DNA of 64,000 nucleotides from Candidatus Aramenus sp. CH1 (lineage in GTDB: Archaea > Thermoproteota > Thermoprotei_A > Sulfolobales > Sulfolobaceae): contig JALBWU010000001.1 in the NCBI GenBank assembly GCA_022678445.1, positions 62,001 through 126,000 on the forward strand. Direction: 5' to 3'. The translations under genes and the position numbers were made by a program. This document shows, one piece after another, positions 1-64,000 of the stretch (positions within the stretch are counted from its first letter, which is position 1; every line of letters begins with the position of its first letter). The notes beneath the pieces were generated by a model. The model was not told the DNA's origin, searched no databases, and saw nothing but the letters and a program-made list of their open reading frames with translations.

Positions 1-782
1 CCGGCGTTTTTGTCCCTCTCCTTTAGGTGTATTGATGCGGTGGTCACGAACAGAGTGTTTAGGTTTTCTCCCCCGAAGGTAACGGAAGTGACGTTTAAAG
101 TTGGAACTTCTATAGTCTCGAGGAGCTCGTGGGACTCTGGGTCTACCCTTACAACTTTCCCCCCGCCAAAAAGGGCAACCCATAGCTTACCCTCTGAGTC
201 AATCGTCATTCCGTCCGGGTTCCCGTTCAACCTAGTCGAGTTGAAGTCAAACGCTACCCCCTTCTTTCCTAGTCTACCCTCTTCCAAGTCAAACTCAAAT
301 GAGAACACCTTCCTGGTGGGCGTGTCTATGAAGTAGAAGACCTTGTTGTCCACGCTCCATGCCATCCCGTTAGATATGGTGGTGCCAGAGATGACTTCCC
401 TGTAACTCCCGTTTAGGTCGAGTACGTAGAGACCACCCGTGGGGTACCTCTCCTCGAGGTTCATCGTCCCAGCCCAGTACCTCCCCAAGGCGTCGCACTT
501 GCCGTCGTTAAATCTGTTCCTCGAGTCCCACTCCTTTACCTCGTACCCCAGCCTCACGTCAGAGGGAAAGTTAACCAAGTAGAAGCCCCTCCCTGAGGTC
601 ACAACTAGCTCCCACAAGACGTGTGGCTGGATGGAGCTGACGTAGTCCCCTAGGCGTAGCTTCTCCTCAACCTTTCCCCTCCTGTAAATTACCCCCTTTA
701 GAATGTCCACCCAGTAAAGGCGACCCCTGTGCCAGAGGGGAGTCTCAAAGAGCTCCCCGCTCTCCTCAGAGTACTTGTCCAT
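1..782 (-). CDS. SMP-30/gluconolactonase/regucalcin-family protein (3' end beyond window)
   Basis: Reading the minus strand from an ATG at 782 gives an uninterrupted frame of 260 codons running off the left edge. The family is a six-bladed propeller lactonase that uses a divalent metal; in Sulfolobales it would suit aldonolactone hydrolysis in sugar oxidation. Motifs seen are FNDGKCDALGRYWAGTMN around residue 90, SNGMAW, a DTPT step, NPDGMTID, and the blade motif LWVALFGGGKVVR. It starts four bases after the methyltransferase stop, so it is the last visible gene of a three-gene operon (MinD-like, methyltransferase, SMP-30). Substrate is not readable from sequence. The C-terminal residues are missing because of the window edge, not because of damage. 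Confidence 0.85.
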   Translation of the reverse strand, partial: MDKYSEESGELFETPLWHRGRLYWVDILKGVIYRRGKVEEKLRLGDYVSSIQPHVLWELVVTSGRGFYLVNFPSDVRLGYEVKEWDSRNRFNDGKCDALGRYWAGTMNLEERYPTGGLYVLDLNGSYREVISGTTISNGMAWSVDNKVFYFIDTPTRKVFSFEFDLEEGRLGKKGVAFDFNSTRLNGNPDGMTIDSEGKLWVALFGGGKVVRVDPESHELLETIEVPTLNVTSVTFGGENLNTLFVTTASIHLKERDKNA

Positions 783-786
783 GATA

Positions 787-1320
787 TTAACTTTCATCTT
801 TCCTTTTTAATACTAGTCCAAAGTGATATGAACCGGGTTCGAACTCCGCTTCCAGCTCGAAGTCCCTGAACACCCTTAGATAGTCTTCCTTCCCCATCCT
901 CACGTAAACTGGGGGCCCGAAACCCGTGTGCCCTTTTTTCCAGTCAACTACGATAACTTTCCCGTCGCCCTTGAGTATCCTCTTGATCTCTTCGTAGACC
1001 CTTTGCTTGTCCCTGAAGTCGTGGAAAGAGTTGGCCAAGAGGACCTTGTCCACGCTGGATGATGGTATTGACGTCCTTCCTGCGTCCTCAACCAAGAAGA
1101 CGACGTTCTGGGAGTTGACGTACCTCTTTGCCTCCTCTATGAAGTCCCTCTCCTTGTCGACGCAGTAGACCGTGTTGGTTGTGAGTTTCGCGAGGTAGTT
1201 GCAGTAATACCCGGGTCCGCAACCAAGCTCGGCAACTACGTCCCCCTTAGATATAAGGCTGGGGAGGAACTTCCACGGATCTTCGACCTTTTTTCTGAAA
1301 GGAGAGAGGAAGTGTGACAA
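787..1320 (-). CDS. Class I SAM-dependent methyltransferase
   Basis: This 177-residue protein has a Rossmann methyltransferase fold: motif I ELGCGPGYYCNYL at about residue 31, an acidic end of strand 2 (VYCVDKE), DAG near residue 80 and a motif IV-like LLANSFHDF. It belongs to the Methyltransf_11/25 type. It begins with TTG at 1320, six bases after the MinD-like stop, and is followed four bases later by the SMP-30 start, so the three are probably co-transcribed. The methyl acceptor (small molecule, protein or RNA) cannot be told. No RNA-binding extension is present, which slightly favours a small-molecule substrate; that is inference. Confidence 0.75.
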   Translation of the reverse strand: MSHFLSPFRKKVEDPWKFLPSLISKGDVVAELGCGPGYYCNYLAKLTTNTVYCVDKERDFIEEAKRYVNSQNVVFLVEDAGRTSIPSSSVDKVLLANSFHDFRDKQRVYEEIKRILKGDGKVIVVDWKKGHTGFGPPVYVRMGKEDYLRVFRDFELEAEFEPGSYHFGLVLKRKDES

Positions 1321-1326
1321 AGTAAT

Positions 1327-2094
1327 CTAGATTACACTGAAACTCAGTATATAATAAACCTTTTCATTAGAAAAAACCTTACTGGCCATCTCCCTGAGCT
1401 GTCTCGGGACTTCTGCGTCCAAGGGGTTAGTCAATTTGAAGTACTTGTCCGAAAAGTACACAACTACACCTATCGTAAACCCCAAGTCCTTTACTGCCTT
1501 ATTTAGCTCGTCAACAGCTTTACTTACGTCGTTGGCTGGAACCATGTTTATCACTAACCCATACAGCTCCCCGTACCTTGGTTCAATAGAGCTCCTTATC
1601 AGCGGGACCACTTCGTGTAGGGGCGAGACGTAATCCTTCACGACCACCACCTTGTCCCTCTCCTCGGGGTGGCAAGAGTGGAATATCCTCCTCTCCACCT
1701 CTACTACGTCCTTTAGCCCGAACCTAGGGGCGTCAAAGACGTAGACGTCGTAGTCCTTGGAGGTATACCTAGAGTAGACCTCCTTGAACCTGTCAACGAG
1801 CTCCTTGTCGGTGACCAGGCGAACGAACTCGTAGTTGCTGTAAAAGTCCTCCGAGAAGAGCTTGATCACGTCCATACTCTCGGAGCCGAAGTTTAGGCTG
1901 AGGACGCTCGCGCTAGTGCCCTTGATTATCGACCCGACTAGCCCTTCCCTTATCCCAAGGAGGGAAGAGAAGCCTAGGGGATCGCCCTCTATTAACAAGA
2001 CCCTCTTACCCAACTCAGCCAGCGCCCTACCCACGTTAAAGGCGACAAAGGACCTCCCCTGCCCTCCCTTGTGGCTGTGAAATGACAGCCTAAT
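1327..2094 (-). CDS. MinD/ParA-like P-loop ATPase with non-canonical start
   Basis: The frame encodes a deviant Walker A HKGGQGRS near the N-terminus, LLIEGDP after strand 2 and a Walker B-like VYVFDAPRFG about residue 115, all as in MinD/ParA/SIMIBI ATPases. A conventional start inside the frame exists only at GTG 2034, which would remove the P-loop. Between the upstream stop at 2101-2103 and the P-loop there is no in-frame ATG, GTG or TTG. I set the start at ATT 2094-2092 because GGTGAT, a perfect archaeal Shine-Dalgarno core, lies five bases before it and the result begins (M)RLSFHSHKGG. An ATG at 2101-2099 is out of frame and stops after three codons. First gene of an operon with the methyltransferase and SMP-30 gene. 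The cargo or partner is unknown. Confidence 0.75.
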   Translation of the reverse strand: MRLSFHSHKGGQGRSFVAFNVGRALAELGKRVLLIEGDPLGFSSLLGIREGLVGSIIKGTSASVLSLNFGSESMDVIKLFSEDFYSNYEFVRLVTDKELVDRFKEVYSRYTSKDYDVYVFDAPRFGLKDVVEVERRIFHSCHPEERDKVVVVKDYVSPLHEVVPLIRSSIEPRYGELYGLVINMVPANDVSKAVDELNKAVKDLGFTIGVVVYFSDKYFKLTNPLDAEVPRQLREMASKVFSNEKVYYILSFSVI

Positions 2095-2140
2095 CGAGCA
2101 TCACCGGAACAGATTGAGTTAAGAGAAGGAGGATAAAAAG
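2092..2140 (-). promoter_or_regulatory. Promoter and Shine-Dalgarno of the MinD-like operon
   Basis: On the minus strand a TATA-like CTTTTTATCC spans 2140-2131, predicting transcription start near 2110. GGTGAT at 2105-2100 matches the anti-Shine-Dalgarno of crenarchaeal 16S rRNA and sits five bases before ATT 2094. This site decides the proposed start of the gene. Confidence 0.5.
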
Positions 2141-2238
2141 ATTCTTCAAGGAGTATTAAATCACTTTACGATAACTAATGTCTTGGTTCTCAAAATGCCA
2201 CAACGAAAGCATGTGCAGGAGCCCATCAAGGCCCTAAG

Positions 2239-3444
2239 TCACACTAACGCTAGTATCCCAAATGCCACCACGAAGGCCAGGCTCGACCAGTAGGCCAAGT
2301 TATGCCAAAAGGTGTTCCTCAGCTCCCCCATTACCTTCTCATTATTTGCCAACACCCCCATCACAACTGCTGGCCCTATGAGCACGAAGACGAAAGCCAC
2401 TAACAGGTTTAGCACCGCGTTTAGCATATCCGAGGCGGGGAGGACTAGGGAAACTACGAGGGCCGGTACGCTTTCCAACGCGTAAACCAGAAATGCCCTG
2501 TCCCTCGGTATTCCCAATGCCTCCAAAAGCCCCCACGCGCTCCCCAGCGAGATGACGACCAGAGCAAGGAACCCGGCGCTCGCCAACCCTATACCGAAGA
2601 TCAAGGGGGAGTAGGCCCCGGCTATCGCGGAAAGGGCGTCCTCCAGATCCCTGGCCGAGACCAAGTTCGTGGAGGGGTCTATCCCCGCAACAGCCATCTC
2701 GACCAACGCCATGAGCCCCTCAGTTGCCAACGCCCCCACTAAGGTCTCTTTCCTAACGTGGGACACGGCCTCCAGTTTGTCACATGCCTTAACTATGCTC
2801 ATTGCCTTGACCTTCTCCGCAGTGGCTGAGGCTTGGAAGAAGAGCATGAACGGCATAATCACAGCCCCCACGTTAACGGCCAGCAGGTATAGGAACTCTG
2901 GGGAGGGTATAAAGTAGAAGGGGGTGTACGGCTTAATGCCCCTAACCGCTAAGTTTAGGGCAAAGGCTACCACCATCACGGACGAGGTCAATAGGAGGTA
3001 CTTCTCCGCTTGAAGGTACTTCCTCTTTGTCACTATGAAGATGTGGAGAAGGAAGACCATGAGCACCGACACTGCCGGAGGTATACCCACCATGCTGAGC
3101 CCTATTGCTATGCCTAGGTACTCCACCACGTACGTCAAAACGTCAGTTAACCACATGGGGACGGTGAGCAATACCGCCATCCTCCCGCTGTAGTTCTCCC
3201 TTATGATCTCGCCAAGTCCCTTTCCCGTCGCTACACCAATCCTCCCAGAGACCTCCTGGACGAAGTAGAGGGGGATTGCCAATAGGAGGAGGAACCACAC
3301 TAACCCGTACTTGAATACGGCTCCTGTCTCCGCTGCCCCCAAGGTGCTACTGGCGTCCATGTCCGCCATCATAACGAGCCACGCTGGACCGAAAAGCCTC
3401 AAAAACCGCAAATTACGACTCGTCGAAAACCAATTACGCCCCAT
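2239..3444 (-). CDS. NRAMP-superfamily transporter with altered metal site
   Basis: A 401-residue polytopic membrane protein that aligns by eye with NRAMP proton-coupled divalent metal importers: GPAWLVMMADMDASS in TM1, then ETGAVFKYGLVW and QEVSGRIGVATGKGLGEIIRE. The canonical TM1 motif DPGN reads DASS here, so the metal-ligand Asp is kept but the helix-breaking PGN is lost. In TM6 the MPH motif reads MPFM, keeping the ligand Met but not the His. These changes resemble diverged NRAMP-related proteins and leave Mn/Fe transport uncertain; Mg or another substrate is possible. A TATA box (ACTTATAAGT, 3477-3468) predicts a leaderless transcript starting at the ATG. Confidence 0.8.
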   Translation of the reverse strand: MGRNWFSTSRNLRFLRLFGPAWLVMMADMDASSTLGAAETGAVFKYGLVWFLLLLAIPLYFVQEVSGRIGVATGKGLGEIIRENYSGRMAVLLTVPMWLTDVLTYVVEYLGIAIGLSMVGIPPAVSVLMVFLLHIFIVTKRKYLQAEKYLLLTSSVMVVAFALNLAVRGIKPYTPFYFIPSPEFLYLLAVNVGAVIMPFMLFFQASATAEKVKAMSIVKACDKLEAVSHVRKETLVGALATEGLMALVEMAVAGIDPSTNLVSARDLEDALSAIAGAYSPLIFGIGLASAGFLALVVISLGSAWGLLEALGIPRDRAFLVYALESVPALVVSLVLPASDMLNAVLNLLVAFVFVLIGPAVVMGVLANNEKVMGELRNTFWHNLAYWSSLAFVVAFGILALV

Positions 3445-3565
3445 CGTAAATAGATAAATAAACTGGAACTTATAAGTATTACCACTTACACTTTAGCCTA
3501 CTGGAGGTCCTTGATTCACGCTGGAAAACCTCGAGGAAACTGTATTATCCACGTAGTATTAGACT

Positions 3566-3796
3566 ATGGCTATGACTGAGAGGGCTCTCAGTTCCCCTGT
3601 AAAGAGGAGGGTCTTAGCTTTCCTAAAGGAGAACGGACCCTCGACGTTTAAGGAAATAAAGGACAACGTCCGAGCCTCCACTGACTCACTGAAGCTGGCG
3701 TTGTCTGACCTTGAGGCAGAGGGGCTCGTGAAGAGATGGAAAGGTAAAATATCCTTAACTGAAGAAGGGGAAAGGTTAGCAGAAAAAATAAGTTAG
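3566..3796 (+). CDS. Small winged-helix DNA-binding protein
   Basis: This 76-residue protein is almost entirely one winged helix-turn-helix: helix 1 SSPVKRRVLAFLKENGP, then TFKEIKDNVRASTDSLKLALSDLEAEGL as helices 2-3, and the wing VKRWKGKISLTEEGERLAEKI. The layout resembles ArsR/PadR/MarR-like archaeal regulators but without extra effector or metal residues. It is divergent from the NRAMP-like gene, which starts about 120 bases away, and its last four bases overlap the end of the S53 protease gene on the other strand. Regulation of the transporter is a reasonable guess from position only. Confidence 0.75.
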   Translation: MAMTERALSSPVKRRVLAFLKENGPSTFKEIKDNVRASTDSLKLALSDLEAEGLVKRWKGKISLTEEGERLAEKIS

Positions 3797-6700
3797 CCTT
3801 GTGGCCTCTTCCTTAAGGCTAGCGCTATCCCTACAACCCCAACTATCAAGGCAATCACGGCAAGTACTCCTACGTCGGAGAGGGCCGACTTCACGCCGTT
3901 TAGGTTGTTGTTCAGTGAGGCTATGCCGGAGCTCAACGTCGACGCGTTGGACGCTAGGCTCTCCTCAAGGCTGGTAAGCTTGGTGGACAAGTTCTGGTAC
4001 TTCTGCGAGAGGTTGGAGTACCCCTGGGAAAGGGAGGACAGCTCGTTGTTGAAGTTGACGAGGACGCTTGAGGAAGAGCTCATCCCATCAGCTTGGACTG
4101 CCACGAAGGTCAAGTTATACGTCCCGTCTGGGTAGCTAGCTGTGTCCAAGGTGTAGGTGAAAGTGCCGTTGCCAGTAAACGTGGCCAGCCTTGCCCCGTC
4201 CAAGTAGAGGTAGTCCTTTGCCACGTCATCCCCTGTAATGGTTACCTTTACTGTTACGTTACCAGTCAAGTTTGAAGCCTCGCTAGGGGAAACGAAGCTC
4301 ACAGTAGGTAGGGCAGGAGATATGCCGTTCAGCACAGACTGGGAGTAGGAGATAGACGAATTAACTAGTTTAATCCCTTCCACGTCTGAGCCCATGACCA
4401 CTACCTTAGAGTTGACGAAGGTAAGTCCACTTCCCTGGACCTGGTAGAGCAACACATCGGAGTTGTAGAAGGTCACGTCACTAGCGTTGGAGTCCACCAC
4501 CTTTACCTGCCCCTCAACAGTGTCGTTGTACATCACGTCGTCCATCAGCGTTACGTTGCCTGCTATCATGTCTTTAACTAGGTAAGCGTAGTAGGACTGG
4601 AAGCCATCTAACGTCTTCCCCTCTATTTCCGTGTAAGGTAACACGTAGAACGTCTTCGCATGGCTCAAGGCCGTAGAAGTGGGGGAACCCAAGCTAGATA
4701 CTCCAGTAATCAGGATCTCGAAGGGAGCGCCATAGTAGTAAACCCCTTGATCGTAAGTGAGGTTCCCTGGGGACTCCGCAGAGGGCAGGGTGAAGTTCCC
4801 CTCCCATTGCCCAAGCGTGGCGTTATACCACAGCGGGACCTCTAGGATTTGACTGATGGTCGAGTACTGGCCGGAGAGCTGTTGTGGGTATACCGTGGCC
4901 GAGAACATGCCAAAAGTGACTGGAGTGCCGTTAGAGTAGGTCACGTCTGCAGTGAACTCAACCGTCTGCCCCTCATAGGCGTAATTCGTTACTTTGACGT
5001 TAACCAAGGACTGGGGGCCAACGTAGACCTCTCCGTAGAAGAACCCAGTAACGTTCTCGCCCAGCGTTATCGAATCGTAGCTTGCGTTGAGGAAAACCAT
5101 GTAAAGCCCGGAGGTCACGTTAGGTACGTATAAGTAACCTAAGTACTCTATTCCATTGAAGGGAATACTTGCAGTACTTACTACTTTCCCAGAAAGGCTC
5201 ACTAGTTCTGCTGTTATGTTGGAGCCTACTTCTATGTTGTTAGATACTGGAAGTCCGTTTTGTAGAGAGGTGCTCTGACCCGTTTGTACAGGGGGTACCA
5301 CGTTGCCCTCAACAAGTAGGTATTGCCCTGGGTATACAGCCCCAGGCTCCGCTATCACTTGTGGAAGAACGAAGAGGGATTGCAGGTAGATCCCGTTGGT
5401 GAACGACACATAACCGAAAGCGTTGGTAGCAGAGATGTACAGATCACCTACTGGTAGCTGTGGTAGCAGAGATACCCAAATTAGGCCAGGTAACCCTAAT
5501 GTGGCGCCGCTGACTGGCGTAAGAGTAATGTTGTTAACTAGGGAATACTCGTTTTTCAGCGGGTTGTAATAGTAGATGTTCACAGTCACAGGGGACGTGG
5601 CCTGCTCCCCGTAGACGTTCGTTACGTTGGCTACTACTGGCGTAGGAAGGCCAGTGTAAACTGGGATAAAGGTCATTGGGAAGAGGAACTGTACATAATA
5701 TCCGCTGAAGGTCTCGAAGAAGCCCTTTCCACTCAACCCGTCAGATGTCCCATAAACATTTACGAAGAGTACGCCGTTAGCGTCGCTGGGTAGAGTGACG
5801 TTGGCTGTCCACATACCTAGGGATGGGCTGTAAACTAACGGAACTATGGTCAAGTTGCCCTCAGTCGACTCGACTGCAGCGTAGAACTTCCCGGAGGTGA
5901 CCTCAGTGCCGTTGTTCGTTACGTTAGCCAGCACCCTCATTACTTCCCCTGGGAAGAACTCCACGGGAGTCTGCCCAGTAGCGTTCTCCACGTTTACAAC
6001 CACACTTAGGGACGGCTCCCTTTCCACTTTACTTGCATACCATGCCAACTCCCCTACGTTGAGGGTGCCCCAACCGGTAACTAGGTTGTATCCAAAGCTG
6101 GCAGTCCACGGTATGTTGTAACCAAAAGTGATTGGGTTGAACACCTTGCTGTAGGTGGAGGAGTTGTAAGCCAGCTCGTAGAGCATGGGGTTCACGTTTC
6201 CTAGGCTACTGTTGACGTAGTCCATCACCAACGTTAGGAGTCCCGCAGTTAAGGGCGAGGCCTCACTGGTTCCACCAGTTATAAAGGTCTGGTTGCCAGG
6301 GAAGACTATGTAGATCCCAGGGTAAATGTTGGCATTTGCAGATATATCTGGGATCTCCTTGCCGTTGGGGTAGCTACTAGGAGTCGTCAGCGACCACTGA
6401 TAGAAGGGCTTAGGCTCTATCTCGCTTATCCCTCCAGTTGAACCTCCGTAGTTTACGTCGTTAGGCACGAAGCCGTAGTTGGACCACGCTGTCTGGTAGC
6501 TTGACCCTGGGAACTGGACATAGGTGGTAGTTCCTCCCACAGCAGTCACGAAGGGAGAGGTGGCAGGATAGCCAACTGTGCCTAGAGGACCGTTGCTGTA
6601 CCCTGAGCCACCTGCGTCCCCACTGCTTGCAAGGAATGTTATGCCCTCAGCGTTGCCCATAGCGTAGTACACGTCTGTCTCCACTACGCACGCGTAGAAC

Positions 6701-7716
6701 GCTTGTGCGTTGAACAGGCTAAAGAACGACTCTGGAATGGAAAAGCTCTGCGAAACTACGTTGACGTTGTCGAGACTGTCTATCTCCGCTATTATGGAGG
6801 CCAATGGTAGGGCACCGTTTGCAATAAATAGGGTGATGTTTGCCTCAGGGGCCATAGTGTGGGCAATCTCCACGTCTAGGCTTATCTCCCCTGCCCAGCC
6901 CGTGGTTATTCCGAGGTTGGGGTTGTAGGGGCCTATAGGTACTACCTTAAAGCTGGGCGGGTTGGGGAGGCCAGTTACCTTGTCGTAGTACACTAATTGC
7001 TGGTATATGTAAGGGTCACCGAAGAAGTCGAGGATGCCTATTGCCCTTCCCTGTCCCTCGTCGCCCTTGGCGTAGAGCGCTGTGGCGTTGTAGACCTTTT
7101 GCAGGGCAGTGCCCCAATAAGCCTCTATGGGGGCAGTGTAGTTAGGTACGGGCGGGCTCAACACGTCCTTCTGTGTGACCAAGGTGGTCGGGTGGGAGAA
7201 CACTATCTCGCTCACATTACTTGAGTAGATAAACCCTGGAACTCTAGGCACCCCATAGGCGGAGTAATAGGATACTGTACCGTTGCTAAAGACCTCATAC
7301 GACACTCCCAGGTACTTGTGGACTTGGGCCACAGTGCCTTCTGCTACTATGACTGAGTCAGAGGCAGTAAACAGAACGTTGAAGCCGTCCTGCTTCAGCT
7401 GGTTTAAGACGTACTCGTATGTTTGCACTGGGTAGAAGAGCTTCTCCACCTGCTGTTGCGATAGGAACTTGTGGTAGAGGGGAGAGGAGGGGTTAGACAC
7501 AGCCTCGGCGTAGTAGAAGAGGTACCCCTCGTTCTTTAAGGGTAAGAAGACCGCAAATACCACGTTGGTGTCGGAGCTTAGGGTTCCCACTACTTTGAAG
7601 CCGGAGAGGTGGACCTGCAGGGTTGTCCCAGATACCCCTGTAGAGCCTAGAGGTACTGAACCTAGTATTCCCAAAATAACCAGAGTTGTTAAAAATATAG
7701 AGTACCTAAACTCCAT
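3793..7716 (-). CDS. Large secreted S53 (sedolisin/kumamolisin-type) acid protease
   Basis: A 1307-residue exported protein. Residues 1-30 are a signal peptide. Residues 35-185 match the pro-kumamolisin activation domain. The S53 catalytic domain follows with the Glu/Asp pair E277 and D281 (GEISLDVEIAH), oxyanion Asp D367 (SSGDAGG) and nucleophile S484 (GGTSEASP), so it should be active. The long C-terminal part has Ig-like beta domains rich in Asn-X-Ser/Thr sites, a short right-handed beta-helix-like stretch (TFYNSDVLLYQVQG onwards), an Ig-like domain, a Leu/Ser heptad coiled coil and a final membrane helix followed by RKRP. The enzyme is therefore probably anchored outside the membrane, standing off from the surface layer in acid. 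It ends tail to tail with the winged-helix gene. Confidence 0.92.
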   Translation of the reverse strand: MEFRYSIFLTTLVILGILGSVPLGSTGVSGTTLQVHLSGFKVVGTLSSDTNVVFAVFLPLKNEGYLFYYAEAVSNPSSPLYHKFLSQQQVEKLFYPVQTYEYVLNQLKQDGFNVLFTASDSVIVAEGTVAQVHKYLGVSYEVFSNGTVSYYSAYGVPRVPGFIYSSNVSEIVFSHPTTLVTQKDVLSPPVPNYTAPIEAYWGTALQKVYNATALYAKGDEGQGRAIGILDFFGDPYIYQQLVYYDKVTGLPNPPSFKVVPIGPYNPNLGITTGWAGEISLDVEIAHTMAPEANITLFIANGALPLASIIAEIDSLDNVNVVSQSFSIPESFFSLFNAQAFYACVVETDVYYAMGNAEGITFLASSGDAGGSGYSNGPLGTVGYPATSPFVTAVGGTTTYVQFPGSSYQTAWSNYGFVPNDVNYGGSTGGISEIEPKPFYQWSLTTPSSYPNGKEIPDISANANIYPGIYIVFPGNQTFITGGTSEASPLTAGLLTLVMDYVNSSLGNVNPMLYELAYNSSTYSKVFNPITFGYNIPWTASFGYNLVTGWGTLNVGELAWYASKVEREPSLSVVVNVENATGQTPVEFFPGEVMRVLANVTNNGTEVTSGKFYAAVESTEGNLTIVPLVYSPSLGMWTANVTLPSDANGVLFVNVYGTSDGLSGKGFFETFSGYYVQFLFPMTFIPVYTGLPTPVVANVTNVYGEQATSPVTVNIYYYNPLKNEYSLVNNITLTPVSGATLGLPGLIWVSLLPQLPVGDLYISATNAFGYVSFTNGIYLQSLFVLPQVIAEPGAVYPGQYLLVEGNVVPPVQTGQSTSLQNGLPVSNNIEVGSNITAELVSLSGKVVSTASIPFNGIEYLGYLYVPNVTSGLYMVFLNASYDSITLGENVTGFFYGEVYVGPQSLVNVKVTNYAYEGQTVEFTADVTYSNGTPVTFGMFSATVYPQQLSGQYSTISQILEVPLWYNATLGQWEGNFTLPSAESPGNLTYDQGVYYYGAPFEILITGVSSLGSPTSTALSHAKTFYVLPYTEIEGKTLDGFQSYYAYLVKDMIAGNVTLMDDVMYNDTVEGQVKVVDSNASDVTFYNSDVLLYQVQGSGLTFVNSKVVVMGSDVEGIKLVNSSISYSQSVLNGISPALPTVSFVSPSEASNLTGNVTVKVTITGDDVAKDYLYLDGARLATFTGNGTFTYTLDTASYPDGTYNLTFVAVQADGMSSSSSVLVNFNNELSSLSQGYSNLSQKYQNLSTKLTSLEESLASNASTLSSGIASLNNNLNGVKSALSDVGVLAVIALIVGVVGIALALRKRPQG

Positions 7717-8157
7717 ATAACTAGCTCGGGGCTTAACTAAAAAAATTTACATGATCTTTCAAAAGTGTTTAGGCAAAATATCTTAAATAAAAGTTTTTGT
7801 CGAGTTTGTGGGCAGGCCTTCCATCACCCCTCCAAACTAGGAGTATTAGCTCGCTTTCTCCTCGTCAAGTATCCTCTGGTAGAGCGATCCGATAACGGAT
7901 GAATTTTCCAATAAACCTACGCCTCACTACAGCGCTGAGGTGGCAGTTCACAGATCAACTGGTCATCTTCCTAACCTGCAGCACCACAGGAGACAACGTC
8001 TGCTAAAATGAACGCATGCACGCAATTAGGAGGTTCTCACAATTTAATACTCCAAGAAAAAGTGTGTTTTTATTTTTCAAATGAAAAACGTGGTTAAAAA
8101 TAAAAAGGGCAATATTATAGAAGGTCTCTTTTTAAACAAAGAAGTCGTAAATTGTGT
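7717..8157. other. Long intergenic region with possible gene relic and ALDH promoter
   Basis: These 441 bases hold no full gene. On the minus strand 7852-7926 an open stretch ends in a convincing protein tail (SVIGSLYQRILDEEKAS, stop TAA) but is closed upstream by TGA, suggesting the end of a lost gene. Neighbouring frames up to about 8010 also give short coding-like pieces on the minus strand. The right part is very A/T rich and carries the aldehyde dehydrogenase promoter: CTTTTTAAAC at about 8128-8137 lies some 25 bases before ATG 8158. The left edge (AAAAAAATTTACATG) is the start side of the protease gene. Confidence 0.4.
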
Positions 8158-9642
8158 ATGGATAGAGTTCAGAACCTTTTTATAAACGGAGAGTGGGTAA
8201 AGCCCTCCTCTGACGAGTACCTCAATAAGTACAACCCGAGCACTGGGGAGCTCTACGGGAAGTTCGCCTCCGCGTCTAGAGAAGACGCAGACAGGGCAAT
8301 CGACGCTGCATACGAGGCGCAAAAGAAGTGGGAGAAGTTAACTTCAGTGGAGAGGAGCAAGTACTTGTACAGGCTAATAGACCTCATAAGGGAGAGCAGG
8401 GAGGAGTTGGAAAACCTCCTAATGGACGAGGTAGGGAAACCGAGAAAAGAGGCAGCGCAAGAGGTAGACGGAGTAATAGACCAACTCCAGTACTACGCCG
8501 AGTTCGCCAGGAAGATAACCGGGGACGTAGTTGAGGGAACAAAGCCGGAGAGGGTGATCTTCCAGTACAAGGTTCCCTACGGCGTAGTCTTGGCCATAAC
8601 CCCCTGGAACTTCCCGGCTGCAATGATAGCGAGGAAAATAGGCCCCGCCTTGATAACTGGGAACACTGTTGTGCTCAAGCCGTCGTCGGACACCCCACTC
8701 GTAGCCGGTTGGATAGTGGAGAAGGTCAGGCAAGCCGGCTTCCCTCCTGGGACAGTTAACTTGGTCACCGGGAAGGGAAGCGTTATAGGAGACTACTTGA
8801 CCTCCCACAAGAAAGTGGCTGTGATAACTTTAACTGGTGAGTCTAGGACAGGGGTGCAGGTGATGAAGTCGGCCTCTTCCATAATGGCCAAGGTGATCCT
8901 GGAACTTGGAGGGAAGGCGCCGTTCATAGTCTGGAAGGACGCAGACCTTGAGCTGGCCGCCAAGGTGCTAATGTGGGCCAAGTATTGGAACGCCGGACAG
9001 TCCTGCATAGCTGCGGAGAGGCTCTACGTACACGAGGCCGTGTACGACAAGTTCCTACAGCTCTTCATGGAGAAGACGAGGCAACTGAAGATAGGTGAAC
9101 CTAGGTCGAGCGACATGGGGCCCTTGATAAACAGCCAGCAGTGGAATAAGGTGTCAGGCTTCGTGGTGAGGGCTGTGGCACATGGGGCCCAGATACTATA
9201 TGGAGGTAAAAAGCCAGAGCTCCCGGACAGGTACTCCAAGGGGTTCTTCTACATGCCCACAATACTCACCAACGTGACGCAGGACATGGAGATCTTCAGG
9301 GAGGAGATCTTCGGCCCCGTTATCGGCGCAATGAAGGTCTCGGACGACTTCGACGAAGTCATAAGGCTGGCGAACGACTCAGACTACGGGCTTGCCTCTT
9401 ACTTGTTCACAAGGGACGTGTCGTTGGCCATGAAGGCGGCCAGGGAGATCAAGTTCGGGGAGCTCTACGTCAACATGCCCGGTCCAGAGGCAACACAAGG
9501 GTACCACACTGGGTTCAGGCTATCGGGACAAGCTGGGGAGAACTCCAAGTACGGCGTAGAGGAGTACGTAAAGGTGAAGAACGTGTACGTCGACTACAGC
9601 AAGGACCCCACTGAAGGAGAGGTCATACCTCCTTACACGTGA
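8158..9642 (+). CDS. NAD(P)-dependent aldehyde dehydrogenase
   Basis: A 494-residue ALDH-superfamily enzyme of normal length. Visible motifs: ITPWNFPAAM and VLKPSSDTP for cofactor binding, ELGGKAPFIVW with the general-base Glu, NAGQSCIAAER with the catalytic Cys, and EEIFGPVIGAM. The start ATG 8158 fits a TATA box 25 bases upstream; a TTG six bases earlier is in frame but less likely. In Sulfolobales related enzymes oxidise glyceraldehyde, lactaldehyde, succinic or 2-oxoglutaric semialdehyde; sequence reading alone does not decide which. It stands alone transcriptionally; the AAA ATPase behind it has its own promoter overlapping the ALDH stop. Confidence 0.9.
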   Translation: MDRVQNLFINGEWVKPSSDEYLNKYNPSTGELYGKFASASREDADRAIDAAYEAQKKWEKLTSVERSKYLYRLIDLIRESREELENLLMDEVGKPRKEAAQEVDGVIDQLQYYAEFARKITGDVVEGTKPERVIFQYKVPYGVVLAITPWNFPAAMIARKIGPALITGNTVVLKPSSDTPLVAGWIVEKVRQAGFPPGTVNLVTGKGSVIGDYLTSHKKVAVITLTGESRTGVQVMKSASSIMAKVILELGGKAPFIVWKDADLELAAKVLMWAKYWNAGQSCIAAERLYVHEAVYDKFLQLFMEKTRQLKIGEPRSSDMGPLINSQQWNKVSGFVVRAVAHGAQILYGGKKPELPDRYSKGFFYMPTILTNVTQDMEIFREEIFGPVIGAMKVSDDFDEVIRLANDSDYGLASYLFTRDVSLAMKAAREIKFGELYVNMPGPEATQGYHTGFRLSGQAGENSKYGVEEYVKVKNVYVDYSKDPTEGEVIPPYT

Positions 9643-9671
9643 TTTTTAAATTTTCTTTGCTATGTTTTCTT

Positions 9672-11375
9672 GTGAACGCCTCGGAGATCATAAGTATAGC
9701 CACTGACGTGGTTTACGTACTCTTCTTCCTTGTGCCCCTAATCTTTTACCTTATGATGATAAGGGCAAATCTCTACTCTAGGAAGAAGGTGAGGAAGACC
9801 GCTTACATCCCCGCTGTGAGGTGGGAAGACGTATTTGACAGGAGGGAGGTAAAGGAGAGACTAGAGAAGATAGCGGAGGAGGTGAGCAAGGGGAGGACTT
9901 ACGGGGTCATCCTATTTGGCCCCCCTGGCACTGGGAAGACCATGATGGCCAAGGCCCTGGCCAATAAGATGGAGTGGAACTTCTTTGAACTTAAGGCCAA
10001 CGACGTCTTAAGCAAGTGGTATGGAGAGAGCGAGTACTTGCTCTACTCCTTCCTCAGCGAGGTAGAGAACAACGCGCCTGCGGTGCTCTTCATAGACGAG
10101 CTAGACGGGTTCGCCATGAGCAGGGAAGGGGAGATACACGAGGTAACGCACAGGCTGGTGAACATATTGCTCACTAAGTTGCAAGAGTTCCACGACAAGT
10201 CGCTGAAGCTCTTGGTCATAGGGGCAACCAACATACCGCAGGAGATCGACGAGGCCTTCCTGAGGCCAGGCAGGTTCGACGAAGTGCTGTTCGTCCCTCT
10301 GCCGGACGAAAAGGAGAGGGAGGAGATATGGAGAGGGTACGTCAAGCTTGAAGGGATAGACTACTCTCTGCTAGCTAAGAAGAGCTATAGATATTCCCCT
10401 GCAGACATAAAGCTAGTGGCAGAGAGAGTCCTCTCCGAGGTTAGCTCCCCCAAAACGGAGGACTTCCTCAAGTACCTAGAGGTATACAAGCCCTCAGTGT
10501 CGATATCCACTTTGGTGAAGTTCGAGACCATAGCCAGGAAGTACTCGAGGACTAAGATTAAGGTCCACTACTACGGCGTCCCTGACGTTAGGTGGGACGA
10601 CCTAGGGGACCTTGAGGAGGTGAAGAAGGTGATAAGGGAGTCCATAGAGCTACCCTTGAAGAAAAGGGAGTTCGCCGAGAAGATCGGCATAAAGCCGGTA
10701 AAGGGCGTTTTGCTCTACGGCCCCCCTGGCACTGGGAAGACCAGCATAGCGAAGGCCTTGGCAAATGAGGTAAATGCGTCGTTCATAGTCATCTCCGGGG
10801 ACGAAGTGTCCTCAGCGGGCCTCCTCAAGGCGCCGGAAATAATCTCAGAGAAGTTCAACATAGCTAAGGACAACGCTCCTGCTATAGTCTTCATCGACGA
10901 AGTGGACATGATAGCTAGGGCCAGGAGCTTCAACGAGTGGAGGAACGCGCTCACCCAACTCCTCACTGAGATGGACGGGCTCAGGAACTTCAGCGACATC
11001 ATAGTGGTCGGAGCTACAAATAGGCCTTGGGATCTCGACCCCGCCATCTTGAGGCCGGGGAGGTTCGATAAGGTCATCTACGTCCCTCCACCAGACGAGG
11101 AGGGTAGGTTTAAGGTGCTCAAGGTGCTGATCAAGGGCCTAGAAGTTGACGACGAGACGCTTAGGGAACTGGCTAGGGCAACCCAGCTCTACACTCCTTC
11201 CGACCTAAAGCTTGTCGTGGAGGAAGTGAAGAGAGACCTACTGAGGGAGTCAGTCGAGACCGGGACTCTAAGGACGAGGGTCACAATGGACGACTTTAGG
11301 AAGGTACTTTCCAGGGTAAAGCCATCAGTGACGCAAGAACAGCTTAAGATGTACGAGAACTTCACGAAGAGGTAA
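9672..11375 (+). CDS. Membrane-anchored tandem AAA+ ATPase (Cdc48-like)
   Basis: About 567 residues. An N-terminal hydrophobic helix (IISIATDVVYVLFFLVPLIFYLMMI) takes the place of the substrate-binding N domain of Cdc48/VAT. Two AAA domains follow, each with GPPGTGKT, a Walker B (VLFIDELD; IVFIDEVD), sensor-1 Asn (GATN) and the LRPGRFD second-region motif, so both should hydrolyse ATP. A GTG at 9639 overlapping the ALDH stop is in frame, but ATTTTTAAATTTT at 9642-9654 looks like a TATA box and fits a leaderless start at GTG 9672, which I prefer. Archaea in this order lack FtsH, so a role in extracting or unfolding membrane proteins is a sensible inference. No protease domain is present. Confidence 0.85.
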   Translation: MNASEIISIATDVVYVLFFLVPLIFYLMMIRANLYSRKKVRKTAYIPAVRWEDVFDRREVKERLEKIAEEVSKGRTYGVILFGPPGTGKTMMAKALANKMEWNFFELKANDVLSKWYGESEYLLYSFLSEVENNAPAVLFIDELDGFAMSREGEIHEVTHRLVNILLTKLQEFHDKSLKLLVIGATNIPQEIDEAFLRPGRFDEVLFVPLPDEKEREEIWRGYVKLEGIDYSLLAKKSYRYSPADIKLVAERVLSEVSSPKTEDFLKYLEVYKPSVSISTLVKFETIARKYSRTKIKVHYYGVPDVRWDDLGDLEEVKKVIRESIELPLKKREFAEKIGIKPVKGVLLYGPPGTGKTSIAKALANEVNASFIVISGDEVSSAGLLKAPEIISEKFNIAKDNAPAIVFIDEVDMIARARSFNEWRNALTQLLTEMDGLRNFSDIIVVGATNRPWDLDPAILRPGRFDKVIYVPPPDEEGRFKVLKVLIKGLEVDDETLRELARATQLYTPSDLKLVVEEVKRDLLRESVETGTLRTRVTMDDFRKVLSRVKPSVTQEQLKMYENFTKR

Positions 11376-11384
11376 AAAAGGGTT

Positions 11385-13157
11385 TTACTTTCTCCTCATT
11401 AAGACTACCGCCAAGACCGCTATAATTACCACTATGATCCCTATCACTGCGTACATCAGCGGGGACGAGGTGGCGGGAGTGGTTGAGGCGGATGGACTTG
11501 GAGATGTTGACTCAGAGGAAGAAGAAGTGCTTGTAGTTGTTACGGTGGACGTGGTTGAGGTAGATGGTGCAGTGGACTGAGAGGTAGTTGTAGTGGACGG
11601 TGCAGTGGACTGAGAGGTAGTTGTAGTGGACGTGGTAGAAGTCGCGGTAGACTGTGGCGAGTACAGCACGTAGTACGTCTGGGCAGGGTCCGTGAATACC
11701 TCGATGGTGTTGTTTACGATGAAGTAGTCGCTACTGTTTAAGGCGACAAAATTGCCGTTCTCTACCTCTACTACGATGATGTGTGACGTCTTCATTATCG
11801 GAGTAACGTTAAACAACACGTAACCGGTAGCGTTTACTTCGACCTTCTGTGCTACGTAAGTGGCCCCGTTGTAGGACACGGTTGTGTTGGTCACATTGAC
11901 GGGCTTAACTTGCTTCACTACGCCGGTCTCGTTGTTCTTGAAGACCACTACGTAGGTGCCGGTGGAGTTTACGTATACCTTCACGAGGACTCCAAGCGTG
12001 TTTACGAACACTTCGTGGGTGAAGCTCACGTTAGCGGTGGTCTCCACGTCGTAGTGATCGGTCATAACTACAACTACCTTGTTCCCGTTTACGTTAACTA
12101 CTCCAACGCTCAAGGGACTCTCAGCCAGGACACCGTTGACCTTTATTATCATTATGGAGGAGTACGCGATGTCGCTTACACCCCTCATGCCAATGAAGGA
12201 GGAGTTCAACAGTCCGTTGTTCACCTCCTTCTGGGAGAAGAAGTTGTCCTCCCTCACTACTGCAACCAGCGTGCCGTTAACGCCGTAGAAGGCTATCATA
12301 ACGTTGTTCACGTTTCCGGAGTTGGAGATGCCGAAGTTCTGCCCATTGAAGTTGACGAGACTACTCGTTTCAAACTGCGCAGAGGCATTCCACACGATCG
12401 CAGGCAACAGCGTGCCGTTAAACCTTGCCAAGGTTACGTTGTACTTGCCTAGGGAGCTTATGTTTGTACCGTTTATCTCGGTCAAGAAGTTGTAGAACTC
12501 GTACTTCCTCGGTACGTTAGTGACTACAACTGACGTCTTAACGTGAGTGGTAACCTTGGCTACGCTCATCTGAAGTAGGTCTACAGTCGTGGATCCCTTC
12601 ACGGCAGTGTTGTCCGAGACCTTTACGCTTACGTTATAGATGGACGTGCCGTTGGCGTACTGCAGGATCACGGTACCGGTGTAGTTAATGTAGGTGTACC
12701 CCTGGACTGTCCCTGCAGTGGACAGGAAGCCAGCCCAAGCCACTTGGGTTCTCCCGTCGGAGCTCACTAGTACTCTGATAAGCTGGGGGGAAGAAGATAC
12801 TGTTATGAACATTCCGCCCTTGACCTCTACTGTGTAGTTCAGTGTCACTTGCTTGAGGCTCCCTTGGTCTAACACGTAAGTAGTGAAGTTCTCGTCCATC
12901 TTTATGACGTTACCTTGGTAATCGGTGGAGCTGAAGTTCTCAGATGAGACCATGTAGACTGTGTAGTTCTGCATTATTCCTGAATGGATGCCCATTATCG
13001 GCCCTGACATGGAAAAAGACCTGTATATTGAATCATACCTTGAATAGTATACCGTGTACGATACTTGGTGAGAAAACCCCTGGGCCATTACTCCTACTAG
13101 CGATAGCCCAAACAAGGCTAAGAGGAGGGCTGAGGTTACCCTTAGTTTTGTTTCCAT
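11385..13157 (-). CDS. Secreted surface protein with Ser/Thr-rich stalk and C-terminal membrane anchor
   Basis: I recognise no family. From ATG 13157 (TATA CTTAAATATC about 25 bases upstream; longer in-frame start at 13205 unlikely) the product is 590 residues: signal peptide VTSALLLALFGLSLVGVMA, a large beta-rich domain with many Asn-X-Ser/Thr sites, a Thr/Ser-rich stalk of roughly 60 residues near residue 510, a membrane helix (YAVIGIIVVIIAVLAVVLM) and RRK at the end. The architecture is that of an exported, glycosylated protein on a pseudo-wall stalk, as in Sulfolobales binding proteins and surface-layer-associated proteins. The stalk DNA carries a perfect 33-bp duplication. It converges with the AAA ATPase gene. 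Confidence 0.7.
   Translation of the reverse strand: METKLRVTSALLLALFGLSLVGVMAQGFSHQVSYTVYYSRYDSIYRSFSMSGPIMGIHSGIMQNYTVYMVSSENFSSTDYQGNVIKMDENFTTYVLDQGSLKQVTLNYTVEVKGGMFITVSSSPQLIRVLVSSDGRTQVAWAGFLSTAGTVQGYTYINYTGTVILQYANGTSIYNVSVKVSDNTAVKGSTTVDLLQMSVAKVTTHVKTSVVVTNVPRKYEFYNFLTEINGTNISSLGKYNVTLARFNGTLLPAIVWNASAQFETSSLVNFNGQNFGISNSGNVNNVMIAFYGVNGTLVAVVREDNFFSQKEVNNGLLNSSFIGMRGVSDIAYSSIMIIKVNGVLAESPLSVGVVNVNGNKVVVVMTDHYDVETTANVSFTHEVFVNTLGVLVKVYVNSTGTYVVVFKNNETGVVKQVKPVNVTNTTVSYNGATYVAQKVEVNATGYVLFNVTPIMKTSHIIVVEVENGNFVALNSSDYFIVNNTIEVFTDPAQTYYVLYSPQSTATSTTSTTTTSQSTAPSTTTTSQSTAPSTSTTSTVTTTSTSSSSESTSPSPSASTTPATSSPLMYAVIGIIVVIIAVLAVVLMRRK
11566..11631 (-). repeat. Two perfect 33-bp direct repeats in the stalk coding region
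   Basis: The units 11566-11598 and 11599-11631 are identical and adjacent. Each is eleven codons of Ser/Thr/Gln/Ala/Pro, so the duplication lengthens the stalk without changing frame. It is typical of slippage or unequal recombination in low-complexity linkers. Confidence 0.9.
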
Positions 13158-13228
13158 ATTCGGAGATAACATGTTCCAGATATTTAAGGATACAACGTAG
13201 AACACCTAGTTTCACTTGGAGTTCCCGC

Positions 13229-14782
13229 TTAGGAACAAGGCTTACCGTACCCTCCTCCTCCTGGCGACTCCAGGACTACCTCGTCCCCCGGTTCCAGAGT
13301 TACCGTGAACTTGCCGGGCATTTCGTCTACCTTATCCTTCCTCCTTATGACCGCCCTTCCCTGCTTTCCCGCTTCTCCTCCTTCTAGGCCCCACGGCCCC
13401 TTCACAAATCTATCAGCAATCAAGGACATGGTTGTCCTCTCTAATACCTTGAAGCTCCTCACTATTCCGTCCCCTCCCCTGTATTTTCCCTTACCGCCGC
13501 TTCCCTCCCTTACGCGGTAGGAGGTGAAGAGCAGTGGGTAGTTCTTCTCTGCAACTTCTATTGGCGTGTTTAACGTGTTTGTCATGTTGTTCTGCACAGC
13601 TGATACTCCGTCCTTGAAGGGCCTAGCCCCACTGCCACCCCCTATTGTCTCGTAGTACGACCAGAACCTCCCGTTCCACATCCCGCCGAGCATAACGTTC
13701 ATCATGGTCCCGGAGCTGGCTGCGGGCACTCTTCCTGGGAGTGCCTTTGACAGGGCTAGGAAAGTGACGTCGGCTACCCTCTGGGAGGTCTCTACGTTTC
13801 CCCCTCCCACTGCCGATGGCTTCCTCGGGTTCAGGAGGCTACCCTCCTCCGCCACAACCTTAACAACGGAGTAGAAACCCTCGTTAGTGGGGACTTCTCC
13901 TACCATTGACCTAACTGCAAAGGAAACTGCGGAGTAAGTGACGCCTAGGACGGCGTTTAACGGTCCCTCCACCTGCTTGTCTGTCCCAGTGAAGTCCGCT
14001 ACCACTCCGTCCTCCCTCACCTCTAGGCTAAGCCTTATCCTCAGGAAGCCTTGGCCCCACTCTAGGACGTCCTCGGCTTCAAACCTCCCCTTCCTCCACT
14101 CCCTTATCCTCGACAACGCCATCTCCCTGCCGTAGCTTATCGAGGCCTCCCAGCTTTCCTTCACGTTTTCGTATTTCGAGAATAACTCTCTTACCCTGGC
14201 TATCCCGACCTTGTTAGACGCTATCTGGGCGTTTAGGTCGCCAACTGAGAAGTCCGGGACCTTGAAGTTCTCCCTAACGAACGAGATCACCTCCTTGTTG
14301 ACCTCCCCCCTCTTTACCAGCTTGGTTGGTGGTATAACGACGCCCTCCTCGTATATTGTCCTAGCGAATGGGTTGAGACTACCGGGCATGGGTCCACCAA
14401 CGTCTACGTGGTGGGCCTTGTTGACTACGTACCCTACTAACTTCCCCCGGTGAAAGATGGGGGCCAAGAGACCTACGTCGTTTAAGTGGGTCCCTGAGAT
14501 GTAAGGGTCGTTAAACACCACCATGTCCCCGTCCTCCAGCTCCATACCCTCCCTCTCAAGGAAGGAGAGGACGTTCTGCACGCCCACCTTGAACGAGCCC
14601 AAGTGCACCGGTATGTGCTCTGCCTGCGCGACTATCTTACCATCCTCGTCCACAATTGCGCAACTGTGGTCCATCCTTTCCCTGATGTTTGGGGAGAACG
14701 CTGATCTCTTTAGCGAGGCTCCCATTTCCTCAGCTATGTACACTGAGGCCCTGTGAACCAGCTCCCACCTCATCTCCAACAC
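13229..14782 (-). CDS. hyuB: Hydantoinase/oxoprolinase subunit B (HyuB family)
   Basis: A 517-residue HyuB-family protein: [32 protein letters not shown] at the start, [37 protein letters not shown], and the C-terminal GGDGIVR and [10 protein letters not shown]. HyuA and HyuB form the ATP-dependent enzyme opening N-methylhydantoins, 5-oxoproline, or, in related carboxylases, acetone and acetophenone. The His/Asp set (H-x3-D-x-GG) is the metal site of this subunit. It overlaps the end of hyuA by 13 bases and is the distal gene of MFS-hyuA-hyuB. The exact substrate cannot be read. Confidence 0.88.
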
Positions 14783-16713
14783 CTCAGAGCCCCCATCTTC
14801 TCTACCCTAGCCCTCCACCCTGGCCTCAGGACGGTGGTCGAGCTGTACTCCTCGATGACTGCAGGCCCCTCAATTTCAAAGCCCATGGGCAACGTTTCCC
14901 TTACGTAAACCGGGACCTCCTGCCAGGAGTCGAACATCACCTCACGGCTACTTACTGAAGGCGTACAGTAAGTGGGAGGGTCTGGCATTCTCGGCCTCCT
15001 CGTCCTCCTCACAGCGAATACCCTTATGGTCACCACCTCTATCGGCCTGTCTAGCTTAAACCCGTACGTAGACTCGTGTTTCCTCTCGAACTCCTCCTTG
15101 AGCTTGTTCACGTCATTGATTTGGACTGTGAGCTCCCACCCCTGCCCCTCGTACCTCACGTCAGCGTACCTCAGGAAGTAGTCCACTTCCCCGAGCCTCT
15201 TTGCCAGCTCCCTCTCTAGCTCTTGGAAGTCCCTCTCCAGATCATTTGGAAAGGACTTCCGGGCCTCGAACTTCTTGTCGGCGAAGAGCATACCCATTGC
15301 GCTGAAGAGGCCAGGCTGGGGTGGGACTATTACTTGCCTTATCCCCAGCTCCTCAGCTATTTCCAGCGCGAACTGTGGCCCTGCGCCACCAAAGGCGAAG
15401 AGCGTCATGGTGGATGGGTCGATCCCCCTCTCCACTGTTACCAGCCTTATCGCCCTGGCCATTTCCAGTACTGCAAGCCTCAAGGCGTTCAAAGCGACCT
15501 CCTCTGGGTCTCCTAGGGCTGAGAGCCCCATTAGGGCCAAGTCCTTCCTCAACGTCATCTGCCCTGAGAGCAACCTCTCCCCTATCCTCCCTAAAACTAG
15601 GTTGGCGTCAGTCAAGGTAGGGCTCTTCCCTCCCTTACCGTAGCTCATTGGGCCTGGGTCTGCGCCAGCGCTCGTTGGGCCTACCCTTAAAGCCCCAGCC
15701 TCGTCCCTCCATATGATAGTACCGCCGCCCGCTGAGACTTCCACCAAGTCCACGAAGGGAAACCTAACTGGGTAGCCGGAGCCCTTGACTATCCTGCCGT
15801 AGTGGGTCCTCCCCCCGACCTCGTACTCAGTAGTAACGTTGACCTCGCCATTTATCACTGTCCCAGCCTTGGCAGTGGTACCCCCCATGTCGAAGCTTAT
15901 GGCGTTGTCGATTCCCAACTCCCTGGAGAAAGCTTGAACTCCCACAAGCCCCGCGGCGGGGCCAGACTCTATGATCTGTATTGGCCTCTTGGAGGCCTCG
16001 CTGGAGTCCACTAGCCCGCCCGAGCTCGCCATGACGTAGAGCTTAGCGTTGTACTTTGCCATTACTCCCTCCAACGCGTTTAAGTACCTCGACACTATTG
16101 GCATTAGCACTGCGTTGACTACCGTCGTGGACGTCCTCTCGTACTCCCTGGGTTCAGGGGCTACTTCGCTCGAGACGCTCACGTACTTAAAGTACTTCTC
16201 GGCTATTTTCTTAGCCTTGACTTCGTTTTTAGGATTAGTGTAGGAGTGAAGGAAAGAAATGGCTAAGGCTATAGCGACCTTTGACGCTTCCTTTGCTAGC
16301 TCCTCGGCCTCCCTCTCGTTCAAGGGGACAAGCACCTTGCCCTCTGCGTTCACCCTTTCCTCCACTTCCAACCTCAACTCCCTTGGGACGAGTGGCTTGG
16401 GTCTCTCGAAGTACGGGTTGTAGAGCTCTGGCCTGTTTTGCCTGCCTATCTCTATTACGTCCTTGAAGCCCTTTGTAGTCATCAAGGCAACTGGGGACAA
16501 CTCCAAGTTGATTTGCCCTAGAAGGGCATTTGTAGCTACGGTGGTAGCGTGGACTACTTCCGTGAGCTTCACGCCCATCTCCTCTATCCCTTGGAGCAGG
16601 CCTTCCTCAGGGGCCTTGGGCGTGCTAGAGAGCTTGTAAAACCTCACGTTACCGTCGTCGTCAACGTAGACTAGGTCTGTAAATGTCCCGCCTATGTCTA
16701 CTGCAAGCCTCAC
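14770..16713 (-). CDS. hyuA: Hydantoinase/oxoprolinase subunit A (HyuA family)
   Basis: A 647-residue HyuA protein with the actin/ASKHA-like ATP site: [16 protein letters not shown] at the N-terminus, [11 protein letters not shown] near residue 57, the central [11 protein letters not shown] and VSAGGGTI, and [11 protein letters not shown]. It starts with GTG at 16713. Gene order MFS transporter, hyuA, hyuB, all minus with a 30-base gap then an overlap, indicates one operon. The protein would phosphorylate or otherwise activate the substrate carbonyl with ATP while HyuB completes ring opening or carboxylation. Acetone-carboxylase-type relatives carry a third gamma subunit; none is present here, which favours the hydantoinase/oxoprolinase type. 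Confidence 0.88.
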
Positions 16714-16743
16714 AAGTAAAAAATGGCGTTGTGCCCATTAAGC

Positions 16744-18036
16744 TTATATAGCCTTTCTGAGGGGTTCGCTTACCCCGACAGAGGTCTCCTCCAATTGCAT
16801 CCTCCTAGTCTCCTTGACGAACCATAACGACACTAAGAACGCGACCAGACTAGTAGTGGCGAAGACCTCGAGGGAGGTGGAGAAGCCGAGTTCCTTGGTC
16901 ATCTGGGGGAAGTAGTATACCCCGAGCACTGCCCCAACCCTACTCACTGCAGTCGCAAACCCCTGCCCAGTTGACCTTACTGACGTGGGGAAGAGCTCCG
17001 TGGGATAGAAGAGCGTCACTGCCCCTGCCCACTGCTCCAACGCCACAAATGCCATGAAGTAGGGAACCAGTACTGGCCCGACTATCTTCGTAAATGCGCC
17101 CAAGTATAGCAGGAAGGCCATGGAGCCCAGTCCCACTAGCATTACCCCCCTTCTTCCTAACCGGCGGTCTATTACTGTCACAGCGACGAGGTAACCGGCT
17201 AGAGACGCCAAGGAGATCAATATGGTGCCGTATATCACACTGTAGTAGGACGGGAACGCGAACTCCTTGAGTATGTAGGGATAGTAGAGCCCTATGCCAT
17301 AGGCAGCAACGTCGAAGAGAAACCACACGGCAGAGGTAACTACGGCCACTATCAACAGTGTCCCCTTAAAGATGTCCAAGAAGCCGTGTGCCCCCTTTGA
17401 CTCCAGCTCCCTGGGTACCTCGGCATTTACCTTCCCCACGTATACTAGCCACCTTGGGGACTCGAGTAGCTTTATCCTAGCTATCACTATTGGGACTGAG
17501 ATTATTGAGCCTAGAAGGAAGACGTACCTCCAGAAGTAGGGGCCAGCTGGTAGGAAGAGCAAGTTGGCAACGTTAGCAAGCAACGCCCCAACCCAGTACA
17601 TGGCCACTGCGCCCACTAGGTACTGTCCCCTGCTCCTTGAGGGGGAGACCTCCGACAGCAGGGTACTGCTTATGGGGTAGTCCCCTCCGATTCCTACGCC
17701 TAGGAGTAGCCTAGAAGAGAAGAGCTCGGCGAAGTTCTCGGACAACGCCGAAGTAAGGGCAAACACGAGGAAGAAAAACAAGTCGATGCCCATTAGCTTC
17801 TTCCTGCCTACCCTGTCGGAGAGCCTTCCCAAGAGAAGGGAGCCAATTATCATTCCGATAAGGGATGAAGACACAACGAGCCCCAGCTGTGCTGAGCTTA
17901 AAGACATTTCCTTCTGGATGAATGGCTCGGCAAAGGAGATCACGGACAGGTCGTAGCCGTCTAGCAGAAAGCCAGAGGAGGACACTAGAAAAGCCCTGGC
18001 CTTGTCCTTAGTTGGTATGGTATCGAAGTAACCCAT
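16744..18036 (-). CDS. MFS transporter (sugar/metabolite:H+ symporter type)
   Basis: A 430-residue twelve-helix major facilitator. The loop 2-3 motif [28 protein letters not shown] in TM4, the second-half repeat [10 protein letters not shown] and [13 protein letters not shown] are all present; this combination is that of the aromatic acid/metabolite symporter and phosphate/sugar porter groups. It is first in the operon with hyuA and hyuB, so it probably imports their substrate. A TATA box (GCTTTTAAGT at 18067-18058) fits a leaderless start at ATG 18036. Confidence 0.85.
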
Positions 18037-18088
18037 GGGTTTATGTTAACTTAAATTACTTAAAAGCCTTCATTACTATAACTATAGT

Positions 18089-18481
18089 TCACCTCTTTGC
18101 CCCGACCACTACTAGCCCAGCCCCTATTACAAAGATTATTATCAAAAGCGCGAAGTTCAGCCCAAAGCTGACGTCCTCGGCGATTACAGTGTACTTCAGC
18201 GTCACGGGGTGGGTAGTATTGTTGATTACCACGATGCTACCGTTGTAACCTTGGACTACGATGTCGTTCCCCTCCCTTATCACTATCAAGTTGTGGAAGG
18301 AGAAGTCCACAGGGGTTACATCGTGAAAAAGTACGACAGAAGGTTGGTCTACCTTAAAGTTGAAAGTCTCGTTTGGATTTAACACGTTAGTTATGGGCTT
18401 TATGCCCGTGTACACGTAAATTACGGCAAAGATGGACAACACCATAAGGGCAAAGCCTAAGATTACGTAGCTCTTTTTCAT
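18089..18481 (-). CDS. Small two-helix membrane protein, unknown
   Basis: I do not recognise this 130-residue protein. It has an N-terminal membrane helix (VILGFALMVLSIFAVIYVYTG), an extracytoplasmic beta-like middle of some 70 residues and a C-terminal helix (FALLIIIFVIGAGLVVVGA) ending KR. The arrangement suggests a loop or hairpin exposed outside the cell. It lies between the racemase-like gene and the MFS operon in the same direction, with about 50 bases on either side. Any link to the hydantoinase operon is positional only. Confidence 0.6.
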   Translation of the reverse strand: MKKSYVILGFALMVLSIFAVIYVYTGIKPITNVLNPNETFNFKVDQPSVVLFHDVTPVDFSFHNLIVIREGNDIVVQGYNGSIVVINNTTHPVTLKYTVIAEDVSFGLNFALLIIIFVIGAGLVVVGAKR

Positions 18482-18520
18482 TCTCCTCTTATAATCGCTA
18501 ATTTTACATTATAAAAGTTG

Positions 18521-19198
18521 TCACTCCTCAACCCCAGGGACCTTGAAGTTTACCTTGATGGCGTTAAGTGCGCCCCACATAGCAGCCGCGTTCTCCGAAA
18601 CCACGGGCATCTTGAGGTCTTCCCTTAAATACTTTACCGCCTCATACGTGGACAAGGCAGTACACGCTATGTAGACTGCGTCTGCCTTAAGCACTTCTTG
18701 TAAGTTCCTCTTCACGAGTCTGTAGATTGTAAAGACGGGGGTGTTGGATATGTCCACTCCCTTTACCTTCCCTAGCCCGTCGTATCCTGTCACTTCGAAG
18801 CCGTTCTCCCTTATCCACGAGACCTCCTCCAAAGTCCTCTCCTTAACGTAGGGTGTGCCAACCCAGACCTTTTTGGCGCCCAACTTCTTAAGGAGCTTCA
18901 CCACCTCTTCCTCTGGGATTACCACGTTGCCTATAGCCTTCCTTATCACGTGGGCGTGTTTGTGGGTACCGTAAGTCCTGCCGTAAACTACGACGTCGGA
19001 CACCTCCTCTAAGAGGTGGTACGCCTCCCTGAGTTCCCTTTCGAACTCCTCTGGGTCTGAGGGTTCACACCCTCTCGTAGGCCTCATCCTAGTTACGTGA
19101 ATGGTGACGCCCTCTGGGGTCATCTTCCATAGGTCGTACTCCATACCAGCGTTGTTTGCGGGCAATATTACGCCTATCCTACCTCTTCCTCCAGGCAT
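18521..19198 (-). CDS. Asp/Glu/hydantoin racemase superfamily protein (maleate isomerase/arylmalonate decarboxylase-like)
   Basis: A 225-residue protein with the fold signatures of the maleate isomerase/AMDase branch: start [27 protein letters not shown], and the second catalytic Cys in [14 protein letters not shown] at about residue 178. The first catalytic Cys, expected in a YACTSG-like motif, reads YGRTYG. Two-Cys racemases need both; arylmalonate decarboxylase works with only the second. The protein may thus be a decarboxylase or have changed function. It shares a short intergenic region with the divergent HEPN-like gene and lies upstream of the MFS-hyuAB genes in the same direction, compatible with a common pathway. 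Confidence 0.72.
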
Positions 19199-19234
19199 GG
19201 GAAAAGATAAATTGCGTCAAATTAAACCTTAGCT

Positions 19235-19930
19235 GTGGACTTGAGGAAAAGGGTCATCAAGGAAGTCAATGACTTCTTCCAGTACCGTAGGGCTGGAGAT
19301 GACGAAATACTGGAGGAGGCCCTCTCCAACCTGGAGTACGAGAAGGGGAAGGTGAGAATAAGGGATCAAGTTGTTAAGGTGGAGAGGAAAAGGGATGCGT
19401 TAGGCGTCTTCTTGGCTAACGTGCCTTATGCTGTGTTGGGCGAGGGAGAACTGCACTGGGACTTGCCGGAAAAAGTGGTGAAGGTGCAGTCGGACGCCTT
19501 AAAGCTCTTGGAAATGGGGGGGCTAAACGAAGTGGCTACACTGGAAGCTTACCTAGTCATGGAAATGTCCCTCAGATCGCTTTACTCTGAGTGGCTAGGG
19601 GACGTGGTGATCATAAGGTACAAGGGTAAGGCGGTGAAGGTAAAGGACTTAGACTACAGGAGGTTAAAGCTCTACATCCTCAGAAAGGGGTGGAGCAAGT
19701 ACAAGGTAAAGGTAAACAACGAGACGTTCCCCTACTCCCAGGGTTCCCTGTTGGCGTGGGCCGAGAGGTTCATGGACAGGAGGACTAGCCTCGTCTTTAG
19801 GCTGTCAATAAACGTGAGGAACTTGCTTGCCCACGGTGAGGTAGAGTGGAGGCTCTTCCCCACGTTGGAGACAGTGAAGTCCGCGTCGCACGCGTCTTGG
19901 TTACTGTTCCAGAAGCTCAGGGAGGGCTAA
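19235..19930 (+). CDS. HEPN-like protein with RNxxxH motif
   Basis: I do not recognise a named family. The 231-residue protein is mostly helical with a C-terminal segment [18 protein letters not shown] in which R195-N-L-L-A-H200 fits the R-x4-6-H catalytic motif of HEPN ribonucleases, in the expected place late in the helical bundle. A long helix with [17 protein letters not shown] lies before it. It starts with GTG 19235, 36 bases from the divergent racemase-like gene, and ends three bases before the ABC ATPase on the opposite strand. There is no nucleotidyltransferase antitoxin next to it. Ribonuclease activity is an inference from the motif alone. Confidence 0.5.
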
Positions 19931-19933
19931 GCT

Positions 19934-20590
19934 TCAAGCCAGGAAGTAGACCTCCCCGTCCACTTTAACCTTCTTCACTGGAGTACCGTACAACTCGGTG
20001 AGCGTCACGTCGTCCACGTCCCTTGGGCTCCCCTGGAACACCACCCTGCCTTCCTTCATTAGGATTGCCCAAGAGGCCACCCTCAGGAAGTGTAAGTCGT
20101 GGGTCGCCACTATGAAGGTCTTTTTGACCTCCCTAAGCACTTTTACGACCTTTGCCGAGTTCCTCAAATCGAGGCCAGAGGTGGGCTCGTCCATGATCAC
20201 GAGATCACCCTCAGCTAACGCCTTGGCTATTAACGTCAACTTCTTCTCCCCAGTACTTAGGGTTGAGAAGTCCCTCTCAAGGAAGTCCCTGAGGTTCAAG
20301 TAGTCAACGTAATCCAAGTATTCCTCTAGCCGACTCCCTCCTCCTGAGAGGAGGACGTCTATTACCTTCATTTGGGCGTTGAAGAACTCTGCAGGGACGT
20401 AAGACCTCTCTCCCTCCACTTTTAGCTCTCCTCCCATGGGCTTTACCATGCCTATTATTGTCCTCAGCAACGTGGTCTTTCCCGACCCGTTTGGGCCCAG
20501 GATCAAGTTTACCCCGTCCTTTAGCTCAACTGTAACGTTGTCAAGAACCAACTTGTTTGAGAGCCTTACCTTAAGCCCCCTGATTAGCAA
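19934..20590 (-). CDS. ABC transporter ATPase, iron/cobalamin (BtuD/FhuC) type
   Basis: A 218-residue nucleotide-binding subunit with Walker A GPNGSGKTT near residue 33, the signature as LSTGEKK, Walker B LVIMDEPTSGLD and switch His in VATHDLHF. It is shorter than FhuC and has no regulatory domain. It overlaps the permease gene by 20 bases, and the order binding protein, permease, ATPase is that of a type II ABC importer for cobalamin, heme or iron chelates. Confidence 0.87.
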   Translation of the reverse strand: MLIRGLKVRLSNKLVLDNVTVELKDGVNLILGPNGSGKTTLLRTIIGMVKPMGGELKVEGERSYVPAEFFNAQMKVIDVLLSGGGSRLEEYLDYVDYLNLRDFLERDFSTLSTGEKKLTLIAKALAEGDLVIMDEPTSGLDLRNSAKVVKVLREVKKTFIVATHDLHFLRVASWAILMKEGRVVFQGSPRDVDDVTLTELYGTPVKKVKVDGEVYFLA

Positions 20591-21554
20591 CTCCCCTCAC
20601 CAGGGCGTACACTATCACCGGGAAAGCAAGGATTGCTGTTATTGCGGTAATGGGTATCTTCACCCCTAGGGCTCCGTCCGACACCACGTTACTCAGGAGC
20701 AAGGTGGAGGCCCCTAGGAGGGCGGAAAAGGGCACTAGGGACGTTGCGCTACCGCCGACGAACCTCCTTATAACGTGGGGGACTACTATGCCCACGAAGC
20801 CCACAATTCCTACTTGGGAAACTATGAAGGCAGTAACAAGGCTGAGCATGACTACCCAGAATACCCTAAACCTTGATGGGTTGACTCCACGGGCGTAGGA
20901 CATCTCGTCGCTTATTGAGACTAGGTCTATCCTCCTAGCGTTGGCAACGCCAACTGAGAGCAAGACGGAAAAGAGTAGCGCTAGCGTTACGACGTATTCC
21001 CAGCCAATAACTTGCACGTCTCCCAGTAGCCAGAACGTCAGGGGTGGTACTTGCGGGAAGCGAAGCTCTATGAGGGTGAGCATTATGGTTATGAGAGAGG
21101 AGAAGAGGTAGGACACAACTACTCCTCCGACCACTATCCCGTACACGCCCCCTCTCCTCCCTATGGCTATGGTCACGAGAGTTGAGAACAGGGCGAAGAC
21201 GAAGGCCACTAGCGGTGAGAAGTAGATTACCCAGTTAAAGGGGAGACCAAACGCCAAAAGGAAATACGCAAGCACTGCGCCGAAAGCTCCTCCTGAGGCC
21301 GTACCGGTGATGTAGGGGTCTACGATAGGGTTCCTCAGAAGTAGCTGGAGGACTGCCCCTGAGACAGCAAGGGACGCCCCTATTAGCGCTGCCGAAACTA
21401 CCGTGGGCAACCTTATGTCAAGGAGGATCTCCTTATACACGCCGTGGGGAGCAAAGAGCTCTTTTGGAGGAATGTAAACTGAGCCGTAAAGCGTAGCCAA
21501 GAGGAAAGAGAGGGCTAGGAAAGAGAACAGGAAAAAGACCTTTGCTTTCTCCAT
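20571..21554 (-). CDS. FecCD-family ABC permease
   Basis: A 327-residue permease of the BtuC/FecCD family with about ten helices; typical stretches are LPTVVSAALIGASLAVSGAVLQLLLRNPIVDPYITGTASGGAFGA written across residues 48-92, and the coupling region GIVGFVGIVVPHVIRR near residue 250. Two copies would form the channel. It starts immediately after the binding protein stop and overlaps the ATPase. The transported ligand (cobalamin, heme, ferric chelate) is not determined. Confidence 0.9.
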   Translation of the reverse strand: MEKAKVFFLFSFLALSFLLATLYGSVYIPPKELFAPHGVYKEILLDIRLPTVVSAALIGASLAVSGAVLQLLLRNPIVDPYITGTASGGAFGAVLAYFLLAFGLPFNWVIYFSPLVAFVFALFSTLVTIAIGRRGGVYGIVVGGVVVSYLFSSLITIMLTLIELRFPQVPPLTFWLLGDVQVIGWEYVVTLALLFSVLLSVGVANARRIDLVSISDEMSYARGVNPSRFRVFWVVMLSLVTAFIVSQVGIVGFVGIVVPHVIRRFVGGSATSLVPFSALLGASTLLLSNVVSDGALGVKIPITAITAILAFPVIVYALVRGVANQGA

Positions 21555-22520
21555 CTAGAACACCGGCAGTGAGGGCCTCAAGTTCTCCTTAACCCACTCC
21601 GTGCTTACAAAGCTGGGGGTCTCTCCCTGTATAATCTCTTTCATCATCTCCACCCCGTACACTGCCAAGGGCCCTGGTTCGTTGAGGAGGTCAGCAGGTA
21701 GGTTGTCTGAGAGCACGTAGATCCTCCCCTCCTTGTACGCAGTTAAGTTCTGCACCCCCGGGATGTGGGATATGAGGTACTCCGTGTAGCTCAAGTTGTA
21801 CACCTCCTGGACTACCATTACTTGCGGATTGGCCAAGAGTAGCTGGGAGGGGTCCAGTAGCGGGTAGCCTGACTGCCCAGCGAACACGTTTACTCCCCCT
21901 GCCAGGGATATCACGTCGCTAATGAAAGTGTTCCCCCCAGCAGTGTAGAAGTCCTCGTTAGGGCATATCCACAGCAAGTACGCCACCGTGATGTTACCCG
22001 TGACAGTAAAGTTGGCTATCTCCTTGTTCATCCAAGACGTCAAGTTCTGGGCCTCCTGCGTAGCGTTAAACTCCTTACCTAGGTAGGATATGATGTTCTC
22101 TATCTGGTAAAAGTTTGAGGCGTAGTCTGCGTTTGTAACTATTACGTTTAACCCAGCCTCCTCCATCTTCTGCACGTAACTACCTATGAGGCCCTCTTCG
22201 CCAACCACCGCAGTTGGGCTTAACGAAATGACCCCGGACACGTTAACTGGGTATATTTGCGGGAAGACAGTGACGTTCTTGGGCAGGTAAGAAGTGTCGT
22301 TGAGCTCCTGGATGAGGGAATAGGAGTAGGAGTCCAAGCCTACTATGTCCTTCCCCAACCCCAGGGAGACTAGGACCTGCGTATCGCTAGGAGAAAGGGA
22401 GACTATCCTCATTGTTCTAACGGAAGTTGGGGAAGAGTGGAGCTTATAAAAGTCGTAAACCCCGACCACCGTGAACGCCACGATGACGAGTACAGCTAGG
22501 GCAACTACTCGGTAACTCAT
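21555..22520 (-). CDS. Substrate-binding protein of BtuF/FhuD type, membrane-anchored
   Basis: A 321-residue periplasmic-binding-like protein with an N-terminal helix (VVALAVLVIVAFTVVGVY) that probably anchors it, then MRIVSLSPSDTQVLVSLGLGKDIVGLD, the two-lobe helical-backbone fold (LLWICPNEDFYTAGGNTFISDVI; LLLANPQVMVV) and a C-terminal lobe. I start it at ATG 22520 because CTTTTTAACT at 22550-22541 is a TATA box 26 bases upstream; the longer frame from TTG 22541 would start inside that box. It is first in an importer operon with the FecCD permease and ATPase. The Lrp-like regulator gene ends just upstream. Confidence 0.88.
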   Translation of the reverse strand: MSYRVVALAVLVIVAFTVVGVYDFYKLHSSPTSVRTMRIVSLSPSDTQVLVSLGLGKDIVGLDSYSYSLIQELNDTSYLPKNVTVFPQIYPVNVSGVISLSPTAVVGEEGLIGSYVQKMEEAGLNVIVTNADYASNFYQIENIISYLGKEFNATQEAQNLTSWMNKEIANFTVTGNITVAYLLWICPNEDFYTAGGNTFISDVISLAGGVNVFAGQSGYPLLDPSQLLLANPQVMVVQEVYNLSYTEYLISHIPGVQNLTAYKEGRIYVLSDNLPADLLNEPGPLAVYGVEMMKEIIQGETPSFVSTEWVKENLRPSLPVF

Positions 22521-22558
22521 AAGTTTGGATAGGCTATCCAAGTTAAAAAGTTAACTCG

Positions 22559-23329
22559 TCACTCGGAGAACTCGTAACTGTAAGTTATCATAACGTCGGC
22601 GTCTGGGTCGAACTTCCTTACCTTGTCCACGTAAAGCTTGGTCTCCTCAAAGTCCTTAGCGATGCTCACGAAGATCCCGGCCTTATCGTCGCTTATCTCC
22701 CTGAACATCACCGGGGAAAGCACTTTCCTGGTAACCTCAACGCTTTTGGTGAATATCCCGAACATCACTATCCCTGCCTTTGCCACGTCCACTATGGGGA
22801 CTAGCCTGAGTAACCCCTTGCTCTGCAAGTACCTTAAATGCCTCCTCACGGTCTTAGACGACACCTTCATCCTCTCAGCCAACTCTAGGCTGTCCATGGT
22901 GGGGTTCTCCTTCAGCATTGAGACCAACTTCACGTCAAAGGTGGAGGGCTTGTAGGGGAACTGGGTGGGCACGTAGACCATCTTGGACTCTCCAAGCTTC
23001 TCCTTCATCTTGGATATGGTGTCCTCGAGCTGTTGGAGCGAACTGCCCTCTATTTCGTAAACAGTCAGCTTCTCCAAGCAGGTGAACTTTGAGACGTACT
23101 CCCCTTCCCAAGAGTTCACGTTGCTGAAGGACACGTAGCCGTGGTACTTGCCGTAAAAGTTAGGGTTAACGTAAAGGGAGACCTTCTTTATAACTCCCTC
23201 GGAGATAAGCCTATCGATCCTGTAGTTGACGGCGGGAGGGGACAAGTTTAGTTCCTTGGCTATCCTTCTCTGGGAGGTGTTGTAGTCCCTTAATAGCATT
23301 AGTAAAATCTTCCTGTTTATTTCGTCCAT
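22559..23329 (-). CDS. Double-HTH Lrp/AsnC-like transcription regulator
   Basis: This 256-residue protein has two Lrp-like halves in tandem. The first begins MDEINRKILLMLLRDYNTSQRRIAKELNLSPPAVNYRIDRL, the second STFDVKLVSMLKENPTMDSLELAERMKVSSKTVRRHLRYL from about residue 130. Each helix-turn-helix is followed by a shortened sensor-like region rather than a standard RAM domain. Fused dimer-like regulators of this kind occur in archaea. It lies immediately upstream of the metal/corrinoid importer in the same direction, with the importer promoter in the short gap, so it may control that operon; this is inferred from position. Confidence 0.8.
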   Translation of the reverse strand: MDEINRKILLMLLRDYNTSQRRIAKELNLSPPAVNYRIDRLISEGVIKKVSLYVNPNFYGKYHGYVSFSNVNSWEGEYVSKFTCLEKLTVYEIEGSSLQQLEDTISKMKEKLGESKMVYVPTQFPYKPSTFDVKLVSMLKENPTMDSLELAERMKVSSKTVRRHLRYLQSKGLLRLVPIVDVAKAGIVMFGIFTKSVEVTRKVLSPVMFREISDDKAGIFVSIAKDFEETKLYVDKVRKFDPDADVMITYSYEFSE

Positions 23330-23464
23330 AATTAACGGTATCTGTAGACCTAGATATATAGATTATCCCAGGAACTCTTAACAACTTTCCTCAATTTTTA
23401 CAATCAGTATGTACCAATTACTGTGCAGTCTCCCTTATTAACAGTTTAAGACAATGACTTTGGC

Positions 23465-23647
23465 ATGGCTAGGAGATATTGCCCAGTCTGTAAAAAGGTA
23501 GTCGAGGAGAAGCTCATAAAGGAAGGTAAGAGGGTGACTAAGGTCTGCCCGGAGTGCGGATATGTCTTCATCTCCTACGAGATAGGTAAAGGCGTAATAG
23601 AGTCAGGGGGAGGGAATAAGTTCGAGGAGAGAACTGTTCTTAAATAA
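23465..23647 (+). CDS. Small zinc-ribbon protein
   Basis: Sixty residues with two CxxC knuckles, CPVC at residues 6-9 and CPEC about 23 residues later, separated by a basic stretch, the layout of archaeal zinc ribbons. The tail ([19 protein letters not shown]) is strand-like and then disordered. The function is unknown; the family often binds nucleic acid or partner proteins. It has its own position between the Lrp-like gene (divergent) and the leuC-like gene, 35 bases downstream. Confidence 0.7.
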
Positions 23648-23682
23648 AAGATTTATTTATTCACGTACCTCTTTCTTCTCTT

Positions 23683-24927
23683 ATGCAAACACTAACCGAG
23701 AAAATCCTATCTAGGGCTGCAGGGAGGACCGTCTCCCCAGGGGACGTGGCGGAGATAAAGGTCGACATAGTGGGATTCCACGACTTAACGGGGTATCACG
23801 TAATAGAGGTAATGGAAAAGGCAGGCCTAGAGAAGGTGTTCGACAAGTCCAAGGTCGTAATAGCCTTTGACCACTTGGCCCCTCCTCCAGACCAGAGGAG
23901 CGCCGAGATCCAGGGTTACATAAGGAAGTTCGTCAGGAAGATGGGACTGCCCAACTTCCACGACACAAATTTCGGCATCCTGCACGAGGTGCTCATAGAG
24001 GACTACGCAAACCCCGGACAAGTAATAGTCGCAGCGGACAGCCACACGACTACCTCTGGTGCAGTAGGTGCCTTTGCCCAAGGCATGGGGGCAAGCGACA
24101 TAGCTGCTGCGGTGATAACCGGGAAGACGTGGCTAATGGTTCCAGAGCCGTTCAAGGTCGTCTTAAAGGGAGAGCCGGCCAAGTGGATAAACGGAAAGGA
24201 TGTGGCACTGAAGATATTGGGCGAGTTCAAAGCCGACTACTTTAACGGCATGTCCATAGAGGTTGAGGTCGAGAGGCCGAGGGCTTTCCCAATGGACTAC
24301 AGAGCTACGGTGTCCAACATGGGCATAGAGATGAACGCCGACGCGTTGATGTTTGTGCCGGACGAGGAGACCGTAAACTACATAAAGACAATGAGGGACT
24401 ACGAACCTCCTGTGGTTAGGCCAGACCAGGGGGCCAAGTACGTGGACACCTATACCATAGAGCTAGACAAGATGGAGCCTCTGGTGGCCGCACCCCACAG
24501 CGTAGACAACGTGAGGACTGCGAGGGAGGCAGAGGGAATAGAGGTCGACCAAGTTTACATAGGCTCCTGTACTAACGGGAGGTTAAGCGACTTTGAGGTC
24601 GCGGCTAAGATACTGAAGGGAAGGACAGTGAAGACTAGGTGCATTGCAATTCCAGCCTCTTATAAGATGTTCAAGCAGGCCATGGAGCTGGGCTACGTGG
24701 AGACCTTAGTAAACGCTGGATGTATCGTGACCTATGGAACTTGTGGGCCCTGCTTGGGAGGCCACTTCGGCGTTGCTGGACCCGGGGAGACAATAGTCTC
24801 GACGAGCTCGAGGAACTTCAAGGGGAGGATGGGGAGCGTGGACTCAAAGGTATACCTAGCGGGGCCCGCGGTAGCAGCTGCCACCGCGGCAACCGGGAAG
24901 ATAACTGACCCGAGGGATCTAGAATGA
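23683..24927 (+). CDS. leuC: 3-isopropylmalate dehydratase / homoaconitase large subunit
   Basis: A 414-residue aconitase-family large subunit of the compact archaeal type. The 4Fe-4S ligands are in [11 protein letters not shown] (about residue 299) and [11 protein letters not shown] (about residue 359); the active-site stretches [23 protein letters not shown] and RNFKGRMGS are intact. It overlaps the small subunit gene by four bases. In this family the same architecture serves leucine biosynthesis (LeuCD) and alpha-aminoadipate lysine biosynthesis (LysTU), and I cannot separate these from sequence alone; leuC is the default name. Confidence 0.87.
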
Positions 24928-25403
24928 TAGTGGAAGGTCCAGTGATGAAGTTCGGGGACAAGATAGACACAGACATAATCATCCCGGCGCGCCACCTCAA
25001 GTACACCGACCCCCAGTACCTGGCACAGCACGCCATGGAGCCCATTGACCCGGAGTTCTACAAGAAGGCGTCTAAGGGCGTCATCCTCGTGGCGGGGAAG
25101 GTGTTTGGCATGGGGTCCTCAAGGGAGCAGGCAGCGATAGCCCTCAAGGCAGCGGGAGTAAAGGCTATAATTGCGGAGAGCTTCGCCAGGATATTCTACA
25201 GGAACTGCATAAACAACGGTCTACCAGTGATAGTCCTGCCGAACGCAAAGGAGCTAATAAACGAGGTAGACTACGTGAAGGTTAACGTGGAGACGGGGGA
25301 AATAGAGGTAAACGGAAAGGTGTACAAGGGTAAGGGGATAACCGGGATGGCCCTCGAGATCCTGAAGAAAGGCGGCATAATGAACTACATAAAGAGTCTA
25401 TAG
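24924..25403 (+). CDS. leuD: 3-isopropylmalate dehydratase / homoaconitase small subunit
   Basis: A 159-residue swivel-domain subunit with [18 protein letters not shown] at the substrate loop, [15 protein letters not shown] and [18 protein letters not shown]. The substrate-specificity loop (ARHLKYT) differs from the common YLRT loop of isopropylmalate isomerases, so a homoaconitase role remains possible. Translationally coupled to the large subunit through a four-base overlap. Its last six bases overlap the end of the KaiC-like gene on the other strand. Confidence 0.87.
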
Positions 25404-26180
25404 CTCTCCCTGTTTTTCCTTGCTCTTCTTTATCTTTTCCTTCACCTTCTCCGGAAGCGCGTAGTCCTCAACCCTTTCGTTTAGCCTCCCTAGGAGCACT
25501 ATGCCCTTCCCTGGAACTATGTCTATCTCCCACACGTACTTGTCGTGGTTGGTCTGCCTCATCTTCTCAATGACTATGAATCTCCTGAGTCTACCGTCCT
25601 TGAGCGACCTCCTAAACCTCACTATGCCGTCTGCCACGTGCTCTACCCCAAAGCCGAAGGCCTCCGAAGTGGTTATGGCGTACTGGGACGTGGCAAGGAT
25701 CGTGAACTTCCACTTGTAGAGCACCCTCTTCAAGTAGTAACTTATCTTCCTTGCCATGGCTGGCTTATCCAGGAATAGGGCGCTTAGCGAGTCTATTACT
25801 AGCCTGGCTGGCCTAGAAGTCCTGAGCTTCTGCTTTGCCTCAACTACCTTGTTCACTAGCTCCTCTGGCGTCAGCTCGAGCAGGGACCAAGGGTCTTCCT
25901 TCTCCTTCATGAGAGCATCTATGATGATGAGCCTCTTTTCCAAGTAGTTTTCGAAGTTCCAGTTGAACTGCTTCGCTTGGGCAATTATGGAGTCCCTGCT
26001 CTCCTCTGTAGTGACGTATATGCAGGGGTCTCCCTCCTTCAGCCCCTCGTTTATAAAGCTCTCCGCAAAGATTGTCTTCCCAGTGCCGGGCTCCCCCGTG
26101 AGGGCCACGAAGAATCCCTGCGGGATGCCTCCCTCGATGAGCTTGTCGAACTCTGATATACCAGTTGACAGCCTCTGCAT
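25398..26180 (-). CDS. KaiC-like RecA-superfamily ATPase
   Basis: A 260-residue single KaiC domain: [33 protein letters not shown] with Walker [10 protein letters not shown], then a Walker [12 protein letters not shown] and a C-terminal ILATSQYAI segment. Such archaeal KaiC-like proteins interact with signalling or motility proteins in Sulfolobales and some autophosphorylate; no clock function is implied. It is monocistronic and divergent from the tyrosine phosphatase gene 60 bases away, a pairing worth noting because KaiC-like ATPases can be phosphoproteins. The C-terminal tail is highly charged ([11 protein letters not shown]). Confidence 0.82.
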
Positions 26181-26241
26181 AAGCTTAAAGTTCTCGTGAG
26201 AGTAAATAAAGGTAGATGAAGAACAGCGGATCTACTGAGGG

Positions 26242-26709
26242 ATGAGGATGTACTGGGTGATAAAGAACGAGATTGGCGGATCTCACATACCTTACGCTTT
26301 AGATGAGCTAAAGGAGTGGAAGTCCCAGGGGGTTAAGAGGGTTCTCGTCCTACCAGAGGAGTGGGAGATAGAGGAGGTGTGGGGTAGCGCAGATTACTAC
26401 TTCTCCCTGCTAAAGGAGATGGGCTTTGAGTACCTCCACGTACCAATTCCGGACAACTACCCTCCCACTGAAGAACAGATGGAGGAGATATACAAGTGGC
26501 TCAGCAAGGGAAGGGGGAACCTAGTCCACTGCGTCGGCGGTATCGGGAGGACGGGCACGGTGATCTCGGCGTACTTGATCTTAAAGCTCGGACTCGACGC
26601 CCAAGAGGCAGTTGAAGAGGTGAGGCGTTACCGCCCCAACGCAGTTCAGTCCCTACGGCAGTTCCAGTTCCTGCTTAGGCTGAGTGAGAGAAAGTGGACT
26701 ACGTTGTAA
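26242..26709 (+). CDS. Protein tyrosine phosphatase, SsoPTP type
   Basis: A 155-residue minimal PTP. The P-loop [11 protein letters not shown] (HCx5R, Cys near residue 95) is complete, with the general-acid Asp in PIPDNYPP and the Q-loop-like [10 protein letters not shown]. Length and sequence match the well-studied Sulfolobus solfataricus PTP ([15 protein letters not shown] in both), which dephosphorylates phosphotyrosine and phosphoserine on proteins. It overlaps the endonuclease V gene by 16 bases and so is likely co-translated with it. Confidence 0.93.
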
Positions 26710-27275
26710 ACTTCTTAAGGCTCCTCCAACAGTTGATAGCGAAGAACGTGGCAATAGAACACTTTGGACTGGAAAACGCCAAGTCAATTTGCGGGGTGGA
26801 CGTGGCGTACAAGGGAGAGGAGGGGGTCGCTGTAGCGGTGAGGTTTGACGGTAATAGCTACCAGCACAACGCCGTAAAGGGAAAGGTGGACTTCCCTTAC
26901 ATTCCCGGCTACCTCTTCATGCGCGAGGCGCCAATAATGCTGAAGGCACTCGAGGGGCTCTCCTGCGACCTCATTTTAGTGGATGGCCACGGCCTAGCCC
27001 ACCCAAGGAAAAGCGGGATAGCTACGGTCATCGGCGTTCTCCTCGAGGCCCACACAATGGGGGTAGCAAAGTCGAAGTTGGTTGGGGACCTGGTGGAGGA
27101 GGGAGGGGTCCAGTACGTGGTGGTCAACGGAGAAAAGGTAGGCGTAAAGGCTGGCAAGTACTACTATAGCCCCGGCAACAGGACTGACCTGCAGGACGCC
27201 CTAGATCTCTCCAAGAGGGGCTACCCGGAAGTGCTGAGGGTAGCAGACAAGCTGTCCAAGGAGTTAAAGAGATAA
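26694..27275 (+). CDS. nfi: Endonuclease V
   Basis: A 193-residue nuclease that cuts near deoxyinosine (and inosine in RNA) to start repair of deaminated bases. Catalytic acids are visible in ICGVDVAY (Asp), [13 protein letters not shown] (Glu) and [13 protein letters not shown] (Asp with the conserved His-Pro-Arg). The wedge PYIPGY that opens the strand next to the lesion is intact. It starts with GTG inside the phosphatase gene. Length is slightly below bacterial EndoV. Confidence 0.93.
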
Positions 27276-27299
27276 AAACACGTGTTCGTATTACTTCTT

Positions 27300-27899
27300 A
27301 TGGAGGTAAGAGTTCCACCCATACCCGAGGAGAAGGAAGTAGTACTAGACCCCAGGAAGACAGCCCTAGTGGTGGTAGACATGCAGAATGACTTCGTGAG
27401 GAAGGAGGGGAAGCTTTACGTACCAGAAGCTGAAAGGACTATCCCGGCGATAAGGGAACTGCTCAGAAAAGCTAGGGAGTCCTCGGCCCTCGTGGTCTAC
27501 ACCCAAGACTGGCACATGAAGGACGACCCCGAGTTCAAGATATGGGGAGAACACGCGTTAGCAGGTACTTGGGGGGCGGAGATAATCGACGAGCTCAAGC
27601 CGGAAAAGGACGACTTCCTGGTCAAGAAGTATAGGTATGATGCGTTCTTTGAGACCCCATTGGACTACGTACTCAGGGTAAAGAACGTGCAGAACGTGGT
27701 GGTAGTGGGGACGGTAGCTAACATCTGCGTCCTACACACTGCAGGTAGCGCTGCCCTAAGGTGGTACAACGTGGTTATGCCGAAGGACGGCATCTCCGCT
27801 TTGGACGCTTTTGACTACTACGCCACCTTAAGGCAGGTCACCTTCCTCTACAAGGGCAAGGTGACTTCGTCTTCTGGAATAAAGTTTAATAGTAGTTAG
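27300..27899 (+). CDS. Isochorismatase-family hydrolase (nicotinamidase-like)
   Basis: A 199-residue cysteine hydrolase. The triad is seen as Asp in VVVDMQNDF, Lys in FLVKKYRYDAFFETPLD and Cys in TVANICVLHTAG, with the cis-peptide GTVAN before the Cys. TQDWHMKDDPEF carries the metal-site residues of nicotinamidases (D-x-H ...), though the usual second His is not obvious. I begin at ATG 27300 since GATAAAAAC about 26 bases upstream looks like a TATA box; a GTG at 27282 is in frame. Nicotinamidase in NAD salvage is likely but other amidases share this pattern. Confidence 0.8.
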   Translation: MEVRVPPIPEEKEVVLDPRKTALVVVDMQNDFVRKEGKLYVPEAERTIPAIRELLRKARESSALVVYTQDWHMKDDPEFKIWGEHALAGTWGAEIIDELKPEKDDFLVKKYRYDAFFETPLDYVLRVKNVQNVVVVGTVANICVLHTAGSAALRWYNVVMPKDGISALDAFDYYATLRQVTFLYKGKVTSSSGIKFNSS

Positions 27900-27916
27900 A
27901 GTGGCTTTTACTTAAA

Positions 27917-28873
27917 ATGGACTTTTACGCGATAGTTCACAACGACTTTGACGGTACTGCCTCCGCAGCGGTGTACTCGAGGGCCGTGAACTCCTTACCA
28001 AAGAAGGTCTGGTTCACGGAACCCACCAAGTTACACAACCTTCTGGCGAAGCTAGAGCTAAGGGGAGTAAGCAACGTAATGATAGCAGACCTAGGGATAA
28101 ACGCCTCCACTTTACCGTCAATAGTGGAGAGCTTGAAGAGGCTAGTGGGAGAAGGGGCTAAAGTGCAGTGGTTTGACCACCACGTGTGGAAGGAGGAATG
28201 GAAGAGCAAGCTAAAGGAAATTGGGGTAGAGGTATACCACGACACCTCAACTTGTGGGGCAGGGGTAGTACACAAGTACATGAATCCAAACGACGAGTTC
28301 TCGGCGAAGTTGGTCTCAGCGGACTGCTCAGTTGACATCTGGTTGCACGACGACCCCATGGGAGAGAAGCTTAGGAGGGTGGTAGAAGGGAACAGAGACT
28401 TCGCGTGGAAGGAGAAGCTAATACAGACCTTCTACAACGGCGTCCTCTGGAACGACGAGTTCCAGAAGATCTTGGAGGACAAGGTCGACGAGGAGTTGAG
28501 GGGGTACCAGAGGCTGAAGAAGTACTACAAGGTTATAGAAGTGGACGGGAAGAAGGTGGCGGTGGCGATAAGGTGGAAGGGTGCCCCTGACATAAGCTAC
28601 GCTGGGCAATACATAATGACCAGGTCTGGAGCAGTGGTGTTTGCCTCGGCCAACGGCAAGGCAATATCCTTCAGGAGCAACCGCTACGAGGTGAGGAAGT
28701 TCGCGGTAAGGCTAGGGGGTGGAGGCCACCCGTTAGCTGCGGGGGCTGGACTTAAGTTACCCCTAATCTACAGAGTGCTCAGGAGGTTTGGCTGGGTCAC
28801 CCCGGCACTTAACTGGGTGTCAAACGTGGTAAGTAACGTGATAAAGGAAGAGGGCTTCACGGAGTACAAGTGA
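27917..28873 (+). CDS. DHH/DHHA1-family phosphoesterase
   Basis: A 318-residue protein with DHH motifs in order: IVHNDFDGTASAA (motif I), MIADLGINAS (II), VQWFDHHVWKEEW (III, DHH), an Asp-rich motif IV (SADCSVDIWLHDDP), and the C-terminal DHHA1 signature VRLGGGGHPLAAGAGL. These metal-dependent enzymes cleave oligoribonucleotides (nanoRNA), pAp or cyclic dinucleotides, or act as RecJ-like nucleases. Length fits the nanoRNase/oligoribonuclease type. It is preceded by isochorismatase-like and EndoV genes on the same strand. Confidence 0.82.
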   Translation: MDFYAIVHNDFDGTASAAVYSRAVNSLPKKVWFTEPTKLHNLLAKLELRGVSNVMIADLGINASTLPSIVESLKRLVGEGAKVQWFDHHVWKEEWKSKLKEIGVEVYHDTSTCGAGVVHKYMNPNDEFSAKLVSADCSVDIWLHDDPMGEKLRRVVEGNRDFAWKEKLIQTFYNGVLWNDEFQKILEDKVDEELRGYQRLKKYYKVIEVDGKKVAVAIRWKGAPDISYAGQYIMTRSGAVVFASANGKAISFRSNRYEVRKFAVRLGGGGHPLAAGAGLKLPLIYRVLRRFGWVTPALNWVSNVVSNVIKEEGFTEYK

Positions 28874-28963
28874 GTCCTCTGGAGCGAGTACTCCCCTTTC
28901 TGTAAAACTATATGTTTCTCAACAAACTTAAAATACTTTACCCAACAGCGTTAAGGTGGAAAC

Positions 28964-28972
28964 GTTTTAAAT
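28964..28972 (+). promoter_or_regulatory. TATA box of the peroxiredoxin gene
   Basis: GTTTTAAAT lies about 26 bases before a predicted start near 28994 and 33-41 bases before ATG 29005. The short leader contains GTGAG, a partial Shine-Dalgarno match. The 90 bases between here and the DHH stop show nothing else. Confidence 0.5.
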
Positions 28973-29004
28973 CCGCTTTAACTAGTAGTTTGTAGTGAGT
29001 CTAA

Positions 29005-29652
29005 ATGGTGAAGGTATACCAGAAGTTCCCAGATGTGCAAGTCATCACAACTAAGGGACCTATTGACTTCTACAAGGACATATTTGGAAAGGGAAGGTGG
29101 CTGTTCCTGTTTGCACACCCAGCTGACTTCACGCCAGTATGTACTACCGAGTTCGTCGGCTTCAACAAGGTCTACGACGAGTTCGACAGGATGGGAGTCC
29201 AGCTAATGGGACTTAGCGTGGACAGCATCTACTCCCACATAGCTTGGCTCAACGACATTGAACAGAGGTATGGCGAAAGGATAAAGTTCCCCGTAATTGC
29301 CGACCCCGACAAGAAGCTGGCTAGGCTACTTGACTTAGTGGACGAGAGTTCCGGAGTAACTGTTAGGGGAGTGTTCATAGTTGACCCAACAGGGACAATA
29401 AGGTTCCTGGCGCAGTATCCAATCGAAGCTGGTAGAAAGATTGAGGAGATGGTAAGGATAACTAAGGCAGTCATGGTAGCCTACAAGGCTAAGGTGGCCA
29501 CACCGGCAGACTGGGAGCCAGGCAAGGAAGTAGTGATAGGAGCACCTACTACCCTAGATGAGGCACAGTTCAGGATAAAGATGCCTAACGCTAAGGCGTG
29601 GTACCTAGTGTTTAAGAAGTACGAGGAACTGCCTCAAGATCAAAGAGTCTGA
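29005..29652 (+). CDS. Peroxiredoxin (Prx6/AhpC-like, 1-Cys)
   Basis: A 215-residue peroxiredoxin of the archaeal Prx6 group. The peroxidatic Cys sits in FAHPADFTPVCTTEFVGF, with the conserved Arg in TVRGVFIVDPTG. The C-terminal arm (PADWEPGKEVVIGAPTT) is typical of this group, but no resolving Cys is present after the peroxidatic one, so it should work as a 1-Cys enzyme needing an external thiol partner. It probably protects against hydrogen peroxide generated in aerobic, metal-rich acid. It has its own promoter and a T-rich end shared with the convergent metallophosphoesterase. Confidence 0.93.
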   Translation: MVKVYQKFPDVQVITTKGPIDFYKDIFGKGRWLFLFAHPADFTPVCTTEFVGFNKVYDEFDRMGVQLMGLSVDSIYSHIAWLNDIEQRYGERIKFPVIADPDKKLARLLDLVDESSGVTVRGVFIVDPTGTIRFLAQYPIEAGRKIEEMVRITKAVMVAYKAKVATPADWEPGKEVVIGAPTTLDEAQFRIKMPNAKAWYLVFKKYEELPQDQRV

Positions 29653-29676
29653 TTTTTTCAATTTATTTTGTTTTTA
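29653..29676 (+). terminator. T-rich terminator-like stretch after the peroxiredoxin gene
   Basis: TTTTTT at 29653-29658 directly after the stop and further T-runs up to 29676 fit archaeal intrinsic termination, which needs T-runs but no hairpin. It lies partly within the end of the convergent metallophosphoesterase gene. Confidence 0.4.
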
Positions 29677-30347
29677 GGTTTCTCCTCTCCGTCTACTTCT
29701 GTTTCGTCAATCCTTATTATCGTAAATTTCTTGTTGGCAGGTAACGCCACGTTGTAAACCTTTACTCCTCTGACCACCGCGTAAGTAACCTTGGCGTAGT
29801 GAGCGTGGCCGTGAACGGAGACGTGAGGGAGGCACTTAACCTCTTCCAACAAGTTGTAACCAAGACCAGGGTAGGCGAACCTCTTCTCCCCGTAGACCGT
29901 AGCGAAGGTGGTGGCGTAATGCGTGAGGAGGATCTTAAAACCACTGGAGGAACACAGTAACTCCTCGATCTTTTCCTTCCTCTTGATATAGAAGGACTCG
30001 TCGAAGCTCTTAAGCCTTTGGTAAAAGGTGGGCTTCTCTATTACCCCCTCGCTCCCGACCACGGTGATCCCTCCAAGCTCCACCTTCTGGTCCTCTAGCC
30101 ATATCACTTCTGGGTACTTTTCCCTGAACTTCTCCCTGTACTCTACGAAGTCCTCGTTTCCAAAGGTAGCCACTACCTTGAACTTCTTTAGCGCGTTATA
30201 CACTGGGTCGAAGTGGAGGTAGTTTCCCTTTTCCGTCAGGTCACCAGCTAGGAGGACTAGCTCTACCTCTGGGAGGTACCTGAATGCGACGAAGAAGTCA
30301 TTTAGGTACCTAGGGGAATGAATGTCGGATATTGCGCCAATTAGCAT
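29658..30347 (-). CDS. Calcineurin-like metallophosphoesterase
   Basis: A 229-residue phosphoesterase with all dinuclear-metal motifs in order: GAISDIHS (residue 5), LLAGDLTEKG (D near 37), TFGNED, ILLTHYAT and VHGHAH. The substrate may be a phosphomonoester, phosphodiester or cyclic nucleotide. It starts 32 bases from the divergent DUF763 gene, so they share a promoter region. Its end runs into the T-rich end of the peroxiredoxin transcript. Confidence 0.87.
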   Translation of the reverse strand: MLIGAISDIHSPRYLNDFFVAFRYLPEVELVLLAGDLTEKGNYLHFDPVYNALKKFKVVATFGNEDFVEYREKFREKYPEVIWLEDQKVELGGITVVGSEGVIEKPTFYQRLKSFDESFYIKRKEKIEELLCSSSGFKILLTHYATTFATVYGEKRFAYPGLGYNLLEEVKCLPHVSVHGHAHYAKVTYAVVRGVKVYNVALPANKKFTIIRIDETEVDGEEKPKNKIN

Positions 30348-30379
30348 AGTTTAATAGTACTACATTGGGATTAATAACT

Positions 30380-31528
30380 ATGGAAATTGAGGGTATAGCT
30401 GACTTACCTCTACACACTGGGAAGGTTCCGGAGTGGCTAGTGCCAATAATGAGGAGGTTGGCAAAGGCAATAATAGACGTCATGGTGGTGGAGTGGGGCC
30501 CAGAGAAAGTACTGGAGAGGCTCTCGAACCCGCTCTGGTTCCAGGGATTCAACAACGCCATAGCGATGGACTGGGACTCCTCAGGCTCTACGACCGTAAC
30601 GATGGGCATCCTAAAGGACGTAGTGGATCCCAGGGAAGAGGGTTTCGCAGTGCTTGGAGGGAAGGGGAGCAACGCCCTTAAAGTGCCCGAGGAGGCGGTA
30701 GCCCTGTCCAAGGTATACGACGTAGACCCTGAGGAGATAGCCAGGATGAGCAGGCTTATCGCCAAGGTAGACACGACCTTGATCCAGGACGGCCACCAGC
30801 TCTACCACCACTCCTTAGCCGTGACAGAGAGGGGTTACTGGATTGTGATCCAGCAGGGCATGAACTTGGAGACGAGGTTTGCCAGGAGGTACCACTGGAA
30901 GAAGACTGAGAACTTCACCTCTTCCCCCCACGAGGCAATCTCCGGGACAAAGGGAATAGCTGTAAACGTAGTTGAGAAGGAAAAGGCGAGCACTAGGAAA
31001 CTAGTGCTTGACCTCCTTAGGGAGAACCCGAAGCGCTTAGTAGAGGACTACTTGAGAGCGTTCTCGGCGTTGAGGGGACAGTCCACCTTGGACGCGTGGA
31101 CAAAGGGGGGTACGATGGCGGCAATCTCTAGGGAGGCAAAGTTAATATACATGAAGCCAGTCGACGTGAAAAGGGTTAGGCAAGTGCTCGAAAACGTCTA
31201 CAGCCAACAGCCAGACAGCCTAGAGGAGGCCCTGCTACAGGGAGTAGGGCCCTCGACCGCTAGGGCCCTCTACTTGATCGCCGACCTAATCTACAGGGAA
31301 CCTCCTTCCTATAACGACCCGGTTACCACCCCCTACGATCCCTTCAAGTACGCGTTCGCCATAGGCGGAAAGGACGGAATCCCTTACCCCGTCAACGTAA
31401 AGGTTGCAGAGGAGGTCATAACGACGCTGGAGGACTTCGTCAACAGGGCGAGACTGGATAAAAAAGATAAAAGCCTATCTTTGAATAAAATAAGGGAAAT
31501 TAAGCTTGGAGTTAAGGAAAGGACTTGA
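30380..31528 (+). CDS. DUF763 protein
   Basis: A 382-residue member of DUF763, recognised from GIADLPLHTGKVPEWLVPIMRRLA at the N-terminus, the DSSGSTTV and ARRYHWK segments and conserved His-Gln pattern DGHQLYHHS. Near the C-terminus LLQGVGPSTARALYLIA reads as a helix-hairpin-helix DNA-binding element. The family has no settled function; nucleic-acid binding is an inference. I start at ATG 30380, since TTTAATAGTA at 30348-30357 is a TATA box about 25 bases upstream. Its last 23 bases overlap the citrate synthase gene, suggesting coupled translation. Confidence 0.85.
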   Translation: MEIEGIADLPLHTGKVPEWLVPIMRRLAKAIIDVMVVEWGPEKVLERLSNPLWFQGFNNAIAMDWDSSGSTTVTMGILKDVVDPREEGFAVLGGKGSNALKVPEEAVALSKVYDVDPEEIARMSRLIAKVDTTLIQDGHQLYHHSLAVTERGYWIVIQQGMNLETRFARRYHWKKTENFTSSPHEAISGTKGIAVNVVEKEKASTRKLVLDLLRENPKRLVEDYLRAFSALRGQSTLDAWTKGGTMAAISREAKLIYMKPVDVKRVRQVLENVYSQQPDSLEEALLQGVGPSTARALYLIADLIYREPPSYNDPVTTPYDPFKYAFAIGGKDGIPYPVNVKVAEEVITTLEDFVNRARLDKKDKSLSLNKIREIKLGVKERT

Positions 31529-32621
31529 GGACATAGCAGTAAAGGAGACCAGCATAACCTACATTGACGGCGAACTGGGGAGGCTTTACTACAGGGGGTA
31601 CTCCATTTTCGACTTGGCGGAGTTCTCCAACTTCGAGGAGACCGCCTACCTAATATGGTACGGAAAGCTTCCTAACAGGGAAGAGCTCGGGGAAATAAGG
31701 GAGAAGCTCGCCTCCAAGAGGGAGCTACCTCCTTCTGTGACGAAGTACCTCATGGAGATAAAAAAGGACAGCAACCCCATGGACGTCCTCAGGACGGCGG
31801 TAAGCATGTTAGGCGTGGATGACACCGATAGCTCGAGCATCATGGAGAAGTCCATATCTATAGCCTCAAAGATACCGACTATCATAGCCTATTTCTTGAG
31901 GTTGAGGCGGGGTAAAGACATTGTCCACCCTGACGAGTCCCTCTCACACGCCGAAAACTTCTACTACATGGTGAACGGAAAGAGGCCCAGCGATCTGGAG
32001 AGCAAGACCATGAACGTAGCACTCATCCTGCACATGGACCACGAGATGAACGCCTCCACCTTCGCGTGTCTCGTTGTGGCCTCCACCTTGTCCGACATAT
32101 ACTCGTCTGTTGTAGCTGGGATTTCGGCGCTCAAGGGTCCCCTCCACGGCGGGGCAAATAGCGAGGCACTAAAACAGTTCATGGAGATAGGCGACAAGGA
32201 GAAGGCCGAGGAGTACGTCCTCAGCAAGCTGGCAAAGGGTGAGAGGCTGATGGGCTTCGGCCACAGGATCTACAAGACCTACGACCCGAGGGCAAAGATA
32301 CTGAAGGGGTACGCTGAAGGCGTAACCAAGGAAAAGGGGATCTACAACTTGTACGAAGTGGCCCAGAAGGTCGAAGAAGTAGGCGTTAAGTATTTGGGGA
32401 GCAAGGGGATATACCCAAACGTTGACTTCTACTCTGGCCTAGTGTTCTACTCCCTAGGCTTTGACGCTGACATGTTCCCCACGGTATTTGCCTCAGCTAG
32501 GGTCGTGGGATGGACGGCCCACGTAATAGAGTACCTCAAGAACAACAGGCTAATTAGGCCAAAGGCTATCTACGTTGGCGAGATAGGCAGGAAGTACGTC
32601 CCAATAGACGATAGGCAATGA
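31506..32621 (+). CDS. gltA: Citrate synthase (citrate/2-methylcitrate synthase family)
   Basis: A 371-residue archaeal-length citrate synthase. Catalytic residues lie in GPLHGGANSEAL (His), GFGHRIYKTYDPRA (His) and NVDFYSGLVFYSLG (Asp); YYRGYSIFDLA is the usual N-terminal motif. It condenses acetyl-CoA and oxaloacetate at the entry of the TCA cycle; archaeal forms often accept propionyl-CoA too. Start is TTG 31506 within the DUF763 gene. Followed 14 bases later by the DUF47 gene. Confidence 0.94.
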   Translation: MELRKGLEDIAVKETSITYIDGELGRLYYRGYSIFDLAEFSNFEETAYLIWYGKLPNREELGEIREKLASKRELPPSVTKYLMEIKKDSNPMDVLRTAVSMLGVDDTDSSSIMEKSISIASKIPTIIAYFLRLRRGKDIVHPDESLSHAENFYYMVNGKRPSDLESKTMNVALILHMDHEMNASTFACLVVASTLSDIYSSVVAGISALKGPLHGGANSEALKQFMEIGDKEKAEEYVLSKLAKGERLMGFGHRIYKTYDPRAKILKGYAEGVTKEKGIYNLYEVAQKVEEVGVKYLGSKGIYPNVDFYSGLVFYSLGFDADMFPTVFASARVVGWTAHVIEYLKNNRLIRPKAIYVGEIGRKYVPIDDRQ

Positions 32622-32635
32622 GCTTTTAATAATGG

Positions 32636-33313
32636 ATGAACGATAGATTTCTTGTGATCAAACTAACCCTAAATAAAGAACAAATACTGTTCTCCAAGGT
32701 ACTGCAGATAGCGGAGAACATAAAAGACGGGACCAACAGGCTGACCTCGCTTTACGAGAACGTATTCCGCAGGAACTACAACGATGCCCTAGCTGAAATG
32801 GTTAGGATCAAGGGGGTCTACGAGAGGATAGCCCTCATTAGGGAAGAGGTGGTCTCCATGATCTACGGTGAGGCCTTCCTGCCGGACTTCAAGGAGTCCA
32901 TGATGATGTTGACCCAGTCCCTTTACGAGACCATGAAGGCAATAAAGGACTCCGGAAGGGCAATATCGTCCAGGAGGCCTGACGAGAAGCTCTGCTCTGC
33001 CCTCCAAAGCAACATAATGATCTACCTCTCCACGATAAACGACGCGTCCGAAAAGCTCGTCACCATGATCTCGTTGCTCCAGAAGGACGTGGGAGAGGCA
33101 GTAAAAATAGGGAAGGAGATACAGCTATTGGAAAGGAACGGGGACGACATAAAGGACGCATTGATACAGAGGTTATACGAGATAGAGAAGGACAGCGATA
33201 TAATCAGCATCCTACAGATGAAGGACGTGATAATATTCCTCGACGACATCTTGGACAGCATGGAGGAGAGCTCCTTGTCTATAGAGACCTTGTACGCAAC
33301 GCTAAAGGCCTAG
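32636..33313 (+). CDS. DUF47/PhoU-like phosphate transport accessory protein
   Basis: A 225-residue all-helical protein of the PhoU-like DUF47 family: long amphipathic helices with acidic metal-binding patterns (LLERNGDDIKDALIQRLYEIEKDSDIISI; IIFLDDILDSMEESS, E/DxxxD repeats). These proteins pair with PiT permeases and regulate phosphate uptake. Here the PiT permease gene is on the opposite strand and overlaps its last 12 bases, so the pair is convergent rather than co-transcribed, opposite to the usual pit-accessory order. Confidence 0.85.
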   Translation: MNDRFLVIKLTLNKEQILFSKVLQIAENIKDGTNRLTSLYENVFRRNYNDALAEMVRIKGVYERIALIREEVVSMIYGEAFLPDFKESMMMLTQSLYETMKAIKDSGRAISSRRPDEKLCSALQSNIMIYLSTINDASEKLVTMISLLQKDVGEAVKIGKEIQLLERNGDDIKDALIQRLYEIEKDSDIISILQMKDVIIFLDDILDSMEESSLSIETLYATLKA

Positions 33314-34258
33314 TATACTTTTTATGACCCCAAAGGCTGCTAATGAAGCTATGATGGCGATAAAGGGGGAAGTCCCCCACCCCTTAGCCACTTGCTTTAA
33401 CTGCCTCCTCACGTCGTAGCCGAAGCTCCTAAAGCTGAGGCCTATTATCCCTCCCATGGTGGTCTGAGTTATGGATATGGGCACGCCGAGGACGGTGAAT
33501 ACCTCGGATATAACGTCGCTTCCAAGCAGGGCTGAGGTAGCGCTAACGTAGCCCAGCTTTGTCACTCTGAACCCCACGACTATAGATGCCTTTTTGGAGC
33601 TGAAGTATATGCCCAGAGCCGCCGCAAGGGCGTAAAGTGGAGCTACCACGTAGTATGGAAATGCAACTAACCCTGCAGAGACTATGATGCCTATGGCGTT
33701 TGCCCCCGTCACAAAGGAGGTGAACACTGACGAGAAGATTATGAGAACCTTGTATATCCTCATCTCCCTCAGTAGGTTCTTCTCCTTTCTCACTATCCTG
33801 CTTAGGGTGAAGTACATGGCCAGGGAAAACGCTATGGCAAGGAGGGGTGAGAAGCCCCAGGAAACCACGGTAAACCAGAACTTGAACCAGTTGAAGTTCA
33901 GATCCCTAGACACCAGTACAATAACTGCCAGAGAAGGGTATATCATTTGGCTTAGGGAAGAGGGGATACCAGCCTTGTTTAAGTAGTAGAAGGCTACTAT
34001 TGACGCAAAGAGGGCTGAGAAGACTGTTATCTCCCCCAACAGCTCAGGCCCTCCAATCTCGCCGTAAATTGAGGACGCCATAGTGTAGCTGCCAACGGCA
34101 GTACCCAAGAAGATGCTCACGGCGCTGATTAGGTAGGAGTACTTCCTCTTCAGTGCATTAGTGGACACCAGTATACCTAGTGCCGTTGCGGAGTTGTTGC
34201 CCCCGACAATGAAGGACGAGATTAGTCCTACGACGAATATAAGGAGGCTAATGAACAT
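33302..34258 (-). CDS. PiT-family inorganic phosphate permease
   Basis: A 318-residue Pho4/PiT transporter. The duplicated signature is visible as FIVGGNNSATALGILVSTNAL near residue 16 and FVTGANAIGIIVSAGL near residue 182, with about ten membrane helices. It would import phosphate with a cation or proton. It directly follows (no spacer) a ribbon-helix-helix gene on the same strand and converges with DUF47. Confidence 0.9.
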   Translation of the reverse strand: MFISLLIFVVGLISSFIVGGNNSATALGILVSTNALKRKYSYLISAVSIFLGTAVGSYTMASSIYGEIGGPELLGEITVFSALFASIVAFYYLNKAGIPSSLSQMIYPSLAVIVLVSRDLNFNWFKFWFTVVSWGFSPLLAIAFSLAMYFTLSRIVRKEKNLLREMRIYKVLIIFSSVFTSFVTGANAIGIIVSAGLVAFPYYVVAPLYALAAALGIYFSSKKASIVVGFRVTKLGYVSATSALLGSDVISEVFTVLGVPISITQTTMGGIIGLSFRSFGYDVRRQLKQVAKGWGTSPFIAIIASLAAFGVIKSILGL

Positions 34259-34462
34259 TTACCTTGTACCTTTTGAGTCTAGGTATCTTATGTACTCGTA
34301 GATTGCGTCCCTGATTAGGTCGCTCCTGTTTTGGTAGCCCAACTCTTTCACTAGGCTATCTATCTTTTCTAAAAGCTCTTCCTCTAACTTGAAGGATATT
34401 GTTACGGTTTGACTTATGTCCAGTTCAATAATACCGCCGGGCAACTTCTTTACGGCGTCCAT
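34259..34462 (-). CDS. Ribbon-helix-helix (CopG/NikR-like) DNA-binding protein
   Basis: Sixty-seven residues with a RHH fold: strand TVTISFKLEEELLEKIDSLVKELGYQNRSDLIRDAIYEYIRYL spans residues 19-61, including the Asn-Arg-Ser-Asp turn that caps helix B. No NikR metal domain follows. Its stop abuts the PiT permease start, so the two are one transcription unit and autoregulation of phosphate uptake is likely, by inference. Confidence 0.8.
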   Translation of the reverse strand: MDAVKKLPGGIIELDISQTVTISFKLEEELLEKIDSLVKELGYQNRSDLIRDAIYEYIRYLDSKGTR

Positions 34463-34532
34463 CTGCTCATCATAGTATATGCCTCCCTATATTAGATAAA
34501 CTTTTTGTAGAACGTGTTACCGTACTTTCAAA

Positions 34533-34590
34533 CCTAGCTACCCGTGAGCTCGCGTGGTGAGTCAACAGAAGTTCAGTCTCTCTTGCTAGG
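34533..34590. other. Possible structured element between divergent genes
   Basis: CCTAGC (34533-34538) and GCTAGG (34585-34590) pair over about 46 bases, and inner short pairings (AAC/GTT) are possible. It lies between the divergent RHH and Hel308 genes. It could be an operator, a small RNA or chance; no C/D or H/ACA box pattern is convincing. The rest of the gap holds the two promoters. Confidence 0.2.
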
Positions 34591-34628
34591 CAATTTCGCT
34601 TTTTAATTGGGCTAACTAAAAAGCATTT

Positions 34629-36746
34629 GTGGAGTTTCTGCCCGTTGACCAGCTTAACGTAGACCAGAGGGTAATTGAGGTAATCAAGTCCAGGGGGATA
34701 ACTAAGCTAAACCCTGTCCAGTCAGAGGCAGTTAGGAGTGGGCTCTTAGAGGGAAGGAGGCTCCTCGTGACGACCCCCACGGGCTCCGGTAAGACGCTGA
34801 TAGCGGAGCTCGGGATGATAAGCAGGATCTTGGACGAGGGAGGAAAGGCCGTATACGTGACTCCCTTGAGGGCCCTTACCTCGGAGAAGTTTGCGACGCT
34901 CAAGCACTGGGAGAGATTGGGCTTGAAGGTGGAGATGTCCTCTGGCGACTATGACACAGACGACGAGTGGTTAAGGGACTACGACGTCATCGTGACCACC
35001 TACGAGAAGTTGGACTCGCTTTGGAGGCATAGGCCCAGTTGGTTAAAGGAGGTCACCTATTACGTCCTGGACGAACTACACTACCTCAACGACTCCGAGA
35101 GGGGGCCGGTCGTGGAGAGCGTCGCAGTTAGGGCAAAGAAGAGGAACCTACTGGCCTTGAGCGCTACGGTGAGCAACTACAAGGAAATAGCGTCGTGGCT
35201 CAACGCCGAGCCCATAGCTACCAACTGGAGGCCCGTCCCCTTAAAGGAGGGGATAATCCTGGAGGACAAGAAGGGGTGCACAGTTATCTTCCAAGACAAC
35301 ACTGTGCTCACTTTGAGGGGGAACGACGCCATAACCTCCTATACCCTTCACGTAGTTAAGAACGGGGGACAAGTGTTGGTGTTCAGGAACTCTAGGAAGA
35401 CCGCTGAGACCACGGCTAAGAAGCTAGCAGTTGCCATGGAGGAAGTGGACCTCAACGATAAGGAGCTCCTGGAGGTCTCAAGGAGGTTTAAGGAGGTCGA
35501 GGACGGCGGAGAAGGTGAGAGGGAACTGCTGAGCGAACTGGCGCTGAGGGGAGTTGCGTTTCACCACGCTGGTCTGTCCAAGGGACTAAGGGACGTGATA
35601 GAGGCCTCTTTCAGGGAGAGGAAGCTGAAGGTCATCGTAGCCACCCCTACCCTGGCAGCTGGAGTTAACTTGCCCGCTAGGGTCGTCATAGTGGGGGACA
35701 TCTACCGTTTTAACAGGAAGCTGATTGGCTACAAAGAGGAGATATCTGTGATGGAGTACAAGCAGATGAGCGGGAGGGCGGGGAGACCGGGGTTCGACGA
35801 CTACGGCGAGTCGCTCATAGTCGTGAGGGACAGGAAGAACGTAGAGAGGGTAATGAAGAAGTACGTACTTTCAGACCCAGAGCCCATAGAGTCTAAGCTG
35901 GGCAACGAGTCCTCCTTCTACAAGTTCGTTCTCGGGATCCTGGCCAGCGAGGGGGCCTTAAGCGAAGAGGAGCTGATGGACTTCGTAGACCAGACGCTCT
36001 TGGACAAGGAGATAGCGAGGAGCTACTTCCAATCGGGCGTCAAGTGGCTCAAGGAGAACGGCTTCATAGAGGGTGAGGACAAGCTGAGGTTGACCACCTT
36101 TGGTAGGAGGGTCTCAGACCTCTACGTCAACCCGTTCACCGCTAAGATTGTGAGGGACTACTTAAGCGGGTCGGAGGTCGGCTGTAACTTGGCTTACCTC
36201 CACCTCTTGGCCTACACTCCAGATGGCCCCTCAATGGGTGTCTCAAAGAGCGAGAAGGACAGGCTATTGGACGAAGTGTATTGTCCCCTATTCGTGGACG
36301 AGCCAGAGGACAACGACGAGTTCTACAACTACTTGTCTGCCATTAAGGTGGCGTTGATAATGAGCGATTGGATTGACGAAGTGGACGAGGACGTCATACT
36401 TCAACGCTACCAGATAGGCTCTGGAGACTTGAGGAACTTAGTAGAGACCATGGACTGGTTGAGCTACAGCGGTTACCACATCGCCAAGGTCATAGGCAGG
36501 GAAGACCACTACGACAATCTATTGACCTTAAACAAGAGAGTGAAGGACGGGATCAAGGAGGAGCTAATACCCCTAGTGCAGATACCCGGCGTGGGTAGGA
36601 AGAGGGCTAGGCTCCTTTACAGCAACGGCATAAAGAGACCAGAAGACGTGGTCATGAACGTGGAGAAAGTAAAGGGGTTATTGGGACAGAAGATTGGTGA
36701 GAAGGTTGCAAAGGAGGCTGCAAGAATTATTGCTGGAGTACGTTAA
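34629..36746 (+). CDS. hjm: Hel308/Hjm superfamily 2 DNA helicase
   Basis: A 705-residue helicase of standard Hel308 length: Q-motif-like [16 protein letters not shown], Walker [17 protein letters not shown], the DELH box in [61 protein letters not shown] (motif VI), a winged helix and ratchet domain, and the C-terminal [17 protein letters not shown] helix-hairpin-helix. It unwinds stalled forks 3' to 5'. Start GTG 34629 lies about 25 bases after a TATA-like CTTTTTAATTGG, so leaderless. Confidence 0.94.
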
Positions 36747-36858
36747 CGGAAAAAGGGAGTTTGAAGGAGATCAGGAGACCTTGGAGAAGTTAAGGAAGGT
36801 TTTGCTGGCCCTAGGAGTAAAGAGTGAAATAAGGGGTAAAAAACTGGTCGTTTTGTAG
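36730..36858 (+). CDS. Small ORF overlapping the end of Hel308
   Basis: A coding-like frame too short for usual cutoffs. From TTG 36730 it gives 42 residues ([15 protein letters not shown], then [19 protein letters not shown] and RGKKLVVL) ending at TAG 36856-36858; an earlier TTG at 36706 would give 50. Pattern is a helix with regular Leu spacing followed by two strands, codons ending as in neighbouring genes, and it fills the whole gap up to pccB, converging with it two bases apart. It overlaps Hel308 by 17 bases (41 from the upstream start), suggesting coupled translation. No function is known to me. Confidence 0.5.
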
Positions 36859-36859
36859 T

Positions 36860-38434
36860 TTAAAGCGGGATGTTCCCGTGCTTCTTCGGCGGTCTGTACT
36901 CCCTCTTGTTCTTCAGCATGCTTAACGCGTTTACTATTACTCTCCTGGTGTCCTTTGGCTCAATCACGTCGTCTATTATTCCCTTCTCTGCTGCCCAGTA
37001 GGGGTTGGCAAACAGCCTTCTGTACTCCTCGATCTTCTGCTTTATTAACTCGTCTGAGTTGGGGGAGTTCTGGATCTCCCTCCTGTACAAGATCCTCACT
37101 GCTCCCTCTGGTCCCGTTACAGCGATTTCCGCTGTAGGCCACGCGTACACTAGGTCTGCTCCCAAGCTCTTGATGCTCATAGCTATGTGGGCTCCACCGT
37201 AGGACTTCCTCACTATTACCGTGACCTTTGGCACTGTTGCTTCCGCAAAGGCGTACAACATCTTTGCCCCGTGCCTTATTATCCCCTTGTACTCCTGCTC
37301 CGTCCCGGGCACGTAGCCTGGAGTGTCCACGATGCTAATTAGCGGTATGTTGAAGGCGTCGCAGAACCTGATGAACCTTGCAGCCTTGTCTGCGGCATCC
37401 ACGTCAATAGACCCTCCGAGCACGTTGGAGTTGTTGGCCACAATACCTACGACGTTCCCGGCTATCCTTGCAAAGCCCACAACTATGTTCTGGGCCCAGT
37501 GCTTGTGCACTTCCAGGAACTCGCCGTTGTCCACTATCCTGTAGATGATCTCCTTCATGTCAAAGGGTTTGGCTGAGTCCGTCGGCATTACCTGTTCTAC
37601 GCCACTGACGTCCCTGTCGGCTGGGTCTCCCGTGTCCATGTATGGAGGCTCCTCCATGTTGTTGGAGGGCAAGTATGAAAGGAGCCTCTTTGTTATCTGT
37701 AATGCCTCCTGCTCGCTTTCTGCGAGGAAGTGCACCACGCCGGACTTAGTAGCGTGAACGACTGCGCCTCCTAGGTCTTGGAACGTCACTTCCTCTCCTA
37801 GGACTACCTTAGTTATCTCAGGCCCCGTCACAAACATGTAGTACGCGTCTCCCTTGATCATGATTATGAAGTCAGTAAGCGCAGGAGAGTACACAGCTCC
37901 TCCTGCAGCTGGACCGGCCATGATGGTTATCTGCGGTATGACGCCAGAGGCCCATACGTTGTACTTGAACACAAGACCGTAGCCCTCAAGCGCCACAGCT
38001 CCCTCCTGGATCCTGGCGCCGCCCGAGTCGTTAATGCCAACCACTGGAGCCCCTACCTTCAACGCGAGTTCGTAAACCTTACCTATCTTCGCTGCGTGTG
38101 TCTCTCCCAGCGTCCCTCCTATAGACGTAAAGTCTTGGGCGTAGGCGAACACGGTTCTTCCTTCTACTTTTCCCCAGCCCGTCACTACTCCGTCTCCGTA
38201 GACCCTGTTCTTGTCAAGGCCGAACTCCGTTGCCTTAGTAGTGGCAAAGGTCATAACTTCGTTAAAAGACCCCTCGTCGAAAAGCAGGGCCAGCCTCTCC
38301 CTAGCGGTCAGCTTCCCTTTCTGGTGTTGCGCCTTGATCCTCTCCTCTCCTCCACCTTGGTATGCCTTTGCCTTAAGTTCCCTTAACTGTTCCACTAACT
38401 TGTCAAGACCACTTTTTTCAGACGAGACTGCCAT
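36860..38434 (-). CDS. pccB: Acetyl-CoA/propionyl-CoA carboxylase, carboxyltransferase subunit
   Basis: A 524-residue biotin-dependent carboxyltransferase with both crotonase-like halves: GTLGETHAAKIGKVYELALKVGAPVVGINDSGGARIQEG in the N-half, IMAGPAAGGAVYSPALTDFIIM, and FIRFCDAFNIPLISIVDTPGYVPGTEQE then KSYGGAHIAM in the C-half. The oxyanion glycines of both halves are intact. In Sulfolobales one enzyme with AccB and AccC carboxylates acetyl-CoA and propionyl-CoA in the 3-hydroxypropionate/4-hydroxybutyrate carbon fixation cycle. A separate TATA (AGTATATATT, 38475-38466) and a strong GGTGAGGT ribosome site precede its ATG, so it can be made independently of accCB upstream. Confidence 0.95.
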   Translation of the reverse strand: MAVSSEKSGLDKLVEQLRELKAKAYQGGGEERIKAQHQKGKLTARERLALLFDEGSFNEVMTFATTKATEFGLDKNRVYGDGVVTGWGKVEGRTVFAYAQDFTSIGGTLGETHAAKIGKVYELALKVGAPVVGINDSGGARIQEGAVALEGYGLVFKYNVWASGVIPQITIMAGPAAGGAVYSPALTDFIIMIKGDAYYMFVTGPEITKVVLGEEVTFQDLGGAVVHATKSGVVHFLAESEQEALQITKRLLSYLPSNNMEEPPYMDTGDPADRDVSGVEQVMPTDSAKPFDMKEIIYRIVDNGEFLEVHKHWAQNIVVGFARIAGNVVGIVANNSNVLGGSIDVDAADKAARFIRFCDAFNIPLISIVDTPGYVPGTEQEYKGIIRHGAKMLYAFAEATVPKVTVIVRKSYGGAHIAMSIKSLGADLVYAWPTAEIAVTGPEGAVRILYRREIQNSPNSDELIKQKIEEYRRLFANPYWAAEKGIIDDVIEPKDTRRVIVNALSMLKNKREYRPPKKHGNIPL

Positions 38435-38475
38435 TTTTACCTCACCCTTTACATTCCATACGGGGAATATATACT
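38435..38475 (-). promoter_or_regulatory. Promoter and Shine-Dalgarno of pccB
   Basis: Minus strand: TATA-like AGTATATATT at 38475-38466 predicts a start near 38445; GGTGAGGT lies a few bases before the pccB ATG, the strongest Shine-Dalgarno match seen in the window. Confidence 0.55.
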
Positions 38476-38512
38476 TTTACTACTTAAACATTAGGAAAAA
38501 TTTAATTGACTT

Positions 38513-39022
38513 TCACTTAATTATCAGGAGCACGTCTCCCTTCTTGACTCCTTGTCCTTGCTTTACAAGGATTTTCCCCACTATCCCCGCTACTGGGGCT
38601 GAAATGATGGTCTCGGACTTCATTGCCTCAATGGCCAGTAGCGGCTGTCCCTTGTTCACTGCGTCACCTTCCTTGACCCTTATCGTGACTACCCTGCCTT
38701 GTAATGGAGATATCACTTCGCCTTCTCTGCCCTTGATCAACTCCTCTATCGACTCGCCCTCTTTTGTGGGCAACTCTGTTAGCCTCTCTAGCCTTAGGAC
38801 GCTCGCGTCGTCCACTAGAACGTAGCCATTGTCCACATAAACCCTGTGGACTGCCCCGTTGACCTTAAACAAGTACTCGTTCTCCCTCGTTCCCTTGCCT
38901 AGGTACTCTATTGTGAACTCATTTGTCTCTGTCTTTACAACGCTCTTATCTCCCTTTGAGTCTACGGCAAGCAAGTATGTGTCTCCTGTATCTAGGTAAG
39001 CCCTATACAGCTTCATTACCAC
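38513..39022 (-). CDS. accB: Biotin carboxyl carrier protein
   Basis: A 169-residue carrier. The C-terminal 75 residues form the biotinyl domain, with the modified Lys in IEAMKSETII near residue 135 and the flanking SPLQGRVV and SAPVAGIVGKILV half-sandwich repeats. The N-terminal half is a beta-rich docking region. It overlaps accC by seven bases and is followed by pccB after 78 bases, so all three subunit genes of the carboxylase are together. Confidence 0.94.
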   Translation of the reverse strand: MVMKLYRAYLDTGDTYLLAVDSKGDKSVVKTETNEFTIEYLGKGTRENEYLFKVNGAVHRVYVDNGYVLVDDASVLRLERLTELPTKEGESIEELIKGREGEVISPLQGRVVTIRVKEGDAVNKGQPLLAIEAMKSETIISAPVAGIVGKILVKQGQGVKKGDVLLIIK

Positions 39023-40548
39023 ATCACCCTAGGAGAAGCTTGGGACATAATACCATATGTCTTCCACGCTGAGTTACTAGTCTTATTGGAAGAGGTCTGT
39101 ACAGTGGAGGAAGACCTCATTAGTCCCCTTGCCTGTAGCTCAGCAGCTAACGCTACCCTCATCTCTTCCTGCTGCTTCAAATACTTCAAGAAGGCCTCCC
39201 TTTTCTGCGCTATGTAGGAAGTGGAGAACTTGCCCTCCTGGAAGTCGGGTTCTTGCATAATCCACTTGTAGAGCTCTATGGTGGTCTTCACTCCTCCTAT
39301 CTTGTAGTCGTTTAGGGCCCTAAGTCCTGCCTGGATAGCATACACCCTGCTCTCGCCGTAGACTATTAACTTAGAGATTAAGGAGTCGTAGAACGGAGGT
39401 ACGTAGCTGCCAGTTGTAACTCCGCTGTCAACCCTCACTCCGGGCCCAGTGGGTTCCTTGTAATAAGTGATGAATCCAGAGCTACCTGAGAAATCGTTTA
39501 GTGGATCCTCAGCGTTTATCCTAAACTCTATCGCTGTCCCTCTAACTCTCTTGTTAAGCTCCTCTTGGGTGAAGGGTAAGGGCTCGCCAGCTGCGAGTCT
39601 AATCTGCAATTTAACTAGGTCTACCCTAAATATCATCTCTGTGACAGGGTGCTCCACTTGGAGCCTCTTGTTGAGTTCCAAGAAGTAGAACTCCCTGGTG
39701 GCGTCGGAGAAGGCCGTCTCAAAGGTGCCCAAAGTGAAGTAGTTGATTATCTTCCCGAACTTCATTATTGGCTCAAACATCGACTCCCTTTCTTCCATCT
39801 TAAGCGCGGGAGAAGGCGCCTCCTCGATCAGCTTCTGATTCCTCCTCTGGATAGTACACTCCCTTTCCCACGCGACTACGTAATTGCCGAACTTGTCACC
39901 GATTAGCTGAAACTCTATGTGCCTTGGGTTCACAGCGTACTTCTCAATATATAGATCAGACTTCCCGAACGCTTGCGATGCCAACCTCTTGTTCCTCTCC
40001 CACACATCCATCAGTTGGTCTGGGGTGTCAACCCTGGTTATACCTACACCTCCACCTCCGGAGGCAGCTTTCACCATAATGGGGTAGCCTATCTTCTCGG
40101 CCAGCTTCAACGCTTCTTCAATGGAGCTCACTGGCCCATCGGAGCCAGGCGCAATGGGCACGCCCGCCATCCTAGCTACCCTCTTCCCATCCAGCTTATC
40201 CTTGATCTTTCTCATAACCTCTGCGGACGGCCCGATAAACGTCATCCCGGCCTTCTCCACTGCCTCTGCGAACTCCGCGTTCTCGGAGAGGAAACCGTAG
40301 CCTGGATGCACTGCATCAGCATGTGCCTTCTCTGCAGCGTCAATGATGTGTTGTATGTTCAAGTAGCTGTCCAGTGCAGGTGCCTTGCCTATGTAGTAGG
40401 CCTCGTCGGCGTACTTGACGTGAACTGCGTACTTGTCCGCCTCCGAGTACACAGCTATAGCTATCATCCCCATTTCCTTAATTGCCTTCATTACCCTTAC
40501 TGCTATTTCTCCCCTATTCGCGACTAAAACTCTATTAAACGGAGGCAT
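39016..40548 (-). CDS. accC: Biotin carboxylase subunit
   Basis: A 510-residue ATP-grasp biotin carboxylase: RVLVANRGEIAVRVMKAIKEMG, GYGFLSENAEFAEA, glycine-rich ATP loop MVKAASGGGGVGITRV, ECTIQRRNQKLIEEAPSPAL, FLELNKRLQVEHPVTEM (the usual NxRxQVEH reads NKRLQVEH) and RINAEDP. The last 45 or so residues (SSSTVQTSSNKTSNSAWK) are a Ser/Thr-rich extension not needed for catalysis. It carboxylates biotin on AccB with bicarbonate and ATP. TATA CTTTTTAAAC about 30 bases upstream. Confidence 0.95.
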   Translation of the reverse strand: MPPFNRVLVANRGEIAVRVMKAIKEMGMIAIAVYSEADKYAVHVKYADEAYYIGKAPALDSYLNIQHIIDAAEKAHADAVHPGYGFLSENAEFAEAVEKAGMTFIGPSAEVMRKIKDKLDGKRVARMAGVPIAPGSDGPVSSIEEALKLAEKIGYPIMVKAASGGGGVGITRVDTPDQLMDVWERNKRLASQAFGKSDLYIEKYAVNPRHIEFQLIGDKFGNYVVAWERECTIQRRNQKLIEEAPSPALKMEERESMFEPIMKFGKIINYFTLGTFETAFSDATREFYFLELNKRLQVEHPVTEMIFRVDLVKLQIRLAAGEPLPFTQEELNKRVRGTAIEFRINAEDPLNDFSGSSGFITYYKEPTGPGVRVDSGVTTGSYVPPFYDSLISKLIVYGESRVYAIQAGLRALNDYKIGGVKTTIELYKWIMQEPDFQEGKFSTSYIAQKREAFLKYLKQQEEMRVALAAELQARGLMRSSSTVQTSSNKTSNSAWKTYGIMSQASPRVMW

Positions 40549-40715
40549 AACGTCTCATATATATACAACTTTAACAGTTTAAAAAGTTTTTATCTAACAA
40601 TTTTTAGACATGAAAATCAAAAAATCAGTGTTCGTGTTTCTCCTCACTGTTCAGTTCCCGGATTCCACATCATTCGAGTGGATAAGGAAAAGAGAAACTA
40701 AATTTTTTGCGAAAA
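40549..40715. other. A/T-rich gap with accC promoter
   Basis: The left part carries the accC promoter on the minus strand (CTTTTTAAAC at about 40587-40578). On the plus strand ATG 40610 opens a 49-codon frame preceded by a TATA-like GTTTTTATC, but the frame runs into the end of the permease gene antisense and looks non-coding. No other structure seen. Confidence 0.35.
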
Positions 40716-42350
40716 TTAGGCCGAGTAAATTCCTTCTTCCACTACGTACTTCTTCCTAGCTAGGTCCATTAGCTTCCTGGTGAACAGGATAGAATAGACT
40801 ACGACGATTAAGGCGAACATTAGGGAGAGCCAGCCCACGAGGGCGAGTTGTCCGTTGGCGTCAGCTAAAGCCAACTCCCTCATGAGCCCAGTCCTCACTT
40901 CAAGGTTATAGTTATTATATATGTCTGGCCAGTACTCCCCAATTGCCAGCCCTCCCCACGCGCTGTTGACAGTGCTGGAGAGCCCGGCGACTATATAGGG
41001 AAAAGCAGAGGGTATGACTACTTTGGTCATCCTTTGCCAGAAGGATAGCTTCAGGTTGTCCATCAGCTCCCAGTACTCGTACGGTATGTTCTTTACCCCT
41101 AGCCAATAGCTGTAGAAAACGTAGTAAAACGTAGAGAGGAAGCCCAGTAGCAGAACGTAGAACTCGTTAGTATAGCCATGGAGCAGGTTGGAGACTGCGG
41201 GGTAGGATGCCCCGTAAAGTAACGGAAAATAGGCTGGGGCAGGAAAGGATGCTATGGACTGGACTAAAGGTATTGTTATCCTCTCAGCCAGGCGACTTCT
41301 GACCAGCGCGTAACCAGAAAATATCGAGATAACCAGAGACGCCAACGCTATGGCAGCCACCCTCAAGTAGTCCACTCCTATCTCCAGTAAGTCTTGCGGA
41401 AGGGTCGAGAATAGGTAAGCCCAAGTGGAGGGGGTTACGTTCCTTACAACCAGAAACGCCGAATACGCCATTGCAAACAAGAGGAGGATTCCAATGCCTG
41501 CTCCGAGTTTTCCCCAAGGGAATCTCCTCCTTTTCTCGTCATTCTCGATTACATCCCTAGGCCTCCTAGCTATTGGCCTATTGACGTACTTGGCCAGCTT
41601 TACCAAGGGAGCCTTAGCGCTGCTGAGCCTGGAGGAGTACCTTATCCTAAACCTCCCCCTCTTGAGGGCTAAGTTCGTGGCCTCTGTGTCTAGGCCGTAC
41701 TTGTTGACGGAATATGCGGCAAACTCCCTGAGTAAAAGCGTTAGCGTAGTGGTGAACACTGCGAGGACTCCTAGCGCCACTAAGGCATCGCCGTAGTCTT
41801 CCTCGGCCACGTAATTAGAGATTAAGGTCCCTATACCGAACACTTGGTAGGTGTGGACACCGACGCTGAAGACCTCGCTGACGGTTATGTAAAACAAGGC
41901 GTCGGCGAAGCTTGGGATCAAGTTGGCAGCTATCCTAGGGACTGAAAAGGGGATATAGAGCTTTGACATCTTTCCTAGGAAACCTAGCTTATAGTTCTCC
42001 ACTGTCTCAACCAGGTGTTCTGGCACAGTCTTAAATGCCTGATAGATCCCCATCCAAATGTTCCAAACTACTGCTGTGAACACTAAGAAGATTACTGCGA
42101 GCTCAACTCCTAGCCCTCCGCCGATCTCGTAGACGAAGAATATTAAGACCACTGGGAAGAATGTGATTACCGGTACTGACTCGAGCACTTCTGACAGGGA
42201 AACATAGATGTTCTCAAAGATCCTGTTCTTTATTGCAGCGTAACCTAAAAGCCAACCTGTAACCACTGACAGCGCCAAAGTAATAGAGACTCTACCTAAG
42301 GTAACCAAAGTTGCCAATATAGCGGAGAACAAGTCAATCGTTTTTCCCAT
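40716..42350 (-). CDS. ABC permease, two fused BPD domains (NitT/TauT-like)
   Basis: A 544-residue protein of about twelve helices made of two tandem permease domains. Each has the EAA coupling loop: domain 1 ENYKLGFLGKMSKLYIPFSVPRI around residue 125, domain 2 DNLKLSFWQRMTKVVIPSAFPYI around residue 440. They are separated by a cytoplasmic linker with RPIARRPRDVIENDEKRRR. The fused form forms a whole channel with a dimer of the neighbouring ATPase. The subfamily resembles nitrate/sulfonate/bicarbonate importers; no binding protein is encoded nearby, so the substrate is open. It overlaps the ATPase gene by 17 bases. Confidence 0.83.
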   Translation of the reverse strand: MGKTIDLFSAILATLVTLGRVSITLALSVVTGWLLGYAAIKNRIFENIYVSLSEVLESVPVITFFPVVLIFFVYEIGGGLGVELAVIFLVFTAVVWNIWMGIYQAFKTVPEHLVETVENYKLGFLGKMSKLYIPFSVPRIAANLIPSFADALFYITVSEVFSVGVHTYQVFGIGTLISNYVAEEDYGDALVALGVLAVFTTTLTLLLREFAAYSVNKYGLDTEATNLALKRGRFRIRYSSRLSSAKAPLVKLAKYVNRPIARRPRDVIENDEKRRRFPWGKLGAGIGILLLFAMAYSAFLVVRNVTPSTWAYLFSTLPQDLLEIGVDYLRVAAIALASLVISIFSGYALVRSRLAERITIPLVQSIASFPAPAYFPLLYGASYPAVSNLLHGYTNEFYVLLLGFLSTFYYVFYSYWLGVKNIPYEYWELMDNLKLSFWQRMTKVVIPSAFPYIVAGLSSTVNSAWGGLAIGEYWPDIYNNYNLEVRTGLMRELALADANGQLALVGWLSLMFALIVVVYSILFTRKLMDLARKKYVVEEGIYSA

Positions 42351-43115
42351 TCCCCCTTATCTTCTTAGGTATGGGAGTAAGTAGCTTGTAGAGCTCGTCT
42401 AGGTATCGTTGAAACTCTTCTGACTTCGGATTCCTAGGCCTCTCCAGCTCCACCTTTATCTCTCCTACCACGCTCGCTGGTCTGTTGTTGAGCACAAATA
42501 TCCTGTCCGAGAGTTCCAAAACCTCTGTGAGGTTATGGGAAACGAGTACTGCTGACCGCAAGGAGGTCTCCTCATTGAAGATCATGTTATGCACCTCGTG
42601 CCTCAACCCCTCTGCGGTCAGCTCGTCTAGGTGAGAGAAGGGCTCGTCCATGAGGAGAACAAAGGGGTCTGCTGCCAGTGCCCTAGCTATGGCCACCCTC
42701 TGCCTCATCCCGCCGCTCATCTGCTTTGGATAGAAGTTCTCGAACCCTTGTAACCCGACTACCTCTAACATTTTTCTCGCTATTTTGTCCTCCTCTTCCT
42801 TGCTCAGTTTCTTGTACTTCAGCCCCAGCTTCACGTTATCTAGGGCAGTGAGCCAGGGAAAAGTAGCTATAGACTGGTGAATCAAGGCAATCTTGGGGGT
42901 GGGAGAGGTGACCTTTTTGCCCATGAGCCTTACTTCCCCAGAGGTGGGCTTTATGAACCCACCGAGAATCCTGAGAAGGGTGGACTTACCTATACCAGAA
43001 GGGCCCACAATTGACACGAGTTCGCCATCGCCGGTGAAGACGTTGATGTCCTTGAAGACCTCATAACCGTTGGGATAAGTGTAAGACAAGTTAATGCCTT
43101 CTAGGATTCTTCCAT
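42334..43115 (-). CDS. ABC ATPase (NitT/TauT-like) with disputed 5' end
   Basis: From TTG 43089 the frame gives 251 residues: Walker A GPSGIGKST, signature MSGGMRQRVAIARAL, Walker B FVLLMDEPFSHLD and switch His VSHNLTE. TTG 43089 starts too late: homologs begin about eight residues before SYTYPNG, and the upstream frame (ILEGIN) is open to 43137 but has no ATG, GTG or TTG. A TATA (GCTTTTAAGA, about 43156-43147) points to ATG 43115-43113, which lies in another frame and stops after four codons. A single added base would join them. I give the outer boundary at that ATG. It couples to the fused permease gene. Confidence 0.75.
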
Positions 43116-43173
43116 CTGTATTCCCCAGTGACGCTTAGATTAATTTCTTAAAAGCTTTTCCTAAATTAATAGT

Positions 43174-43554
43174 ATGACAGAATCCCTGGAGAAAACATTC
43201 ACGGTAAAACCAGAACACGCCGCGAGCAGGATCTCGTCCGGGGCAGTGGACGTATTGTCGACGCCTATGATGATAGCATATATGGAGGACGTCTCCTTTA
43301 ACTTAGCCAAGAGGTTTACTAAGGAGGGCGAGACCACCGTGGGCATACATGTGGACGTAAGGCACCTCCACCCAACGCCAATAAACAGCGAGGTAAAGGT
43401 TAGATCTACCTTGGTGAAGGTGGAAGGTAAGAGGCTCGTGTTCAAGGTAGAGGCGTACTGGAAGGACGTGCTAATAGGGGAAGGCATACACGAGAGGTAC
43501 GTAGTTAACGAGGAGGAGTTTATGAGGAAGCTAGCGGAGAAAATGAAGGCATAG
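43174..43554 (+). CDS. FlK-like hotdog thioesterase
   Basis: A 126-residue single-hotdog protein resembling fluoroacetyl-CoA thioesterase FlK and archaeal relatives: SSGAVDVLSTPMMIAYMEDVSFNLAKRFT with the central helix, VGIHVDVRHLHPTPINSEVKVRS with the conserved His-Leu-His-Pro-Thr-Pro, and GEGIHERYVV. It would hydrolyse an acyl-CoA. It is monocistronic, divergent from the ABC genes 58 bases away, and close to the carboxylase genes, but no shared pathway can be claimed. Confidence 0.78.
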   Translation: MTESLEKTFTVKPEHAASRISSGAVDVLSTPMMIAYMEDVSFNLAKRFTKEGETTVGIHVDVRHLHPTPINSEVKVRSTLVKVEGKRLVFKVEAYWKDVLIGEGIHERYVVNEEEFMRKLAEKMKA

Positions 43555-43621
43555 TCTTTTCGCGTTGACGTTCAACTGACCTACTCCCCTCCCTGCGAGG
43601 GTTCTGCATAGGTCTAAGGCG

Positions 43622-44840
43622 TTACTCCCCTTTAAGGGAGATACTCCGTGATGTGAAGAGAAAGGAAAGAGCCAAAGCGTTGACAATCTTCTTCACTCCT
43701 AGTTTCACAATGTTTAACGCACTGTTGACGTCGCTGTGAAGTTTACGGCCAAAAGGACAGTTAACGACACTCCTGGGATTTCTGCCAACCTTAACGTTAT
43801 GGAAGGCGTAGAGCCGCGAAGTATTGTACTCAACAACTAGAAACGCGATTATGCCGTACTCATTCACTATAGCGCCAACTTGCGATAAGACCAAATTTGA
43901 AGTGAACTTGTTACCCTTATCCTAGGAATGAAGTAAGGATAGCCCAAGTAAACTGTGGAGACGCCGAGAGACCACAAAGAGTTAGCCAAGTGAGATACTA
44001 AAGTTCTGTAAACGAAGAAGCCTACGGTAAAGCTTAGTGATTCTTTTCCTTTCCCTCAGCACTTCTTCCCTATCACTTCTTGGACCTTTTCTGTCTCGCT
44101 CTTCAACTCATCGAGTTCGGCGATCTTTTTCTCAAAGTAGAAGTTCGCTCTTCACTGCTGAACCGCGGTAAAAGAGAACAGTACGTTCTCAACAACGACA
44201 GTAGCCAACGCGTTTACGCCAAGGTCAATTGACGCAATCTTCTCACCTTTAGGTCTCTCAACTGAATCTCTTTCGCCGTGGACGACGAGAGAGTTCTTCA
44301 TTGGCTTACGCTTTTCTTTGCTACAGTCCTACCAACGTCAACGAAATGTGGGCGTAAAAGTTGTTACCTTCAACGCGAATCTCCAGTCTACCTTGTGCGC
44401 CAAACCACCTTAACCTTCAAAGGGCATCTTCATTTCCAATCCTTCAGAGAGATGACGTGCCTTTCTTCGTCGACCTCATAACGGTCTTGCCTAATGACTA
44501 GGATTAATTTTCTCTTACTGTCCTTCCAATAGCTTGGTGGTGAGAAGTGGTTGATAAATGACAGGTCTTTCTTTAGTAAGGAGAAGAAGGACGACCAAGT
44601 TGTTCTTCTGAAAACAGCTTGAGCGTTAGCTCTTAGAACCTTCTTGTACTTCTCATAATACTTGTACCACTTTTCCTTAAAGTTGACATTCTTTTGCTGA
44701 AAGAATTGTTGCCTCCTCTCGTAGTTTGTCTCGTTCCACAGCTTTGCTGTTGCGTCTGCCAACTTCCTCAGGAAATAGACAACGATTGTTCTAACGCTTT
44801 CCTCATCGCGGAAGTAATCGGCTCCCGCTCCTCATCTTGA
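43622..44840 (-). pseudogene. Decayed TnpB (IS605/IS607-type OrfB) gene
   Basis: Pieces of one TnpB protein occur in order on the minus strand in shifting frames. From the N-terminal end: ESVRTIVVYFLRKLAD and KLWNETNYERRQQFF (about 44820-44720), RQDRYEVDEERHV (about 44470), the RuvC-I piece IASIDLGVNALATVVVE (about 44230), GSAVKSE and EKKIAELDELKSETEKV in two different frames with TGA stops between (about 44160-44090), and RKLHSDVNSALNIV with the RuvC-III Asp (about 43745). At least three frameshifts or stops make it inactive. No TnpA transposase is present. Confidence 0.88.
43625..43640 (-). repeat. Hairpin at the TnpB 3' end (transposon right end)
   Basis: CTCCC (43625-43629) and GGGAG (43636-43640) form a short hairpin overlapping the TnpB stop. 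A second pairing CCCTC/GAGGG-type structure follows downstream towards 43590. This is where the guide (omega) RNA and right end of such elements lie. Confidence 0.4.
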
Positions 44841-44903
44841 CTAAGTTCACCAGAAGGAAGCGCCATAAAAGGAATGTTTTTCATGTTTAAAACCTTAAAA
44901 CTC

Positions 44904-44917
44904 CGCCTTAAAAGGCG
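44904..44917 (-). repeat. Palindrome at the TnpB element left end
   Basis: CGCCTTAAAAGGCG is a perfect 6+2+6 palindrome about 70 bases upstream of the first TnpB remnant and only 44 bases before the end of the helicase gene. Subterminal hairpins of this type mark IS200/IS605 ends, so the relic probably spans about 43590 to 44920. Confidence 0.45.
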
Positions 44918-44960
44918 AGATTTGTCTTCTTACTTATCAGCATTTATCTGTAACCAACAA

Positions 44961-46967
44961 CTAGGGGAGGTTGACCACGTATTTCCCACTGCCTGCTTTG
45001 GCTATGTAGCCCTTTCCGGCGAGCTTATAGAAAACGTCCTTCCCGTACCTGTTCGCGAGCTCCTTGAACTCGAATTCCTTCCCGTAAAACTTTTCGAGAG
45101 CCCTCATCATGTCGAACACTTCAGGATAGGTGGAGTAGTACTTCCTGCACAGTCCCTCTGCAGTGTAGCCCCTCTCCTTCAGTACTTGCTTTATCTGTGG
45201 CAGTCCTGCCTTGACGCAAAGGTCTAGATCGTCCTTTGCAACGTCCTTTAACTTCAAGGCGGTCTCCCTGTCCAGCCCCAACTGGGCCAGCTTAACCACT
45301 TCCATGGGCACACCGTACTTCATCTGCACGTAGACCTTGTAGGCCTTCTCGTAGTCCTTGCCCAAGGCCTTCAATACCCTGTAAAGGGCGAAGGAAATCC
45401 ACCTGGCGTTGTCTATTACCTCGTTAATGTCCTTAGCGGAGAGCTCCCTGCAGAGGTCAGATATGGGCTCCCCCTGGATCCATCTCTTCAGCAGCTCCTT
45501 CCCCTCCTTGCACCCCCTCAAGTTCTGCATCACTGCGCTGGAGTTTACCACTGCGTCAAGCACGTCGAAGGACTCCTGGGAGATCGGGAAAGAGGCTAGG
45601 GAGTCGACGTCTATGTAGCTCCACGACACCGCCCTTCCGAGGGAGGTCAAGTATAGCCCGCTGTGCCTCTTCACTAAGTTTAGGTTAGTTAGCCTTTCCA
45701 GAACTTGTGCCACTTCCTCTTTCCTTATTCCCTTGAACTTCAAAGAACCCTTAATCAAGTCTGAGAACTCCTTCTCTCCTATCCCCTCTGCCCAGGAGAT
45801 CATGCCTATGGACAAGTTCTCCACCTTGTAGGATGTCAACTTGGTCTGGTAGGAGTTGGAGAAGAACTTCCCCCTCAGCTCCTCAGCCTCCCTAATGGAA
45901 CTGGCTACGATTATGGCCATACCCTCCTTATCGTATTTTGGCCTCCCTGCCCTGCCTGCTATCTGCTTGAACTCCATTAGGTCTAGCTCCCTCCAGCCCT
46001 TGAACTCCCCCTTCTCGCCGGTGCTGGGCAAGTAGATGTCGTAAAAGACCGTGGCGAACACCGGCAAGTTCACACCTTGGCCCAACGCTGTCGTAGTAAC
46101 CAAGAAGTTGACGTCCCCGTTCTTTAAGGCGTCTATGATCCTCCTCTTCTCCTCTGGAGGTACTCCACTGTGATACCTCTCGACCTTGAAGCCGAACTTG
46201 AGCAAGGTGTCCCTCAATGCCTCTGTGGACTTCCTGCTCCTAGCGAATATGAGGGCGTTTTTACCCAAGTTCTTGATGTACTCCATTACCGAGAGGAGAA
46301 CTTGTAGCTTTGCGTTCCTGACGTGAGCGAAAGAGTTTAGCGGTAGGTTGAAGTCGTTATCGTAGCACCTCAACACAAACGGGTAGGCCACGCACTCGTG
46401 GAGAGGGACAGCTCTCTTATCCTGGGAGATGACTTCGGCGTTTAACCACTTCCTATACTCCTCGAGGTTGGGCAAGGTCGCGCTTAGGGAGATCAAGGGG
46501 ACGTCGTTGTTCTTGGCCCAGAGGACTATGTTCTCTATAGCCATGCCCCTCTCGCCTTCCACGTTGTGGACTTCGTCTATGAGCACTACGCTGACTTCAT
46601 TCAGCCACTTGTACTGGTGCCTAATGGCGCTGTCAAACTTCTCGTAAGTAGAGAGGAGGATGTCTGCGTTGAACTTGCCCAGGTCGTCCTCGTAGACTTC
46701 CGAGTCCACGTACTTTGCCTTCCTCTTTTCCTTTACTTCCTCGTACACCTCCTTGGCTAGTGCCTTCAATGGGGAAACGTATACCGCTATCCTCTCCCTA
46801 TTCTCTAGGACGTACTTGGCGAGATAGGTCTTGCCGGAGCCCGTAGGCGCCGAAAGCAGGTAGTTCTTCATGGGGTTTGAGTTATAAGCCTCCAAGAACT
46901 TCTGCTGGAACTCGTTCAACTCAAGATTATTAGGTGAGAGCGTTTTTATAACCTTAGGTAGATCCAT
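44961..46967 (-). CDS. Ski2-like superfamily 2 helicase
   Basis: A 668-residue helicase, related to but distinct from Hel308: LNEFQQKFLEAYNS, Walker A APTGSGKT, YVSPLKALAKEV, DEVH in VVLIDEVHNVEGERG, SATLPN, YHSGVPPEEKRRI, VTTTALGQGVNLPVF and QIAGRAGRPKYDKEG. After the two RecA domains come a winged-helix-like region and helical tail with a Cys-bearing segment (CVKAGLPQIKQVLKERG) and ending in a basic small domain. A role in RNA or DNA unwinding is likely; the substrate is unknown. Its start overlaps the DsrE gene by 22 bases. Confidence 0.85.
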   Translation of the reverse strand: MDLPKVIKTLSPNNLELNEFQQKFLEAYNSNPMKNYLLSAPTGSGKTYLAKYVLENRERIAVYVSPLKALAKEVYEEVKEKRKAKYVDSEVYEDDLGKFNADILLSTYEKFDSAIRHQYKWLNEVSVVLIDEVHNVEGERGMAIENIVLWAKNNDVPLISLSATLPNLEEYRKWLNAEVISQDKRAVPLHECVAYPFVLRCYDNDFNLPLNSFAHVRNAKLQVLLSVMEYIKNLGKNALIFARSRKSTEALRDTLLKFGFKVERYHSGVPPEEKRRIIDALKNGDVNFLVTTTALGQGVNLPVFATVFYDIYLPSTGEKGEFKGWRELDLMEFKQIAGRAGRPKYDKEGMAIIVASSIREAEELRGKFFSNSYQTKLTSYKVENLSIGMISWAEGIGEKEFSDLIKGSLKFKGIRKEEVAQVLERLTNLNLVKRHSGLYLTSLGRAVSWSYIDVDSLASFPISQESFDVLDAVVNSSAVMQNLRGCKEGKELLKRWIQGEPISDLCRELSAKDINEVIDNARWISFALYRVLKALGKDYEKAYKVYVQMKYGVPMEVVKLAQLGLDRETALKLKDVAKDDLDLCVKAGLPQIKQVLKERGYTAEGLCRKYYSTYPEVFDMMRALEKFYGKEFEFKELANRYGKDVFYKLAGKGYIAKAGSGKYVVNLP

Positions 46968-47272
46968 CCCTCGGCTTGCTTCCTCACTATCTCAGCTACT
47001 CCAGACTTCACCACCTTGACGTTTCCCTGTAGGTCCTCCTCCTTTAGACTAAAGGCGTTTATGCTGTTCCTGCACGCCATTACCTCTATTCCCTTGCTGA
47101 GGAGCTCTCGTATCGCGTCCTTGTACTCGCTGTCCTTTGTCAAGCCCTTTATTGCGTCCTGGTGAAAAACCACCTCAATTTGGGCTTCTGGCATCTCATT
47201 CCTCAAGTTATTGACTGACCTAATTGCCTTGGTTAACGAGTTGTAATCTGAAACTTGAACTACTATCTTCAT
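46946..47272 (-). CDS. DsrE/DsrF-like protein
   Basis: A 108-residue alpha/beta protein of the DsrE/YchN type: KIVVQVSDYNSLTKAIRSVNNL, VVFHQDAIKGL, and GIEVMACRNSINAF with the conserved central Cys near residue 71. The family includes sulfur-trafficking proteins (DsrE, TusD) and proteins of unknown role. It overlaps the start of the Ski2-like helicase and follows the Opp-like genes by 31 bases, so it may be in their transcript. Sulfur transfer is possible but unproven. Confidence 0.75.
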   Translation of the reverse strand: MKIVVQVSDYNSLTKAIRSVNNLRNEMPEAQIEVVFHQDAIKGLTKDSEYKDAIRELLSKGIEVMACRNSINAFSLKEEDLQGNVKVVKSGVAEIVRKQAEGWIYLRL

Positions 47273-47303
47273 AGTTATCCTGAAGGCAGCCAGCTTATAA
47301 TCG

Positions 47304-48113
47304 TTAGCCCTCGTAGAGCCAGCATGCTACCTTATTCTTATCCTTGACGAACATGGGGGGCATATGCATTACGCATCTCTTAAAGAGCTCTTTGCTGTTC
47401 TTAGTTGCGTAGCAGTACTCGTGAAATGGACATCCCCTGTCACTTGGCTTGCCTATCTCTATGACCTCCAGCCTCTCCATCGGCTTGCCTAAGGATATTG
47501 TGGAGTTCTTCAAAGTGACGGCATAGGGGTGGAAGAGTTCCCTTTTACCCTCCTCCAGTACCCTACCTCCGTAGATAACGTAAGTCCTATTGCAGAAGTC
47601 CAAGTGCTCCGCGGAACTTGTGAAGAGCAAGAGCGAGGACTTGACAAGACTGGCCGTCTTAACAAGGTATTTGATTGCTTTAACCTTGGCCTGCTCCTCA
47701 AAGAGCTCTAGGAAATCCTCTGAGATTATTAAGCTTACTTTTCCCATGAACGCTTGCGCCAAGTAGACCTTAAACAGCTCTAGGTCTCCCATCTCGGTCA
47801 TCTTTTTGTCCTCTATCTGCAGGAAGCTCATTATCGCCTCGCAGTTTCCCCCGTACTTCCTTGCCAAGTACTTGAGGAACTGGCTCGCCTTTACGTTTAT
47901 CCTTTCCATTTCCCTTGGTATGACCCTTACATGTTCTCTCCTCAACGTACCCTCGGGGTACTTGAATACCTTGCCTTCAAACTTCGTCTTCCCCAAGACA
48001 GCGCTAACGAGCTGTTCCTTGTCCTTGTCCCAGTAGCCCAATACACAGGTTATTCCCTCAATTACCATGGACACGTCGTAGAGATTCTTTGAACTCAAGT
48101 TCTCTACGACTAT
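47304..48113 (-). CDS. Degenerate oligopeptide-type ABC ATPase
   Basis: About 269 residues from ATG 48113 (an earlier ATG 48140 adds nine residues). It aligns with OppD/DppF-type subunits at the C-terminus, where GCPFHEYC, later C and ACW reproduce the Cys-rich Fe-S-like tail of that family. The catalytic core is eroded: the Walker A position reads LGYWDKDKEQL without the Gly-Lys-Ser/Thr, the signature reads MGDLELFK instead of LSGGQ, Walker B reads LIISEDF and the switch His region reads TSSAEHL. The frame is intact and well formed, so it is a stable protein that probably cannot hydrolyse ATP. Confidence 0.75.
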   Translation of the reverse strand: MVVENLSSKNLYDVSMVIEGITCVLGYWDKDKEQLVSAVLGKTKFEGKVFKYPEGTLRREHVRVIPREMERINVKASQFLKYLARKYGGNCEAIMSFLQIEDKKMTEMGDLELFKVYLAQAFMGKVSLIISEDFLELFEEQAKVKAIKYLVKTASLVKSSLLLFTSSAEHLDFCNRTYVIYGGRVLEEGKRELFHPYAVTLKNSTISLGKPMERLEVIEIGKPSDRGCPFHEYCYATKNSKELFKRCVMHMPPMFVKDKNKVACWLYEG

Positions 48114-48118
48114 CATGG

Positions 48119-48973
48119 TCACCACGGGTACATGAAACACTTTACATTGCTCTTCCCAACTGAGGTGAACTTAGGTTCCTCCTCTTTGCACTTGAAGCTG
48201 GAGAACTTGCAGTTCTCGCTGTACCTGCACCCCTTGCCATCCAAGTTCCTCTCCCCCACGTTACCGCTCAGCAGATCCATGGTATAGGGGTGGTAGGGCT
48301 GAAACACAACTTCTTCCCCCTCTTCTACGACCTCCCCCCTGTACACGACTAGGAAGTAATTGGACAGCCTAGACAACACAGCAGGGTCATTGTCTAAGAT
48401 AAGGAAACCAGAGCTAATAGTCCCCATCAAGTTTATTAAGGCGTTCAGTACCGATGCCCTGCCGTTGTCGTTTAGCTTGTACTCTATGTCGTCGAGGAGT
48501 ATGTAGTCTGGTTCCAAAAAGGAGGCCATGGCTATTGACACTTTCTTCGCCTCCAATGGTGTGAGATCCAGGGGGTACTTATAGAGGAGCTCCTCTTTTC
48601 CTCCTAGAAGGCGTAGGAACTCCTTTGCCAACTCCACTGCCACGTGGTAGTCGCCTAGCCCATGGGACACGACTATCTCGGCAAAGTGGGAGGCCACGTC
48701 GTATATTGGGTTAAACGGGGCATATGGATCGTAGAATACCGCAGAAATCCTCGCCCACCTCACCTCGTTCATTTCGACTTCGCTTAAGGATAAGACGCTC
48801 TGTCCGTCCAGAAGCACGTCCCCGGAGACTGCCTTCTTTAACCTCAACGCCACGTTTATCGCGTCTTCCTTACCGCTGTCCCTTTGGCCCAGCACCCCGA
48901 CCCTAGCTCCCTTGGAGAGCTTTAGGCTGAAACACCTCAGCCTATCAGTGGTAACGCAGGAATACTCAAGCAT
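48119..48973 (-). CDS. Degenerate oligopeptide-type ABC ATPase
   Basis: A 284-residue partner of the previous gene. The fold is recognisable: GVLGQRDSGKEDAIN at Walker A (Lys kept, Ser/Thr replaced by Glu), ISAVFYDPYAPFNPIYDV at the Q-loop, PLDLTPLEAKKVSIAMA at the signature (LSGGQ lost), YILLDDIEY at Walker B (catalytic Glu read as Asp) and LILDNDPAV where the switch His should be. The C-terminal CRYSENC...C...CFMYPW Cys set is complete. It overlaps the DppC-like permease by eight bases. Both ATPases being altered at all nucleotide motifs is unusual. Confidence 0.78.
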   Translation of the reverse strand: MLEYSCVTTDRLRCFSLKLSKGARVGVLGQRDSGKEDAINVALRLKKAVSGDVLLDGQSVLSLSEVEMNEVRWARISAVFYDPYAPFNPIYDVASHFAEIVVSHGLGDYHVAVELAKEFLRLLGGKEELLYKYPLDLTPLEAKKVSIAMASFLEPDYILLDDIEYKLNDNGRASVLNALINLMGTISSGFLILDNDPAVLSRLSNYFLVVYRGEVVEEGEEVVFQPYHPYTMDLLSGNVGERNLDGKGCRYSENCKFSSFKCKEEEPKFTSVGKSNVKCFMYPW

Positions 48974-49733
48974 ACCTTTTGCTCACCTCATCGGAGATAA
49001 CGTAGAGCACTACTATCACGATTGCCCTAAAGAGCGCCGGCACTAAGAAGAGCCACCAGTAAGTGAAAAGCCTGGACGCGTTTAACAGGGTAGTGAGAGT
49101 GGGGAAGTTCGGATCCCCTACGCCCGCGATAACTCCCATGGCAGTGTAGGTGGATATACCGTCAATTACCGCCGGGAGGAAGAACTTGACGCCCATTCCC
49201 TCCAGCGTGGGCAAGTACTGGGGGAGGAGAAGGTAGAGGGGAACTTCTCCGGGTATTTTCGTCAAAAGCGGGGAATAGGAGAAGTACAACTTCTCGCTTA
49301 CTTGCCTAGCGTAGTTGAACCAGCCCGTCAAAGCCACTATTAGGGCAGTCAAGAAGAAGTTAGCCCTCAGGAAGGTGCCCTCAGAAGAGCCGTAGAACAA
49401 GGCTAGGGCGAAGAGGAAGGGTAGCCTTGGGATGGAGTTGAACGCGTCCAAGAACCTCACCATTACCGTCCTTCTCCTCCCGCTGGTCGCGGAGACAAAG
49501 CCGTAGGCTAATGCAGTGGAAACCTCTATTACCCCCACCATCCCTCCGAAGATTAGAGTGTCCAGCACGGCAACTGCATTTACGTTTACCATGTTCTTTC
49601 CGTTGACGTAAGTACCTAGGGGGAACTGAGGACTTGGGGGAGTAAGAGGTGGGCCATAGGGTAAGTTGTAGAAGGAAAAGAAGAGGGACAACGCTACCAC
49701 AGCCAGGAAGGCTAATAGGCTGAGCTTCATCAC
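48966..49733 (-). CDS. Oligopeptide-type ABC permease (DppC/OppC-like)
   Basis: A 255-residue permease with about six helices, beginning MMKLSLLAFLAVVALSLFFSF, with the periplasmic segment YGPPLTPPSPQFPLGT that is the OppC/DppC hallmark, then LIFGGMVGVIEVSTALAYG and a degenerate EAA loop near KIPGEVPLYLLLPQYLPTL. It overlaps both neighbours by a few bases (DppB-like upstream, ATPase downstream). Confidence 0.82.
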   Translation of the reverse strand: MMKLSLLAFLAVVALSLFFSFYNLPYGPPLTPPSPQFPLGTYVNGKNMVNVNAVAVLDTLIFGGMVGVIEVSTALAYGFVSATSGRRRTVMVRFLDAFNSIPRLPFLFALALFYGSSEGTFLRANFFLTALIVALTGWFNYARQVSEKLYFSYSPLLTKIPGEVPLYLLLPQYLPTLEGMGVKFFLPAVIDGISTYTAMGVIAGVGDPNFPTLTTLLNASRLFTYWWLFLVPALFRAIVIVVLYVISDEVSKRYA

Positions 49734-50962
49734 CTTCTCACCCTGGGATCGGCTATTCCGTAAACTAGGTCTGCGAGGAAGTTAGAGACCAAAACTATCG
49801 TGGAGTAGATCAACAGGACTCCCTCCACCACCCTTATGTCCCCGGCGTCGACGCTGGTCCCTAGCAGGTAGCCGAGCCCTGGCCACGAGAATATGGTCTC
49901 TATAAGGAACTCAGCCACCAACATCTCGACTAGGGCAGAGGATATGGAGGAGAGCGTGACTACCATGAGGTTGCCGAGGACGTGGCGGTACATCACTATG
50001 TCCTCGCTTAAGCCCTTGGCCTTAGTGACCAAGGGAGGGGTTGAGAGGACAGTGTACACCACCCTGTTGGCGAAGATGCCTATGTACGAAAAGAAGAGGG
50101 ACACAGCTGGTAAAACCAGATACGGCAATAGGTCGCCGTTGGGCGAGCCCACTGGGAAGACGGGAAAGTTGTAGTGGAACGCGTAGAGTAGGGCTATGCC
50201 TATGACCCACGAGGCTAAGGCGTTACCGATGTACTTCCACTTTTGTATTAAACTCATTGTGAACCCCTTCTTCCTAATGGCGTACATCACCAAGAGGGAG
50301 GAAGTGTAAACCGTGGGGGAGAAGGATATTCCGGTCAGAAAACTCGAGTAGGAAAGGGAGGTGAGGATCAAGGAGTCGACGCTGACGCCTTGTTTGCTGA
50401 GGCCCATGTTAAACGTTAAGAGGCTAAGGAGTTCGCTAGAGGGAGTGAACTCCTTGACGGTCTCCAAGAGCGCAACAACTGCAACCACTACGACCAAGGA
50501 AATGACTAAGCTCGAGAACCTCTTTAACGCGTACTTGTAAATCGAACTGCTCACTGCATTGCCCCTGGAGAGCTCTCCAAGCTCCCTCTCTTGGATCAGC
50601 AATATGGTACCCCTGAAACCCAAGGCAGTCCCCAGAAAGATCAGGAAGATAGATGGCACAGACAAGTAGGCAAGCGGCTGCACGTATCCTTTCACCACAT
50701 AGATGTACAGTTCTGTGTCGTTTAGTTTAAGCGGGTGGACCCCTTGGAATTGCGTTACGCCTTTGCTCGTGATAACAGTCGAGTTGGGATACCCCTTGCT
50801 CAGAACTGCCCAGTACTGATACTCCCATCCAGACGGTGGCATAGCTACGCTCGAGTTGCCGTAGTCAACAACGGAAAAGGGGAAGGTTTGTATCGAAAAA
50901 AGAGAGGACACGATCCCTAAGGCAAGTAGAGCCAAGGAAACGAGCAGGAGGTAGGGTCTCAT
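49730..50962 (-). CDS. Oligopeptide-type ABC permease (DppB/OppB-like)
   Basis: A 410-residue permease. The N-terminal helix is followed by an extracytoplasmic domain of some 60 residues, then the six-helix core with [38 protein letters not shown], the coupling loop, and ETIFSWPGLGYLLGTSVDAGDIRVVEGVLLIYS, a clear DppB signature. First gene of the operon DppB, DppC, ATPase, ATPase; no solute-binding protein is encoded next to it. TATA CTTTTAAGT at 51003-50995 predicts a start near 50973. Confidence 0.86.
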   Translation of the reverse strand: MRPYLLLVSLALLALGIVSSLFSIQTFPFSVVDYGNSSVAMPPSGWEYQYWAVLSKGYPNSTVITSKGVTQFQGVHPLKLNDTELYIYVVKGYVQPLAYLSVPSIFLIFLGTALGFRGTILLIQERELGELSRGNAVSSSIYKYALKRFSSLVISLVVVVAVVALLETVKEFTPSSELLSLLTFNMGLSKQGVSVDSLILTSLSYSSFLTGISFSPTVYTSSLLVMYAIRKKGFTMSLIQKWKYIGNALASWVIGIALLYAFHYNFPVFPVGSPNGDLLPYLVLPAVSLFFSYIGIFANRVVYTVLSTPPLVTKAKGLSEDIVMYRHVLGNLMVVTLSSISSALVEMLVAEFLIETIFSWPGLGYLLGTSVDAGDIRVVEGVLLIYSTIVLVSNFLADLVYGIADPRVRR

Positions 50963-50994
50963 AAGCTTTGTTGAGATGAGGGTGTGAGACCATA

Positions 50995-51003
50995 CTTAAA
51001 AGG
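50995..51003 (-). promoter_or_regulatory. TATA box of the Opp-like operon
   Basis: CTTTTAAGT on the minus strand, about 26 bases before a predicted start near 50973 and 33 bases before ATG 50962. It overlaps the region just downstream of the P-type ATPase stop. Confidence 0.5.
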
Positions 51004-51008
51004 TTACT

Positions 51009-53387
51009 TCATATTCCCACCGTTTTGAACGATACGTTTTTCACTAGGTCTATCCCCACGGCAAAAGCAAACGAGACTACCAATACCTCTAGCACGTAGA
51101 GCAAAGGCAGGGGAGTGACCAAAATGCCCAGCCAGGAGATAAGGACGGTAAAGACAATGTCCGCGACGCTAGACGACATTAGGAAATTGCTTGGCCTAGA
51201 AGACCACATGCTCCTCCTTTCCCTCACCACGTAGACAGTGAGTTGCCCGCTGAAGACTAGCAGGTCGAACACAAACGTGTGGATCTCGTCTACATGGAGG
51301 CCTTGTACTAACGCTACCCACAGCGTAAAGAAGGACTCGACCACCACCAGGAACGCCAAGATGAGGGACGCGGAAATGAGTTTCCTGACGTCCCACCTCT
51401 CCGGGTACTTGGAGTACCTAACGTTGTCTGTAGCGATGGACATAGTGACGAAGTCGTTCAAGAAGAGCAAGAGTATGACGTCAAAGGGCGTTGTGACGAA
51501 GAACCTAACTACAAAGAAGGACAGGGTGAGGAACAAGACAACTTGGAGGGTCTTGATGATCTTATTCAAGGTGTAAGTCAGCATCCTTTGGTATATTTTC
51601 CTCCCGGACCTGATAGCCTCCACTATGTCGGTGAGCCCCTCGTGGGTCAACACCATACTAGCAGAGGCCTTGGCCACGTCGGTAGCGTTGTACACCGCTA
51701 TCCCGACTTCCGCCTGCTTTAGCGCAGGAGCGTCATTTACCCCGTCCCCTGTCATGCCTACTATATGGCCTGTCTTCTGAAGGCTCTTGACTATAAGGTA
51801 CTTGTCCTCGGGATACACCTCCGCAAAGACGTCGCACTCTTCTATCTTTTTGACTTGTTCCTCCTCTCTCAGGGTCTTTATTTCCCTTATGTTACATATA
51901 CTCTCTCCTATCCCCACCTCCTTCGCTATCTCCCTTGCTATGAGCTTGTTGTCCCCTGTAATCATCTTGGGCTTCACGCCTAGGCCCTTGATCTCCTCCA
52001 TGAACTGCTTACTGTCCTTCCTCGGCCTGTCGTAGAGCGGAAGGATCCCCACGAGCTTCAGCTCTCCCTCTTCCTCTCCTACTGCCACTGAGATGGTTCT
52101 AAACCCCCTGGAGGCCAAGTCCTCCAAGACCTTGAAGTACCTCTCGTCGTTTACGTTTGCCAGTTGGGCTATTACCTGGGGTGCCCCCTTCGTCACCCTA
52201 ATCGTTTTCCCCTCTAATTTCACTACCGCCTCAGTCCTCTTGGTGGAAGGGTCAAAGGGCCTAAAGTCTACCCTTTCGTAACGCTCAACCTTCACGTTGT
52301 TCTCCCTCAAGCACGTTATCACGGCGTTGTCTATTGGGTCTTGGCTAGCCTCATCGGAGGCCATATAGGCGTACTTGACCACGTCTTCCTTGCCAAAGCC
52401 CTCCCAGGGGACTGGGTCTCCAATCCTAAGCCTGTTCTCGGTTATCGTCCCAGTCTTGTCCAAGTTAAGCACGTCCATGGAGGCTGCGTCTTCAGCGGCG
52501 GTAAGCCTAGTGACGAGGATCCCCTTCTTTGACATCTCCAGGGCACCAAGGGCCATCGCTATGGTAAAGGTCGCGGGTAGGGCAACTGGGACGGAGGCTA
52601 TTAACACTATTAGTGAAAAGGGTAGGACGTCGGACAAGCTTACCCCAGAGATGAGGGAGTACGCTGTTAACGCTAGCACCAAGACCACGTCTATGGCAAT
52701 TAGGTACTTAACTATATTGAGTATTAGCTTCTCCAAGTGCGACTCAGCCCTGGCCTTTTCCACCAGCTCAGTTGTCTTGCCGAAGTAGGTCTTAGCACCA
52801 GTAGCTATAACTACTCCATCTGCCTCTCCTCTCCTCACTATCGACCCTGAGTAGGCCACGTTCCCCCTGTCCTTAGCCACGGGGAGCGACTCCCCTGTAA
52901 GTGTAGACTGGTCTACGGAGACCTCGCCCTTCAATATCTTGACGTCAGCTGGCACTATGTCGCCAAGTCTTATGTGCACTACGTCCCCCGGCACTAGGAA
53001 CTTTGCTGGGATCAGCTTCCACTTACCATCCCTCAACACCCTTGCTTGTACGCTGAGCTTCTGCCTCAGCAACTCCACTGCGTTCTCTGCCCTATGCTCT
53101 TGGATAAAGGAAACCACGGAGTTGAATACCAAGAGGAAGGCTATTATGTACATGTCTAGGTACTTTCCCAGCACGTAGGTTAAAACTATGGTAACCTCGA
53201 GCATCCAAGGTACTGGGGCCCAGAACTTCTTCAAGAACTTGACGGCGGGATTTACCTTTTTCTCCTTGACCTCGTTAAAGCCGTACTTCTCCAGCCTCTT
53301 CTTTGCCTCCTCTTCGCTGAGACCCTCTGGCGACGTACCCAGCTCTCTGAGCACTTCATCAATGGACTCCTTTTTGTAATCAGTCAT
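51009..53387 (-). CDS. P-type (P3A) plasma-membrane proton ATPase
   Basis: A 792-residue P-type ATPase: cation-transporter N-terminal domain ([25 protein letters not shown]), actuator loop [12 protein letters not shown], phosphorylation site [11 protein letters not shown], nucleotide site TKGAPQV and [10 protein letters not shown], hinge [21 protein letters not shown], and the C-terminal membrane domain. TM4 has [22 protein letters not shown] and TM6 [15 protein letters not shown], as in archaeal and fungal proton pumps. ATG 53387 fits a TATA box at about 53419-53410; the longer frame from 53411 would begin in it. In an acidophile it may extrude protons at the expense of ATP. Confidence 0.9.
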
Positions 53388-53419
53388 AAGTATTAGATCT
53401 CTGCAACGCATTAAAACTC

Positions 53420-53821
53420 TTAACTTTCCTTGGCCCTTTTCGCTATCCTCTCTAGGGCGTGCTCCGCGCCTAGTTTGAAGTGTTGGTAGTTCCTCCTCTC
53501 CAAGAACCTAATCAGAGGCGAAGTCTTGACCTTCCAATGGGATAATATCTCCCTTTCTGTGACCCTCACTTCGTTAAACCCGACGATTATGCCCTTCAAG
53601 AACTCTATCCTCAATACCCTGTTACTGTCGTCTACCGTTATCCTCACCTCAGAGGTTGAGGGGAAGGCAAACCTCACCTTCCCCTCGTAGTGGTCGCCTA
53701 CTCTCCTCACTTCGAGCTTCGAGACTCCCTTCCAGAACTCGGGTATTGAGTAGACGTCGCTGGCTACCTTCCACACTTTTTCTGGGTCGTCTATTTCCCT
53801 GGAGACCACGAACTCTATCAC
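53420..53821 (-). CDS. SRPBCC-fold (START/CoxG-like) protein
   Basis: A 133-residue protein with the SRPBCC helix-grip pattern: [35 protein letters not shown] at the N-terminus, beta strands in the middle ([21 protein letters not shown]) and a C-terminal long helix ([21 protein letters not shown]). Such proteins bind hydrophobic ligands or act as polyketide cyclases; function here is unknown. It is 32 bases upstream of the P-type ATPase frame on the same strand. Confidence 0.72.
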
Positions 53822-53870
53822 TCCTGCTCCCTCCTCGCCCCTTTAGTTTCTTCCACGCAAATCCCTCTCT

Positions 53871-54914
53871 TCACGCCCTTTTAAAGACTGAAGTCAACCC
53901 CTTGGGCACTATTGCCCCCCTCCTCTCCTTAAGCCCGGAGTAGAGGAAGAACTTCCTGTCGAGATATTCCCTGTCCCTTGAGTCCAGGAACTCTATGGCC
54001 CTCTCCAAGGACGCCTTTAGCTTGAGGAAGTACTCTTCGTCTCCCTCGACTGGCAAGTCAGCGTCAGAGTGGTAAAGCGGAATTAAATCGTCGTTGTACA
54101 AGACCATTGCAGGGTACCCTTCCATCACATAAGGGAAATGGTCGGAGAAAGGCGTCGGCATCTCCACCCTCTTAACCTTGAAGAACGACGAGAGCTCCCA
54201 GAGGTCTGGGGTTGAGGAGAAAACGACCCTGTCCGGGAATAGGGCGTCTAAGGAGATCATGACTAAAGTGTCCTCCTTTGGGTGCTGGAGTGAACCAGTA
54301 CAGCACCTAGGCCCCTCCTCCGACGAGAAGAAGACGAGCTTAAGACCGTGGTTCCTCAGCCTAGGCCTAAGGGAAAGGGCCAGCTCCACGGAAAAGAGGT
54401 TGTCGTGGAAGCCAGTGAGCCAGTGGTCTACGTGTGCCCCCACCACGATGTAGTCCTCCCCCTCCTTTAACGTCACCTCTAGGTTGTAGGACGTCGCCTC
54501 CTTGAGCTCCGCCTCTCCGCAGAGCTCCACGTAGCCCTCCACTTCCCTGTCCACGGAGAAGGCTATTGGACTAGGCTTTGGTAGGGAAATCCTCCTAAGC
54601 TTGTTGTCCACTATTACAAGCCCCTCGTAACCCTCTGGCTGAGATAGCTCAAAGGGATGGGATGGCATCCTGACTACCTTTATTTCCCTGCCCACCTTGC
54701 CCTTGACACAGCCCGAGGTGTAGGGCATTAGGGCTCCCCTTACCCTCTCCCCGTTCAAGTAGACTTCTTCCCTTCTAACTTCCCAGAACTTGGTCTTTAC
54801 CTTCACCTTCTTCGCATCCTTAAATACCTTGCTAAGCCTTTCGAGTATCCTCCTCTCCACGTCTCCCCCGTGTATTGCCTCTCCCAAACCCATTAGCTCC
54901 CTGGCTAGCCTCAC
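53871..54914 (-). CDS. M28-type metallopeptidase (aminopeptidase-like)
   Basis: A 347-residue protein with the M28 zinc-site pattern: VVGAHVDHWLTGFHDNLFSVEL (His and Asp ligands, with Asp-Asn instead of the usual bridging DNASG), FFSSEEGPRCC (catalytic Glu-Glu), ISLDALFPD (Asp) and a late His in PLYHSDADLPVEG. N-terminal 120 residues form a PA-like or lid region. It probably trims peptides in the cytosol, as no signal peptide is seen. Start GTG 54914 overlaps the TPR gene by four bases. Confidence 0.78.
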   Translation of the reverse strand: MRLARELMGLGEAIHGGDVERRILERLSKVFKDAKKVKVKTKFWEVRREEVYLNGERVRGALMPYTSGCVKGKVGREIKVVRMPSHPFELSQPEGYEGLVIVDNKLRRISLPKPSPIAFSVDREVEGYVELCGEAELKEATSYNLEVTLKEGEDYIVVGAHVDHWLTGFHDNLFSVELALSLRPRLRNHGLKLVFFSSEEGPRCCTGSLQHPKEDTLVMISLDALFPDRVVFSSTPDLWELSSFFKVKRVEMPTPFSDHFPYVMEGYPAMVLYNDDLIPLYHSDADLPVEGDEEYFLKLKASLERAIEFLDSRDREYLDRKFFLYSGLKERRGAIVPKGLTSVFKRA

Positions 54915-55834
54915 TTCCCTTCAGCCCTCCTTACGTATTCCTCGTAGTACTTTACTGCCAACCTCAAGTTCTCCACCTCGTTCTCGACCTTTGACAGCTC
55001 TACGTAGGCCCTGGCTAGGAAGAGCGGGTCCTTCAGCTTCTCAGCAATGGTTATGGCCCTCTTCAAGAGCTCCACTACCCCAGTCCTCTTGTACACCTCG
55101 TACAACAGCTGTAGGTGTTCCTGGCTCTCGTCCTCTACCTCTTCTAGCTTTGACGCCGCCTCGTATACCAGCTCCGGCCTGTACTTGGAGAGTACGAGGA
55201 GGGCCCTGGCCTCTCCCCTGAGGTCCCCCACCCTCCTGAAGAGCTCTAAGGCTTCTGCAACGTCCTTCTCCTCCCCGGAAGAGAGAAGGGCCTCGGCCAA
55301 CAGGCGGTCGTCCTTCAGGAACTTCGACACCTCTATTGCCTTCTTCACGTATTCCTTCCTGCCCCTCCTCGCCAAGAGTATGTACGCGACGGCCAAGTCC
55401 TCGTTTGGTATCTCGAAGCTCTCCAGTATGTCCTTTGCCTCCTCTACGTACTTCCCTCCCCTGGCTAAGCATACCTTCGCCAGCAACCTCTTTGCCTCTC
55501 CCTTTACCGAAGTCCTCAAGGAGATGGCTTCCTTTAGGGCGTCGTACGCCTCTTGGTAATCCCTCAGCTTCATGAGTGCCATTGCCTTGTTCAGCAGTAT
55601 AACTCCCCTGCTCTCCTCGTCCTTTGCCCTCTTGTAGGCCTCGTTAAAGGCTTCGAGGGCCTTCCTGGCGTCACCTTTCTCCAAGTAGCAAAGCCCTAAG
55701 AGGTTGAGGGACCCGCTGTCCTTCTTCTCGAGGTCCTCGAGTATGGATATCGCGGAATCCAAGAGCTCCGGCTCCCTCGTCCTCTTGTACCTCTCGAAGA
55801 GTTCCACTGCGTTGGCAAGGGTATTCCTCTTCAC
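54911..55834 (-). CDS. TPR-repeat protein
   Basis: A 307-residue all-helical protein of tandem tetratricopeptide-like repeats of about 34 residues: LNLLGLCYLEKGDARKALEAFNEAYKRA, ILLNKAMALMKLRDYQEAYDALKEAI, KVCLARGGKYVEEAKDIL, and later degenerate repeats with RVGDLRGEARALLVLSKYRP. No catalytic domain. It probably acts as an adaptor. Start GTG; coupled to the M28 gene. The divergent dCTP-deaminase-like gene begins 69 bases away. Confidence 0.85.
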   Translation of the reverse strand: MKRNTLANAVELFERYKRTREPELLDSAISILEDLEKKDSGSLNLLGLCYLEKGDARKALEAFNEAYKRAKDEESRGVILLNKAMALMKLRDYQEAYDALKEAISLRTSVKGEAKRLLAKVCLARGGKYVEEAKDILESFEIPNEDLAVAYILLARRGRKEYVKKAIEVSKFLKDDRLLAEALLSSGEEKDVAEALELFRRVGDLRGEARALLVLSKYRPELVYEAASKLEEVEDESQEHLQLLYEVYKRTGVVELLKRAITIAEKLKDPLFLARAYVELSKVENEVENLRLAVKYYEEYVRRAEGK

Positions 55835-55903
55835 GCGTTAAGTTATGGTATTAAAGAAAATAACCCTTGAAGACCTTTAATAGCTGTAATTAGCCATCAT
55901 CTT

Positions 55904-56377
55904 ATGTTGAGCCACCAGAGCGTCTACTCCTTAGCAAAGAACTTCAAGGGATTCTCCGAGGAGAGCGTTAGAGAAAATGGCTACGACTTAAGGATTTGCG
56001 GGGACAAGTACTACGAGGTGGAAGGAGGGGCAACACTCCCAGACTCGGCTTCCTCCTTGAAGGAGCTGGAGTTCAAGGAGTACGCAGAGCTTGAGCCCCT
56101 AAGGACTTACCTGTTCGAGTCCTGCGAAGAGGTGGCGATGCCCGCAGACGTGGCCGGGGCAATGACGCTGAGGAGCACCTTTGCCAGGAACGGGTTCGTC
56201 TCACCACCCACAGTGGTGGACGCAGGATACAGGGGGAAGATAACTATTGCGTTAACCTCCTTCTACAAGGCGAAGCTTAGGAAGGGGACTAGGGTAGTGC
56301 ACCTAGTCTTCTTTAGGCTTGACGAACCAGCGAAAATGCTTTATTCGGGGAAGTACCAAGGAGGAAAGGTCATCTAG
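55904..56377 (+). CDS. dCTP deaminase/dUTPase-family protein
   Basis: A 157-residue trimeric-fold nucleotide hydrolase. Motifs: ENGYDLRICGD near residue 25, RSTFARNGFVSPPTVVDAGYRGKITIAL (nucleotide and uracil/cytosine site), and RVVHLVFFRL. The pattern resembles archaeal dCTP deaminase and bifunctional dCTP deaminase/dUTPase (S-x-FAR, VVDAGYRG). It keeps dUTP out of DNA. The short C-terminus lacks a long P-loop-like motif V. Overlaps or abuts a membrane protein gene. Confidence 0.83.
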   Translation: MLSHQSVYSLAKNFKGFSEESVRENGYDLRICGDKYYEVEGGATLPDSASSLKELEFKEYAELEPLRTYLFESCEEVAMPADVAGAMTLRSTFARNGFVSPPTVVDAGYRGKITIALTSFYKAKLRKGTRVVHLVFFRLDEPAKMLYSGKYQGGKVI

Positions 56378-56387
56378 AGGGTTAAGC

Positions 56388-56945
56388 TTGTCGAGGGTGG
56401 AATACGCCTTCAAGGAGCTGGTCTCCAGGCTACCGATTATACTGCCCGTGATAATAATATCAGTGGTGGCCTTCCTCCTGGAATTAGTGCTCCTGCGTTT
56501 CTTCCCTTCCCCGCTCACCAACGTGATAGTGTACCTCATAGAGGGGATAGCGTTCTCCCTTGAGGCGGGGATGGCGTTCTCAGGTTACATGATATCCCCT
56601 AGGTTGAGCGACGTGGTAAGCGACGTGAACTCGAGGCTTGGCTCAGTAATAGCCCTCGGTGTAGTGCTTGGGGTGTTCCTGCTCGCCTTTTCCTTCTTGC
56701 CCTTGTCCTTGTTGGTCGACGCCTTATCCCTATCCTTTCTGTTCCTCTCTTACCCTTTCGTGTATAGGTCAAGGCTAAAGGGCGTTGGGAAGGCCCTAGA
56801 TTGGCTCAGTAACTCCCTCCAGAAGGATCCCGTGTCCTTTCTCGTGGTCTACATAGCCTCAGTTCTGTCCTTCTTTCCTGTTGTCGACATATTAACAATA
56901 CCTTACGCTGTAATACTGTCATACGTCCTGTACAGAGAGGTGTAG
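56388..56945 (+). CDS. Multispan membrane protein, unknown
   Basis: About 185 residues from TTG 56388 (GTG 56397 also possible; an upstream frame start at 56319 would lie inside the preceding gene). Five or so helices: IILPVIIISVVAFLLELVLL, VIVYLIEGIAFSLEAGMAF, VIALGVVLGVFLLAFSFL, LSLSFLFLSYPFVY and FLVVYIASVLSFFPVVD. It resembles DUF4013-type or bacitracin-like membrane proteins only loosely; I make no family call. It follows the dCTP-deaminase-like gene by about ten bases. Confidence 0.6.
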   Translation: MSRVEYAFKELVSRLPIILPVIIISVVAFLLELVLLRFFPSPLTNVIVYLIEGIAFSLEAGMAFSGYMISPRLSDVVSDVNSRLGSVIALGVVLGVFLLAFSFLPLSLLVDALSLSFLFLSYPFVYRSRLKGVGKALDWLSNSLQKDPVSFLVVYIASVLSFFPVVDILTIPYAVILSYVLYREV

Positions 56946-57193
56946 TATCTTAGGGGTTATAACAACGGGAAATGGGGCCTCTTACAAAACAGCCGTATTG
57001 GAACTAAAATAAAGTACGTCCTTCAGCTTCTTGTCACTTGCAAGCTGTTATTCTGGTTCCTAGGGTCTCATGAGGGAGTGAGGTTAAGATAGGGAAGGAC
57101 AGAGTACCGTTTGTCTCTACACTGTCCTTCCCGTCATTTTATTGACACTCAAGGTCAAGTGTAGAGACTTAGCCCTCAACCACCTACCTAACC
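56946..57193. other. Intergenic region with transposase-like relic and inverted repeat
   Basis: On the minus strand 56982-57047 reads QLASDKKLKDVLYFSSNT and stops at TAA; it is coding-like, ends with a stop just upstream, and resembles a short piece of a lost transposase, though I cannot assign a family. From 57092 an 11-bp inverted repeat follows, then the right-end RNA region of the TnpB relic. No intact gene. Confidence 0.3.
57092..57132. repeat. Perfect 11-bp inverted repeat
   Basis: GGGAAGGACAG (57092-57102) and CTGTCCTTCCC (57122-57132) pair perfectly over a 19-base loop. It could be a terminator-like hairpin, the subterminal hairpin of the adjacent TnpB element or a terminal inverted repeat relic. 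Confidence 0.85.
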
Positions 57194-58270
57194 TTAAGGT
57201 AGGAGGGTTATGGGACTCTTCGAGCTCAACGGCACGGGGCTCACATTACCAGCCTTCCCTAAAAGATTATACAAAGCAACTGCATCCCTATGCCACTTTT
57301 CTCTTCCCTTATCACAAACACCCAACCCTTGGAGCAGAGTCCCCATCCGGTGAGTAAACAATTTTACACTCGTGTATAGGGCATACAGAAGAAGTATAAG
57401 CGGGATTAACTAGTAACGCTGGTACACCAAACTCCCTAGCCTTCTCAACAATAGCACTCTTTAAAGAGGCAAAAGCTGACTTATAAATCCTATCCCTCAA
57501 CTGCTTATCCTTAATATCTCGAACTATTTTTCCGGAGTATTCTTAGGCAAGTCCTCTAAAACTATGCCCTTACTCTCTCTCCAAGTGCTTCCAAAACAAT
57601 TAACTTAGCCAACTTCCTTCTAATGTCTAACTTCTTAAACCTCTCTCATCTTTAAAGCCCTCTTAGCCTCCCTAGTCTTCGTTGACCTATCACTCTCAAT
57701 CTTCTTCCTCTTATAAGCATATCCAAGAGTTATCCTCTTAATGTTAGTCTCTACCAATAATGGCTTACCATCTAGCAGTAGGGAAACGTTATTCTCATTT
57801 AACTCAAACTGATATATACTCTTTAGCATCGTAAGGCTTTGATGATTTCTTAAAAACTAAGTATAATTTTACCACGCTCCCCTTACACAGTTTGAAAGAT
57901 GATTCACTAGCTAAAACCCAACCGTTATTGTAATACTTCCAAAAGAGTTTTGTGAAAAATGGTTCTAGTGACACCCAACCATCCTTTGTCGAGATTCTCA
58001 CCTCGCTCAGTGAAAACTTCCATAAGTGATCATCTCTAAGTGCACAGAGACGTTCTTTAACTCCGGCTTATCAGTATAAGCCTTACCTTGTTTCTTCCTC
58101 TTCATAAAACTCTTTAACCTAATGCTTGCATCTTCACAAGCAGTGTAAATGTAGTGTGATGGTAAAGAGGAATGTTCATTCCTCTCTTGCTTGTAAATGT
58201 TAGCCCTTAGCAACGACTTTACCTTATTCTTCAAACCACATTCTGTAACCTCTTGCAATACTTCTTTCAA
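57194..58270 (-). pseudogene. Second decayed TnpB-like (IS1341-type) gene
   Basis: Minus-strand fragments of one TnpB-like protein, in order: an N-terminal helix region at 58270-58007 (LPSHYIYTACEDASIRLKSF), 58001-57804 (VSLEPFFTKLFWK; SVVKLYLVFKK), 57829-57635 (VSLLLDGKPLLVETN; YAYKRKKIESDRSTKTR), 57500-57312 (AREFGVPALLVNPAYTSSVCPIH, first zinc knuckle) and the RuvC-III tail REKWHRDAVALYNLL ending at TAA 57196-57194. Frame changes and stops separate the pieces. The usual catalytic Asp before the RuvC-I strand reads Glu-Thr-Asn. The element abuts tRNA-Leu. Confidence 0.85.
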
Positions 58271-58289
58271 TCCCTTTTGGCATGCATCG

Positions 58290-58374
58290 TGCGGGGAGTG
58301 GGACTTGAACCCACGCAGGCCTACGCCAGTGGAGCCTCAGTCCACCCCCTTTGGCCTAGCTCGGGCATCCCCGC
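58290..58374 (-). tRNA. tRNA-Leu (anticodon GAG)
   Basis: Eighty-five bases fold as a class II tRNA: acceptor GCGGGGA pairs with TCCCCGC and discriminator A, D arm with GG, anticodon stem around loop CTGAGGC with anticodon GAG at 58338-58336 (Leu), long variable arm, and T arm GTGGGTTCAAGTCCCAC. No intron and no encoded CCA. A TATA-like sequence lies upstream at about 58408-58399. The TnpB-like relic ends 20 bases downstream of the 3' end. Confidence 0.95.
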
Positions 58375-58434
58375 AATTTAAAATCCTCTTCAAAACCTAA
58401 AAACGTTTTCTATCCGTCTCGTGCTTCTCACCAA

Positions 58435-58443
58435 CTTTTTAAG
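58435..58443 (+). promoter_or_regulatory. TATA box of the aRF1 gene
   Basis: CTTTTTAAG predicts transcription start near 58465, nine bases before ATG 58474. The spacing fits the short leaders seen throughout the window and does not fit initiation at TTG 58511. Confidence 0.55.
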
Positions 58444-58473
58444 TGGAGACTCACTAATTTCTTCTGATTAGGG

Positions 58474-59581
58474 ATGAGTCTTTGACAAGTACGTCCTAAG
58501 TAAGCAGGAGTTGAAGACCCTGTTAAGGGAACTCAAGAAGTGGTCTGCCCCCGCCACAGTCCTTCTCTCGCTCTATATACCTCCTGGTAGGCCGATCTCA
58601 GACGTAGTGAACATGTTGAGGCAAGAGGCGTCGATAGCCCAGAACATCAAGCTAAAGAGGACTAGGGACGCTGTTGAGGCTGCAATATCTGGCGCAATAG
58701 ACAGGCTGATGAGCTTCTCAAAGGTACCGGACAACGGCCTAGTCCTCTTCTGCGGTGAGAACTTCGACACGGAGGAGTACAAGTGCTACGTCTTCTCTCC
58801 TCCAGAAAAGGTGACTGTGTACTTCTACAGGACGGACAAGTACTTCCACACTGAGTTCCTAGAGGACATGACCGAGGAGAACGAGGTCTACGGGCTCATA
58901 ATAGTGGAGAGGGACCAGGCGACCATAGGCATCCTAAGGGGTTCTAGGATACTCGTCCTGGAGGAGTTCGAGGGATTCGTTCCAGGCAAACACATGATGG
59001 GAGGTCAGTCGCAACGAAGAATAGATAGGATCATCGAGGAGATGTACCACAACTTCCTCAAGGAAGTAGGGGAGAAGGTGAACCAGCACTTTGTCCCCCT
59101 CCTTGAAGAGGGCAAGCTTAAGGGAATCCTGCTGGGAGGGCCAGGCTACGCCAAGAAGGACTTCTTCGACGGCGACTACATGGACTATAGGCTTAAGAAA
59201 CTTGTGCTCGAGCCCCTAGTAGATCTCGGAGACCAGGGAGAGGCAGGACTGAGGGAGATGGTGATGAGGATGAAGGATGTGCTGAAGTCCCAGAAGTACG
59301 TAGAAGTTCAGAACTTGATGGACGAGCTCAAGTACCACTTGGCAAAGGACGACGGCCTCATAGTCTACGGCCTCGACTACATAAAGAAGGCGCTCGAGAT
59401 GGGAGCTGTTGACAGCCTAATAGTGTACGACGAGGAAAACCTTGAACTGCAGAAGGTTATCCAAGAGGCTGAAAAGTACGGCACCAAGGTGTACGTGGTG
59501 GGGGACGAGTTACCAGAGGCGGAGTGGATAAAAAAGACGTTCGGAGGGGCTGTTGGAAAGCTGAGGTTCAAGGTAGACTAG
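58474..59581 (+). CDS. prf1: Archaeal peptide chain release factor aRF1, with putative +1 frameshift at its 5' end
   Basis: The long frame is a full aRF1/eRF1: [21 protein letters not shown] and the stop-codon-reading [15 protein letters not shown] region, [14 protein letters not shown], then [10 protein letters not shown] with the GGQ motif for peptidyl hydrolysis, and domain 3 ending VGKLRFKVD. It recognises all three stops and releases the chain. The long frame has no ATG or GTG before TTG 58511, although it is open and coding-like back to 58478 ([11 protein letters not shown], matching the N-terminal helix position in Sulfolobus aRF1). The promoter points at ATG 58474, which reads ATG AGT CTT TGA; a +1 slip on CTT enters the long frame. 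Start TTG 58511 is the alternative. Overlaps the PRTase end by four bases. Confidence 0.92.
58480..58486 (+). promoter_or_regulatory. CTTTGAC, candidate programmed +1 frameshift site
   Basis: In frame with ATG 58474 this reads CTT then stop TGA followed by C; slipping one base gives TTT GAC and continues into aRF1. The heptamer equals the CUU UGA C slip site of bacterial prfB. Just before it, TGAG (58475-58478) gives a four-base match to the anti-Shine-Dalgarno. Confidence 0.4.
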
Positions 59582-60198
59582 AGGATTTTTCTCCTCCTCA
59601 TTTCCTCCAATATCTTGCTCAGGGGGATTGGTGGCTCTATGCCGTAGCTCTCCCTGAACTCCTTCTCCAACTGGGAAAGCTCCATCTCCCCCTTCTCCGC
59701 CAAGATCTTCCTGACTAGGTTTATCTCGTCCTCCCAGTAGTTCCAGGGGTACATAAACCACGCCCAGTCAGTTACCTCGAAGGCGTAGAAGTCAGGGACG
59801 TACTTAGAGGAGGGTTTGATGTGCTGCATTGTAGCGGTCTTGACGTCAAGGGGGTTGAAGTTCTCCCTCACGTACTTCTCCGCTAGGATTAGGCTGTCCC
59901 CTGTGTCCGTTATGTCGTCTATGATTATCACCCTCTTACCGCTCAAGTCGACCTTAAAGGGGTACTTTATCTTTGCCTCGGGCGTATGGGATGCAGTGAC
60001 TACCCAGTGCTCTACCTTTATGGAAAGGACGTCTGTTATACCGAGGACGTCCGCCACCAGCCTCGAGGGCACTAGTCCCCCTCTCGCCACTGCTATTATG
60101 ACGTCAGGGGAGTACTTGTCCCTTATCTTCTCGGCTAGGTCGGTTGACCACTGGACTACGTCCTCCCATTTTACAACCTTCACGGGGATTTTTGGCAA
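59578..60198 (-). CDS. Purine-type phosphoribosyltransferase
   Basis: A 206-residue PRTase with the PRPP loop [14 protein letters not shown] near residue 95, the Lys/Arg strand [14 protein letters not shown] in the first half and flap-like [15 protein letters not shown]. The C-terminal extension [20 protein letters not shown] is typical of archaeal hypoxanthine/guanine/xanthine PRTases. It would salvage purine bases. The gene is convergent with aRF1 and divergent from MTA phosphorylase, which supplies adenine/purine pools nearby. Confidence 0.83.
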
Positions 60199-60281
60199 GT
60201 TATATTACCCAAAATATCTGAAAATAAACATTAATCAAATTTTTGGTTTAGACTTTAATACTAGGTTTACAACTTTTCCCT

Positions 60282-61085
60282 ATGCTCAACTACGAGAAGG
60301 TGGACGTGGCGATCATCGGCGGTTCCGGGATTTACGACCCCAAGATTTTTTCTGACTCCAAGGAGATAAAGGTGTACACGCCGTATGGCGACACCAGCGA
60401 CCTCATAACCGTAGGCACAGTGGAGGGAAGGAAGGTAGCCTTCCTTCCTAGGCACGGCAGGAGGCACAGGATACCCCCGCACAAGATAAACTACAGGGCG
60501 AACTTGTGGGCCCTCCACGAGCTTGGGGCGAAGTGGGTGATATCTGTCTCCGCTGTGGGTAGTTTAAGGATGGACTACAAGCCAGGGGACTTCGTAGTGC
60601 CAGACCAGTTCATAGACATGACAAAGGGAAGGCAGTACACCTTCTTCGACGGCCCCGTTGTAGCACACGTCTCCATGGCTGACCCCTTCTGCAATAGCTT
60701 GAGGAAGGTGATAATAGGAGCGGCGAGGGACCTGGGCATAAACACTCATCCCTCTGGCACCTACATATGCATAGAGGGGCCTAGGTTCTCCACTAGGGCT
60801 GAGAGCAAGGTATGGAAGGAGGTCTTCAAGGCCGACATAATAGGCATGACGCTAGTGCCAGAAGTCAACCTGGCCTGCGAACTGCAGATGTGCTACGCTA
60901 CTATAGCCATGGTCACCGACTATGACGTCTTTGCAGACATCCCGGTCACTGCAGAGGAAGTGACCAAGGTAATGGCCGAGAACACGGAGAAGGCCAGGAA
61001 GCTTTTATACGAGGTAATAAAGAGGTTACCAGACAGGCCAGAGGAGTGTTCGTGTTGCAATTCCCTAAAGACAGCTCTAGTTTGA
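60282..61085 (+). CDS. mtnP: S-methyl-5'-thioadenosine phosphorylase
   Basis: A 267-residue MTA/purine nucleoside phosphorylase: [38 protein letters not shown] (phosphate site), [39 protein letters not shown], and [13 protein letters not shown] (Glu/Met ribose and base site). A C-terminal CSC (CxC disulfide) in EECSCCNS matches the extremely thermostable Sulfolobus MTAPII. It splits methylthioadenosine from polyamine synthesis. TATA GACTTTAATA around 60248-60257, short leader before ATG 60282. Confidence 0.93.
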
Positions 61086-61825
61086 TCTCAAAGCTCAAAC
61101 CCAAGGACTTACCCCTAGGTAACTACTCCCTTGTAGCGTACGGAAGGGGGATGGAGCTACCCGCCTTCACGTACGAGAGGGCGAAGATAGAGCTTGAGGG
61201 AAAAGTGGTAAAGGTAGTCCCGCTCCACGAGATGCTCTTCCTCGAGGATGCTTACGCGGACGAAAAGGACGTCCTAGTGTTCGCCAACGATCAGAGCGAG
61301 GTAAAGGAGACCTTAGACAACTTGTGGTCCCTGGAGATCAACGCAGACCTCTTCACCTGTGGCAACGTGGAGGGGAAGGGAGGCGTAAGAGTGCAACAGC
61401 TAAAGGAGGAGCTCTGCGAGGTCAATTTGTCCCTCTCCGTCCTAAAGTCCGCCTTAAGTTCCTCTACCTCGGCCAGGGCGAGGAGGTTGTTAGAGGAGAT
61501 GGACTTCTCTGACCTCAAGGAATGGGCGGAGAGGAAGGCTATGGAGATTGACCCCGAACTTGACGTGATCCTCTCCCCGGTGTTGATGCCAGCCAGGTCT
61601 TTGGTGGAGGAAAACATAGGTAAAAACGTTAAAACCTATTACGATACAAACTTTTATAATTCAAACGTGATATTTACTGGGATAGACGCCTTGACGATGA
61701 GAAGAATTTCTTTTCAGCTAAGGAAGAATTCGATGAAGGTCAAGGAAGTTCTCCTTGACGTAGACCCCTTGATGGCACCAATATACTTGACAATAATATC
61801 TTATATAATAAAGTTAAACAAATAA
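61046..61825 (+). CDS. SIS-like sugar isomerase-related protein, uncertain
   Basis: A 259-residue protein I cannot place firmly. The C-terminal segment ([35 protein letters not shown] then [21 protein letters not shown]) resembles the C-terminal part of bifunctional phosphoglucose/phosphomannose isomerases, and the N-terminal [15 protein letters not shown] and [15 protein letters not shown] look like SIS-domain strands. Catalytic residues of that family are not obvious, so activity is unclear. Starts at GTG 61046 inside the MTA phosphorylase gene (40-base overlap). Followed by GGPP synthase after 14 bases. Confidence 0.45.
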
Positions 61826-61839
61826 GTGAAGGGATTGCT

Positions 61840-62688
61840 GTGGACGTCCTGGAGTTCTGGGCGAAGAGCAAGCAGACTATCGACGAGATAATCAGGGGCT
61901 TCCTTGCCGACATAAGGGACTGGGAGACGCTGGAGGTAAGCAAGTACATAATGAACGACGGAAAGAGGTTCAGGGGGACAATGATGCTCCTCTTTAACGA
62001 CGCCCTCGGAGGGAGGGAGGAGGACGCGTACCCTGGGGCGCTGGCAACGGAGATCCTCCACTCCGCCTCACTCGCACTAGACGACATAGTGGACTACGAC
62101 GAGACCAGGAGGGGAAAGAAGGCAGCGTGGGCCGTTTACACAAACAGGAAGGTGATCTTCGTCTCCAACTACTTAATACCGACAGCCCTCAACATCATCT
62201 CCCGATACGGTAGCAAGGCCCTCAACATAAGCATAGAGCTCTGGAAGGACACATCAGTGGGGGCACTAAAGGACTTATACGGGGACAAGTCGGAGTACCT
62301 CAAGACCATAGAGCTCAAGACGGCCAGCCTCTTCAAGCTTCCGACAATGTTGGCGTCCTTTTCCTCCAAGAGGGAAGACCTTGTGGACAGACTAATTGGC
62401 CTAGGGAAGCACTTGGGTATCATATACCAGTTGGTGGACGACTACGTGGACTGCGTCTCTTTGGACAAGGAGAACTTGGTGGGGAGCGCGAGGCAACTCT
62501 TCGAGCTCACGCAGGGCAAAGTTGACCCCTTCGTATCCCTTATGGTAGAGGAGCACAAGACGGAGTACTTAAAGGTCCTCGACTCCATTCCGGTATCCCC
62601 AGAGCTAAAGGACACCCTGTACGCACTGCCGGACTTTTTGGCGTACGGTCTCCTCTCAGAGGCGGGAATAAAGAATAAAATGTTTTAG
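61840..62688 (+). CDS. Geranylgeranyl diphosphate synthase-type prenyltransferase
   Basis: A 282-residue trans-isoprenyl diphosphate synthase: [12 protein letters not shown], first Asp-rich [24 protein letters not shown] as the second Asp-rich motif, and [11 protein letters not shown] in between. In this lineage it builds GGPP for tetraether lipids; longer-chain activity cannot be excluded. GTG 61840 is preceded by TATATAATAAAG near 61802-61813, about 25 bases upstream of a start, so leaderless. It ends 26 bases before the ATP-grasp gene. Confidence 0.88.
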
Positions 62689-62700
62689 GTCGCGTTAAAT

Positions 62701-62717
62701 CTTGGTGAAAAGTCATA
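62701..62717 (+). promoter_or_regulatory. Shine-Dalgarno before the ATP-grasp gene
   Basis: GGTGA at 62704-62708 followed six bases later by ATA 62715. It contains the out-of-frame GTG 62705. The site decides between an ATA start and a frameshifted GTG start. Confidence 0.4.
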
Positions 62718-63599
62718 AGGATTGCGGTCATCCACGAGTCTCAGAAGGTCACAGAGGCTTCTAAGCAGTTATTACTCGAGATAAAGAACAAGGGCCACGT
62801 CGCCTACTACGTTAGGCCTTCAAAGCTGAGTGGTATAATAGAGAAGGACGGGATAACCTTCACCTATGCAGGGAGAGAGGTGAGCTTTGACGGAGGGATC
62901 TTGAGGAACTTGGGCTTCATAGTCACTACCGAGCAGTTGATGAAGAGGATAGACGTACTAGAAGAGATGAGGACCTCCGGGGTGTACATAGTAAACAGGC
63001 CCTCTTCCATGTTGCTGGCGAGGGACAAATTCAGGAGCCTAATGGTGCTGAAGAAGAACAACATACCGGTTCCGGAGACTGCGTTAGTGGAGGACCCAAT
63101 TGAGGCAATGAGGCTAACGGAAAAGTGGGGAGAAGTAGTGATAAAGCCCGTGGTAGGGAGCCTCGGCTTGGGCTCGGTAAAGGCCAGCGATCCAGACATT
63201 GCCTTTAGGGTGGCAAAGTCGATCTTGGCCATAAACCAGCCAGTTTACATCCAGAAGTACGTGAAGAAGCCAGGGAGGGACATTAGGGCCTTCGTGGTAG
63301 GGGGCGAAGTGCTGGGGGCGGTCTACAGGATTTCCCCCAACAACTGGAAGACAAACGTGGCTCAAGGCGCAACAACCCAAGTAATGGTGCCACCAAAGGA
63401 GATAGTGGAGCTGAGCGTGAAGGTCAACGAGGTCCTCGGCTTGGAGTACTCCGGCATAGACATAGTGGAGGATTTGGAGGGGGGCTACAAGGTACTAGAG
63501 GTCAACGGAGCTCCCCTTTGGAAGGGGTTCATGACTGCCACGTCCATTAACCCCGCAAAGTACATAGTGGAGCACGTCATAAGAAACGGTAGGAAATGA
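62715..63599 (+). CDS. RimK/LysX-like ATP-grasp ligase with disputed 5' end
   Basis: The ATP-grasp core is clear: [64 protein letters not shown], and [26 protein letters not shown] with the Mg-binding Glu-Val-Asn. A GTG start at 62880 would delete the N-terminal Rossmann-like domain, which is present upstream as [17 protein letters not shown]. Between TGA 62706-62708 and that domain there is no ATG, GTG or TTG. ATA 62715 stands six bases after GGTGA, a good Shine-Dalgarno; alternatively GTG 62705 would be in frame if one A of AAAA were removed. RimK/LysX-like enzymes ligate Glu or amino-group-carrier substrates; which one is open. Confidence 0.8.
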
Positions 63600-63645
63600 G
63601 GAAAAAGCAAACCGTCTGAGAAGTGATGTGGAGCTCTCGCCCTGA

Positions 63646-64000
63646 TCACTCCTCGAACATCCTTTTTTCCTTGATAGTCCTCAACACGAACATGGTGTAA
63701 GTTGAGGTCACGCCGGGCATGTTGCCTATCCTGTCCAGCACCTTTGCCAACTCCTCTTTGGCGCTCACTCTGACCTTGAGTAGAGCGTAGTACTCCCCAG
63801 TGACGTCGTATATCTCGTAGACCTCCTTCATGTTCCCTATCTCCCTGAGCACCTCTTCGTACCTCTTTGGATCTGCCTTTATGAGGACGAAGGCAAGGAC
63901 GTTTAACCCCACCTTCTCCAAGTTGACGTCTATAGTGAAGGTCCTTATAACCCCTGACTCCCTGAGCCTCCTGACCCTCATGTGGATGGTCGACTCGCTT
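63646..64000 (-). CDS. Lrp/AsnC-family regulator (5' end beyond window)
   Basis: The visible 118 residues are the end of the winged helix ([18 protein letters not shown]) and a full RAM domain ([69 protein letters not shown]). It is a standard Lrp with ligand-binding RAM domain, unlike the double-HTH protein at 22.6 kb. Some Sulfolobales Lrp proteins control lysine or glutamine synthesis, and the neighbouring LysX-like gene makes that worth a look, but target genes cannot be seen here. Confidence 0.85.

What the first reader, a model, noticed from the sequence alone, without database searches (positions are those of the whole stretch)
58465..58520. Archaeal release factor gene with a prfB-like CTT TGA C slip site at its start
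The promoter places transcription start near 58465 and the first codon at ATG 58474, but that reading is ATG AGT CTT TGA. The aRF1 frame is +1 to it and is open and coding-like from 58478 on, with no in-frame ATG or GTG until TTG 58511. The junction CTTTGAC is exactly the site where E. coli RF2 shifts +1 to limit its own synthesis. aRF1 reads UGA, so the same feedback would work: much aRF1 ends translation at UGA, little aRF1 lets the ribosome slip. TGAG just before the site gives a four-base match to the anti-Shine-Dalgarno. Such control is not known to me in archaea.
Basis: partly seen in the sequence, partly recalled or inferred. Interest (0 to 1): 0.86.

Follow-up and report, generated by a model that had tools for sequence, protein, structure and literature searches.

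The report
Archaeal release factor needs programmed frameshift
In Sulfolobus-type archaea the gene for the protein that ends translation starts in the wrong reading frame and runs into a stop codon after three codons, an arrangement conserved across about a hundred species, so the cell can apparently make this protein only when ribosomes slip forward by one base, a self-limiting trick known from bacteria but not from cellular archaea.

Summary
In the window (a Candidatus Aramenus species) translation from ATG 58474 reads ATG AGT CTT TGA. The release factor aRF1 lies in the +1 frame, with no in-frame start before TTG 58511, which is TTA in the sister species. All 31 Sulfolobaceae examined have ATG AGT CTT T(GA/AG). 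Of 117 invariant-residue codons in their aRF1 genes, only GTC TTT at the slip site is fixed as a codon in all 31. The same architecture (start, short 0-frame run ending in NTT-stop, aRF1 in +1) occurs in 103 genomes of the GTDB order, in families f1, f2, f3, f4, f5, f10, f13 and part of f11. Slip codons are CTT, ATT, TTT or GTT. Stops are UGA, UAG or UAA, with the +1-frame residue changing to match. Pyrodictiaceae, Acidilobaceae, f7 and f9 use ordinary starts. The best reading is programmed +1 frameshifting that autoregulates aRF1, like bacterial prfB but in a non-homologous factor. The frameshift is inferred from comparative sequence; efficiency and feedback are untested. The papers held confirm only one archaeal programmed frameshift (-1, fucA1) and call release-factor autoregulation absent from archaea. 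A second conserved break (NTG GAA TAA) sits at the same place in 22 family-f31 genomes.

The parts
58436..58443 (+). TATA-like promoter box TTTTTAAG of the aRF1 transcript
   Evidence: Sequence. In 31 Sulfolobaceae an A+T-rich TATA-like box is centred mostly 35-36 nt before the ATG. Promoter function is inferred.
58466..58473 (+). Inferred 8-nt 5' leader GATTAGGG, with the transcription start near 58466. AGG lies at the spacing where other families have TGAGG or GGTGA.
   Evidence: Conserved GATYAGGG block and TATA spacing in Sulfolobaceae. SD-like element 7-8 nt before the slip codon in other families. The transcription start is not measured.
58474..58485 (+). 0-frame mini-ORF ATG AGT CTT TGA (Met-Ser-Leu-stop)
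   Evidence: 31/31 Sulfolobaceae have ATG AGT CTT TGA (29) or ATG AGT CTT TAG (2).
58480..58486 (+). +1 slip site CTT TGA C. CUU in the P site shifts to UUU and the next codon read is GAC 58484-58486.
   Evidence: NTT-T(GA/AG/AA) in 103 genomes of the order, 4th base C/T in 100 of 103. GTC TTT are the only fixed codons among 117 invariant-residue positions.
58478..59581 (+). aRF1 (prf1) reading frame, +1 relative to the ATG; stop 59579-59581. Predicted product [17 protein letters not shown]..., about 368 aa.
   Evidence: TIGR03676 hit; solved relatives 3agk and 8hku; translation.
58511..58513 (+). TTG, first in-frame potential start in this genome; a Leu codon, not a conserved start
   Evidence: TTA in the sister genome L003; TTG in only 10 of 31 Sulfolobaceae.
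58289..58374 (-). tRNA-Leu(GAG), the tRNA that reads the slip codon CUU, divergently transcribed about 100 bp upstream
   Evidence: ARAGORN. Near aRF1 in 17 of 31 Sulfolobaceae genomes.

Best explanation
The prf1 gene for aRF1 is expressed by programmed +1 ribosomal frameshifting and limits its own synthesis. Ribosomes start at AUG 58474 on a near-leaderless mRNA, read AUG AGU CUU, and meet UGA in the A site with peptidyl-tRNA-Leu(GAG) on CUU. With ample aRF1 the Met-Ser-Leu tripeptide is released. With little aRF1 the pause lengthens, the P-site tRNA slips from CUU to the overlapping UUU, GAC is read, and full-length aRF1 (MSLDKYVLSK...) is made. The DNA arrangement, its conservation and the retention of a stop codon through changes of its identity are shown here. 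The slip, its direction by one base, and the aRF1 dependence are inferred.
For: (1) 31/31 Sulfolobaceae keep ATG AGT CTT followed by TGA or TAG, with no in-frame start ahead of the conserved helix. (2) Only codons 1-2 (GTC TTT) of 117 invariant-residue codons are fixed in 31 genomes; GTC is the rarest Val codon elsewhere in these genes (110 of 874) and TTT makes up 199 of 474 Phe codons. (3) 103 genomes in families f1, f2, f3, f4, f5, f10, f11 and f13 have start + NTT + stop (79 with 3 sense codons, 22 with 4, 2 with 5); stops UGA, UAG and UAA all occur and the +1-frame residue covaries as D/E, S, N. (4) The codon before TTT in the aRF1 frame is GTC, GTT, GTA, CTA, GCA, ATA, GCT, GGA, CCA and others, which rules out one shared non-AUG start there. 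(5) Families without the break (f6, f7, f8, f9) have ordinary in-frame ATG/GTG/TTG starts with one exception; Aeropyrum-like G055, with a TTG start, matches the numbering of structure 3agk. (6) aRF1 is a single omnipotent class-I factor in archaea (PMC3521657), so any stop can serve as the sensor. (7) An SD-like element at 7-8 nt recurs in f2, f3, f4 and f10: 58 of 103 sites have an exact match of 5 nt or more against 25 in shuffles, maximum 38. The 16S tail GGATCACCTCA was found in 11 Sulfolobaceae.
Against: No protein, ribosome-profiling or reporter data were available. In Sulfolobaceae themselves the SD-like stimulator is weak. AUU and GUU slip codons re-pair poorly on UUU (first-position mismatch), so their efficiency is uncertain. 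A few genomes in the break-bearing families lack a clear 0-frame start or have an in-frame GTG (G041, G130, G090 with in-frame GTG; G069, G071 unclear), and some f3 and f10 genomes have in-frame start codons further upstream, probably upstream of the transcription start.
Confidence: 0.84

Rival explanations
1. aRF1 starts directly in its own frame at a non-canonical or downstream codon (GTC 58478, UUU, or TTG 58511), and the upstream ATG is irrelevant.
For: TTG 58511 exists in this genome. Rare non-AUG starts occur in prokaryotes (general knowledge). The SD-like element at 7-8 nt from the slip codon has the spacing of an initiation signal.
Against: TTG is not conserved and is TTA in the sister species; the next in-frame starts lie at codons 41-46 in several genomes and would delete the invariant W22...IPPGRP block. 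The codon before TTT varies (GCA, GGA, CCA, ATA, CTA...). It does not explain the retained 0-frame ATG/GTG nor the perfectly retained stop.
Confidence: 0.05
2. The AUG mini-ORF is a terminating uORF and aRF1 is made by termination-reinitiation near the stop; no frameshift occurs.
For: Short 0-frame ORF with its stop at the junction.
Against: No conserved start codon for reinitiation: the nearest in-frame ATG/GTG/TTG is about 10-45 codons downstream in the family. Fixed NTT before the stop and fixed T after it are unexplained.
Confidence: 0.04
3. Set-ratio (unregulated) +1 frameshifting: the slip is real but does not respond to aRF1 level.
For: The same sequence evidence as for autoregulation; sequence alone cannot show feedback.
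Against: A stop codon is retained in the A site in every lineage with the break and changes only to other stops that aRF1 reads; a pause at a rare sense codon would serve as well for a set ratio. The parallel with prfB and giant-virus eRF1-like genes argues for feedback (PMC12421855, PMC3521657).
Confidence: 0.06
4. Sequencing error, pseudogene, or transcriptional slippage restores the frame.
For: A one-base frame change is the usual sign of an indel.
Against: Same break in 31/31 Sulfolobaceae and 103 genomes of the order. aRF1 is the only full-length class-I factor found; the other hits are weak, C-terminal and pelota-like. Runs are only 3 T in most genomes, which is short for slippage (general knowledge).
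Confidence: 0.01

Closest known systems
Bacterial prfB (RF2) autoregulatory +1 frameshift
   Same: Release-factor gene, +1 shift at CTT TGA C near the start, stop codon read by the encoded factor, SD-like element upstream. In most Sulfolobaceae genomes the heptamer is identical or differs only in its last base.
   Different: aRF1 is not homologous to RF2. All three stops are used. Outside Sulfolobaceae the slip codon is often ATT, TTT or GTT. The stop is usually codon 4 rather than codon 26 as in E. coli. The SD-like element is 7-8 nt from the slip codon rather than 3 and is weak in Sulfolobaceae (PMC12421855).
Mimivirus R726 / Megavirus mg280 eRF1/aRF1-like gene (CUU UAG C, CUU UAA C)
   Same: Frameshift at the same kind of site in a gene of the eRF1/aRF1 family.
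   Different: Viral. The viral genes also need a stop-codon readthrough. PMC3521657 states that such autoregulation is absent from archaeal and eukaryotic homologues.
Saccharolobus solfataricus fucA1 programmed -1 frameshift
   Same: Programmed frameshifting in Sulfolobaceae.
   Different: -1 shift at an A-rich site in an alpha-L-fucosidase, seen in two strains of one species. It is the only demonstrated archaeal frameshift in the 2021 review PMC8211752.
Archaeal magnesium chelatase -1 frameshifting (Methanocaldococcus, Methanococcus)
   Same: Predicted conserved archaeal frameshift.
   Different: -1 at an A-run, different gene and purpose (PMC3711429).

Membership tests
prfB-type autoregulatory +1 frameshift (as a mechanism) | Premature stop near the start of a release-factor gene, with the rest of the gene in the +1 frame | tested here: met
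   stop at codon 4 of the 0 frame, aRF1 in +1.
prfB-type autoregulatory +1 frameshift (as a mechanism) | Slip site CTT-stop-C | tested here: met
   Window CTT TGA C. 31/31 Sulfolobaceae have CTT and a stop (29 TGA, 2 TAG); the next base is C in most. Elsewhere in the order the slip codon is NTT.
prfB-type autoregulatory +1 frameshift (as a mechanism) | SD-like stimulator about 3 nt upstream of the slip codon | tested here: not met
   SD-like TGAGG/GGTGA in f2, f3, f4, f10 and f11 with its GG 7-8 nt upstream; only AGG or TGAG in Sulfolobaceae.
prfB-type autoregulatory +1 frameshift (as a mechanism) | The encoded factor recognises the stop at the shift site | not testable with these tools
   NIK and GGQ motifs are present. 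Omnipotent stop reading by aRF1 is established knowledge stated in PMC3521657.
prfB-type autoregulatory +1 frameshift (as a mechanism) | Measured frameshifting that falls when the factor is in excess | not testable with these tools
   Needs a reporter or in vitro translation.
prfB / RF2 gene family (as a homologue) | Sequence homology to bacterial RF1/RF2 | tested here: not met
   All family and structure hits belong to the aRF1/eRF1/pelota superfamily, none to bacterial RF1/RF2.
aRF1/eRF1 class-I release factor | Match to the curated aRF1 model and the NIK(S) and GGQ motifs | tested here: met
   TIGR03676 443 bits, cut-off 235; N56, K58 and G175-G176 invariant, Q177 nearly so.

The most novel reading that the evidence does not exclude
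Frame-breaking autoregulation of the release factor is general in much of Thermoproteota and arose more than once. Together with bacterial prfB and giant viruses this makes self-sensing recoding a recurrent solution for release factors in unrelated protein families.
Probability: 0.5. Interest if true: 0.92.

Novelty: new variant of a known kind. Interest (0 to 1): 0.87.

Why it matters
It would be, as far as the papers held show, the first programmed +1 frameshift in a cellular archaeal gene and the first release-factor autoregulation by frameshifting outside bacteria and giant viruses, in a protein unrelated to RF2. It shows convergent use of nearly the same heptamer (CTT TGA C) in two domains. 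It also implies that any annotation of aRF1 in Sulfolobaceae from an in-frame start would have the wrong N-terminus, and it gives a ready archaeal system for studying frameshifting on eukaryote-like ribosomes.

Tried and rejected
Start at TTG 58511: rejected (not conserved). Start at GTC: rejected (preceding codon varies across families). Sequencing error: rejected (103 genomes). Pairing of TGAG with the 16S tail as the general stimulator: not supported across the order. The 16S of this genome could not be found, so the anti-SD was taken from a pattern found in 11 other Sulfolobaceae. A script looking for further such sites in the window found two other start-NTT-stop strings ahead of a +1 frame of 300 or more codons, both of which failed its no-in-frame-start filter; that filter also rejects the aRF1 site because of TTG 58511, so it gave no clean specificity figure. 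The first attempt at the codon test failed on an indexing slip and was repeated. Literature searches on aRF1 and frameshifting returned no archaeal case beyond fucA1 and Mg-chelatase.

Full report
Observation. At 58466-58489 the window reads GATTAGGG ATG AGT CTT TGA CAAG. The ATG frame ends at TGA 58483-58485. The frame of the following long ORF opens at GTC 58478, directly after an in-frame TGA, and runs to 59578. It encodes aRF1: TIGR03676 at 443 bits, cut-off 235; nearest solved chains are aRF1 3agk/3vmf and the S. acidocaldarius aRF1 8hku. The first in-frame ATG/GTG/TTG is TTG 58511.

Conservation in the family. A search of 31 whole genomes of the family and reading of their 5' ends shows ATG AGT CTT TGA in 29 and ATG AGT CTT TAG in 2 (G001, G004). 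None has an ordinary in-frame start before the conserved helix. The sister species, Candidatus Aramenus sulfurataquae (named), has TTA in place of TTG 58511, and its first in-frame start is codon 44. In the 31 aRF1 genes, 117 positions (Met and Trp excluded) have an invariant residue; only two of them have one codon in all genomes, and these are GTC and TTT, the slip site. In a +1 shift those two codons would not even be translated, since the ribosome reads AUG AGU CUU and then GAC; that leaves no protein-level reason for their fixation.

Conservation in the order. With the same reading applied to further families, 103 genomes have start + NTT + stop with aRF1 in +1: f1 31/31, f2 22/28, f3 15/15, f4 4/4, f5 3/4, f10 26/26, f11 1/3, f13 1/1. 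Slip codons: CTT in f1 and part of f10, ATT in f2, f4, f5, f13 and nearly all f3, TTT in most of f10, GTT in two genomes. Stops: TGA in 29 f1 genomes and one f3 genome, TAA in two f3 genomes, TAG in the rest. The base after the stop is C or T in 100 of 103. The +1-frame residue is Ser 71, Asp 27, Glu 3, Asn 2, all from codons that make a stop with the preceding T. The classifier requires NTT plus a stop, so genomes that had lost the stop would be counted as 'no break'; within f1, f3, f4 and f10 there are none. This covariation across three stop codons is the strongest sign that a stop in the 0 frame is what selection keeps. Nearest start to stop is 3 sense codons in 79 genomes, 4 in 22, 5 in 2.

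Where it is absent. Acidilobaceae (f6, with Aeropyrum), f7, Pyrodictiaceae (f8) and f9 have ordinary in-frame starts (one f8 genome, G047, has no clear start). On an aRF1 tree rooted on other orders, f7 and f6 branch first and the remaining families follow; seven changes of state are the minimum. One early gain with several losses is a natural reading, but support for the deep forks is moderate and it is a single-gene tree. A sample of the rest of the phylum shows ordinary starts except in f31.

Leader and stimulator. In Sulfolobaceae a TATA-like box is centred mostly 35-36 nt before the ATG and the block GATYAGGG precedes it, which suggests an mRNA starting about 8 nt before the ATG (transcription start not measured). 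In f2, f3, f4, f10 and f11 an element matching the complement of the 16S tail (TGAGG or GGTGA) has its GG 7-8 nt before the slip codon in most genomes; 58 of 103 sites have a match of at least 5 nt within 22 nt against a shuffled mean of 25 (maximum 38). The tail GGATCACCTCA was found by pattern in 11 Sulfolobaceae genomes. In many f3 and f10 genomes a GGTG lies about 9 nt upstream of the ATG, as expected for initiation there.

Mechanism (inferred). tRNA-Leu(GAG) on CUU can re-pair on UUU with G-U, A-U and G-U pairs, as in E. coli prfB; tRNA-Phe on UUU re-pairs fully; AUU and GUU re-pair with a first-position mismatch. Slow termination at low aRF1 would favour the slip, fast termination at high aRF1 would release a tripeptide. 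aRF1 reads all three stops (PMC3521657), which fits the free exchange of stops. Feedback is therefore likely but not shown.

Literature. The 2021 review of archaeal recoding (PMC8211752) reports one demonstrated programmed frameshift, -1 in fucA1; the passages on archaea in the large 2016 review (PMC5009743) and in the GeneTack screen (PMC3711429) mention no archaeal release factor; Jeudy et al. 2012 (PMC3521657) say such autoregulation is absent from archaeal homologues; the 2025 survey of bacterial prfB (PMC12421855) does not mention archaea. Only open-licence papers were searched, so an unseen report is possible.

A second break elsewhere. In family f31, all 22 genomes whose N-terminal region could be read have TGGAATAA, read as (A/C/T)TG GAA TAA in a frame that in most begins at a near-leaderless ATG or GTG, with aRF1 in the -1 (or +2) frame. 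Either a -1 shift at G GAA UAA or reinitiation at the overlapping AUA could serve. This was noticed late and is less secure.

Noticed in passing
L335-L353, L355, L356, L362 (family f31), 5' end of aRF1: 22 of 22 genomes conserve (A/C/T)TG GAA TAA just where aRF1 begins in the -1/+2 frame; many have no in-frame start. A second kind of frame break in a release-factor gene.
   Followed up: partly
   Followed up: partly
L045 (G047, Pyrodictiaceae-like f8): No in-frame start before codon 12 of aRF1; 0-frame GTG ... CAA GGT TGA C precedes it. Single genome.
   Followed up: no
L062, L068 (G076, G060, f2): 0-frame ATG AAG TAT TAG C before aRF1 with no in-frame start upstream of it: same layout but a TAT slip codon.
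   Followed up: no
L087, L088, L179 (G041, G130, G090, f2): ATT TAG is kept but an in-frame GTG has appeared upstream, possibly an escape from the frameshift.
   Followed up: partly
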